Assembly: GCA_027490915.1 (NCBI GenBank) | Contig: JAIXXG010000014.1 | Span: 1 to 38,071, forward strand | Length of the DNA stretch: 38,071 bases | Direction: 5' to 3' | Source: Microbacteriaceae bacterium | Lineage (GTDB): Bacteria; Actinomycetota; Actinomycetes; Actinomycetales; Microbacteriaceae | Shown here: piece after piece, positions 1 to 38,071 of the stretch | How positions within the stretch are numbered: the stretch's first letter is position 1 | How the letters are laid out: every line of letters starts with the position of its first letter | The notes under the pieces: generated by a model | Told to the model about the DNA's origin: nothing | Databases searched by the model: none | Seen by the model: the letters and a program-made list of their open reading frames with translations, nothing else | Program-made: the position numbers and the translations under genes

Positions 1-870
1 CACCTGGTCGTGGTCGTCAACGAAGATGATGCCGTCGCCGATCGAGCTGAGCGTCGCCGTCAGCCGCGCCTCGAGGGCACGCTCTCGCTCGCGGGCGGTC
101 GCTGCGGCAGTCACGTCGAGGATCGCCCCCCTCGCGCCGACGATCGTTCCGTCAGATCTCCGCTCTGCCTCTCCGATGGTCCGAATCCTGAGGCGTTCGC
201 CGTTCGTGGTCAGCATGATGCTCTCGAGCTCGAAGGGTTCACCGTTGGTCAGGCAGCTCTCGAGCAGTGCGCCGATGCGTGGGCGCTCGTCCTCAGGGTG
301 CAGTGCCCAGGCTGCGGCAGAGACATCTGCGACATCCGTTGGGAGCCCGAGAATTCGCCGCGCCCCTTCGGAGAGATCAACGGTGCGCGACTCCGCGTCG
401 ACCGACCACCCGCCGAAGCGGGCGATGCGGCCAGCGAGACGGAGGAGGTCCTCGCTGCGCTGGGCGGCGGCGTTTGCGGCACCGGCGAGCGTGAGATCCA
501 TGGCAGTGCCGGCCAGGGCGACCACTTGCCCGCCCAGACGCAGGGGGAGCAGCGTTACCTCAGTGACGAACGGCTCGCCATTCAGGCGCGTGCCGGTCGC
601 GCGGTACCGCGTCGCGCTGCCGCCGAGAGCTGTCGCCACCGACGCGCGGATTCGCTCTGCATCCGTCGACTGCGAGAACAGGTCGTAGGGCTGACCCAGC
701 AGCGACTCCTCCTCCACGTGCAGGAAGTCGCACAGCACGGGGTTGACCATCAGGAACCGGCCGGCGGTGTCGATTGCGAAAGCCGGATCGGGACTGTCGT
801 GGAAGGCCAGACGCAGGGCGTGCACGATCGTCGCGAGCTCGTGCTCGATCGTCTCCGCCCCCCGGTTCAT
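1..870 (-). CDS. Multi-PAS sensor protein, 3' end outside the window
   Basis: The reading frame is open from the ATG at 868-870 down to the first base, 290 codons without a stop, so the C-terminus and any output domain are missing. It encodes a cytoplasmic protein without membrane segments. I read two successive PAS-like modules (roughly residues 12-125 and 130-245) with typical phrases such as HDSPDPAFAIDTAGRF and a second one beginning RLAGRIARFGGWSV, and a third PAS just starting at the edge (SSIGDGIIFVDD). PAS modules bind small ligands or cofactors and drive histidine kinase, GGDEF or phosphatase outputs; which applies here cannot be seen. The start codon overlaps the stop of the upstream receiver gene (ATGA), so the two are translationally coupled and probably work in one signalling pathway. 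Confidence 0.85.
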   Translation of the reverse strand, partial: MNRGAETIEHELATIVHALRLAFHDSPDPAFAIDTAGRFLMVNPVLCDFLHVEEESLLGQPYDLFSQSTDAERIRASVATALGGSATRYRATGTRLNGEPFVTEVTLLPLRLGGQVVALAGTAMDLTLAGAANAAAQRSEDLLRLAGRIARFGGWSVDAESRTVDLSEGARRILGLPTDVADVSAAAWALHPEDERPRIGALLESCLTNGEPFELESIMLTTNGERLRIRTIGEAERRSDGTIVGARGAILDVTAAATARERERALEARLTATLSSIGDGIIFVDDHDQV

Positions 871-1253
871 GGCGACGTCGTGGTCGGGGGCAGGAGGCGG
901 TGGATGCGGGTCAGCAGATCGTCGAGCTCGATCGGCTTGCGGGCGAAGTCGCTGTTCTCTGTCGCGAGGTCGGCGGGCGGGTGCGACTCGCCGCTGAGCA
1001 CGAGCACCGGGAGGGTGGGGCAGCGCTCCCGCAACGAGCCGAGGGTCTCGTGCACCGTGCCGCCGGGCATGTTGATGTCGAGCACGACGAGGGCCGGGTC
1101 GTGCGCCATCGCGGCGGCGAGCGCCTCCACCGCGTCACGGGCCTCGACCACCGCGTAGCCGGCCCGCGTCAGGGCCATGCGCAGCACCCCTCGGACCAGT
1201 GCGTCGTCGTCGGCGACGAGCACGGTGCCGTTCGACCCTTCGGGTGCGGTCAT
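867..1253 (-). CDS. Single-domain response regulator (REC)
   Basis: This is a stand-alone CheY-like receiver of 128 residues with no DNA-binding or enzymatic output domain. The conserved phosphorylation pocket is intact: acidic residues D15-D17 (VLVADDD), phospho-acceptor D59 (VVLDINMP), S87 (LVLSGES) and K106 (FARKPIEL). The family accepts a phosphoryl group from a sensor kinase and then acts by protein contact or as part of a phosphorelay. The gene is the first of the pair with the PAS sensor, which it overlaps by four bases. A TACACT hexamer lies six bases ahead of the ATG, so the transcript is probably leaderless. The receiver-then-sensor order and the missing output domain suggest a phosphorelay component or allosteric partner rather than a direct transcription factor (inference). 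Confidence 0.9.
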   Translation of the reverse strand: MTAPEGSNGTVLVADDDALVRGVLRMALTRAGYAVVEARDAVEALAAAMAHDPALVVLDINMPGGTVHETLGSLRERCPTLPVLVLSGESHPPADLATENSDFARKPIELDDLLTRIHRLLPPTTTSP

Positions 1254-1259
1254 GCCTGC

Positions 1260-1265
1260 AGTGTA
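1260..1265 (-). promoter_or_regulatory. Putative -10 hexamer of the receiver/PAS operon
   Basis: The minus strand reads TACACT, ending six bases before the ATG of the receiver gene. The spacing matches other start-adjacent -10 hexamers in this window and implies a leaderless mRNA. No clear -35 element is visible. Confidence 0.45.
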
Positions 1266-1310
1266 CGGGCCGCTCGTGTTCGGGGACAGCGCCGCCGTCG
1301 CTGTGCCTCC

Positions 1311-1324
1311 CCCCTCTTCAGGGG
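1311..1324 (-). terminator. Small hairpin after the H-box membrane protein gene
   Basis: CCCCT-CTTC-AGGGG forms a 5-bp stem with a 4-base loop a few bases beyond the stop codon of the minus-strand membrane protein. There is no T-tract. It is a weak terminator candidate separating that gene from the receiver/PAS pair. Confidence 0.3.
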
Positions 1325-1328
1325 TCGA

Positions 1329-2711
1329 TCAGGGTCGGGTCGCGGCGATGGAGGACGCGGATGTGATCTTCGCGAGGTCGCGCGACACGGCGCTGAGGTG
1401 CTCGAGCATGGCATCGGTGAGCTGGCGCCCCTGCACCGAGTCGGTGCCGCCCGTCGTGTGGAAGTTGAGAGCCATGATGCAGGCGGCGATGCGGCCCTGC
1501 ACGGGGCCGTGCATCAGGTCGGAGAGCCGCTTGCGCTCCCGCACGAGCAGTGCCTCGTTGTGCTCGTGCAGGGTCGCCAGCTCGGCCTGCAGTGCCGCGA
1601 GCCGCTGGTCGGCGTCTCGGTTGAGATCGGCGAGCAGCAGCGCCGCGATGCTCGTCGCCGTCGCGATCGTCAGGCCGAGGGCCAGCAGCGGCACGATCAC
1701 GAGTCCGTGCCAGGTGATCGGATCGATGCCGCTGTTGAGCATCAGATAGGTCGCCACGAAGATGCCCAGCAGCGTCGCGACCGTCGTCGTGCGCTGCCCG
1801 TTGGCCTCCAGCAACTCGGGCCGGAAGCGCGCCACCGCGGCGGGCACCGCCCCGATGACGAGCGCCGCGGCAGTCGTCGACACGGCGACCTCGATCGCGG
1901 CGAGCGGGCCGAAGATGCGCCAGGCGTCGAGCAGCACGAGCGTCGCCGTCGCGAGAGCGACGAGGCCCGCCGTGCTCCACGGGCGCCGGGGCGGCACGTC
2001 GAGCGCACGGCGCAGCGACGCGACCGGACGAGGCGGGGGAGGGCCCGTATCGACGGCCGACGCGAGCAGGTCGGCCGTGTCGTCGTGCAGCTGCGAGACG
2101 CGCAGGCTCAGCTCGGCCACGGCCGCCCGGTCGAGGGATGCGCGGCTCGCGTCGAGCGCCTGCTGCAGGTCGTGCAGGGCCGGGTTCAGCGACTCGGCGA
2201 TCGCGATGCGCAGCTGCCGCTGCACGGCCGCGCCGGAGGCGTCGGCCCGGGGCCGCTCGCGCGAGAGCTCGAACTCGGCGACGTCGATCGCGCCGAGCAG
2301 CAGACGGCGGCGCTCGAACTGGGCGATCGCGTAGACGATGGGCGGTACCCAGACCAGGCTCACGAGCGCCCACACCGCCGCCCGGGAGGCGATTTCGCCG
2401 TCGACGCCGGCCACCTGCTCGGCGAGCACCCCCGCGACGACGCCGCGCAGAGCAGCGCCGAGGCTCCAGATCGCGAGCGCCGTGGGAACGGGCACGACAT
2501 CGTGCACCGCACGGGCGATCGCCGCCCCGCCGAGGATCACGACGGCGGTCACGAGGTGCTGGGCGAGCGCCGAGACGAGCGGCCACCACCACTCCGGGAA
2601 GGGGGTCACGGTCTCGCGCAGCAGCACGAGCAACGTGCTCGGGGGCAGGAAGGCCACCATGACGAGCCAGTGCGAGGCCCAGGGCCCGCCGAGTGCGTCG
2701 CGAACGCTCAT
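1329..2711 (-). CDS. Polytopic membrane protein with histidine-kinase-like H-box but no ATPase domain
   Basis: From the ATG at 2709-2711 the protein has 460 residues. The N-terminal part has about four hydrophobic segments, a soluble alpha-helical stretch follows, then three further hydrophobic segments and a C-terminal helical region. About 60 residues before the end is RERKRLSDLMHGPVQGRI, which resembles the H-box of HisKA_3-type kinases (ER.RIAR.LHD.VQ) with the His in place. Nothing after it resembles the N, G1 or G2 boxes of a HATPase domain; the protein simply stops. It may be a degenerate kinase, a dimerising sensor working with another ATPase, or unrelated. An in-frame GTG at 2766-2768 would add 19 Arg-rich residues; I prefer the ATG because GGAGG lies upstream, though its 12-base spacing is long. 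It may signal together with the neighbouring PAS/receiver pair (inference). Confidence 0.75.
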   Translation of the reverse strand: MSVRDALGGPWASHWLVMVAFLPPSTLLVLLRETVTPFPEWWWPLVSALAQHLVTAVVILGGAAIARAVHDVVPVPTALAIWSLGAALRGVVAGVLAEQVAGVDGEIASRAAVWALVSLVWVPPIVYAIAQFERRRLLLGAIDVAEFELSRERPRADASGAAVQRQLRIAIAESLNPALHDLQQALDASRASLDRAAVAELSLRVSQLHDDTADLLASAVDTGPPPPRPVASLRRALDVPPRRPWSTAGLVALATATLVLLDAWRIFGPLAAIEVAVSTTAAALVIGAVPAAVARFRPELLEANGQRTTTVATLLGIFVATYLMLNSGIDPITWHGLVIVPLLALGLTIATATSIAALLLADLNRDADQRLAALQAELATLHEHNEALLVRERKRLSDLMHGPVQGRIAACIMALNFHTTGGTDSVQGRQLTDAMLEHLSAVSRDLAKITSASSIAATRP

Positions 2712-2785
2712 CCCCCGGTTCCGCCTCCGCTCCGTCCGAGCGAGTGACGCTGCTCGGGTTGAGATCACAGTGTGCCCTAACGACA

Positions 2786-2828
2786 GCGGTCGTTCCTGGT
2801 CTCACCCGAAGAGACCAGGAACGACCGC
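2786..2828. repeat. Perfect 18-bp inverted repeat with ACCCGAA loop
   Basis: Arms 2786-2803 and 2811-2828 are exact reverse complements (outer bases GCGGTCG and CGACCGC) around a 7-base loop ACCCGAA. It lies in the leader of the minus-strand membrane protein and upstream of the plus-strand lipoprotein, i.e. between divergent genes, and no T-tract follows on either strand. It is not an obvious terminator; it could be an RNA structure, a processing site or a dyad binding site. Confidence 0.85.
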
Positions 2829-2843
2829 GCAATCAGGAGTGCG

Positions 2844-2868
2844 GCGGAGTCGACCCGAACGACTCCGC
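2844..2868. repeat. Second hairpin with the same ACCCGAA loop
   Basis: GCGGAGTCG (2844-2852) and CGACTCCGC (2860-2868) pair perfectly around ACCCGAA, the same seven loop bases as in the larger hairpin 15 bases upstream. On the minus strand both loops read TTCGGGT. The stems differ in sequence, so the loop is the shared element. Confidence 0.8.
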
Positions 2869-2883
2869 ATCTCCCGGATTCCT

Positions 2884-2917
2884 GCGGGCCCCCGGTGGTC
2901 CCCCGACCACCGCCCGC
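2884..2917. repeat. Third hairpin with a CCCC loop
   Basis: CGGTGGTC (2893-2900) and GACCACCG (2905-2912) pair around CCCC; outside this, GCGGG (2884-2888) and CCCGC (2913-2917) can extend the stem with a 4-base bulge on the left. Together with the two preceding hairpins it gives three structured elements in 132 bases. The remaining bases up to the next gene at 3076 hold no further gene that I can see, only a TAGAAT promoter hexamer at 3035. Confidence 0.7.
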
Positions 2918-3034
2918 TGATGTTCCGTACTCGAATCATGCTCCGGGGTGCGGGCTCGCGCAATGACGCGCAGGGCCGGGGTGTTCGCATTCCGAACGGC
3001 ACCGGGGCGGCACGGTGCTGAGCGGCGTTCGCCC

Positions 3035-3040
3035 TAGAAT
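3035..3040 (+). promoter_or_regulatory. Putative -10 hexamer of the lipoprotein gene
   Basis: TAGAAT lies 35 bases before the GTG start of the lipoprotein. It matches the TAGAAT/TAGACT hexamers seen before several other genes in this window. No recognisable -35 element is visible. Confidence 0.45.
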
Positions 3041-3075
3041 CGAGGCGGCCCCGACCGGAGGCCGGGAAGGCAGTC

Positions 3076-3564
3076 GTGGCAACGAGCGTGAGCGCAGCAT
3101 CCCGTCATCGCGGGGCGGCCGTGGCGATCGTCGCGATCTGCGCGGCCCTGCTGGCGGGGTGCGCGGTGGGGGATGCCGAACCGGTGCCCACCGAGGCGCC
3201 GACCTCGAGCGCCGAGCCCTCGCCGACGCCGACGCCCGACCCCGAGTTCGTCGAGGGCGGCACCGCCGGGCAGAACCGCCCGTACTTCGAGTTCGTCATC
3301 AACGGTCTGCTCGAGCGCTCGGAGCGCCCGACGACCGCCACGATCGTGAACTCGCTCGCCGCCGCCGGATTCGATCGCGCGACGATCGAGATCACACCCG
3401 ACACGACCCCCGTCGGCGAGCTCGCCGACTCGATCCTGGTGGGCATCCCGATCGACGGGCAGTGCCTGCTCGGCCAGATCATCGACGGCGAGTTGGTGTC
3501 GCAGCTGGCCGACGTTCTCGGCACCGGCCGGTGCCTGGTGGGCCGCACAGCCTCTCTAGACTGA
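3076..3564 (+). CDS. Secreted lipoprotein, DUF6993-like
   Basis: The 162-residue product starts with a basic stretch and a hydrophobic helix ending in the lipobox LLAGC (Cys29), so it should be exported, lipid-modified and anchored to the outer face of the membrane. A Thr/Pro/Ser/Glu-rich linker (about residues 35-57) precedes a compact domain of about 100 residues containing FEFVINGLL and, near the end, two Cys (DGQCLLGQ and TGRCLVG) that could form a disulfide. The domain resembles DUF6993, a family of unknown function in Microbacteriaceae; that assignment is from memory. The start is GTG, with GGAGG about 18 bases upstream. The last codons overlap the -10 hexamer of ettA. Confidence 0.85.
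   Translation: MATSVSAASRHRGAAVAIVAICAALLAGCAVGDAEPVPTEAPTSSAEPSPTPTPDPEFVEGGTAGQNRPYFEFVINGLLERSERPTTATIVNSLAAAGFDRATIEITPDTTPVGELADSILVGIPIDGQCLLGQIIDGELVSQLADVLGTGRCLVGRTASLD
3557..3562 (+). promoter_or_regulatory. -10 hexamer of ettA (leaderless start)
   Basis: TAGACT sits inside the last codons of the lipoprotein gene, exactly seven bases before the ettA ATG. This places the transcription start at or next to the start codon, and there is no Shine-Dalgarno sequence. TCTC and GAGA flank the hexamer symmetrically. Confidence 0.6.
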
Positions 3565-3569
3565 GAACC

Positions 3570-5252
<1,683 letters not shown>

Positions 5253-5288
5253 CGAGGGCCGAGCATCCGTGAGTCGGTCGACGGCCGG

Positions 5289-5759
5289 GTGGCTTCTGTG
5301 ACGCGCCTGCACGTTCACATTCCCGTGCGGTGGAGCGACCTGGATGCTCACGGGCACGTCAACAACGCGCGCATGTTCACCCTGCTCGAGGAGGCCCGCA
5401 TCGCCGCCTTCTGGGGTGGTGGGCCCGCGTCGCCGCCGACGGCGGTGCTCGAGACGGGTGCGGGTGCCGCAGTGCTGACGCTCATCGCGGCGCAGCAGAT
5501 CGAGTACCGCGCGCCGATTCCGTACCACCGCGAGCCGCTCGACGTCGAGCTGTGGATGGGTCGCCTCGGTGGCGCGAGCCTGCAGGTCTGCTACGAGGTG
5601 TTCAGCCCCGTCGGGCACGCGCCGCGCACGCTCTACACGCGGGCCGCGACCACGATCGTGCTCGTCGACCGCGACTCGGGGGCGCCGCGCCGCCTGCCCG
5701 ACGAAGCGCGTGCCGCGTGGCAGCCGTACCTCGACGAGCCGCTGACGTTCCGCGGTTAG
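5289..5759 (+). CDS. 4HBT-type acyl-CoA thioesterase
   Basis: A 156-residue single hotdog-fold protein. The N-terminal motif VRWSDLDAHGHVNNARMFTL matches the YbgC/FadM 4-hydroxybenzoyl-CoA thioesterase signature, with the catalytic Asp in DLDAHGHVNN. A central helix (LLEEARIAAFW) and strands ending in RAATTIVLVDRDSG complete the fold. It should hydrolyse short or medium acyl-CoA or aromatic-CoA thioesters in the cytoplasm; the substrate cannot be told. It starts at GTG, 36 bases after ettA, and may be co-transcribed with it; a second GTG three codons later is an alternative. Its stop codon overlaps the stop of the convergent GH16-like gene. A second, unrelated thioesterase (TesB) lies just beyond. 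Confidence 0.9.
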   Translation: MASVTRLHVHIPVRWSDLDAHGHVNNARMFTLLEEARIAAFWGGGPASPPTAVLETGAGAAVLTLIAAQQIEYRAPIPYHREPLDVELWMGRLGGASLQVCYEVFSPVGHAPRTLYTRAATTIVLVDRDSGAPRRLPDEARAAWQPYLDEPLTFRG

Positions 5760-6601
5760 GCCTCGACGATCTCGCGCGGCCGCCAGTGCCGCACGCTCGC
5801 GATGCGCGCCTCGAGCGGGTAGTCGGCGGGGTCGCGCGGGCTGCCGTCGGGCAGCTCGTAGAGGTTGAGCATGAGCTGCAGCGGGTAGGCGGGCGACTGG
5901 TCGACCTCGGCGAGGAGGGTGTCGTCGAGGTAGAAGCGGGCGGCCCCGGGCATCCATTCGACGGTGTAGCGGTGCTCGTCGCGGAGGTCGATCGCGGTCG
6001 CGACCTGCGCGAAGTCGTCGCGCAGACCCGGGTCGCCGAAGGGATGCACGCCGACGCCGACCCGGCCCGAGCCGTCAGGCCCGATGTCGCGTCCGAACAG
6101 CTCGACCACGCACAGCTCGCCCGACTGCTCGGGGGTACTCTCGAAGCCGATCAGCCAGAGCGCGGTGAGCGCGCGCGGGTGCAGGCATGGCACGAGGCTC
6201 ACCTCGATGAGCCCGTAGTGCGGCAGCCACAGCGGGCGCTCCGGCTGCGGGGTGCGCACGACGAGCCCGTCGCGAAAGGGATGCTGGCCCGAGCCCGACC
6301 CCGCCGGCCCCGACCGCACGCCGGTCTGCAGGTTCGACACCCGCAGCTCGCCGTCGAACTCGGGGCTCCACGCCGGCTGGTCATGGTCGATGCGCAGGGT
6401 GAGGCCCGGGGTGCTCGCGTCGGTGCCGGAGCCGCCGAGCGCGTAGCGCGCTGCCGATCGCTCGGGGGTGCTCCACTGCGGAAGGTAGTGCGGCAACCAT
6501 CGTGCGGTGTCGAGCGCGGGCCCGTCGAAGCGCTCGTCGACGACGAGCTCGTACCGCGAACGGTCGAGCCGCTCGGGCGGAAGGTCGGCGGCGAGGCGCA
6601 C
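5756..6601 (-). CDS. Glycoside hydrolase family 16-like protein with altered catalytic motif
   Basis: From the GTG at 6599-6601 the product has 281 residues, with the sequence layout of GH16 beta-glucanase/concanavalin-like jelly rolls: RYELVVDERFDG at the N-terminus, a central Trp/Tyr-rich strand (LWLPHYGLIEVSLVP), the active-site strand and a C-terminal RYTVEWMPGAARFYLDD segment. The usual GH16 motif ExDxxE reads E162-L-C164-V-V-E167, so nucleophile and acid/base glutamates are kept but the helper Asp is Cys. There is no signal peptide, so it is probably cytoplasmic, which is also unusual for a glucanase. The gene starts 11 bases after the tesB stop and is likely co-transcribed with it. It could be a hydrolase with shifted chemistry or a sugar-binding protein. 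Confidence 0.78.
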   Translation of the reverse strand: MRLAADLPPERLDRSRYELVVDERFDGPALDTARWLPHYLPQWSTPERSAARYALGGSGTDASTPGLTLRIDHDQPAWSPEFDGELRVSNLQTGVRSGPAGSGSGQHPFRDGLVVRTPQPERPLWLPHYGLIEVSLVPCLHPRALTALWLIGFESTPEQSGELCVVELFGRDIGPDGSGRVGVGVHPFGDPGLRDDFAQVATAIDLRDEHRYTVEWMPGAARFYLDDTLLAEVDQSPAYPLQLMLNLYELPDGSPRDPADYPLEARIASVRHWRPREIVEA

Positions 6602-6612
6602 GGGCCGGCCCG

Positions 6613-7518
6613 TCAGTGCGCGTCGGGGGAGGGCACGCGCACCATGCCCTCCTGGGCGACGCTCGCCACCAGCAGCCCCTCGCGGGTGAAGATGCGACCG
6701 AGCGCGAGCCCGCGGCCGCCCTGCGCGGTCGGGGACTCCTGCACGTAGAGCAGCCACTCGTCGACCCGCGCGAAGCGGTGCCACCACATGGCGTGGTCGA
6801 GGCTCGCCATCTTCAGGCCGGGGGTCGCCCACGTGATGCCGTGCCGCCGCATGATCGGCTCGAGGATCGTGTAGTCGCTCGCGTAGGCGAGGGCGGCGCG
6901 GTGCAGGTTGTCGTCGTCGGGCAGCGGGCGCGTGCTGCGCAGCCACACGGCCTGGTGGGCGACGGCCTCGGGGCCCTGGCGGAAGTAGACGGGAGCATCC
7001 ACGTGTCGCAGATCGAACGGGCGGTTGTTCGCCCAGTACTGCGCCACTGGGTGGTCGAGGCTGCCGAGAATCTCGGCGGCGCTGGGCAGCGACTCGGGGT
7101 CGGGCACGCCCTCGGGCAGCCCGTCCTGGTGCTCGAGCCCGGGGTCGACGTCTTGGAAGCTCGCGATCATCGACAGGATCGGCTGGCCGTTCTGGTACGC
7201 CTGCGTGCGCCGGGTCGAGAACGATCGGCCGTCGTGGATGCGGTCGACCGAGAAGGTGATCGGCTGCTCGTCGTCGCCCGGTCGCAGGAAGTACCCGTGC
7301 ATCGAGTGGATGAAGCGGTCGGCCTCGACCGTCTGCATCGCAGCGAGCACCGCCTGCGCGGCGACCTGCCCGCCGAAGACGCGGCGCTGCGGGGTCCACA
7401 GGCTCGGCGCGGTGAAGATGTCCTCCCGCGTGCGCGCGCCCGTGCTCGTGAGCGTCAGCGCGGTCAGCATGTCCTGCACGGGATCGGTGTTCACGGGGGC
7501 GTTCTCGGTGGCTGGCAC
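6613..7518 (-). CDS. tesB: Acyl-CoA thioesterase II
   Basis: A double-hotdog protein of 301 residues, close to the usual TesB length of about 285-290. Family hallmarks are WTPQRRVFGGQVAAQAVLAA near residue 45, the HSMHGYFLRPGD strand and GRSFSTRRTQAYQNG, plus the second hotdog with SLDHAMWWHRF and ALGRIFTREGLLVASVAQEG near the end. TesB hydrolyses medium- and long-chain acyl-CoA esters to free fatty acid and CoA in the cytoplasm. Start: ATG at 7518; a second upstream choice does not exist because the divergent gene begins at 7537. The GH16-like gene follows within 12 bases, so the two form a transcription unit. Confidence 0.95.
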   Translation of the reverse strand: MPATENAPVNTDPVQDMLTALTLTSTGARTREDIFTAPSLWTPQRRVFGGQVAAQAVLAAMQTVEADRFIHSMHGYFLRPGDDEQPITFSVDRIHDGRSFSTRRTQAYQNGQPILSMIASFQDVDPGLEHQDGLPEGVPDPESLPSAAEILGSLDHPVAQYWANNRPFDLRHVDAPVYFRQGPEAVAHQAVWLRSTRPLPDDDNLHRAALAYASDYTILEPIMRRHGITWATPGLKMASLDHAMWWHRFARVDEWLLYVQESPTAQGGRGLALGRIFTREGLLVASVAQEGMVRVPSPDAH

Positions 7519-7523
7519 CCGCG

Positions 7524-7529
7524 TAGTCT
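7524..7529 (+). promoter_or_regulatory. -10 hexamer of the conserved hypothetical at 7537
   Basis: TAGTCT ends exactly seven bases before the ATG, the same spacing as for ettA, rpiB and amylosucrase. The gene has no Shine-Dalgarno sequence, which fits a leaderless transcript. Confidence 0.5.
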
Positions 7530-7536
7530 ATGAGCG

Positions 7537-8217
7537 ATGTCTGCCGCCTTCACCCTCACCACCCGTGCCGCGGCGCACGACCTCTCGGTGCTGCTGGGCC
7601 GCGCGCAGCGGCTCGACGAGGCGGGGGCCGTGCGCCTCATCGCCGACAGCGGCGTGCTCGCGGTCTATGTCGCCGTGGTCACGCCGAAGGGTCTGCTTGA
7701 CCGCGCGCCGACCGTGCTCGGGCTGCGCACGTTCGCGCTCACGGAGGGCGCGTTCGACGAGGTGGTTCCGATCCGCTCGCTGCTGGCGCGGGTGGATGCG
7801 GCGCTCGCGGCCGCCCCCGACTCCGAGCCCGCGGCGCCCGTGCCGGTGGGTCTGCCGGCCAGCGTCAGCACGATCGTCTGGGCCGGCATCACCCCGCCGC
7901 GCGGGGGCTGGCAGCGGCTCGCGTCGCTCGACGCGGCGCCGTTCGGCGTCGCCGCGCGGGCCGGCATCGAGGAGATCGCGACGGCGATTCCGACCGGCAC
8001 GGGCGAGCAGATCGTGCATCGCGTGCGCAGCGAGGTGTGGGGTCGCCCGCTGCCCGAGGCCGACCACCTGCCGGCGGGCGCGGCCTTCGCGCTCGAGGCG
8101 CTCGGCTTTCTCGCCGACGACCCGGTGCAGCAGTTCGCCGCCGGATCGTGGGTGCGGTTGAGCACCGCGCGCGGGCACGTGCTGGTGAAGCAGAGCGGCT
8201 GGACGCTCGCGCGTTAG
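7537..8217 (+). CDS. Conserved actinobacterial protein of unknown function
   Basis: A 226-residue cytoplasmic protein without signal peptide or membrane helix; I do not recognise a characterised family. It begins with an Ala/Leu-rich helical part (FTLTTRAAAHDLSVLLGRAQRLDEAGAVRLIA), continues with a beta-rich part containing AVYVAVVTPKGLLDRAPTVLGLRTFAL, a Pro/Ala linker near residue 95-105, and a second domain (STIVWAGITPPRGGWQRLASLD...). It ends in a basic strand (HVLVKQSGWTLAR). The codon use and the coding-like third-position GC argue that it is real. It is divergent from tesB with only 18 bases between the starts and convergent with the FAD dehydrogenase. The transcript is probably leaderless. 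Confidence 0.8.
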   Translation: MSAAFTLTTRAAAHDLSVLLGRAQRLDEAGAVRLIADSGVLAVYVAVVTPKGLLDRAPTVLGLRTFALTEGAFDEVVPIRSLLARVDAALAAAPDSEPAAPVPVGLPASVSTIVWAGITPPRGGWQRLASLDAAPFGVAARAGIEEIATAIPTGTGEQIVHRVRSEVWGRPLPEADHLPAGAAFALEALGFLADDPVQQFAAGSWVRLSTARGHVLVKQSGWTLAR

Positions 8218-8256
8218 CCGCGTGGTCTCGGCGGGCGCGGCACGCCCCGGCGCTCG

Positions 8257-9912
8257 CTACCCGCGCGCGATCGCGCGCCCCGCACGCAGCCCCGTGTGCA
8301 GGCACCCGCCGAGGAAGGTGCCTTCGAGCGACCGGTACCCGTGCACGCCGCCGCCGCCGAACCCGGCCGCCTCTCCGACGGCATACAGCCCCGCGATCGG
8401 CGTGCCCGCGGCGTCGAGTGCCCGGCAGTCGAGGTCGGTCTGGATGCCGCCGAGGCTCTTGCGCGTCAGCACATGCAGCCGCACGGCGATGAGCGGCCCG
8501 TGCTTCGGGTCGGTGAGCCGGTGCGGCGGCGCGACGCGGATGAGCTTGTCGCCGCGGTACTTCCGTGCGCCGCGGATCGCGGTGAGCTGGGCGTCTTTGC
8601 CGAACTCGTTGTCGAGCATGCGGTCACGCGCGGCGATCTCGTCGCGCACGCGGGCGACGTCGAGCGGAGCATCCGGTTCGAGCGCCGCCATGCGCGCCAC
8701 GAGCTCGTCGACCGAGCTCGCGACGATGAAGTCGGCGCCCTTCTCCTTGAACGCCTCGACCGGTTCGGTGGCGCCCTTTCCGAGCCGCTGCCGCAGCAGC
8801 TCGCGCACGCTGCGGCCCGTGAGGTCGGGGTTCTGCTCGCTGCCGCTGAGCGCGAACTCCTTCTCGATGATCGACTGCGTCGTGACGAACCAGCTGTGGT
8901 CGTAGCCGGTCGTGCGCAGGTGGGCGAGCGTGCCGAGCGTGTCGAAGCCGGGGAAGAGCGGGGTGGGCAGGCGACGGCCGGTCGCGTCGAGCCACAGGCT
9001 CGAGGGGCCGGGCAGGATGCGGATGCCGTGCTTCGCCCACACCGGCGCGTGATTCTGCACGCCCTCGACGTAGTGCCACATGCGGTCGCCGTTGACCAGG
9101 CGTGCCCCGGCCGCCTCGGCGATGCCGAGCCCGCGGCCGTCGACGTGCGCGGGCACGCCGCTCACCATGTGCTGCGGGGGAGTGCCCAGTCGCTCGGGCC
9201 ACGCGGCCCGCACGAGGTCGTGGTTGCCGCCGATGCCGCCCGTCGCGATGACGACCGCGCCCGCCTCGAGGGCGAACTCGCCGACGACGTCGCGGTTCGA
9301 GGGGGCGCCGCGCTCCGCGCTGTCGGGGGCGAGCACGCTGCCGCGCACGCCGACCACGCGCCCGTCGGTGACGGTCAGCGCGTCGACCCGGTGACGGAAG
9401 AGCAGGGTGACGAGGCCGGCATCCACCCCGCGGCGCACCGTGGCGATGAAGGGCTCGAGAATCGCCGGGCCCGTGCCCCACACGATGTGGAAGCGCGGCA
9501 CCGAGTTGCCGTGCCGCGTCGCCGTGTCACCGCCGCGCTCGGCCCAACCGACGACCGGGAACAGGCCGATGCCCTTCTGCTTCAGCCAGGCGCGCTTCTC
9601 GCCCGCGGCCCACGCGAGGTACGCATCCGCCCACGCCCGCGCCTGGTCGTCGTCCGGCCGGTCGAATCCGGCGGTTGCGGCCCAGTCTTGCCGAGCAAGA
9701 TCGAGCGAGTCGCGGATGCCCATCCGCCGCTGCTCGGGGCTGTCGACCAGAAACAGCCCGCCGAACGACCACCACGCCTGACCGCCGAACGTGGCTTCGG
9801 GCTCTTGGTCGACGATCGTGATGCGCTTGCCCGCATCCACCAGCTCGGCGGCCGCCACGAGACCGGCGAGGCCGGCCCCGACGATGATGGCGTCGCACTC
9901 CGTTGTGCTCAC
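8257..9912 (-). CDS. FAD-binding dehydrogenase (fumarate reductase / ketosteroid dehydrogenase type)
   Basis: A 551-residue flavoprotein. The N-terminal Rossmann fold has AIIVGAGLAGLVAAAELVDAG (FAD GxGxxG at about residues 12-17) followed by the acidic end of beta-2 (TIVDQEP). Later segments include GAVVIATGGIGGNHDLVR and the C-terminal FAD-contact region LYAVGEAAGFGGGGVHG, with HTGLRAGRAIARG at the end. This pattern belongs to the FAD_binding_2 family of fumarate reductases, 3-ketosteroid-delta1-dehydrogenases and related oxidoreductases; the substrate cannot be deduced. There is no signal peptide, so it acts in the cytoplasm. It begins 13 bases after the stop of the upstream membrane protein gene and probably belongs to the same transcription unit as the mscS/globin group. 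Confidence 0.9.
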   Translation of the reverse strand: MSTTECDAIIVGAGLAGLVAAAELVDAGKRITIVDQEPEATFGGQAWWSFGGLFLVDSPEQRRMGIRDSLDLARQDWAATAGFDRPDDDQARAWADAYLAWAAGEKRAWLKQKGIGLFPVVGWAERGGDTATRHGNSVPRFHIVWGTGPAILEPFIATVRRGVDAGLVTLLFRHRVDALTVTDGRVVGVRGSVLAPDSAERGAPSNRDVVGEFALEAGAVVIATGGIGGNHDLVRAAWPERLGTPPQHMVSGVPAHVDGRGLGIAEAAGARLVNGDRMWHYVEGVQNHAPVWAKHGIRILPGPSSLWLDATGRRLPTPLFPGFDTLGTLAHLRTTGYDHSWFVTTQSIIEKEFALSGSEQNPDLTGRSVRELLRQRLGKGATEPVEAFKEKGADFIVASSVDELVARMAALEPDAPLDVARVRDEIAARDRMLDNEFGKDAQLTAIRGARKYRGDKLIRVAPPHRLTDPKHGPLIAVRLHVLTRKSLGGIQTDLDCRALDAAGTPIAGLYAVGEAAGFGGGGVHGYRSLEGTFLGGCLHTGLRAGRAIARG

Positions 9913-9925
9913 GCGCGCGCTCCGA

Positions 9926-10489
9926 TCAGCTGAAGGGAACGGCCGACAGCATGTCGACGACCTGCTGCACGAGCACGATCGCGAACACCATGGAGACGAT
10001 GAATCCGCCGACGAGAAGGCCGATCGTCGCCCACATGACCGACAGGCCGGTGCCCGTGCGACGGTGAGCCACCACAGCGCGACCGATCGTGTAGACGGCG
10101 AAGCTGATGACGAAGGTCAGGAAGATCCAGGCCCAGTGGAAGGGCTGCGGAACGCCCCGGCGCTGCAGCTCGCGCCAGTCGAGGAAGGCGAACCAGATCA
10201 TGAGACCGGTGCCGATCCAGCCCAGGGCGACGACGGTGAGGTACGCAGGAGAGGCGAAGAGGCCGGCCGTGCTCATGCCCGTGGGGTCGACGAGGGCGGC
10301 CTCGACGAATGCCGTCCAGTCGAGAAAGAAGACCGGCAGCGTCTGCACGACCGGCACGAGCAGGATCAACCAGATCCACGGCGTGTTCGGGTCGGTGCCG
10401 GGCGGGGCCTTGAGCTCAGAGGCCGGCTGCTGCGCACGGTACGGCTCGGGCTGCGAGTAGGGCGCAGGGTCGGGCGTGGGGTCGGTCAC
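9926..10489 (-). CDS. Four-helix membrane protein with Pro-rich N-terminus
   Basis: The 187-residue product starts with about 33 hydrophilic, Pro-rich residues (TPDPAPYSQPEPY...), followed by four hydrophobic segments at roughly residues 37-56, 78-103, 116-139 and 147-177. Motifs such as FLDWRELQRRGV and FHWAWIFLTFVISFAVYTIGR lie between them. I do not recognise a named family; proteins of this type (Pro-rich tail plus 3-4 helices) are common in Actinobacteria and uncharacterised. It starts at GTG, and its first four bases overlap the globin stop (GTGA), so its translation is coupled to the globin. Confidence 0.82.
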   Translation of the reverse strand: MTDPTPDPAPYSQPEPYRAQQPASELKAPPGTDPNTPWIWLILLVPVVQTLPVFFLDWTAFVEAALVDPTGMSTAGLFASPAYLTVVALGWIGTGLMIWFAFLDWRELQRRGVPQPFHWAWIFLTFVISFAVYTIGRAVVAHRRTGTGLSVMWATIGLLVGGFIVSMVFAIVLVQQVVDMLSAVPFS

Positions 10490-10896
10490 GGGGTCTCCTC
10501 GAAGGTGTTGACCATGGCGAATGCGGCTCGCTCCAGGTAATCCCAGAGCGCGGCCTCGTGCAAGGGGGGCAATTGCAGGTCGTCGACCGCGACGCGCATG
10601 TGCCCGAGCCAGCGGTCGCGGGCGTCGGGGTTGACGTGGAACGGGTTGTGGCGCATCCGCAGCCGGGGGTGCCCCCGCTGCTGGCTGTAGGTTCCCGGCC
10701 CGCCCCAGTACTGCTCGAGGAAGGCGGTGAGGCGCCAGATGGCGCCCTCCATGTCGTCCTCCGGGTACATCGGCTTCAGCACCGGGTCGGCGGCGACCCC
10801 CTCGTAGAAGCGGCGCACCAGGCGGTCGAAGGTGGCGTGCCCGCCAACCTGCTCGAAGAAGCTGGGGGCGTCACCGGGGCCATCGGTGGCGCTCAC
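10486..10896 (-). CDS. glbO: Group II truncated haemoglobin (trHbO type)
   Basis: A 136-residue truncated globin with a 2-over-2 fold signature. Segments SFFEQVGGHATFDRLVRRFYEGV (helix A/B with the B10 position in RRFY), FLEQYWGGPGTYSQQRG (typical of trHbO), the proximal His in RMRHNPFHV and the G8 Trp in RDRWLGHM are all present. Group II globins bind O2 tightly and are linked to oxygen delivery, redox reactions or detoxification of NO and peroxide. The start is GTG, overlapping the mscS stop codon (GTGA), and the stop overlaps the start of the membrane protein downstream. Placement between a mechanosensitive channel and a small membrane protein suggests a membrane-linked stress role (inference). 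Confidence 0.93.
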   Translation of the reverse strand: MSATDGPGDAPSFFEQVGGHATFDRLVRRFYEGVAADPVLKPMYPEDDMEGAIWRLTAFLEQYWGGPGTYSQQRGHPRLRMRHNPFHVNPDARDRWLGHMRVAVDDLQLPPLHEAALWDYLERAAFAMVNTFEETP

Positions 10897-11873
10897 AGGT
10901 CGCTGTCCTCCGGCGGGGTGACGGGCTTCTTCGCGCCCCGCACGGCCTCGCGCGCGTCGATGCCGTCCATGACGATGCGGTTGAGCGACGGCACAGCCAC
11001 GCCCATCTGGTCGAGCGCGAGCTTGAGTCGCAGCCGCAGCACGCGCGCGATGTCGAACTGGTCGGCGGTGCGCACCTTCATGACGAGACGGATGACCAGG
11101 GCCTCGGCCGACACCGACTCGATGCCCCAGATCTCGGGTGCTTCGAGCACTTTGCGCTTGTACTCGGGCTCGTCGGCGAGCTCGGTGGCCGTGCGCAGCA
11201 TGACCTCCTGCACCTCATCGACGTTCGAGGTGTACGGAGCGGGCAGGTCGATGATGACGCGCGCCCAGCCCTGCGACTTGTTGCCGACGGTGATGATCTC
11301 GCCGTTGCGCACGAACCAGAGGGTGCCGTGCACGTCGCGCACCTGGGTGACGCGCACGCCGACGGTCTCGACGACGCCGCCGACGGGGCCCTGCGTCGAC
11401 TGCAGCTCGACGATGTCGCCGACGCCGAGCTGGTCTTCGAACACGATGAAGAGCCCGTTGAGCATGTCTTTCACGACGTTCTGCGCGCCGAAGCCGAGGG
11501 CGGCGCCGAGAATGCCCGCCGAGGCGACGAGCGCCGTGACCGAGAAGTTCAGCTCGCCGAGCACGAGCACGATCGCCACCGCGACGATCGACCACGTCAC
11601 GAGGTTGTTGAGCACCGTGCCCATCGTGCGCGTGCGCTGCACGACGCGCACCGCCATGAGCGGCGAGGCGCTCAGCTCGACCGTGTCGTCGACGTTCTGC
11701 GCCTTCTTGACGCCCGACACCACCTGGTCGACGACCCGACGGATGACGACGACGAGCACCCAGCGCAGCACGAGCGCGCCGATGATCACCCCCGCGATGC
11801 GGAACGGCGTGTCGTACGTCGCGAGGAAGGCGCCGATGCCGCCCCAGAATCCCGCCCAGTCGAAGTCACCCAT
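10893..11873 (-). CDS. MscS-family mechanosensitive ion channel
   Basis: A 326-residue protein of the small-conductance mechanosensitive channel family. An N-terminal hydrophobic helix (about residues 20-45) is followed by a basic segment, a second helix (about 95-115), and the pore-lining TM3 with FSVTALVASAGILGAALGFGAQNVVKDML, the classic glycine/alanine-rich MscS helix. Behind it come the beta domain (FIVFEDQLGVGDIVEL) and an alpha/beta cytoplasmic domain up to residue about 300. Such channels open on membrane tension and release solutes during hypo-osmotic shock. The ATG at 11873 is the first gene of an overlapping set with the globin and the four-helix membrane protein, followed by the FAD dehydrogenase. 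Confidence 0.95.
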   Translation of the reverse strand: MGDFDWAGFWGGIGAFLATYDTPFRIAGVIIGALVLRWVLVVVIRRVVDQVVSGVKKAQNVDDTVELSASPLMAVRVVQRTRTMGTVLNNLVTWSIVAVAIVLVLGELNFSVTALVASAGILGAALGFGAQNVVKDMLNGLFIVFEDQLGVGDIVELQSTQGPVGGVVETVGVRVTQVRDVHGTLWFVRNGEIITVGNKSQGWARVIIDLPAPYTSNVDEVQEVMLRTATELADEPEYKRKVLEAPEIWGIESVSAEALVIRLVMKVRTADQFDIARVLRLRLKLALDQMGVAVPSLNRIVMDGIDAREAVRGAKKPVTPPEDSDL

Positions 11874-11915
11874 GGTGCTTCCAGCCTAGCGAGCAGGCCG
11901 ATGACGGTCGCGGCC

Positions 11916-11921
11916 TAGACT
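11916..11921 (+). promoter_or_regulatory. -10 hexamer of the gene at 11952
   Basis: TAGACT is followed by a short leader with GGAGGGGG at about 11934-11941, about ten bases before the GTG start. Unlike the leaderless genes here, this one keeps a ribosome-binding site. Confidence 0.45.
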
Positions 11922-11951
11922 CGCACAGCGAGTGGAGGGGGCAGAGCGTCG

Positions 11952-12755
11952 GTGGACGATCAATTGGTGACCCGACTGGCGACGCAGGTCGACGAGACCT
12001 GGTCGGCGGAGGAGCGTGCCGCGTTTCTGGGTATCGACCTTGCGGCTCTGCGCCGCTCGATCATCGTTCTGGCGACAACGGCATTCGCCACGTTCGTGGT
12101 CATCGGGTTCATCGTGTTCGTCGGCCACGCTCTGCTGTCACCGACGGACGAGATCGCCTTCCCGGTCATGGCCGTGGGCGTGGCGATCGGGGTGGCGGTC
12201 GGGGCTGCAGTGAGCGTGTGTCTGTCGCTGCTTGTCGGTTCGACGCTTGCCCAGACGCCTGCCCTGATTCATCAGTCGATCGTCTCTGTCGTGGTTGTCG
12301 CCGTCGGCTTCGCGACCATGACCGCAGCACTCACGTTGGGCGGTTCCGGGTGGCTCATCTCCGTGGCGCTGGGGCTCACCGGCTGGACGCTCGCAGAGCC
12401 TGCCGGGCAGCAGTCGACCGTGAACGCTGCCCTGCGCAAGCCGAGCCTTCCGCCCCGCGCGTTGGCGATGTTGGCGGCGCAACGCGCAGAGCTCGGGCTC
12501 GGCGGCTCCGCGACCGTCGTGGGGGTCGGCACCGCACGAGAGGCCATCGGCGCGATCTCGCACGGCGTCGTCGTCATCTGCTGCGCGGCGCCGCTGGCGA
12601 TCTCGCCGGTCGTCGGGCTGCTGGCGGCACTCGTGCGCCTTCTCGCCGACCTTGCCGACGTCGCCGCCCTCACGACGGGCCGCCGCCGGCTGGTCTCGAT
12701 CGCGCCGGGGGTGGCCGCGGTGCTGCTGCTCGCCGCGGTCGTCGCCCTCTACTAG
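11952..12755 (+). CDS. Hydrophobic membrane protein of unknown function
   Basis: A 267-residue protein. The first 35 residues are hydrophilic (DDQLVTRLATQVDETWSAEERAAFLGIDLAALRR), then come hydrophobic segments at roughly residues 36-60, 70-95, 105-130, 133-150, 195-235 and a last one at the C-terminus (SIAPGVAAVLLLAAVVALY). A soluble stretch near 150-185 (PAGQQSTVNAALRKPSLPPRALAMLAAQRAELGLGG) lies in the middle. I do not recognise a family. The start is GTG, with GGAGGGGG upstream; the gene is divergent from mscS and convergent with pepN, and its stop codon lies inside a terminator-like hairpin. Confidence 0.75.
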   Translation: MDDQLVTRLATQVDETWSAEERAAFLGIDLAALRRSIIVLATTAFATFVVIGFIVFVGHALLSPTDEIAFPVMAVGVAIGVAVGAAVSVCLSLLVGSTLAQTPALIHQSIVSVVVVAVGFATMTAALTLGGSGWLISVALGLTGWTLAEPAGQQSTVNAALRKPSLPPRALAMLAAQRAELGLGGSATVVGVGTAREAIGAISHGVVVICCAAPLAISPVVGLLAALVRLLADLADVAALTTGRRRLVSIAPGVAAVLLLAAVVALY

Positions 12756-12770
12756 GAGGCGACGACCGCG
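12734..12770. terminator. Bidirectional terminator hairpin between convergent genes
   Basis: CGCGGTCGTCGCC (12734-12746) and GGCGACGACCGCG (12758-12770) pair perfectly around an 11-base loop that contains the stop codon of the membrane protein gene. The end of pepN lies 10 bases further. No T-tract is present, as is usual in high-GC actinobacteria. Confidence 0.65.
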
Positions 12771-12779
12771 CGGCGGCAC

Positions 12780-15323
12780 CTACACCCGGTCGCGAGCCTG
12801 GGCGGCGAGGGCGCGCTCGACGCCGGCGAGGTTCTCCGAGACGAGGCGCCGCAGCGCCGGAGCCGCGTCGGTGTGGGCCTCGAGCCACGTGCGCGTCGCA
12901 TCCACGAGGCTCTGCGAGGCCAGCGGCGCCGGGTACAGGCCCAGCACGATGTATTCGGCGATCGCGTGGGTGCGGCTCGTCCAGATCCCGGTGAGCGCGT
13001 CGAAGTAGGGCTGCACGAGCCCGTCGAGCGAGGCCGGGTCGTTGACGTGCGTGTAGCCCATCGTGGTCATGCGCACGACCACGTTCGGCAGCTCGTCGCG
13101 CGCGACGAGCGAGTCGAACGCGACGCGCTTGTCGTCGGCGCTCGGCAGCGCCGCGGCGGCGCGGGCAGCCGCCTGCTGGCCGTTCGACGTGTTGTCGCGC
13201 TCGAGAGCCGCGGCGATGTCGGCGCGGGATGCGGCGCCGTTGAGCGCCAGGCCCTCCAGCAGCTCCCACTCGAGGTCGGTGTCGATCTCGACGCCGGGCA
13301 GCGTGATCGAGCCGTCGCGCAGCCCGCGCAGCGTCTCGACGTGCGCCGGGGTGCTGGCGATGTTGGCGAAGAACTTCACGAACTGGAACTGGCTGTCGCT
13401 GCCGGCCTCGGCGCTCTGCGCGAGCGACCACAGGGCGTCGCCGATCTCGGCGATGATGCCGGGGCGCGCGGCGGGGTCGACGTACATGCGCGCGACGGTC
13501 AGCAGCTGGGTGAGCGTGGTGCGCACCGTGGTCGACTCGGTCTCGTGCGCGATGTTGCCGAGCACGAGGCGCACGTAGTCGCGCGGGGCGGTCTCGGCGT
13601 CGCGCGTCGAATCCCACGCCGAGCCCCACACGAGCGAGCGCGCGAGCGGGTCGCTGATCGTTGCGAGGTGCTCGATGGCGACGGCGAGCGAGGCGTCGTC
13701 GAGGCGGATCTTCGCGTAGGCGAGGTCGTCGTCGTTGAGCAGAATGAGGTCGGGGCGGCTCCGACCGACGAGCTCGGGCACGTCGGTGCGCTCGCCGTCG
13801 ACGTCGAGCTCGAGGCGGTGGGTGCGCGTGAGCGCACCATCCACCCGGTCGTAGAAGCCGATCGCCATGCGGTGCGGGCGGATCGTCGGGTAGTCGGGGT
13901 GCGCACTCTGCAGCACGGCGAAGCCGGTGATGACGCCGGCGTCGTCGACGGTGACTTCGGGGCGCAGCGTGTTGACGCCGGCAGTCTCGAGCCACTTCTT
14001 CGACCAGGATGCGAGCTCGCGCCCGCTCGTGGCCTCCAGCTCGGTCAGCAGGTCGGTGAGCTCGGTGTTGCCCCAGGCGTGCTTCTGGAAGTACTGGCCC
14101 ACCCCGGCGAAGAAGGCCTCTTCGCCCACCCAGGCGACGAGCTGCTTGAGCACGCTGCCGCCCTTGGCGTAGGTGATGCCGTCGAAGTTGACCTGCACAT
14201 CTTCGAGGTCGTTGATGGTCGCGACGACGGGGTGGGTCGACGGCAGCTGGTCTTGCCGGTAGGCCCAGCTCTTCTCCATGGCCTGGAAGGTCGTCCAGGC
14301 TTCGTGCCACTCGGTGGCTTCGGCGGTGGCGATGGTCGACGCCCACTCGGCGAACGACTCGTTGAGCCACAGGTCGTTCCACCACGTCATGGTGACGAGG
14401 TCGCCGAACCACATGTGGGCCAGCTCGTGAAGGATCGTGACGACGCGGCGCTCCTTCACCGCGTCGGTGACCTTGCTGCGGAACACGTAGACCTCGGTGA
14501 AGGTGACGGCGCCCGCGTTCTCCATGGCGCCCGCGTTGAACTCGGGCACGAACAGCTGGTCGTACTTCTCGAACGGATACGGGAACCCGAACTTGCCCTC
14601 GAAGTAGGCGAAGCCCTTGCGGGTGATGTCGAAGATGTAGTCGGCGTCGAGGTGCTCGAAGAGGCTCGCGCGCGCGTAGATGCCGAGGGGGATCGTGCGA
14701 CCGTCGGCGCTGGTCAGCTCGCTGTGCACGCTTTGGTAGGGGCCGGCGATGATCGCCGTGATGTAGCTCGAGATGCGCTTCGTGGTCTGGAAGACCGTGG
14801 TGGCGGCGTCGCCGCTTTCCGCGCGCGACTCGACGGGCGCGTTCGACACGACGACCCAGCTGGCCGGGGCGGTGACGGTGAAGCGGAACGTCGCCTTCAG
14901 GTCGGGCTGCTCGAACACCGCGAACACGCGGCGGCTGTCGGGCACCTCGAACTGCGAGTAGAGATAGACCTCGCCATCGACCGGGTCGACGAAGCGGTGC
15001 AGGCCCTCGCCCGTGTTGGTGTACTCGTGGTCGGCGACGACCGTGAGCACGTTGTGCTCGGCGAGCCCGTCGAGCTGGATGCGCGTGCCGTCGGCCACCG
15101 CGGCCGCGTCGAGCTCGACGCCGTTGAGCGTGACGCTGTGCACCGTGCGGGTGATCGCGTCGATGAAGGTGCTCGACCCGGCCGTGGCGGTGAAGGTGAC
15201 GGTCGACGTCGACCTGAACACCTCATCACCCGTCGTCAGGTCGAGGGCGACGTCGTAGCTCTCGGTCGAGACGAGGGCCGAGCGCTCTTGCGCTTCGATA
15301 CGGGTCAGGTTCTCAGCGGGCAC
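12780..15323 (-). CDS. pepN: Aminopeptidase N (M1 zinc metallopeptidase)
   Basis: The 847-residue product has the length and layout of actinobacterial PepN: an N-terminal beta domain, the catalytic thermolysin-like domain and a long alpha-helical C-terminal domain. The exopeptidase motif GAMEN is at 265-269 and binds the substrate amino terminus. The zinc site is HELAH at 299-303, with the third ligand E322 in NESFAEW. The enzyme removes N-terminal residues from peptides in the cytoplasm and finishes the degradation of peptides released by Clp-type proteases. Start: GTG at 15321-15323, preceded by an excellent ribosome-binding site (AAGGAGG, eight bases away). It is monocistronic by appearance, with a terminator hairpin at its 3' end. 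Confidence 0.96.
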   Translation of the reverse strand: MPAENLTRIEAQERSALVSTESYDVALDLTTGDEVFRSTSTVTFTATAGSSTFIDAITRTVHSVTLNGVELDAAAVADGTRIQLDGLAEHNVLTVVADHEYTNTGEGLHRFVDPVDGEVYLYSQFEVPDSRRVFAVFEQPDLKATFRFTVTAPASWVVVSNAPVESRAESGDAATTVFQTTKRISSYITAIIAGPYQSVHSELTSADGRTIPLGIYARASLFEHLDADYIFDITRKGFAYFEGKFGFPYPFEKYDQLFVPEFNAGAMENAGAVTFTEVYVFRSKVTDAVKERRVVTILHELAHMWFGDLVTMTWWNDLWLNESFAEWASTIATAEATEWHEAWTTFQAMEKSWAYRQDQLPSTHPVVATINDLEDVQVNFDGITYAKGGSVLKQLVAWVGEEAFFAGVGQYFQKHAWGNTELTDLLTELEATSGRELASWSKKWLETAGVNTLRPEVTVDDAGVITGFAVLQSAHPDYPTIRPHRMAIGFYDRVDGALTRTHRLELDVDGERTDVPELVGRSRPDLILLNDDDLAYAKIRLDDASLAVAIEHLATISDPLARSLVWGSAWDSTRDAETAPRDYVRLVLGNIAHETESTTVRTTLTQLLTVARMYVDPAARPGIIAEIGDALWSLAQSAEAGSDSQFQFVKFFANIASTPAHVETLRGLRDGSITLPGVEIDTDLEWELLEGLALNGAASRADIAAALERDNTSNGQQAAARAAAALPSADDKRVAFDSLVARDELPNVVVRMTTMGYTHVNDPASLDGLVQPYFDALTGIWTSRTHAIAEYIVLGLYPAPLASQSLVDATRTWLEAHTDAAPALRRLVSENLAGVERALAAQARDRV

Positions 15324-15509
15324 AGCGGCAGCCTCCTTGGGGCGCGGTACGAGGGATGCGGGGCTCGTGGCCCCGCCCCTTCAGCGTAGTGCGGGGCTGC
15401 CGTGGGGCGGCTGCGCATGTCGCGGGATCGGCCGTAGCTCTGACCACCAGGTGTGGCTGATCAGGCAGGCGTCTCAATCTCGCCGGGCTGTCCTAGGCAG
15501 CGCGCTTCG

Positions 15510-16103
15510 CTATGTGGTGGACAACCCGGAAACGAGTGCGTCTAACTCCTCCTTGCTCAGTCGTGTCGCGCCGTTCCATCTCGAAACCTTCATCGGGTAC
15601 AAGCGAAGGTGACCCTTTGGGCTGGTCACCTGCAACGCCGGAAACATGCCGACGGGCGAGGGGACGTGAATGACCGCCACAGCGAGTTCGCCAGAGTTGA
15701 TTTCCGCCACCTTCAGGTCCTGCCCGCCCAGCCGCCGCCACACGGCGACGGTGTTCTTCTTGAGGACGATTGCTGCGTGAAACGGCCTAGGACCTACGTG
15801 GCGCTGGAAGCCGTGCGAGTGAAGGAAGCTGAAGCTGTCTGTCTCGATCGCGCTTGAAACTACTGTTGCGCTCGGAGTGGCAGCTTGGACTCGCTCAGTG
15901 ATGGCGCGCCAGGGTGAGTAGATCACAACCTGGATGCCGAAATAGCCGGCAACCAGGAGCATCAGGACGACGAGGACAGCATCCAGTAAAACGGCTGGGT
16001 TCTCGGACGCGAGTCGGCCACTTCCGTCAACAGCTATGGCCAGACGTGTGCCAATCAAGGCGACAATGAGAATGCCGAGTAGGCCAGCAAACACTTTCTT
16101 CAT
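15510..16103 (-). CDS. Small membrane protein of unknown function, AT-richer than its surroundings
   Basis: From the ATG at 16101-16103 (GAGAGGG about seven bases upstream) the product has 197 residues; an upstream in-frame start at 16163 is possible but lacks a clear site. Two hydrophobic segments (VFAGLLGILIVALIGTRLAIAV and the stretch around LLDAVLVVLMLLVAGYFGIQ) are followed by a soluble domain of about 130 residues with strands such as AAIVLKKNTVAVWRRLGG and LRLYPMKVSRWNGAT, which looks like a PH-type membrane-proximal domain (inference). I do not recognise a family. The coding strand uses more A/T-ending codons than the neighbours, and the flanking bases are also less GC-rich. The 186 bases between its stop and the pepN start hold no gene that I can support. 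Confidence 0.7.
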   Translation of the reverse strand: MKKVFAGLLGILIVALIGTRLAIAVDGSGRLASENPAVLLDAVLVVLMLLVAGYFGIQVVIYSPWRAITERVQAATPSATVVSSAIETDSFSFLHSHGFQRHVGPRPFHAAIVLKKNTVAVWRRLGGQDLKVAEINSGELAVAVIHVPSPVGMFPALQVTSPKGHLRLYPMKVSRWNGATRLSKEELDALVSGLSTT

Positions 16104-16224
16104 TGTTGAGCCCTCTCTCGGTTCGGGCCTGGGCATAGGTTCATCCTTCCAGCGGTGACACAATCACCACAGGTCAGAAGTCACCCGAATCGTCAGCAGT
16201 CCCGGTTGGTGCATTTCTTGCGCG

Positions 16225-18114
16225 CTACCCGCGCAACCACACCACGCCGTGGGCGGGCAGGGTGAGGCCGGCGCGCAGGTCGTGGCGGGCATCCGTCAGC
16301 AGGTCAGTCATCACGCCGGGCAGGCCTGAGAGGGTGAGCGGGTCGATGGTTTGCGGGTCGTCGGCGACGTTGACGAAGCAGACGACGGGGCCGCGGGGGC
16401 CGGGGCGCTGATAGCCGATGATGTGCGGGTTCTTCGCGTCGAAGCCGATGAGGGCGTTGCCGGCGAACTCGGGGGTGGCGCGGCGCACGGTGATGAGGTG
16501 CTGCAGTCCGGCGTAGAGGCGGCCCGCGGTCGTCGTCGGGTCGGTGCGCTGCGCGTAGAGCGCGGCGGGGTAGTGCGGGCGGTGCGCCCAGCGGCTGTCG
16601 TCGGCCTGCGCGGGGTCGTCGGCCCAGTGCGGGTCGTTCAGCTGGCCGACTTCGTCGCCGAGGTAGATGAGCGGAATGCCGCCCGTCGACAGCACGATCG
16701 AGTGTGCGAGCAGGATGCGGTCGATCGCCCCCGGGTCGCCCGCCTCGACTCCGGCGAGCGACGCGGTCGTGCCCGAGATGCGGCAGTCACCCGTCTTCGG
16801 GTTGTCTTGAAACGGAATGCCCCGGGCAAAGCTGCCCGCGAAGCGGTTGACGAAGAAGCTGTTCAAGAACCGCCGGTGGTCGAATCCGTCGATGCCGAGC
16901 TCGGCGGCGTCTTCGTCGGCGAAGGTCCAGCCGATGTCGTCGTGGCTGCGCACGTAGTTGACCCACGCGGTGCCGGCGGGCAGGGTGTGGCGGCGGTCGA
17001 GCGCCTGCTGCAGCATCCGCCCATCGCGCGTGGCCAGTGAGTTCCAGATCAGCGCCATCTGCAGCGGGTTGTAGCTGATGCGGCACTTCTCGACCGAGAT
17101 GTATTCGACCACCTGGTCGGGATGCACGATCGCCTCGCTCTTGAACATCACCGCGGGGGCCGCGACGCGCAGGGCCGCCGTGAACAGCTGGATGAGCACG
17201 TGCGCCTCGGGCAGGTTCTCGCACGCGGTGCCCAGGCGCTTCCAGATGAACGCGACGGCATCCATGCGCAGGATGTCCACACCCTGATTGGCCAGGAACA
17301 GCATCTCGCCCACCATGGCGGCGAGCACGGCCGGGTTCGCGTAGTTGAGATCCCACTGGAAGGTGTGGAACGTCGCCCACACCCACCGGCCGCTGTCGTC
17401 GGGCATCGGCACGAACGAGCCCGGGTGGTCGTCGGGGAAGATCTCGCGCGCGTGCTGCTCGTACTGGTCGGGCATCGTGCGGTCGGGGAACACCCAGTAG
17501 TAGTCCTCGAAGGTCGGGTCGCCAGCAAGCGCGCGCTGGGCCCACTGATGCTCGTTCGAGGTGTGGTTGAGGATGAAGTCGAGCACGAGCGCGATGCCGT
17601 TGTCGCGCAGTTCGGCCGCGAGGCTCGCGAGTTGTTCCATCGTGCCCAGCGCGGGGTTGACCTCGCGGTAGCTCGACACCGCGTAGCCGCCGTCGCTGTT
17701 GTCGGCGGGCGCCGCGAACAACGGCATGAGGTGCAGGTAGGTGAGGCCCAGCTCGCGGAAGTACGGGATGCGCGCCCGCACGCCTTCGAGGTCGCCCGCC
17801 CAGCGGTCGACGTAGCAGACGCCGCCGAGCATGCGGTTCGACTGGAACCAGTCGGGGTCGGCCAGGCGTGCGTCGTCGACGGCGCGCAGGGCGGGGGAGC
17901 GCTGCTGCCAGTGGTCGGCGAGCACGGTCAGCAGTCCAGGCAGGGCCTCGGCGGTGCCGTAGAGCGTCTCCAGCAGCGCGGCCATGCGCGGGGCCTCGGC
18001 CTCGGCGCGGGCGCGGAACGCGGCCCAGGCGGCGTCGTCGGTGTCGGGGCGCTGCGCGGCGTCGAGCGCGGCGGCCGCGTCGAGCGTGAGGGCGGCGGGC
18101 TCGCGGTTCAGCAC
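16225..18114 (-). CDS. Amylosucrase (GH13)
   Basis: A 629-residue GH13 enzyme, the usual amylosucrase length. An N-terminal helical domain (residues 1-90) precedes the TIM barrel with region I DFILNH (D179, N183, H184), region [10 protein letters not shown] (R283, D285 nucleophile), acid/base E327 in FKSEAIV, and region [11 protein letters not shown] (H391, D392 stabiliser). These three carboxylates sit one position before the D286/E328/D393 triad of the Neisseria polysaccharea enzyme, and the phrase around [13 protein letters not shown] also matches. Amylosucrase converts sucrose into an alpha-1,4-glucan plus fructose. The GTG at 18112-18114 was chosen because TAGACT lies seven bases upstream and because the spacing to the catalytic residues fits; no signal peptide is seen. 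The reading frame stays open far upstream, overlapping the divergent gene, but that part is not coding. Sucrose hydrolase is the alternative. Confidence 0.92.
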
Positions 18115-18121
18115 GATCGCC

Positions 18122-18127
18122 AGTCTA
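18122..18127 (-). promoter_or_regulatory. -10 hexamer of the amylosucrase gene (leaderless)
   Basis: The minus strand reads TAGACT, seven bases before the GTG start. No Shine-Dalgarno sequence precedes the GTG, so the mRNA probably begins at the start codon. Confidence 0.6.
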
Positions 18128-18153
18128 GGTCGGGATGAAACCGGTTGCGCACT

Positions 18154-18171
18154 GTTGTCCAAGTGGATAAC
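18154..18171. promoter_or_regulatory. Dyad in the divergent amylosucrase / oxidase promoter region
   Basis: GTTGTCCA-AG-TGGATAAC is an 18-base near-perfect palindrome (7 of 8 pairs match). It lies 27 bases upstream of the amylosucrase -10 and 18 bases before the ATG of the divergent oxidase, a position suited to a repressor or activator serving either gene. The regulator is unknown. Confidence 0.45.
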
Positions 18172-18189
18172 TCGTGGCACCATGGAGCC

Positions 18190-19608
18190 ATGCACACGAC
18201 CGTCTTCGAGCGCCAGCGACCCGACGCCCGCCTCATCGCCGAGAGCCTCGAGGGCTCGCGGCTGCAGCCGTTCTGGCTCGACGACCTGCCCGAGCGTCCG
18301 GTTCGTCCGGCGCTCGCCGCGACCGTGCACGCCGACCTCGCCGTCGTCGGCGGCGGCTACACCGGGCTCTGGACGGCCCTGCTCGCCAAGCGCCGCACCC
18401 CCGACGCCCGCGTCGTGCTGCTCGAAGGCAAGCGCATCGGCTGGGCGGCGAGCGGCCGCAACGGCGGCTTCGTCGAAGCCACCCTCACCCACGGCGCCAA
18501 GAACGGCGAGACCCGCTTCCCCGACGAGCTCGCCACCCTCGACCGGCTCGGCATGCAGAACCTCGACGAGATCCAGGCGACCGTCGAGGCCGAGGGCTGG
18601 GCGTGCGACTTCGAACGGGTGGGCTCCTTCGCCGTTGCCACCGAGGCCTACCAGGTGGCCGAGCTCGAGGCCGCCCACGACGGCGAGCACGAGCTGTTCT
18701 ACGACGCCGCCGCGATGCGCGCGCAGATCAACTCGCCCACCTATGAGGGCGGGCTGTGGTCGGTGCGGGATACGGCGCTCGTGCATCCCGCAAAGCTCGC
18801 CGATTCTCTGCTCGGTGCCGTGCTCGATGCCGGCGTCGAGGTCTTCGAGGCGACCCCGGTGCTCGACCTGCGCGCCGAGCGCGACGCCATCGAGCTGCGC
18901 ACGCGCAGCGGCTCTGTGCGGGCCGACCGGGTGGCGCTCGCGACCAACGCCTTCCCGTCGCTGCTCAAGCGCTACCGCCTGCACACCGTGCCGGTCTACG
19001 ACTACGTGCTCATGACCGAACCGCTCACGGATGCGCAGCTCGCGTCGATCGGGTGGCAGGGTCGGCAAGGCGTCGCCGACAGCGCCAACCAGTTTCACTA
19101 CTACCGCCTCAGTGCCGACAACCGCATCTTGTGGGGTGGATACGACGCGATCTACCACTTCGGCGGGCGCATCCGCCCCGAGTACGACGACCGTCGCGAG
19201 TCGTACGAGACGCTCGCCAGCCACTTCTTTACGACCTTCCCGCAGCTCGAGGGCGTGCGGTTCACGCACCGCTGGGCGGGCGTGATCGACACGTGCAGCC
19301 GCTTCTGCGCGTTCCACGCGACCGCGCACCAGGGCCGCGTCGCCTACTCGGCGGGCTTCACGGGCCTCGGGGTGGCGGCCACCCGCTTCGCGGCGAACGT
19401 CATGCTCGACCAGCTCGCCGGCGAGACCACCGAGCGCACCTCGCTCGACATGGTGCGCAGCATGCCGCTGCCCTTTCCGCCCGAGCCCGCCACTTACCCG
19501 GCCGTGCAGTCGGTGCGCTGGGCGCTCGACCGCGCAGATCACAATTCGGGAAAGAGAAATGCGTTCCTGCGCACGCTCGACGCCGTGGGGCTAGGGTTCG
19601 ATTCGTGA
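18190..19608 (+). CDS. FAD-dependent amine/amino-acid oxidase of the DadA/PuuB type
   Basis: A 472-residue flavoprotein of the DAO superfamily. The FAD site is [21 protein letters not shown] (GxGxxG near residue 55), followed by [20 protein letters not shown], the conserved SGRNGG motif typical of gamma-glutamylputrescine oxidase (PuuB) and related oxidases. The C-terminal part contains [15 protein letters not shown] and [26 protein letters not shown], the second FAD-contact region. It probably oxidises an amine or N-substituted amino acid with O2 in the cytoplasm; the substrate is not evident, and no other polyamine gene is nearby. The start at ATG 18190 was chosen over in-frame upstream codons because the family N-terminus begins here. 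Its stop overlaps the start of the cupin gene (GTGA). Confidence 0.9.
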
Positions 19609-19949
19609 CCCTTCCCCTGGACGCAGCAACGGTGCTGCAGGCCCTCGAGCTCGAGCTCGAGCACGAGCCCGTCGACGCCGAGCAGGTCGTCGAAGGCGCG
19701 CCCACGACGGGCATCGCCGCCCTCACCGAGCTCGACGACTGGGAAGTCGGGGTGTGGGAGATCACGCCCGGCACCGTCACCGACGTCGAGGTCGAAGAGG
19801 TGTTCATCGTGCTGCGCGGGCACGCCATCCTGCGCCGCGGTGACGGCACCGAGGTCGAGCTGCGCGCCGGGTCGGTCGGCCGCCTCGATGACGGCGAAGA
19901 GACCGAGTGGCGCGTGCTCGAGACGCTGCGCAAGATCTACATCGCGTAG
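19605..19949 (+). CDS. Small cupin protein (DUF861 / EutQ-like)
   Basis: A single-domain cupin of 114 residues, starting at GTG within the last codon of the oxidase. The N-terminal 30 residues are acidic and helical (LQALELELEHEPVDAEQVVEG). The barrel has WEVGVWEITPGTVTDVEVEEVFIVLRGHAILRRGDG, which matches the (S)-ureidoglycine aminohydrolase-type/DUF861 cupin pattern (GT..GTDVEVEEVFVVLSGRATV), and ends in RKIYIA. Metal ligands are not fully conserved: the position of the usual His in motif 1 is taken by Val/Glu. Cupins of this group often accompany oxidases or aminotransferases and may bind a product. The GTGA overlap indicates that oxidase and cupin are made in equal amounts. Confidence 0.87.
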   Translation: MTLPLDAATVLQALELELEHEPVDAEQVVEGAPTTGIAALTELDDWEVGVWEITPGTVTDVEVEEVFIVLRGHAILRRGDGTEVELRAGSVGRLDDGEETEWRVLETLRKIYIA

Positions 19950-19970
19950 CGCACGGAGCACGGCACCCGG

Positions 19971-20747
19971 CTAGAAGGTGCTGTCGCCGCGGATGACGAC
20001 GTCGCTGCCGCCGTCGACGAACACGACCTGCCCGCAGAGGTGCGAGTTCTCGACGCTCGTCAGGTAGCCGATGAGGTTCGCCACGACCGGCGCCTCGGCG
20101 ATGCCGTTGAGCGGCATCGGCACCATCTGCAGAATCGCCTTCTCGGCTTCCTCCGTCGACGTGAACTGCTCGGTCATCGCGGTGCGGATCACGCCCGGGG
20201 CGACCGCATTCAGCGGGATGCCCGCTCCGGCCCACTCGGGCGTCGCCGCATTCCGGCGAATCCAGCGCACGAGCGCGCGCTTGGTCGAGCCGTAGATGAG
20301 GCCGCCCTGCCCTTCGTCGAGCAGCTGCTGCGCGCGGTGCAGCGCGGCCGGCTCGTCGTGGGCGAGGCAGGCCTCGACGAGCGCGTCGTCGACCGGGAAG
20401 AGCGAGGCCATCGACGCGGTCGCGACCGCGCGCGGGGCATCCGAGCCGGCCAGCAGCGGCCGCAGGCCGTCGAGCGTGGCGACGGCGCCGAAGTAGTTGA
20501 CCGCGACGGTCGCGGTCGACTCGGTGGCGAGCCCGGCGTTGGCGACGATCGCGTCGATGCGTCCGCCGCTGTGCTCGGTGACGTGGGTGACGAGCGCGGC
20601 GCGCCCCTCGTGCGTGGTGAGGTCGACGGTGACATCGGCATCGTGGAGGTCGACCCCGATGACGCGGTGACCCTGGGCGGTGAGCAGTGCGGCGGTGGCG
20701 GCCCCGATGCCGCTCGCCGAACCCGTGACGACGTACGTGCGAGTCAT
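19971..20747 (-). CDS. Short-chain dehydrogenase/reductase (hydroxysteroid dehydrogenase-like)
   Basis: A classical SDR of 258 residues. It has the cofactor motif VTGSASGIGAATA (residues 8-20), the NAG motif VANAGLA, the catalytic Ser in ATASMASL, and YGSTKRAL as YxxxK. A long insertion before the Tyr (DDALVEACLAHDEPAALHRAQQLLDEGQGG) and the end VVFVDGGSDVVIRGDSTF resemble 3-alpha-hydroxysteroid dehydrogenase/carbonyl reductases. The motif around D37-D40 (VIGVDLHDADVTVDL) suggests NAD(H) preference. The enzyme reduces or oxidises a hydroxyl/ketone substrate in the cytoplasm. Start: ATG at 20745-20747 with AGAGGAGAG a few bases upstream. It is convergent with the cupin gene (21 bases apart) and divergent from rpiB. 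Confidence 0.92.
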   Translation of the reverse strand: MTRTYVVTGSASGIGAATAALLTAQGHRVIGVDLHDADVTVDLTTHEGRAALVTHVTEHSGGRIDAIVANAGLATESTATVAVNYFGAVATLDGLRPLLAGSDAPRAVATASMASLFPVDDALVEACLAHDEPAALHRAQQLLDEGQGGLIYGSTKRALVRWIRRNAATPEWAGAGIPLNAVAPGVIRTAMTEQFTSTEEAEKAILQMVPMPLNGIAEAPVVANLIGYLTSVENSHLCGQVVFVDGGSDVVIRGDSTF

Positions 20748-20819
20748 GAGACTCTCCTCTCGGTCGGTGGTGGTTCCAGGGTGGCACTGAGGCTCCCTCG
20801 ACGACAGAGGCGAACGTCC

Positions 20820-20841
20820 TGCCCTCGTAGAATCGAGGGCA
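20820..20841 (+). promoter_or_regulatory. rpiB promoter: -10 hexamer inside an inverted repeat
   Basis: TAGAAT (20828-20833) is the -10 hexamer, seven bases before the ATG, implying a leaderless mRNA. It is enclosed by TGCCCTCG (20820-20827) and CGAGGGCA (20834-20841), a perfect 8-bp inverted repeat whose last base is the A of the start codon. It could be an operator covering the promoter or a start-site hairpin. Confidence 0.55.
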
Positions 20842-21326
20842 TGCGCATCCACGTGGCGACCGATCACGCCGGCCTCGAGTTCAGCCAGACGGTGCGCGAG
20901 CACGTCGCCGCCCAGGGGCACGAGGTGCACGATCACGGGCCGCAGTCGTACGACCCGCTCGACGACTACCCGAGCTTCTGCATCAACGCCGCGCGCGCGG
21001 TCGCGCGCGACCAGGCGGAGGGCATCGAGGCGCTCGGCATCGTCTTCGGCGGTTCGGGCAACGGCGAGCAGATCGCGGCGAACAAGGTGCAGGGCATCCG
21101 CGCCGCCCTCGTCTGGAGCGACGCGACCGCGACCCTCGCCCGCGAGCACAACGACGCCAACGTCATCGCCATCGGGGCTCGTCAGCACTCGGTCGACGAG
21201 GCGCTGCGGTTCATCGACCTCTTCATCGGCACGCCCTTCCCGGGCGAGGAGCGCCACGCGCGGCGCATCGCCCAGCTCGCCGAGTACGAGACCACCGGCC
21301 GGATCGCCGGGCACGAGATCGTCTAG
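20841..21326 (+). CDS. rpiB: Ribose-5-phosphate isomerase B
   Basis: A 161-residue RpiB/LacA-B family enzyme that interconverts ribulose-5-phosphate and ribose-5-phosphate in the pentose phosphate pathway. The N-terminus MRIHVATDHAGLEF has the conserved DHAG. The segment FGGSGNGEQIAANKVQGIRAALVW is of the mycobacterial type, in which a Glu (here in GNGEQ) takes the place of the catalytic Cys found in E. coli RpiB. A further conserved phrase is HNDANVIAIGAR. The ATG immediately follows the inverted repeat with the -10 hexamer. The Fpg/Nei gene starts six bases downstream, so rpiB heads a four-gene transcription unit. Confidence 0.96.
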   Translation: MRIHVATDHAGLEFSQTVREHVAAQGHEVHDHGPQSYDPLDDYPSFCINAARAVARDQAEGIEALGIVFGGSGNGEQIAANKVQGIRAALVWSDATATLAREHNDANVIAIGARQHSVDEALRFIDLFIGTPFPGEERHARRIAQLAEYETTGRIAGHEIV

Positions 21327-21332
21327 GGCGCC

Positions 21333-22376
21333 GTGCCCGAAGGTCACTCCGTCCATCGCATCGCGCGGCAGTTCGCGCGGCACTTCGTCGGTGAGCGCGT
21401 GCTCGTGAGCTCGCCGCAGGGCCGCTTCGCCGACGGCGCTGCCTTGCTCGACGGGCGCACGATGACCGACGCGAAGGCCGTCGGCAAGCAGATGTTCCTC
21501 GAGTTCGACGGCGCCCTCTGGCTGCGCGTGCACCTCGGCATCTACGGCGCGTGGGACTTCGCTGGCGCGGTCACGCAAGACGCGACCCAGCGCTCGGCCG
21601 GCGGCCGCATGGGGCAGACGAACCAGCGCGGCACCGACCCTGACGCCGCTGCGGCGTCCGCCCATGCGGCACGGGATGCGCGCTCGACGGTCGTCGGCGA
21701 GCACGAATCCTCGCTCGCCTCGATCGGGGCCCCCCGCCGCACGCGTCTGCGCATGGCCGAGGCCGAGAGCGAGAGCGTGCTCGACGACGCCGCCCTCGAG
21801 GGGTTCCCTCCCGAGCCGATCGGCCAGGTGCGCGTGCGGCTGCTCACCGAGCGCGCGGTCGCCGACCTGCGCGGGCCGACCGCGTGCGAGGTGCTCGACC
21901 CGGCCGGCGTACAGGCGGTCATCGATGCGCTGGGGCCCGACCCGCTCGTCGACGACCCGCGCGCGGGGGAGGAGCGCTTCGTCGAGCGCGTACGGAGGCG
22001 GCGCACGCCGATCGGTCTGCTGCTCATGGACCAGTCGGTGGTGAGCGGCATCGGCAACGTGTATCGCGCCGAGATCCTGTTCCGCGCGCGGCTCGACCCG
22101 CACACGCCGGGCTCGTCGCTGCCGGAGGAACTGCTGCGCGACCTCTGGCGCGACTGGACGTACCTGCTCGGCGTGGGCGTCGAGACCGGCCAGATGCTGA
22201 CGATGGACGGCCTCGACGAGGAGGCGCAGCGCGCGGCCCTGCGCAACCGCGCCGACCGGCACTGGGTCTACAAGCGCGAGGGGCTGCCGTGCCGCATCTG
22301 CCGCACGCACATCGCGCTCGAGATCGCCGCTGGCCGCAAGCTGTACTGGTGCCCGAGCTGCCAGGAGGGCCGCTGA
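21333..22376 (+). CDS. Fpg/Nei-family DNA glycosylase with a long internal insertion
   Basis: A 347-residue base-excision repair glycosylase/AP lyase. After removal of the initiator the protein starts PEGHSVHRIA, with the catalytic Pro and Glu. The H2TH region contains LLMDQSVVSGIGNVYRAEILFRARLDP, and the C-terminus is a four-Cys zinc finger (CRICRTH...YWCPSCQEG). This is the Nei (endonuclease VIII) rather than MutM group, as judged from EGHSVHR and the finger; such enzymes remove oxidised pyrimidines. Residues about 85-160, between LHLGIYGAWDF and RVRLLTE, form an Ala/Arg/Glu-rich insertion not seen in typical 260-290-residue homologues; similar inserts occur in actinobacterial Nei2. The start is GTG, six bases after rpiB. 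The stop overlaps the start of the next gene (TGATG). Confidence 0.93.
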   Translation: MPEGHSVHRIARQFARHFVGERVLVSSPQGRFADGAALLDGRTMTDAKAVGKQMFLEFDGALWLRVHLGIYGAWDFAGAVTQDATQRSAGGRMGQTNQRGTDPDAAAASAHAARDARSTVVGEHESSLASIGAPRRTRLRMAEAESESVLDDAALEGFPPEPIGQVRVRLLTERAVADLRGPTACEVLDPAGVQAVIDALGPDPLVDDPRAGEERFVERVRRRRTPIGLLLMDQSVVSGIGNVYRAEILFRARLDPHTPGSSLPEELLRDLWRDWTYLLGVGVETGQMLTMDGLDEEAQRAALRNRADRHWVYKREGLPCRICRTHIALEIAAGRKLYWCPSCQEGR

Positions 22377-23008
22377 TGCGTCACACCCCGCACTACCTGC
22401 TGACCGACCCCGACGAGGTGCGCCGGCTCATCCGCGAGAACCCGTGGACGACGATCGTGTCGCACACCGCCACGGGGCTCGTCGCCTCGCACTACGCCTT
22501 CCTGCTCGACGAGGAGGCGTCGACCGGTGACGAGATCGTGCTCGTCGGCCACGTCGGCCGCCCCGACGAGGTGGCGCACGAGCTCGGGCAGCACGAGGTG
22601 CTGCTCATCGTGCAGGGCCCGCACGGCTACATCTCGCCGAGCTGGTACGCCCCGGGCGACATCATCCCCACCTGGAACCACGTGACCGCGCACCTCTGGG
22701 GGACGCCCGAGATCCTGTCGGACGAGGACAACCTCGCCGCCCTCGACCACCTCACCAACCACTTCGAGCAGCACGTCGCCGAGCCGCGCGGCCTGCACCT
22801 CGACCCGGAGTATTCTCGACGTGTCGCCCGCGGCACCGTCGGGGTTCGGGTGCGCGTCTCGCGTTTCGACGCGCGCGCCAAGCTCAGCCAGAACAAGCCG
22901 CCCGAGGTCGTCGACCGCATCGTCGCCGCGCTCGAAGGCGACGGGCCGTACGCTCACCCCGGGCTGGCCGGCGAGATGAGGAGACTCCATGATCCGCGCA
23001 ATCCGTAA
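22376..23008 (+). CDS. PaiB-like FMN-binding split-barrel protein
   Basis: A 210-residue homologue of PaiB (about 205 residues). The family signature is spread over the protein: HYLLTDPDEVRRLIRENPWTTIVSH near the start, then LVGHVGRPDEVAHEL, VLLIVQGPHGYISPSWY and VPTWNHVTAHLWG-like residues (here IIPTWNHVTAHLWG), ending with KLSQNKPPEVVDRIVAALEG. PaiB of Bacillus subtilis was described as a negative regulator of degradative enzymes and sporulation; members bind FMN or haem and many are likely enzymes. There is no HTH. The start overlaps the glycosylase stop by one base, and the end overlaps the start of the amidohydrolase gene by 20 bases. Confidence 0.92.
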   Translation: MRHTPHYLLTDPDEVRRLIRENPWTTIVSHTATGLVASHYAFLLDEEASTGDEIVLVGHVGRPDEVAHELGQHEVLLIVQGPHGYISPSWYAPGDIIPTWNHVTAHLWGTPEILSDEDNLAALDHLTNHFEQHVAEPRGLHLDPEYSRRVARGTVGVRVRVSRFDARAKLSQNKPPEVVDRIVAALEGDGPYAHPGLAGEMRRLHDPRNP

Positions 23009-24485
23009 TGCGCGACCCCTCGGCGGCCACGAGCCGATCGACATCCTCCTCGACGACGGGCTGATCACGGGCATCCTGCCCGCCGGAATCGAGACACCCG
23101 CCGAGGGCGACCTCGACCTCGGCGGCCGGTTCATCATGCCGGCGATGTGGGACGAGCACGTGCACATGACGCAGTGGGCGCAGCACCGCCGGCGCATCGA
23201 CCTCGGCGGGGCCGAGAGCGCGGCCGAGGCCGCCGCCATCGTGCGGTCGGCGATGCGCAGCGGTGACGCGCGCGATGCGGTCGTCGTCGGGGTCGGCTTC
23301 CGTGACGCCCTGTGGCCGGATGCTCCCACCGCCGCCCTGCTCGACCAGGTGTCGCTCGACCGCCCCATCGTGCTCATCAGCGCCGACGTGCACTGCGTGT
23401 GGGTCAACAGCGCCGCCCTCGTGCACTTCGGCGTCGACGGCGACTCGGCCGAGGCCCACGAGGGCGTTCTGCGCGAAGACGCGGCGTTCGCCCTCACCGC
23501 GCGCCTCGACAGCGCGACCGACGACGAGCTCGACCAGTGGGTGGCCGAGGCCGCCGGCGAGGCCGCGCGCCGCGGGGTGGTCGGTGTCGTCGATCTCGAG
23601 ATGCGCTGGAACCGAGACGACTGGGCGCGCCGCGTCGCGCGCGGCTTCGACGCCCTGCGCGTCGAGTTCGGCGTCTACCCGCAGCACCTCGACAGCGCGA
23701 TCGCTGCCGGCCTGCGCACGGGAACCCCCGTCGCCGGCACCGTCGCCGTCGGCCCGCTCAAGGTCATCACCGACGGCTCGCTCAACACCCGCACGGCCTA
23801 CTGCTGCGATCCGTATCCGGATGCTCCCGCCGAGCCCTACGGCCGCCTCAACGTGCCCCCCTGCGACCTGCACCCCCTGCTTGCCCGCGCGAGCGAGGCC
23901 GGGTTCGACCTGGCCGTGCACGCCATCGGCGACGGCGCGAACAAGCTCGCCCTCGACGTGTTCGCCAAGCTCGGTCGCGGCGGCCGCATCGAGCACGCCC
24001 AGCTCGTGCACGAGAGCGACTTCGCGCGGTTCGCCGCGCTCGGCGTGACGGCGAGCGTGCAGCCCGAGCACGCGGTCGACGACCGCGACGTCGCCGAGCG
24101 CTACTGGGCGGGCCGCACCGGCCGCGCTTTCGCGCTGCGCTCGCTGCTCGACGCCGGCGCGCGCATCGTGCTGGGCTCCGACGCTCCGGTCGCGCCGCTC
24201 GACCCGTGGATCGCGATCGCGGCCGCGACGAGCCGCACGCGCGACGGCCGCCCGGCCTTCCACCCCGAGCAGGCCATCACGATCACCGAGGCGCTCGCCG
24301 CATCGACCCGCACGCTCGTGGCGGTCGGCGAGCCGGCCGACCTCATCGCGCTCGACGTCGACCCGCTCAGCGCCGATGGCGACACGCTGCGCCGCATGCC
24401 GGTGGCGCTCACGATGCTCGGCGGTCGCGTGACGCACCACGACCCGGCCCTCAGCGCCGGGGCGCTCGCCCTCGTCGACGCCTGA
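22989..24485 (+). CDS. Amidohydrolase of the YtcJ type
   Basis: A 498-residue member of the amidohydrolase superfamily (amidohydrolase_3). The N-terminal beta domain (ARPLGGHEPIDILLDDGLITGILPAG) is followed by the metal-binding HxH in WDEHVHMTQW (near residue 57). Further elements are PLKVITDGSLNTRTAY, containing the Lys/Asp segment typical of the YtcJ group, LAVHAIGDGANKLALD (His ligand), RIEHAQLV (His) and the catalytic Asp in IVLGSDAPVAPLDP. The enzyme should hydrolyse an amide or cyclic amide in the cytoplasm; substrate unknown. Start: ATG with GAGGAG about seven bases upstream, inside the 3' end of the PaiB-like gene. It closes the rpiB transcription unit; the gene end faces that of the giant membrane protein, with 30 bases between and only a small GAGC-TGCG-GCTC hairpin. 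Confidence 0.93.
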   Translation: MIRAIRNARPLGGHEPIDILLDDGLITGILPAGIETPAEGDLDLGGRFIMPAMWDEHVHMTQWAQHRRRIDLGGAESAAEAAAIVRSAMRSGDARDAVVVGVGFRDALWPDAPTAALLDQVSLDRPIVLISADVHCVWVNSAALVHFGVDGDSAEAHEGVLREDAAFALTARLDSATDDELDQWVAEAAGEAARRGVVGVVDLEMRWNRDDWARRVARGFDALRVEFGVYPQHLDSAIAAGLRTGTPVAGTVAVGPLKVITDGSLNTRTAYCCDPYPDAPAEPYGRLNVPPCDLHPLLARASEAGFDLAVHAIGDGANKLALDVFAKLGRGGRIEHAQLVHESDFARFAALGVTASVQPEHAVDDRDVAERYWAGRTGRAFALRSLLDAGARIVLGSDAPVAPLDPWIAIAAATSRTRDGRPAFHPEQAITITEALAASTRTLVAVGEPADLIALDVDPLSADGDTLRRMPVALTMLGGRVTHHDPALSAGALALVDA

Positions 24486-24515
24486 GCTGCGGCTCGGGGA
24501 CTCCTAGCTACCCGG

Positions 24516-27500
24516 TCAGCGCAGGTCGCTGATGCGGCGAGCGATGTCGCGCGCGTTCTGCAGCCGACGCTCGTAGCGCGCAGCGAGCGCCACGACGATC
24601 ACGCCGGCCAGCCCGAGCCACAGCCACCACTCCACCGCGCGCCCGACCTGTTCGAGCAGGGGCCACGACTGCACGAGCAGGTGGATGAGCAGCGCCGTGC
24701 CGCCGAGCACGAACGGCGCCTGGAGGCGCAGCCACAGGCCCACGGCGAACACGATCGCGGCCACGACCCCGATCGCGACGGCGCGCCACAGCGGTTCGCC
24801 GGCGCCGTCGATCGCGAGCAGCGACGGGGCGAGCAGCAGCACGAGTCCGGGCGCGAGCCACGGCCAGCTGCGCGCGCTCGGAATGCGGGCGAGGCGCAGG
24901 GCCCCGACGGCGATCGCGGCGATCGCGATCGGCGCGCTCACGGTCTCGACCTCGGGGACGGCGCCCGACAGAGCGAGCGCGGCGGCGCTGATGGCGCCCG
25001 ACCCGAGCAGCGCCGCCACGATGCCGTCGCGCAGGCGGTGCTCGGTGCTCGCCGTCGTCGCGGCCGAGCCGGGCGCGTCGTCGCGGGCGGAGCCGCTCTC
25101 GTCGTTGCGGTCGAGCCGACGCGACAGCACCTCGGCGACAACCGCGAGCACGGCCGGCACCCCGACCACGAGCGCGGCGTGCACGAGCGCCGGGCCGGCG
25201 AGGGGGGCGGCGATGCCGCCGACGTCGCCGTTCGCGCGGGTCGCGAGCTCCACGGCGTGCGCGAGAGCACCGACGGCGAGGGCGGCCGCGGCGGCACCCG
25301 CGCCCGCGACCGCGAGGCCGGGCAGGGTGGCGGCGGTGCGGCGGCGCGCGAGCATCCCGCCGATCAGCACGACCGCGCTGATGGCGGCGACGGTCAGGGC
25401 GCCCTGCGTGTCGGGGCCGGTGCTCTGCACGGCCGAGGGCACCAGCGCCACGAGCAGGGCCGCGCCCGCGAGCCCCGCCGTCGACCGTGACGGCGTCGCG
25501 CGACGGCGGCTGACCAGGGCCGCGGCGGTCGCGACGAGCAGCAGGGCTCCGGCGAGGGGGAGCGTGTACGGCTCGACCGCCGTGACATCGTCGGTCGCGA
25601 GACGCGTCCACAGGGCGGCGGTGCCGAGGGTCAGGGCGACCCAGCCCAGGTGCCGGCGCGGCGATCGGGCGCCGACGAGCCCGTCGCGGCTCGTCGCGAC
25701 GACGAGCACGACCACCGCGCCGACCAGCAGTGCCAGCCAGAACCCGTCGGTGACGCCCGCCGTGACGAGCAGGATTGCCGTCACGACGAGCGTCGATGCG
25801 TCGACCGCGCGCCGCCCCGCGCTCGGGCCCGTGAGCACCGACCGCAGGGTGCGCGAGCGGCCCTCGGCGTCAGGGTCGTCGCGACTGCCCGCGCCGGTCG
25901 TCGCGAGCGCCACCGCGGCGACGACCACGAGCGAGCCGAGAGCCACCACGGCGACGAGGTCGGCCGTGGCCTCGGCAAGCACGGCCGCGAACTGAGCTGC
26001 GCGGGCGACGGCGAGGGGCAGCAGGATGCGCGCCACGAGCTGCGCCACCCGGTCACCGCGCACGGCCACGAGCGCGAGAGCCGCGACCGCGAGCCCGAGC
26101 GCGACGACCTCATCGGCGAACGGCGAGCGGGGCACGAGCGCGGCGACCACCGCGGCGACCGCGGCGACCGCCAGCGCCGCCCGACGCTCGAGCACGCTGA
26201 GCCCGCCGAGCTGTGCGGCGGCGGCGATGATCGCGGCGACCGCGATGACCGCGCTGCCGCCGCTGACCGCGAGCGCCGAATCGGTGGGGATGCTCCGCGT
26301 CAGTTCGGCCACGAGCGGGGCCGTCGAGCCGAGCGTCAGGGCGGCCGCTCCGGCAACGGCGATGGTTCGTACGACGGGTCGGCGGCATACCGTGCGGCCG
26401 ACACCGATCGCGACGAGGGCGATCGCGAGCCCCAGGGTGGCGCCGCGCGGCACCGCCCAGCCGATCGCCCAGGCGGCGAGCGCCGCACCGGCGCTGAGCG
26501 GCGCGACGAAGACGAGCAGGGCGCGGCGGGCATCCGCCGAGGCGATCGCGAGGGCCGGGCGCACGGCGAGTGCCCCGCCCACGGCGAGCACGGCGAGCAC
26601 CGTCATGACGAGCCACCAGGCGGGCAGCAGCGGCACGAGCGCCACGAGCACGCCCGCCCCGAGGGCGGTCAGCGCCCGCGCGCGGTGCCGCAGCAGGCCG
26701 AGGCTCGCCCAGTGGGCGGCGATGAGGCCGAGGCTCAGGGCGAGGGCTGCGAGTGCGGCGATCGTCGCCGGTTCGGCCGACGCGACCGGGTCGGTGATCG
26801 CGAGCGGCAGCACCTCCAGCCCCTGGGTCATCGCCTCGAGAAGGGCGCCGATGCCCACGATGCTCGCGAGTCCGCTGCCGAGCGCGGCGAGCGTCGCGGC
26901 GGTGAGGGTGCCGGCCGCGTGGGTCAGGCGTGCTGACGCGCCGAGCAGCCCGCGGCGCCAGGCCTGCTCGAACACGATCGCGACGAGCACCGCCGCGATC
27001 AGGGGCGCGCTGACGATCACGCGATCCTGCCCGAACCGCGCGGCCGCCACCGTCGCCCCGACGATCGCCGCGAGGGCCGAGCCTCCACCGATGACGACCA
27101 GCGTCAGGCGGTCGAACGCTCCGGCCGCGCTCGCGTCGAGCGTGCGCGGCGCGATGAGCGGCAGCAGGGCCGCCGCGGCCAGCAGCACGCCCGCGATCAC
27201 CGGGGCGTAGCGCGAGGTCGGGTCGAGCGGCAGCAGGGCGCCGAGCGCGATGATGCCGGCGACCGCGCCGACCAGGCGGGCGACGATGCGGGCCGCCGTG
27301 CGCGTCACCGCCGTGCCGATCTCCGCCGTGCCGTTGGCGGCCGTGCCGTCGGCGGCCGTGCCGTCGGCGGCCGGGGCGGCGAGCGGCGAGCCCACGCTGA
27401 CGATCAGAGCAGCGAGGGCGCCCGCCATGACGCCGGCCCCCTCCACGCCCGGCAGAACGGTGTCGACGAGGTGCAGCGTCAGCAGCCCCGCTCCGATCGG

Positions 27501-28292
27501 CAGCAGACCAGCACCAGCCACCCCCGGAACACCCAGGCGATTCGTGCGCGCCCACACCGCGGCCATGGCGGCGACGATCAGCAGGGCGGCACCCCAGTAC
27601 AGCTCGGGGTCGCTCGCCCCGAGACCCTCGGGATCGTTGAGCCGCAGGGCCCACGCGTCGAGAGCGAGCATGACGGTGCCGAGCGCCGCCACCCCCTCGC
27701 CCGTCGAGCGCAGGCCGCGGCGCGCGAGCACGCCCGCGGCGATCATGGTCGCGAGCGTGCCGCCGGTGATGATCGCCATGCGCACCGTGCTGCCGTAGGT
27801 GACGAACGCGTACACCAGGCCGAAGACAGCGAAGACAGAGAGCAGGCTGATGCCCACCACGATGAGGGCGATCTGGATGCCCGAGCGCCCCCGCGCCGCG
27901 CCCGAGCCGCTCGCCGCGGGCGCGGGGGGCTGCGCGGCCGCGGGCTCGCTGACCGTCGGCTCGCTCAGCGTCGGCTCGCTCACCGCTGCCGCGGCGGTCG
28001 GAGCTGCGGCGGGCGCCGCGGGTGCGGGTTTCGCGGCGGATGCGGCCGCGGTGTCGCGGCGGATGCGCCCGATGAGGTCGAGGCGGGCATCCAGCGCATC
28101 GGCGACGGCGACCGACGCGGCCGCGAGGTCCGCCGCAGCGGGGTGCCGCAGGTCGAGACCGCAGCTGGTGCACACTACGGCGGTGAGCGGCACGAGGCAG
28201 GCGGGGCAGATGGTAGTCGACCGAAGCTCGGCGGCGGAGCGCGGAAAGAGGGTGCGCCCGGCCCACGCGCGATCAGGGGTGGTGTCGCTCAT
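24516..28292 (-). CDS. Giant multi-pass membrane protein with zinc ribbon (SCO7613 C-terminal type)
   Basis: A 1258-residue protein. Residues about 27-46 form a zinc ribbon (CPACLVPLTAVVCTSCGLDL), followed by a helical stretch with DALDARLDLIGRIRRD, then an Ala/Pro/Ser/Glu linker containing near-repeats of SEPT (EPTLSEPTVSEPAA). From about residue 130 onwards the protein is almost wholly hydrophobic, with about 30 or more membrane helices, several Asp/Ala-rich loops and a basic C-terminal tail (ARYERRLQNARDIARRISDLR). The layout resembles actinobacterial proteins named after the Streptomyces SCO7613 C-terminal domain; the function is unknown. Start: ATG at 28290-28292, with a TACGGT hexamer six bases upstream; the frame continues upstream over the divergent sigma-factor promoter and is not coding there. 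Very high Ala/Val/Leu content makes it easily misread as low-complexity sequence. Confidence 0.87.
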   Translation of the reverse strand: MSDTTPDRAWAGRTLFPRSAAELRSTTICPACLVPLTAVVCTSCGLDLRHPAAADLAAASVAVADALDARLDLIGRIRRDTAAASAAKPAPAAPAAAPTAAAAVSEPTLSEPTVSEPAAAQPPAPAASGSGAARGRSGIQIALIVVGISLLSVFAVFGLVYAFVTYGSTVRMAIITGGTLATMIAAGVLARRGLRSTGEGVAALGTVMLALDAWALRLNDPEGLGASDPELYWGAALLIVAAMAAVWARTNRLGVPGVAGAGLLPIGAGLLTLHLVDTVLPGVEGAGVMAGALAALIVSVGSPLAAPAADGTAADGTAANGTAEIGTAVTRTAARIVARLVGAVAGIIALGALLPLDPTSRYAPVIAGVLLAAAALLPLIAPRTLDASAAGAFDRLTLVVIGGGSALAAIVGATVAAARFGQDRVIVSAPLIAAVLVAIVFEQAWRRGLLGASARLTHAAGTLTAATLAALGSGLASIVGIGALLEAMTQGLEVLPLAITDPVASAEPATIAALAALALSLGLIAAHWASLGLLRHRARALTALGAGVLVALVPLLPAWWLVMTVLAVLAVGGALAVRPALAIASADARRALLVFVAPLSAGAALAAWAIGWAVPRGATLGLAIALVAIGVGRTVCRRPVVRTIAVAGAAALTLGSTAPLVAELTRSIPTDSALAVSGGSAVIAVAAIIAAAAQLGGLSVLERRAALAVAAVAAVVAALVPRSPFADEVVALGLAVAALALVAVRGDRVAQLVARILLPLAVARAAQFAAVLAEATADLVAVVALGSLVVVAAVALATTGAGSRDDPDAEGRSRTLRSVLTGPSAGRRAVDASTLVVTAILLVTAGVTDGFWLALLVGAVVVLVVATSRDGLVGARSPRRHLGWVALTLGTAALWTRLATDDVTAVEPYTLPLAGALLLVATAAALVSRRRATPSRSTAGLAGAALLVALVPSAVQSTGPDTQGALTVAAISAVVLIGGMLARRRTAATLPGLAVAGAGAAAAALAVGALAHAVELATRANGDVGGIAAPLAGPALVHAALVVGVPAVLAVVAEVLSRRLDRNDESGSARDDAPGSAATTASTEHRLRDGIVAALLGSGAISAAALALSGAVPEVETVSAPIAIAAIAVGALRLARIPSARSWPWLAPGLVLLLAPSLLAIDGAGEPLWRAVAIGVVAAIVFAVGLWLRLQAPFVLGGTALLIHLLVQSWPLLEQVGRAVEWWLWLGLAGVIVVALAARYERRLQNARDIARRISDLR

Positions 28293-28298
28293 GCGCAC

Positions 28299-28304
28299 AC
28301 CGTA
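28299..28304 (-). promoter_or_regulatory. Putative -10 hexamer of the giant membrane protein gene
   Basis: The minus strand reads TACGGT, ending six bases before the ATG. It fits the start-adjacent pattern of this window, but the hexamer itself is a weak match. Confidence 0.35.
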
Positions 28305-28362
28305 CCGGCGCGACGAACGACACACCCGAAACGTTGGGGTGACGCTGTGCGATTCGCGACGG

Positions 28363-28368
28363 CAGACT
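28363..28368 (+). promoter_or_regulatory. Putative -10 hexamer of the sigma-factor gene
   Basis: CAGACT lies six bases before the ATG of the sigma factor and is flanked symmetrically by CGAC and GTCG. It resembles the TAGACT hexamers of other genes in the window rather than a typical ECF promoter, so autoregulation by the encoded sigma factor cannot be told from it. Confidence 0.35.
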
Positions 28369-28374
28369 GTCGGC

Positions 28375-28920
28375 ATGCCCGAGCCCGTCGAGCCCTTCGT
28401 CGCCGTGTACGCCGAGCACCTGCCGGCCGTCAGCCGCTACCTCGCCCGCCGTGTCGACCGCGACGACGTCGACGATCTCGCCGCCGACGTCTTCGCCATC
28501 GCGTGGCGCAAGCGCGCCCAGGTCGCGCCGGGGGAGGAGCTGCCCTGGCTCTACCGCATCGCGGCGTACCAGGTGGCCAACCACCGTCGTCGGCTCGCCG
28601 CGCGGGCCTCGGTGCTCGGGCTGCTCGCGGTGCCCGACTCGGCGCCGTCGGCCGAATCGATCGTTACGGCCGACGCCGAGCTCGCGCGCGCCTGGGCGGC
28701 GATCAGCCCGCGCGACCGCGAGGTGCTCGCCCTCGTCGTGATCGACGACCTCGCGGTGGCGCAGGCGGCGGTCGCGCTCGGCATCACGCCGAACGCCGTG
28801 AGCATCCGCCTGCACCGGGCCAAGAAGGCGCTCGCCGCGGCGATCGACGCCGAGACGCGTGCGGCAGAGACACCGAGCCCGGCAACCGGAGATGAAAGAT
28901 CGGCGTCGCCCGCGACATAG
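28375..28920 (+). CDS. ECF-type RNA polymerase sigma factor
   Basis: A 181-residue sigma-70 family factor with only regions 2 and 4. Region 2 (about residues 5-75) contains YLARRVDRDDVDDLAADVFAIAWRK and the aromatic/basic stretch LPWLYRIAAYQVANHRRR. Region 4 (about 105-160) has AWAAISPRDREVLALVVIDDLAVAQAAVALGITPNAVSIRLHRAKKAL, the typical helix-turn-helix for the -35 element. A hydrophilic tail of about 25 residues follows. It directs RNA polymerase to a special set of promoters, presumably in response to an envelope signal. The next gene starts seven bases after the stop and encodes a membrane protein with cytoplasmic N-terminus, the usual arrangement of sigma factor and anti-sigma partner. 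Confidence 0.93.
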   Translation: MPEPVEPFVAVYAEHLPAVSRYLARRVDRDDVDDLAADVFAIAWRKRAQVAPGEELPWLYRIAAYQVANHRRRLAARASVLGLLAVPDSAPSAESIVTADAELARAWAAISPRDREVLALVVIDDLAVAQAAVALGITPNAVSIRLHRAKKALAAAIDAETRAAETPSPATGDERSASPAT

Positions 28921-28927
28921 ACAGGGC

Positions 28928-30400
28928 ATGAACGATCACACCGATGACCTGTCCGACCGCCTCCGGCGCTCCGCGGGCAGCGATGCTCCCGCACTGTCGC
29001 CCGAGCTGGTCGCCGCGGCCCCCGGCCGTCGCGCCCCCCGCCTGATCAACCACGGACGCACGGCGCGTGTCGCCAGCGCATCCCTCGCCGCGGTCGCCGC
29101 GGTGGCCGTCGGCTCTCTCGTCGTGGCCAACCCCTTCGCGCCGCGCGCTCCGCTCTTCGTGGCCGCCGCGGGTGCTCCCGGGGGAGCGGAGTCGGCCGCG
29201 CTCAGCGACGACGCCCGCATCGGCCTGTGGATCGACTACGACTACGTCGCCGGCCCCGGCCTCAGCACCGACACCGGCCGTGGCAGCGTCTACCAGCTGC
29301 AGCGCGTCGGCTCGGCCGAGAGCGTGCTCGCCGACCTCGCTGACCGCTTCGGCGTCGACGGCGAGGCGGGCGAGACCTCATACTTCGACCCGGCCTGGCC
29401 GAGCTACGTCGTCGGCCCGGAGGACGGCTCGGCGCCGTCGATCCAGGTCACCTGGAGCGGCACGGGCAACTGGTGGTACAACAACCCGGCCGCGTACCCC
29501 GAGCCGGTGTGCGAGCTCGTGGCCTACGAGACCGAGAACGGCGTGGAGGAGTTCGAGGAGTGCACGCAGCCAGAGATTCCCGCGGCCGAGTCGCTCGCTC
29601 CGAGCGAGTCCGAGGCCGCTGACCTCGCCGCCGAGCTGTTCTCGTCCCTCGGGCTCGAGGTCGACGCGGACGACGTGCGGGTGATGGCCGACCCGTGGCT
29701 GACGATGGCGACGGTCAACCTCGAGGTCGACGGCATCGCCACGGCGATCGACTACAGCGTCGCGTGGACCCCGCTCGGTGATATCGCGTGGGCCTACGGC
29801 CACTCGATCGAGGTCGTCGAGCGCGGCACCTTCGACACGGTCTCGGCCGTCGACGCCGTCGAGCGGCTGGAGGACTGGCGCTGGTTCGGCGCGGGCGGCC
29901 CCGACTACCAGGGCGGCATGAACATCCTCGCCGCCGAGAGCGGCGTGGCACGGGATGCCGCTGCCGGCTTCGGCGCGCCCGACTCGCCCGTCTCGTCGCC
30001 TGACGCGACGGCGACGGACGAGCCCGGCGGCACCGACGGCGGCACCGACGGGGGGTCGACCGAGCCGAACCCCGGCGAGCCGACCGAGCCCGGCGAGCCG
30101 GGCACCGAGCCCGTCGAGCCGACCGACCCGGTGGAGCCCGTCGACCCGACCGAGCCGATCGTCGAGCCGACCATCGAGCCCGCCCCGCTGCCCGAGCCCG
30201 AGACGGTCACCGTGACGGTCGACGACGCCGAGGCGACGCTGCTGCTGATGTGGGATGCGGACGGCAACGCCTGGCTCGTGCCCGGTTATGCCATGCAGCA
30301 CCCGGACGGTTTCTGGAACACGATCGTGTCGCTCATCGAGGGCGTGATCGAGCTGCCCGCTCCGATCGAGGGCGAGGTCGTGCCCTTCCTCGAGGACTGA
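28928..30400 (+). CDS. Single-pass membrane protein, probable partner of the ECF sigma factor
   Basis: A 490-residue protein. The first 45 residues are charged and probably cytoplasmic (DDLSDRLRRSAGSDAP...). A hydrophobic helix at about 48-70 (VASASLAAVAAVAVGSLVVANPF) follows, and the remaining 420 residues should be outside. The extracellular part has a large domain (about 80-345) with SSLGLEVDADDVRVMADPWLTMATVNLEVDG and several Trp/Tyr-rich strands, a Pro/Glu/Thr/Gly-rich linker (about 360-420) with repeated EPTEPGEP-type units, and a short C-terminal domain (TVTVDDAEATLLLMWDADGNAWLVPGYAMQ). There is no typical zinc-binding anti-sigma motif (HxxxCxxC). The position suggests an anti-sigma factor or a sensor with an unusually large exposed domain; function unproven. 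The ribosome-binding site (CAGGG) is weak, in keeping with coupling to the sigma gene. Confidence 0.85.
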   Translation: MNDHTDDLSDRLRRSAGSDAPALSPELVAAAPGRRAPRLINHGRTARVASASLAAVAAVAVGSLVVANPFAPRAPLFVAAAGAPGGAESAALSDDARIGLWIDYDYVAGPGLSTDTGRGSVYQLQRVGSAESVLADLADRFGVDGEAGETSYFDPAWPSYVVGPEDGSAPSIQVTWSGTGNWWYNNPAAYPEPVCELVAYETENGVEEFEECTQPEIPAAESLAPSESEAADLAAELFSSLGLEVDADDVRVMADPWLTMATVNLEVDGIATAIDYSVAWTPLGDIAWAYGHSIEVVERGTFDTVSAVDAVERLEDWRWFGAGGPDYQGGMNILAAESGVARDAAAGFGAPDSPVSSPDATATDEPGGTDGGTDGGSTEPNPGEPTEPGEPGTEPVEPTDPVEPVDPTEPIVEPTIEPAPLPEPETVTVTVDDAEATLLLMWDADGNAWLVPGYAMQHPDGFWNTIVSLIEGVIELPAPIEGEVVPFLED

Positions 30401-30438
30401 CCGCTCCGGTCGTCCTCCCTCCCGCGCTGCGGTGAGGA

Positions 30439-30472
30439 CGGTGCCCCCGCAGGTTGGGCTGCGGGGGCACCG
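30439..30472 (+). terminator. Terminator hairpin after the sigma-factor operon
   Basis: CGGTGCCCCCGCAG and CTGCGGGGGCACCG pair over 14 bases around a GTTGGG loop, 38 bases after the stop codon. No T-tract follows, as is common in this group. Confidence 0.75.
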
Positions 30473-30488
30473 CTGTGCGCGCGAGCGT

Positions 30489-30597
30489 GGAGCGCGCTGC
30501 GCCGCAGGAGCGGCGGTTCGGCGAGCGAGAGCCGAGGGGCGCGGAGCGCGACGACCGCGCTCGTCGCGCGGAGCGCGCTGCGCCGCAGGGGCGGCGG
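30489..30597. repeat. Two copies of a 28-bp GC-rich direct repeat
   Basis: The 28-base unit beginning GGAGCGCGCTGCGCCGC occurs at 30489-30516 and 30570-30597 with one mismatch (A or G before the final GCGGCGG). The 53 bases between carry shorter related pieces such as GCGGAGCGCG at 30541. No gene is visible here; it fills the space between the terminator and tRNA-Gly and could be a dispersed intergenic repeat. Confidence 0.7.
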
Positions 30598-30618
30598 CGC
30601 AGCCAGGAATAGGCACCG

Positions 30619-30689
30619 AGGGGATGACGGGAATCGAACCCGCACCATCAGTTTGGAAGACTGAGGCTCTACCATTGAGCTACATCCCC
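30619..30689 (-). tRNA. glyT: tRNA-Gly (anticodon TCC)
   Basis: On the minus strand the acceptor arm GGGGATG pairs with CATCCCC, the D arm is TAGCTCAATGGTAGAGC, the anticodon loop CTTCCAA gives anticodon TCC (reads GGA), and the T arm is GCGGGTTCGATTCCCGT. The discriminator is U. The length of 71 bases is normal for this tRNA. CCA is not encoded (TCG follows). Confidence 0.97.
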
Positions 30690-30727
30690 GAGCGGGCAGT
30701 GCCCGCGCGTGAGAGAGCGTACCGCAT

Positions 30728-30757
30728 GCCTCGGCTAGACTTGCCGAGGCCATTTTT
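30728..30757 (+). terminator. Hairpin plus five T, enclosing a TAGACT hexamer
   Basis: GCCTCGGC (30728-30735) and GCCGAGGC (30743-30750) form a perfect 8-bp stem around TAGACTT, followed by CATTTTT. It has the form of an intrinsic terminator on the plus strand, but no plus-strand gene ends just upstream. TAGACT (30736-30741) may instead be the -10 hexamer for tRNA-Pro, about 65 bases upstream of it. The role is undecided. Confidence 0.45.
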
Positions 30758-30805
30758 CGAAGCGACGTCGCGTCGTGACGCTCACGTGGTCCACGGTCAC
30801 GGTTT

Positions 30806-30882
30806 CGGGGCGTAGCTCAGCTTGGTAGAGCGCCCGCTTTGGGAGCGGGAGGCCGCAGGTTCAAATCCTGTCGCCCCGACCA
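30806..30882 (+). tRNA. proT: tRNA-Pro (anticodon TGG)
   Basis: Acceptor CGGGGCG pairs with CGCCCCG; the D arm is TAGCTCAGCTTGGTAGAGC; the anticodon stem CCCGC/GCGGG encloses TTTGGGA, giving anticodon TGG (reads CCA); the T arm is GCAGGTTCAAATCCTGT. The discriminator is A, and CCA is encoded at 30880-30882. Confidence 0.97.
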
Positions 30883-30945
30883 GCAGCGCACCGCCCGGCC
30901 GAGCCCCGTCGCACGGCAACCCGCACACGATTCAGGAGAACCCCC

Positions 30946-32304
30946 TTGGTCCAGTCCACGGTCGAGAAGCTCAGCCCCACGCGCGTCAAGATCGCCATCA
31001 CGGTGACGCCCGATGAGCTCAAGCCGAGCATCCAGCACGCCTACAAGCACATCGCCGAAAGCGTGAACATCCCGGGCTTCCGCAAGGGCAAGGTGCCGCC
31101 GCCCATCATCGACCAGCGCGTCGGCCGCGCCGAGGTGCTCAACCACGCGGTGAGCGAGGGGCTCGACAAGTTCTACCGCGAGGCCGTCGCCGAGCAGAAC
31201 CTGCGCACGCTCGGCCGCCCCGCCGCCGACATCACCGAGTGGCCCAGCGAGAAAGACTTCTCGGGCGATCTGCTGGTGACGATCGAGGTGGATGTCCGCC
31301 CCGAGTTCGAGCTGCCGAAGTACGACGGCCTGAAGATCGAGGTCGACGCTGTCGACGTCACCCCCGATGAGGTCGAGGCCGAGCTCGAGAACCTGCGCAG
31401 CCGTTTCGGCACGCTCGTGACGGTCGACCGTCCCGCGTCGAAGGGCGACTTCGTGCAGCTCGACCTCGTCGCCACGGTCGGCGGCACCACGGTCGACACG
31501 GCCAGCTCGATCTCGTACGAGGTCGGCTCGGGCGAGCTCATCGAGGGCATCGACGACGCCGTCGAGACCCTGACGGCCGGCGAGAAGACCACGTTCGAGT
31601 CGAAGCTGCTCGGTGGCGACCACGAGGGCGAGATGGCCCAGATCGAGGTCACCGTGCTCTCGGTGAAAGAGCGCGAGCTGCCCGAGGCCGACGACGACTT
31701 CGCACAGATCGCCAGCCAGTTCGACACCATCGGCGAGCTGCGCGCCGACCTGCGCGAGCAGCTGCTGAAGCAGAAGTCGTTCGGGCAGGGCGCGCAGGCG
31801 CGCGAGAAGCTGCTCGAGGCGCTGCTCGCGAAGGTCGAGCTGCCGGTTCCCGAGGCGCTCGTCGAGGCCGAGGTGCACCGCCACCTCGAGAACGAGAACC
31901 GCCTCGACGACGACACCCACCGCGCCGAGGTCACCGAGTCGACCACGACGACCTTCCGCAACCAGATCTTCCTCGACGCGCTCGCCGAGAAGGAGGAGGT
32001 CAAGGTCAGCCAGCAGGAGCTCACCCAGTACCTCATCCAGGGCGCCGCGCAGTACGGCATGGAGCCGGGCGAGTTCATCAAGATCCTCGACCAGAACGGG
32101 CAGATTCCGGGCATGGTCGGCGAGGTCGCCCGCTCGAAGGGCCTGTCGGTCGCCCTGAGCAAGGCGAAGGTCGTCGACACCAACGGCAAGCCCGTCGACC
32201 TGTCGGCGTTCACCGCTGCCGCTGTGGCTCCGGTCACCGACGCGGTGCTGGCCGATGACCACGCCGGTCACGACCACGACGACCACGAGGGTCACGACCA
32301 CTAG
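30946..32304 (+). CDS. tig: Trigger factor (ribosome-associated chaperone and prolyl isomerase)
   Basis: A 452-residue trigger factor. The ribosome-binding domain (1-115) holds the signature [21 protein letters not shown], in which GFRKGK contacts ribosomal protein L23. The FKBP-type PPIase domain (about 155-245) follows with [15 protein letters not shown] and [13 protein letters not shown], then the helical substrate-binding domain. The end is a His/Asp-rich tail ([16 protein letters not shown]). It protects nascent chains from misfolding as they leave the ribosome. The start is an unusual TTG at 30946-30948, chosen because AGGAG lies at 30934-30938 with a seven-base spacing and because the conserved [15 protein letters not shown] begins there. 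In many bacteria tig is followed by clpP and clpX; here other genes are inserted. Confidence 0.96.
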
Positions 32305-32318
32305 GTCTTCTCGTGTCG

Positions 32319-32352
32319 CGAGGGGCTCGGCGCTACGGCGTCGGGCCCCTCG
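32319..32352. terminator. Strong terminator with UNCG tetraloop after tig
   Basis: CGAGGGGC (32319-32326) and GCCCCTCG (32345-32352) form the outer stem; the inner bases continue it with two G-T wobbles to a 15-bp stem closed by the tetraloop C(TACG)G, a UNCG-type loop of high stability. It lies 15 bases after the tig stop codon and before the convergent GNAT gene, so it can serve both. Confidence 0.85.
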
Positions 32353-32362
32353 TCGTTCGGCC

Positions 32363-32418
32363 GGGTCAGACGCGGCGGGTCAAGCGCGCCGGGTCAGACG
32401 CGGCGGGTCAGACGCGGC
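32363..32418. repeat. Four tandem 14-bp units at the GNAT 3' end
   Basis: Units GGGTCAGACGCGGC at 32363, 32391 and 32405 are identical, and the copy at 32377 has diverged (GGGTCAAGCGCGCC). The last unit covers the final codons and stop of the GNAT gene (CGC CGC GTC TGA on the minus strand), so the repeats look like tandem duplications of the gene end, stop codon included, lying in its 3' flank. Confidence 0.85.
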
Positions 32419-33013
32419 GCGTCATGATGAGCCCGCCGTCGGCCTCCACCGAGTGACGCTCGAACCCCAGGTGCTCGTAGAACCCGATCGCTCGCGCGTT
32501 GGTGCGCGACACCCCGAGGTGGACCCCGGGCACGCCGCGCAGGCGCAGCTGCGCCAGCAGCCGCTCGATGAGCACGCGCCCGAACCCCGCACCCTGCGCG
32601 CGGGGCAGCAGGTTGATGTGCAGGTGCGCCGGGTACCCGGCGGCGAGGGATGCGGGGCTCACCTCCGGCGCGTGCACGAGCTCGACGAGCGCCCGGTCGC
32701 GGTCGCCCCACGCCTCGTCGAGCGGATACTGCCGCCGCACGGCCGGCCACCAGTGCTGCTCGCACCAGCGCTCGAAGCCGAGCGTGTCGGCGGTGGCCAC
32801 GAGGTATCCGGCGGGGCCGTGCGGGTCCTCCACAATGGTTGCGAGCGCCGGGTCGGCGATCAGGTGCGGGCTCGCCCACAGGTGGGCGAGCAGCTCGGGG
32901 TGCGCTTGCAGGCCGCGCGCGTCGCGGCCGTCGTCGCCCGTGGCGATGCAGATCGCCTCGACCGCGGGGCGGTCGGCGGGGGTGGCGGGGCGCAGGGCGA
33001 GCACAGCATCCAC
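32408..33013 (-). CDS. GNAT family N-acetyltransferase
   Basis: A 201-residue GNAT protein. It starts with the usual LRPATPADRPAVEAICIATG, and its acetyl-CoA motif A is LHINLLPRAQGAGFGRVLIERLLAQL (with the RAQGAGFG pyrophosphate loop). Motif B has GVSRTNARAIGFYEHLGFERH. The substrate domain includes GYLVATADTLGFERWCEQHWWP, which resembles the O-GlcNAcase-like or aminoglycoside-type acetyltransferases of actinobacteria; the substrate is not known. The start is GTG at 33011-33013. The stop codon lies in a tandem repeat array. The gene is convergent with tig and divergent from the lipoprotein gene. Confidence 0.9.
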   Translation of the reverse strand: MDAVLALRPATPADRPAVEAICIATGDDGRDARGLQAHPELLAHLWASPHLIADPALATIVEDPHGPAGYLVATADTLGFERWCEQHWWPAVRRQYPLDEAWGDRDRALVELVHAPEVSPASLAAGYPAHLHINLLPRAQGAGFGRVLIERLLAQLRLRGVPGVHLGVSRTNARAIGFYEHLGFERHSVEADGGLIMTRRV

Positions 33014-33121
33014 TGTAGGCAGGGCGGGAGGGCCCGACCGGGTAGTTCCTGCTCATTGTCGGGCGTCGGGTGCAGGAGTAGCGTCGCTTTCGTCGACCCC
33101 GCATCCCGAGAGAGGCCCGTC

Positions 33122-33718
33122 ATGACCCGCCCCCTGCCCCGCATCGCCCTCGCCGGTCTCGGCGCCGCCCTCGCCCTCTCGCTGTCGGGGTGCTTCGGCT
33201 CGATCGACACCACGGGAGCCGTTCCCGTCGACCCGGCTGCTCCGACCACGATCGCCGCGAGCGAGCTCGCGACCGTCGCCGAGGGCATTGTGCTCGAGCA
33301 GGGCTTCACCGTAGAGATCGACTGCGGCACGGGTGACGTGCCGTTCGAGGTCGGCTCCTCGATCGAGTGCGCGGGAGTCGACCCGGCCACGGGCGAGGCC
33401 GGCAGCTACACGCTCACGATCTCGAGCATCGACGGCACCGACTACGTGCTCGACGTGGCCGGGTCTGCCGCCGAGCCCGAGCCGCAGCCCGAGTCGGCGT
33501 TCGAGTCGGCCGCCGCCTTCGCCGACCTGACGGCGGAGGCCATCACCTCGTCGCTCGGAGAGCGCCCGGTCGTCGACTGCGGCACGGAGGACATCGAGAT
33601 CTTCCTCGGCCAGGAGGTGCGCTGCTACTACGAGACGTCGGCGAACGCCGCCTTCATCATCGTCACGGTGACCGAGTTCGACGGCACGAGCTACGCCATC
33701 GAGGTGCGCGAGGAGTAG
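33122..33718 (+). CDS. Lipoprotein with two DUF4333-like repeats
   Basis: A 198-residue lipoprotein with signal peptide and lipobox LSLSGC (Cys at about residue 24). The mature part has two homologous modules: the first contains VEIDCGTGDVPFEVGSSIEC and ends SSIDGTDYVLDV, the second contains PVVDCGTEDIEIFLGQEVRC and ends TEFDGTSYAIEV. Each has two Cys that could form a disulfide. The pattern DCGT..(14-15 residues)..C plus a following DGT.Y strand resembles DUF4333, a small extracellular domain of actinobacteria. An acidic Pro/Glu linker (AAEPEPQPESAFES) joins the modules. Start: ATG with GAGAGG six bases upstream. It probably acts at the outer membrane surface; function unknown. Confidence 0.9.
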   Translation: MTRPLPRIALAGLGAALALSLSGCFGSIDTTGAVPVDPAAPTTIAASELATVAEGIVLEQGFTVEIDCGTGDVPFEVGSSIECAGVDPATGEAGSYTLTISSIDGTDYVLDVAGSAAEPEPQPESAFESAAAFADLTAEAITSSLGERPVVDCGTEDIEIFLGQEVRCYYETSANAAFIIVTVTEFDGTSYAIEVREE

Positions 33719-33725
33719 TCGCTGA

Positions 33726-34532
33726 TCAGTGGGCGGCGTCGATCGGTCGACGACCGGTCACCCAGCCGGTCAGTGAGACCCCGGCCCGGCGCGTCAGCAG
33801 CCGCGGCAGCACGGCGGTGATGCGGTTCGCTGCGCCGTCGATGATGCTCGGGGGAGGGTTGCGCCGATCGAGGGTCGACAATGCGTGGGCGACGACGTCG
33901 CTCGGCTCGCGGAACGCTCCCACTCGCGCGTTCTCGCCGGCGACGTCGAAGAACTCGGTGCGCGTCGCCCCGGGCGAGACAGCGAGAACGCGGAGGCCGC
34001 TCTCGCGCGCCTCATACCAGAGCGCTTCGGTGAAGCTCAGGACGAAAGCCTTCGTTGCGCCGTACACCGCCATGGCCGGTGTCGGCTGGTAAGCCGCCGT
34101 GCTCGCGATCGATACGAGTGCCCCTCGGCCGCTGGCGAGCAGCGCCGGATAGAGGGCGCGGGTCAGATCGACGAGGGCCGCGACATTGAGCTGCACCTGC
34201 TCGTGCACCCGATCGGCATCGTCGTTCTCGAATCGCGCGCGGGTCGCGAAGCCCGCGTTGTTGATGAGGGTTCCGATGACGTGTTCGCGCTCGGTCAGAG
34301 TCTGCACCAGTGCTGGCACAGCCCCTGGAGCCGCGAGGTCGGTGGCGATCACGTCGACGGAGACGCCGTGACCCGTGCGGAGTTCGTCCGCGAGGGTCTG
34401 CAGTCTTTCGCGGCGACGGGCGACCAGCACGAGGTCGGCGCCACGGGCGGCGAGTTGGCGCGCGAACTGCTCGCCCAAGCCTGAGCTGGCGCCTGTGATG
34501 AGGGCGGTGGTACCGCGGTAGTCGATGGTCAC
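33726..34532 (-). CDS. Short-chain dehydrogenase next to a TetR regulator
   Basis: A classical SDR of 268 residues: cofactor motif ALITGASSGLGEQFA (residues 10-24) followed by VLVARRRERL, where the Arg after beta-2 suggests NADP(H). It has NNAGFA, the catalytic Ser in SIASTAAYQ, and YGATKAFVLS (YxxxK). The C-terminus is basic (LLTRRAGVSLTGWVTGRRP), as in the DltE-like/short-chain reductases of the 17-beta-HSD type. The substrate is unknown. Start: GTG at 34530-34532 with GAAAGG upstream. It is divergent from a TetR gene with two operator-like palindromes in between, so it is probably the target of that repressor. Confidence 0.92.
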   Translation of the reverse strand: MTIDYRGTTALITGASSGLGEQFARQLAARGADLVLVARRRERLQTLADELRTGHGVSVDVIATDLAAPGAVPALVQTLTEREHVIGTLINNAGFATRARFENDDADRVHEQVQLNVAALVDLTRALYPALLASGRGALVSIASTAAYQPTPAMAVYGATKAFVLSFTEALWYEARESGLRVLAVSPGATRTEFFDVAGENARVGAFREPSDVVAHALSTLDRRNPPPSIIDGAANRITAVLPRLLTRRAGVSLTGWVTGRRPIDAAH

Positions 34533-34563
34533 GACAGAGCCTTTCGGAAGAAGATGAGTTGAG

Positions 34564-34577
34564 TGAACAGGTGTTCA
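34564..34577. promoter_or_regulatory. TetR operator 1 (SDR side)
   Basis: TGAACA-GG-TGTTCA is a perfect palindrome; the outer bases G and C at 34563 and 34578 extend it to 16. It lies in the divergent SDR/tetR promoter region, 32 bases upstream of the SDR start, and is 23 bases (about two helical turns) from the second copy. Confidence 0.7.
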
Positions 34578-34580
34578 CCG

Positions 34581-34586
34581 TATAGG
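34581..34586 (+). promoter_or_regulatory. Putative -10 hexamer of the tetR gene
   Basis: TATAGG lies exactly seven bases before the GTG at 34594, between the two operators. If this is the promoter, the mRNA is leaderless and the operators overlap both flanks of it. Confidence 0.4.
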
Positions 34587-34600
34587 TTTACACGTGTTCA
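34587..34600. promoter_or_regulatory. TetR operator 2 (tetR side)
   Basis: TTTACACGTGTTCA shares the right half TGTTCA with operator 1 and has a diverged left half (TTTACA against TGAACA). It overlaps the first possible start codon of the regulator gene, which suits autorepression. Confidence 0.5.
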
Positions 34601-35226
34601 TCGAACTTGTCCAGACGCGGTGGGTCGGAGGGTGCGTGGCAGAGCGAGAGCAGAACGCCCGAGGCAGCGGCGAGCGACTGCGTACCGAGCTGGTCGCCGC
34701 GGCGAGCTCCATGCTCACGACGCCGCAACCGGCGAGCCTGCCCTCGCTCCGAGCCGTTGCGCGAGCGTGCGGAGTCTCCGCGTCGGCCGTGTACCTCCAC
34801 TTCGACTCGCAGGTCGCTCTGGTGCGAGCGGTCGTCGACGCCCATCTCGATGACCTCCGCCGTGCCGTCATGCAGAACCTGGTCCACGAGACACCTGCCG
34901 GCACCGTGCAAAGTCTGGCGAGCGGGTACGCGCACTGGGCGCTTGAGCATCCGGGTGCGTACCAGCTGGTCTTCGAGACCGCACCGCAGGCCGGCATCGT
35001 CTCGGAGCTCAATCCGGCCGACGGCCTCATCCAGCTGCTCACCGACGCGATCGCCTCCGCTCGACCAGCGGTCGACGTCCCGCGCGCCGCGGCTGACGCA
35101 CTGGTGCTGTGGGGCAGCGTGCACGGCCTCGTTCTGCTCCGCATCCACAAGCCCCATCTCGTCTGGCCGCGCACGCTCGACGGCGACATCGCTCGACTCA
35201 TCGACGCGCTGCTCCTGACTCCCTGA
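34594..35226 (+). CDS. TetR family transcriptional repressor
   Basis: A TetR-type regulator of 210 residues from the GTG at 34594; an in-frame GTG at 34636 gives 196 residues and starts VAEREQNARGSG, just before the DNA-binding domain. The N-terminal domain has TELVAAASSMLTTPQPASLPSLRAVARACGVSASAVYLHFDSQVALVRAVV, with the helix-turn-helix at SLRAVARACGVSASAVYLHF. The C-terminal TetR_C_33/WHG-like part (LASGYAHWALEHPGAYQLVFE) should bind an unknown ligand and mediate dimerisation. It probably represses itself and the divergent SDR through the two palindromes. Start choice: the upstream GTG is seven bases from a -10-like hexamer but overlaps operator 2, while the second has GGAGG close by; I cannot decide between them. 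Confidence 0.88.
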   Translation: MFIELVQTRWVGGCVAEREQNARGSGERLRTELVAAASSMLTTPQPASLPSLRAVARACGVSASAVYLHFDSQVALVRAVVDAHLDDLRRAVMQNLVHETPAGTVQSLASGYAHWALEHPGAYQLVFETAPQAGIVSELNPADGLIQLLTDAIASARPAVDVPRAAADALVLWGSVHGLVLLRIHKPHLVWPRTLDGDIARLIDALLLTP

Positions 35227-35244
35227 CGGCGTGCTCTGCCCACG

Positions 35245-35262
35245 GCGAACACGGCCGTTCGC
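35245..35262. promoter_or_regulatory. Dyad upstream of clpP1
   Basis: GCGAAC-ACGGCC-GTTCGC is a perfect inverted repeat. The right half GTTCGC lies where a -35 element would be, 15 bases before TAGATT. It resembles half-sites of ClgR, the actinobacterial Clp regulator (GTTCGC-type boxes), but in everted order. Regulation by ClgR is an inference. Confidence 0.4.
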
Positions 35263-35277
35263 GCGGGTTGGCTTCTG

Positions 35278-35283
35278 TAGATT
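35278..35283 (+). promoter_or_regulatory. -10 hexamer of clpP1
   Basis: TAGATT matches the TAGA(A/C)T hexamers of the window. The transcript would have a short leader containing AGGAG at 35301-35305. Confidence 0.5.
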
Positions 35284-35313
35284 CGAACCACGAGACGAAC
35301 AGGAGCTCCTTCC

Positions 35314-35901
35314 ATGGCTGAACCGGCACTGCCGAACAGTGTTTTCGACCGACTGCTGAAAGATCGCATCATCTGGCTCGGGTCGGAGGTGCGCGACGAG
35401 AACGCCAACGAGATCGCGGCCAAGCTGCTGCTGCTCGCGGCGGAGGACCCCGAGAAGGACATCTACCTCTACATCAACTCTCCCGGTGGCTCGATCACCG
35501 CGGGCATGGCCATCTACGACACGATGCAGTTCGTGCCCAACGACATCGTCACGGTCGGCATCGGCATGGCGGCCTCGATGGGCCAGCTGCTGCTGACGGC
35601 GGGCACGAAGGGCAAGCGGTACATCACCCCGAACGCCCGCGTGCTGCTGCACCAGCCGCACGGCGGCTTCGGCGGCACCGCGAGCGACATCCAGACGCAG
35701 GCGCAGCTCATCACCGACATGAAGCACCGCCTCGCGGCGATCACGGCCGCCGCCACCGGCAAGACGGTCGAGCAGATCAACGCCGACGGTGACCGCGACC
35801 GCTGGTTCACCGCCGAGGAGGCGCTCGAGTACGGCTTCGTGGACCACATCCGGGCCTCGGCCTCCGACATCGTCGGCGGCGGCGGAACCGACAAGAAGTA
35901 G
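35314..35901 (+). CDS. clpP1: ATP-dependent Clp protease proteolytic subunit 1
   Basis: A 195-residue serine peptidase of family S14. The catalytic triad is visible: Ser88 in [11 protein letters not shown], His113 in LLHQPHGG and Asp162 in [12 protein letters not shown], with the spacings of E. coli ClpP (25 and 49 residues). The N-terminus ([18 protein letters not shown]) is typical of ClpP1. ClpP1 and ClpP2 assemble into a mixed two-ring barrel that degrades unfolded proteins delivered by ClpX or ClpC. The ATG has AGGAG eight bases upstream. clpP2 starts 28 bases after its stop, so both form an operon. Confidence 0.98.
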
Positions 35902-35928
35902 CGGCGAGAGACGAGAGAAGCGAGAACC

Positions 35929-36591
35929 ATGGAATTCCCGACCTACGGCGCCGCGAACCCGATGCTGCCCAGCAGCCGGTACATCCTGCCGAGCTTCGAG
36001 GAGCGCACGGCCTACGGCTACAAGCGCCAAGACCCCTACGCGAAGCTCTTCGAAGACCGCATCATCTTCCTCGGTGTGCAGGTCGATGACGCGTCGGCCG
36101 ACGACGTCATGGCCCAGCTGCTCGTGCTCGAGTCGCAAGACCCCGACCGCGACATCGTCATGTACATCAACAGCCCCGGCGGCTCGTTCACGGCCATGAC
36201 AGCGATCTACGACACGATGCAGTACATCCGCCCGCAGATTCAGACGGTCGTGCTCGGGCAGGCGGCATCGGCCGCGGCCGTGCTGCTCGCCGCCGGCACG
36301 CCCGGCAAGCGTCTGGCGCTGCCCAACGCGCGGGTGCTCATCCACCAGCCGGCGACCGGTGACGCGGGCCGCGGCCAGGCGAGCGACATCGAGATCCAGG
36401 CGAAGGAGATCGCCCGCCTGCGCGAGTGGCTCGAGGTGACGCTGTCGAAGCACTCGAACCGCTCGGTCGAGCAGGTGAACAAGGACATCGACCGCGACAA
36501 GATCCTCATCGCCGAGGAGGCCCTCGAGTACGGCCTCATCGATCAGGTGCTGACGAGTCGCAAGACGGCCCCGGCGGCGATCACCGCCTGA
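35929..36591 (+). CDS. clpP2: ATP-dependent Clp protease proteolytic subunit 2
   Basis: A 220-residue ClpP paralogue with the longer N-terminal region of actinobacterial ClpP2 ([30 protein letters not shown]), possibly a propeptide. The triad is Ser114 ([10 protein letters not shown]), His139 (LIHQPATG) and Asp188 ([10 protein letters not shown]), again with spacings of 25 and 49. ClpP2 provides the docking surface for the Clp ATPases in mycobacteria, and the same is likely here. It lies 28 bases downstream of clpP1 in the same operon and ends at a terminator hairpin shared with the convergent copC-like gene. Confidence 0.98.
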
Positions 36592-36605
36592 GTCATCGGC
36601 CACGG

Positions 36606-36650
36606 GAGCCCCGCATCCGCAGCCCCATCAGGGCGATGGATGCGGGGCTC
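36606..36650. terminator. Bidirectional terminator between clpP2 and the copC-like gene
   Basis: GAGCCCCGCATCC (36606-36618) and GGATGCGGGGCTC (36638-36650) are perfect reverse complements around a 19-base loop. It lies 15 bases after the clpP2 stop and four bases before the stop of the convergent gene. Confidence 0.8.
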
Positions 36651-36653
36651 TCG

Positions 36654-37337
36654 TCATTCCGTGGTCGATGCGCGGCGGCGCACGACGAGAGCGATCACGA
36701 CCGCGGCCACGGCGAGCAGCGCGCCGAGCCCGCCCACGATCGCGAGCACGGTCGACGACTCGCCGTCACCGCCCTCGGCCCCCGTCGCGCCGCTGTCGGT
36801 CGGCGCGGCGCTCGGGGTGGGCTCGGCCGTGGCTGTCGCGCTCGGCGAGGCGCTCGGCGTCGCGACCGGCACACCGCAGGTCGGGGGCGTGGGGGAGCCG
36901 GGGCTCGCGGTGCTCGCATCCGTCGGGGCGTAGGTGAACGACACCGAGCCCGACGTCGTGTGCCCGTCGGAGGAGATGTACTGGAACACCATCGTGTAGA
37001 CGCCCGGCCCGCCGAGCGTCGCCGGCATCGACAGGGTCGCCCCCTCGACGGTGATGCAGCCGTCGCCGTAGAACAGGCCCGCCGCGTCGGTGACCTGCAG
37101 GCCGAAGCCCGCGCCGTCGCCGCTCAGGTCGAGCATCGGCTGGGCCGTCGTGACGCTGAAGACGGCGGGCGCCGTCGTGATCTCGGAGCCATCGGCCGGG
37201 TTCGTCGTCGCCACCGGGTCGTGCGCGAGCGCGGGCGCGCCCGCCCCCACGACGATGCCGAGCGCCAGGGCGAGGGCGGCGATCGCCCGCGGACGGAACG
37301 GGCGGCGGATGGCGGGTGCGGTGTCGTGCGACGTCAT
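36654..37337 (-). CDS. CopC-domain protein, exported and membrane-anchored
   Basis: A 227-residue secreted protein. The signal peptide (about 1-38) ends in GAPALA, so the mature protein begins with His, the N-terminal Cu(II) ligand of CopC proteins. The CopC/YobA-like fold includes HDPVATTNPADGSEITTAPAVFSVTTAQP, and the DGHTTSGSVSFTY strand with the other Asp/His ligand positions. A Ser/Thr/Ala/Pro-rich linker (about 145-190) and a C-terminal helix followed by RRRASTTE fix it in the membrane. CopC proteins bind copper in the periplasm-like space. No copD gene is next to it. The ATG at 37337 is followed downstream by nothing in the operon; it is convergent with clpP2 and divergent from clpX. 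Confidence 0.92.
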   Translation of the reverse strand: MTSHDTAPAIRRPFRPRAIAALALALGIVVGAGAPALAHDPVATTNPADGSEITTAPAVFSVTTAQPMLDLSGDGAGFGLQVTDAAGLFYGDGCITVEGATLSMPATLGGPGVYTMVFQYISSDGHTTSGSVSFTYAPTDASTASPGSPTPPTCGVPVATPSASPSATATAEPTPSAAPTDSGATGAEGGDGESSTVLAIVGGLGALLAVAAVVIALVVRRRASTTE

Positions 37338-37421
37338 GATGCCTCCAGGCTACGGGCGCGGATTCGGAGCGCCCTGCATGTGTTCGGAGCCGCGACGACA
37401 CCCGGGGTGCTCGCCTGCGCG

Positions 37422-37448
37422 GCGAACGTCGTCCGCGGGCGTTAGGCT
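37422..37448 (+). promoter_or_regulatory. Putative clpX promoter with a GCGAAC element
   Basis: TAGGCT (37443-37448) is a -10-like hexamer. GCGAAC (37422-37427) lies 15 bases upstream of it, the same distance as GTTCGC (its reverse complement) from the clpP1 -10. TCGCC and GGCGA with five bases between also flank this point. A common regulator for the two clp promoters is possible. Confidence 0.35.
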
Positions 37449-37499
37449 CGCTGCAGGGCGGGTCGCGACGCATCCGCTGCGACAGTGAGGGGTGAGGCC

Positions 37500-38071
37500 A
37501 TGGCCCGCATCGGGGAGACCGCCGACCTGCTCAAGTGCTCGTTCTGCGGAAAGAGTCAAAAGCAGGTGCAGCAGCTCATCGCCGGCCCCGGCGTCTACAT
37601 CTGCGACGAGTGCGTCGAGCTCTGCAACGAGATCATCGAAGAGCGGCTGGCCGAGTCGAACGAGACCCCCACCGGCGACTTCGAGCTGCCGAAGCCGAAG
37701 GAGATCTTCGCCTTCCTCGAGGAGTACGTGATCGGGCAGGACGCCGCGAAGAAGGCCCTCTCGGTCGCGGTCTACAACCACTACAAGCGCATCCGCGCCC
37801 GGCAGACCCTCACCGCCGCCGACCAGCTCGCCGACGACGTCGAGATCGCGAAGAGCAACATCCTGCTCATCGGGCCGACCGGCTGCGGCAAGACCTACCT
37901 CGCGCAGACCCTCGCGAAGCGCCTCAACGTGCCCTTCGCGGTCGCCGACGCCACGGCCCTCACCGAGGCGGGCTACGTGGGTGAGGATGTCGAGAACATC
38001 CTGCTCAAGCTCATCCAGGCGGCCGACTACGACGTGAAGCGCGCCGAGACGGGCATCATCTACATCGACGA
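37500..38071 (+). CDS. clpX: ATP-dependent Clp protease ATP-binding subunit ClpX, 3' end outside the window
   Basis: The first 190 residues of ClpX are present. The N-terminal zinc-binding domain has the four Cys at 13, 16, 35 and 38 (KCSFCGKS...ICDEC). The AAA+ domain starts with [32 protein letters not shown], continues with Walker A GPTGCGKT and the sensor segment [20 protein letters not shown], and the window ends within the Walker B region (GIIYID). ClpX unfolds tagged proteins with ATP and feeds them into ClpP1P2. The start is ATG, with GAGG three to four bases upstream and further purine-rich bases before it. The copC-like gene separates it from clpP2, so it has its own promoter region. 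Confidence 0.97.

Follow-up and report, generated by a model that had tools for sequence, protein, structure and literature searches.

The window analyzed here, the whole stretch of 38,071 nt from a Microbacteriaceae bacterium of the genus Microcella (contig JAIXXG010000014.1), carries a candidate small-RNA gene, RNA A, between a minus-strand signaling operon and a divergent lipoprotein gene. The genus records used for comparison included M. pacifica, M. alkalica, M. putealis, M. alkaliphila and a Yonghaparkia. The features of the locus are as follows.

10-867, minus: PAS hybrid histidine kinase, N-terminal part (Pfam PAS), truncated by the contig end
867-1253, minus: stand-alone receiver domain protein (Pfam Response_reg, 3.5e-18)
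1329-2711, minus: membrane protein with an H-box (LMHGPVQGRLAACVMALNF), the first gene 3′ of the RNA
2774-2928, minus: sRNA A gene, about 150 nt, with predicted ends; covariance model R1 matches 2774-2926 at 144.4 bits, the window itself being one of R1's 15 training rows
2786-2828, minus: hairpin H1, arms 2786-2803/2811-2828, 18 bp and perfect, loop 2804-2810 ACCCGAA (UUCGGGU on the minus strand)
2844-2868, minus: hairpin H2, arms 2844-2852/2860-2868, 9 bp, loop 2853-2859 ACCCGAA (heptaloop UUCGGGU)
2893-2900/2905-2912, arms of hairpin H3 as read on the plus strand: 8 bp, loop CCCC
2884-2917, minus: hairpin P1/H3, outer helix 2884-2889/2912-2917, inner helix 2894-2900/2905-2911
2935-2940, minus: probable -10 element CATGAT (CANNNT lies 17-18 nt past TTGCNN in 23/23 genomes)
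2958-2963, minus: probable -35 element TTGCGC, 17-nt spacer to the -10 element (TTGC fixed in 23/23 genomes)
2983-2997: dyad GTTCGCATTCCGAAC (RTTCG-N5-CGAAY), candidate regulator site about 60 bp 5′ of the start
3076-3564, plus: divergent lipoprotein, DUF6993 (Pfam PF22504, 9.8e-27)

An inverted-repeat check reproduced exactly the three stems of 18, 9, and 8 bp, with their positions and loops, that the first-pass annotation had read between the two genes, and it bore out that the first two hairpins share one 7-base loop (ACCCGAA on the plus strand, TTCGGGT on the minus strand). Among perfect hairpins of the window with loops of 3-9 nt, H1 is the longest, and a 15-nt linker (2829-2843) joins it to H2. 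Words reading TTCGGGT or ACCCGAA occur 11 times in the window, and a stem of at least 5 bp surrounds the H1 and H2 copies only. The folding energy was better than that of 200/200 dinucleotide shuffles on both strands (z of -8.4 for plus and -6.4 for minus). In the minus-strand fold, the inner helix of H3 has 7 bp and the outer helix continues across a GGGG bulge on the 3′ side. Since the UC and GA of the UC-GGGG-GA apex are paired, the loop of H3 is a GGGG tetraloop and differs from UUCGGGU.

When 60 genomes were searched at the DNA level, 20 had matches, and all strong ones were confined to the same genus. An alignment of the minus-strand RNA was made from fifteen genomes matched at the locus, leaving out weak matches elsewhere (including two other-family genomes at 1e-4), and it yielded a consensus of five helices with 42 pairs. 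In this alignment 95.1% of cells were paired vs. 88.3% after shuffling, 18 pairs showed two-sided change vs. 8.3, and the covariation score was 0.305 vs. 0.172, each of these values being attained in 0/500 shuffles; further pair types numbered 42 vs. 37.1 (7/500 shuffles). Control structures with slid partners paired 29-52% of cells. The outer helix of P1 (helix 1) was the weakest with 76.7% of cells paired, helix 2 reached 99.0% and H1 (helix 5) 99.6%, and in H2 (helix 4) two-sided changes were seen in 5/7 pairs. The first-pass annotation had proposed a structured RNA with diverging stems and a conserved loop presented for recognition, to be checked by aligning relatives and by a covariance-model search. 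The alignment supports it: covariation preserves the stems in the other genomes, their loops are invariant, and model R1 matched the RNA in 23/26 genomes of the genus, 15 of which had trained it. A 24th genome (G010) was recognized as carrying RNA A by its dyad and two UUCGGGU hairpins, and R1 found no match in G003 (99% complete) and G017.

UUCGGGU occurs twice in each of the 23 genomes though several stems are replaced wholesale, and in G018 the H1 loop carries one additional unpaired base. The P1 sequence TCGGGGGA and the H3 apex UCGGGGGA were each present in 21/23 genomes. When the UUCGGGU stems of the 23 genomes were read in the minus-strand sense, outward to the first other mismatch and with near-identical genomes counted, they comprised 494 Watson-Crick, 25 G·U, and 3 A·C pairs. 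The RNA is thus assigned to the minus strand, because the 25 G·U pairs found there would be A·C mismatches on the plus strand. Mean pairwise identity among 19 genomes (four near-duplicates excluded) was 0.63 within the RNA and 0.50 from the dyad to the start; among the same 19 it was 0.31 in the first 55 nt behind the RNA and 0.30 farther upstream. A scan of the window and 16 further loci with Rfam 15 returned tRNA only over the gathering cut-off, in line with the earlier statement that no named family fits. At E ≤ 10 two microRNA models matched near H1, both far under the cut-off, and were dismissed. In the open-access literature, searched for sRNAs of Microbacteriaceae, Microcella, and Clavibacter, for UUCGGGU, and for structured RNAs of Microbacterium, nothing on RNA A was found among the matches listed. 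Judged by sequence comparison, RNA A is a real structured RNA that is absent from Rfam 15, carries a recurring loop module, and probably represents a variant of a two-component-linked sRNA; the same kind of evidence establishes its conservation, strand, fold, and unchanged loops, as well as the promoter with its fixed dyad and the linked operon described below.

The 5′ end of RNA A is predicted to lie near 2926-2928 (GGAACA), downstream of the -35 and -10 elements, and its 3′ end at or just after H1, which is probably the 3′-end hairpin. A consensus scan of the window called no promoter and no terminator. Of the features of an intrinsic terminator, the strong terminal hairpin is present, and the tail that follows is poor in T (by a rough count, 1-5 of 15 bases are T); H1 is a probable terminator with a weak tail. 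Upstream, the end of the dyad sits 18-19 nt before TTGC in 23/23 genomes, vs. 3/11500 shuffled upstream regions with such a dyad, the pattern having been composed after inspection of the sequences. A search of the genus for GTTCGCAWTGCGAAC with one mismatch allowed found 22 sites in 15/26 genomes and none in the other 11. Twelve of these near-perfect sites are at RNA A or its G021 paralogue and ten are elsewhere; both sites of G021 adjoin its two RNA copies, and in the nine genomes with a single site it lies at the RNA in seven and off the RNA in two (G009 and G025). Outside the genus, a dyad (GTTCGCAGCGCGAAC) was noticed in Amnibacterium flavum (L270:2932-2946), 3′ of a gene distantly homologous to the membrane gene and followed by a T-tailed hairpin that lacks UUCGGGU.

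The gene behind the RNA most likely begins at ATG 2711, a conserved protein start, which places the RNA upstream of it. Its product, the membrane protein, gave no Pfam match, and an orthologue gave no NCBIfam match. It ends in a histidine-kinase-like H-box and has no recognized ATPase domain; it is possibly a phosphotransfer or sensor partner. The kinase cut off in the window is complete in the relative G022, where a response regulator with a LuxR-like HTH follows it. The order RNA, membrane H-box protein, receiver, PAS hybrid kinase with receiver, and response regulator was found in 8/8 relatives, compared over 15 kb each, with G022 as the source of three of the queries. The response regulator has a receiver domain and a C-terminus that is weakly LuxR-like (GerE, E of 0.0013-0.17), and most of it can be aligned with FixJ, VraR, and RcsB. 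The distance from the model match to the first codon of the operon was 47-78 nt in 12/12 loci with sufficient upstream sequence, many of them from the same assemblies as the covariance search, and two more loci were cut by contig ends. The remaining six matches to the membrane gene were distant or short, and the two longest (L269 and L270) had no such RNA beside the gene.

The loop also recurs outside RNA A. In G021, a paralogue (L061 and L235) possesses P1, a terminal hairpin with the loop UUCGGGU and a T-rich tail behind it, and the same dyad at 18-nt spacing. Because a convergent gene faces this copy, it is not a leader. Genes adjoining these further loci were called by third-position GC, a crude method. 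A second sRNA candidate, RNA B, is located on the minus strand of contig C65 in G000 at about 18,500-18,710 (L188:1500-1712), where the same kind of dyad, its outermost base varying, is followed after 18 nt by TTG and then by an unrelated body. This body contains an invariant CCCCCCUUCAGGU (the C6 element) and a terminal hairpin with the loop UUCGGGU. All six loci with the C6 element (in G000, G007, G012, G016, G022, and G025) have the dyad at the RNA A spacing. Among 35 loci scanned for the dyad, most of them picked for a UUCGGGU-type hairpin, seven were positive, namely six of RNA B and the RNA A of G010. RNA B had no Rfam match, and in G000 it is not beside the two-component operon; a tRNA-Met lies near it in G000 and G016 and is absent from the fetched stretches of G012 and G022. 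A third type, RNA C (L277, L278, and L279 in G006, G013, and G014, with a related one, L195, in G010), combines a UC-GGGG-GA hairpin with UUCGGGU hairpins and stands behind a different operator-like sequence, TAACAAACG-TTG-TATG. By these predictions, second and third RNAs with the same loop exist in the genus.

To follow the loop across the family, a generic hairpin model with a UUCGGGU loop built on 30 stems (R2) was compared with a model of the same stems and one permuted loop (R3). At E ≤ 1e-6, R2 gave 39 matches in 34/299 family genomes, of which six had supplied training stems (13/16 genera had supplied none), and R3 gave none in the 299 (best 7.7e-6). Weaker matches mean little, since at E ≤ 0.01 the contrast was only 96/299 genomes for R2 vs. 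48/299 for R3. At the level of the order, 31/297 genomes outside the family matched, with no E-value better than 1.1e-5. Tandem pairs of UUCGGGU hairpins were found in G338, G083, and G088. In genus g53 (L069:1580-1610 and homologues), a promoter-like TTGACA-TACCTT is followed directly by a long hairpin with the loop TTCGGGT; the whole reads as a very short transcription unit, and in L069 a convergent gene faces it. In genera g101 and g45 (L207 and L209), a TTCGGGT hairpin adjoins a mazG-like gene, named by eye, on the opposite strand.

Our preferred reading, to which we assign a probability of roughly 0.6, is that the region is a minus-strand sRNA gene with a regulator acting at the dyad and with hairpin tips as the active parts of the RNA. 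We infer its expression, 3′ end, regulator, partner, and effect as follows. The center of the dyad is about 60 bp ahead of the likely start, a location at which class I activators bind. Most likely it is the LuxR-like response regulator of the adjacent operon, suggested by adjacency only, that would bind the dyad at 2983-2997 in the place of such an activator and switch on transcription from the promoter (2935-2963). Three hairpins would then form in an RNA of about 150 nt that ends at or after H1, and partial read-through may supply the operon. The stems would serve as scaffolds for three tips, of which two are UUCGGGU and one is the UC-GGGG-GA apex; activity is ascribed to the loops since it is they that stay constant and recur. 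UUCGGGU opens with a YUNR U-turn motif, which may expose the following bases in a stacked form. Since one RNA offers several tips and unrelated RNAs of the genus bear these tips too, a single shared partner is suggested: either the loops would titrate an RNA-binding protein, in the manner of Gac/Rsm, or they would pair with mRNAs that contain ACCCGA-type sites.

A Gac/Rsm two-component system consists of a hybrid kinase and a LuxR-type regulator. Its sRNAs RsmX, RsmY, and RsmZ are described, in passages of PMC2375449, as having a repeated unpaired motif, several copies per genome, a palindromic upstream site, and two-component control. RNA A is similar in its repeated short motif, in the occurrence of several RNAs, in the upstream dyad at fixed spacing (23/23), and in the adjoining two-component operon, and by this analogy it probably works like those sRNAs. 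It differs in that its loop motif is UUCGGGU vs. GGA and in that it is encoded beside its supposed system. The unpaired GGA or ANGGA motifs of Csr/Rsm are absent from UUCGGGU, and the one GGA close to a loop belongs to the UC-GGGG-GA apex and is partly paired. CsrA (PF02599) was over the cut-off in 1/26 genomes of the genus (G018), some of which are incomplete, and below it in G013; the window's own genome had none. Because the GGA motif is not found in the loop and CsrA exceeds the cut-off in only that one genome, RNA A is not a member of the Gac/Rsm family. It is conceivable, though we regard it as doubtful, that Microbacteriaceae have a Gac/Rsm-like layer of their own, in which the Microcella two-component system drives at least two unrelated UUCGGGU sRNAs that titrate an RNA-binding protein. 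In that case the protein would bind the UUCGGGU hairpins found throughout the family.

The first-pass annotation had left the choice between a regulatory leader and a small RNA. Its placement of the element upstream of the minus-strand gene stands, and of its two proposals the small RNA is now favored. A cis-acting leader, in which the RNA would be the 5′ UTR of the operon and H1 a conditional attenuator with read-through governed by a protein or ligand that binds the loops, accounts for the position of the RNA on the same strand 47-78 nt ahead of the first gene in 12/12 loci and for the lack of a conserved promoter seen between RNA and gene. However, the 55 nt behind the RNA are at background identity (0.31), a convergent gene opposes the G021 paralogue, and RNA B of G000 has the same dyad and terminal loop away from the operon. 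The one alternative H1-H2 pairing considered (GUCGUUC/GAACGAC) is lost in the M. alkalica group and so is not preserved in all species. An independent sRNA is favored because the 55 nt behind RNA A are unconserved and the paralogue faces a convergent gene, and we consider a leader unlikely. Still less probable is that UUCGGGU is merely a stable loop that terminators of the family favor, with no partner. Some family hairpins do come directly after stop codons, like plain terminators, and RNAs A, B, and C each end in a hairpin with this loop, but it is rare among strong hairpins (0/22 in G022 and 1/50 in G419, 400 kb each), and the inner, non-terminal H2 has it in 23/23 genomes.

Two further readings have very little probability in our view. 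One of them, a target RNA whose two tandem stem-loops are bound by an ANTAR antiterminator, would fit the consecutive stem-loops next to a two-component operon, the G at loop position 4, and the 15-nt linker, which is within the 2-25 nt range of such RNAs. By passages of PMC8164766, however, such targets have hexaloops with A1 and G4, whereas those of RNA A are 7-nt loops with U1 and G4, and no ANTAR domain was found among the operon proteins scanned. The other, equally remote, is a function at the DNA level, with the elements serving as cruciform operators or as dispersed palindromes. H1 does form a perfect inverted repeat of 18 bp, and the genes on either side of it diverge, but where relatives depart from Watson-Crick pairing they do so by G-U on one strand (G-U 25, A-C 3), as would be expected of a folded RNA and not of DNA. 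Separately, dispersed palindromes were encountered in the samples from G419 (L101-L120), centered on GGAGGCGCGGTGCC-AGCT-GGCACCGCGCCTCC, with the loop AGCT in 12 over 400 kb. Mimicry of a tRNA-Pro(CGG) anticodon loop was tried and rejected, as the sole Pro tRNA in view has UUUGGGA and UUCGGGU ends in U; a CGG tRNA pattern was not found in the 26 genomes, the pattern probably being too strict.

The sRNA reading of RNA A has partial parallels in other known systems. The TwoAYGGAY motif consists of two hairpins with a common loop sequence. It appears in a table row in PMC2864571, assigned there to bacteria of the human gut, gamma-Proteobacteria, and Clostridiales. RNA A likewise has two hairpins with one loop sequence; the loop and the bacteria are different. 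6C RNA (RF01066) is an actinobacterial structured RNA with a repeated loop motif, which is a likeness to RNA A, and a CCCCCC element occurs in RNA B; neither of the two loci was matched by the RF01066 model. In the antisense systems hok/Sok and RNAII/RNAIII of pIP501, a YUNR U-turn may offer the bases that follow it, according to passages of PMC6562991. UUCGGGU similarly starts with UUCG, yet its loop is common to unrelated RNAs, and no target was found. The locus joins in one place an sRNA candidate, a promoter, a dyad whose position is fixed, a signaling operon, and an unchanging 7-nt loop on unrelated stems. To our knowledge, Actinobacteria have no well-understood sRNA chaperone and few sRNAs with a known mechanism. 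The locus poses directly the question of what binds UUCGGGU and could reveal a new RNA-binding regulator. Elsewhere in the window, at 30439-30472, there is a perfect 14-bp hairpin with the loop GTTGGG, located 200-400 bases from two tRNA genes.
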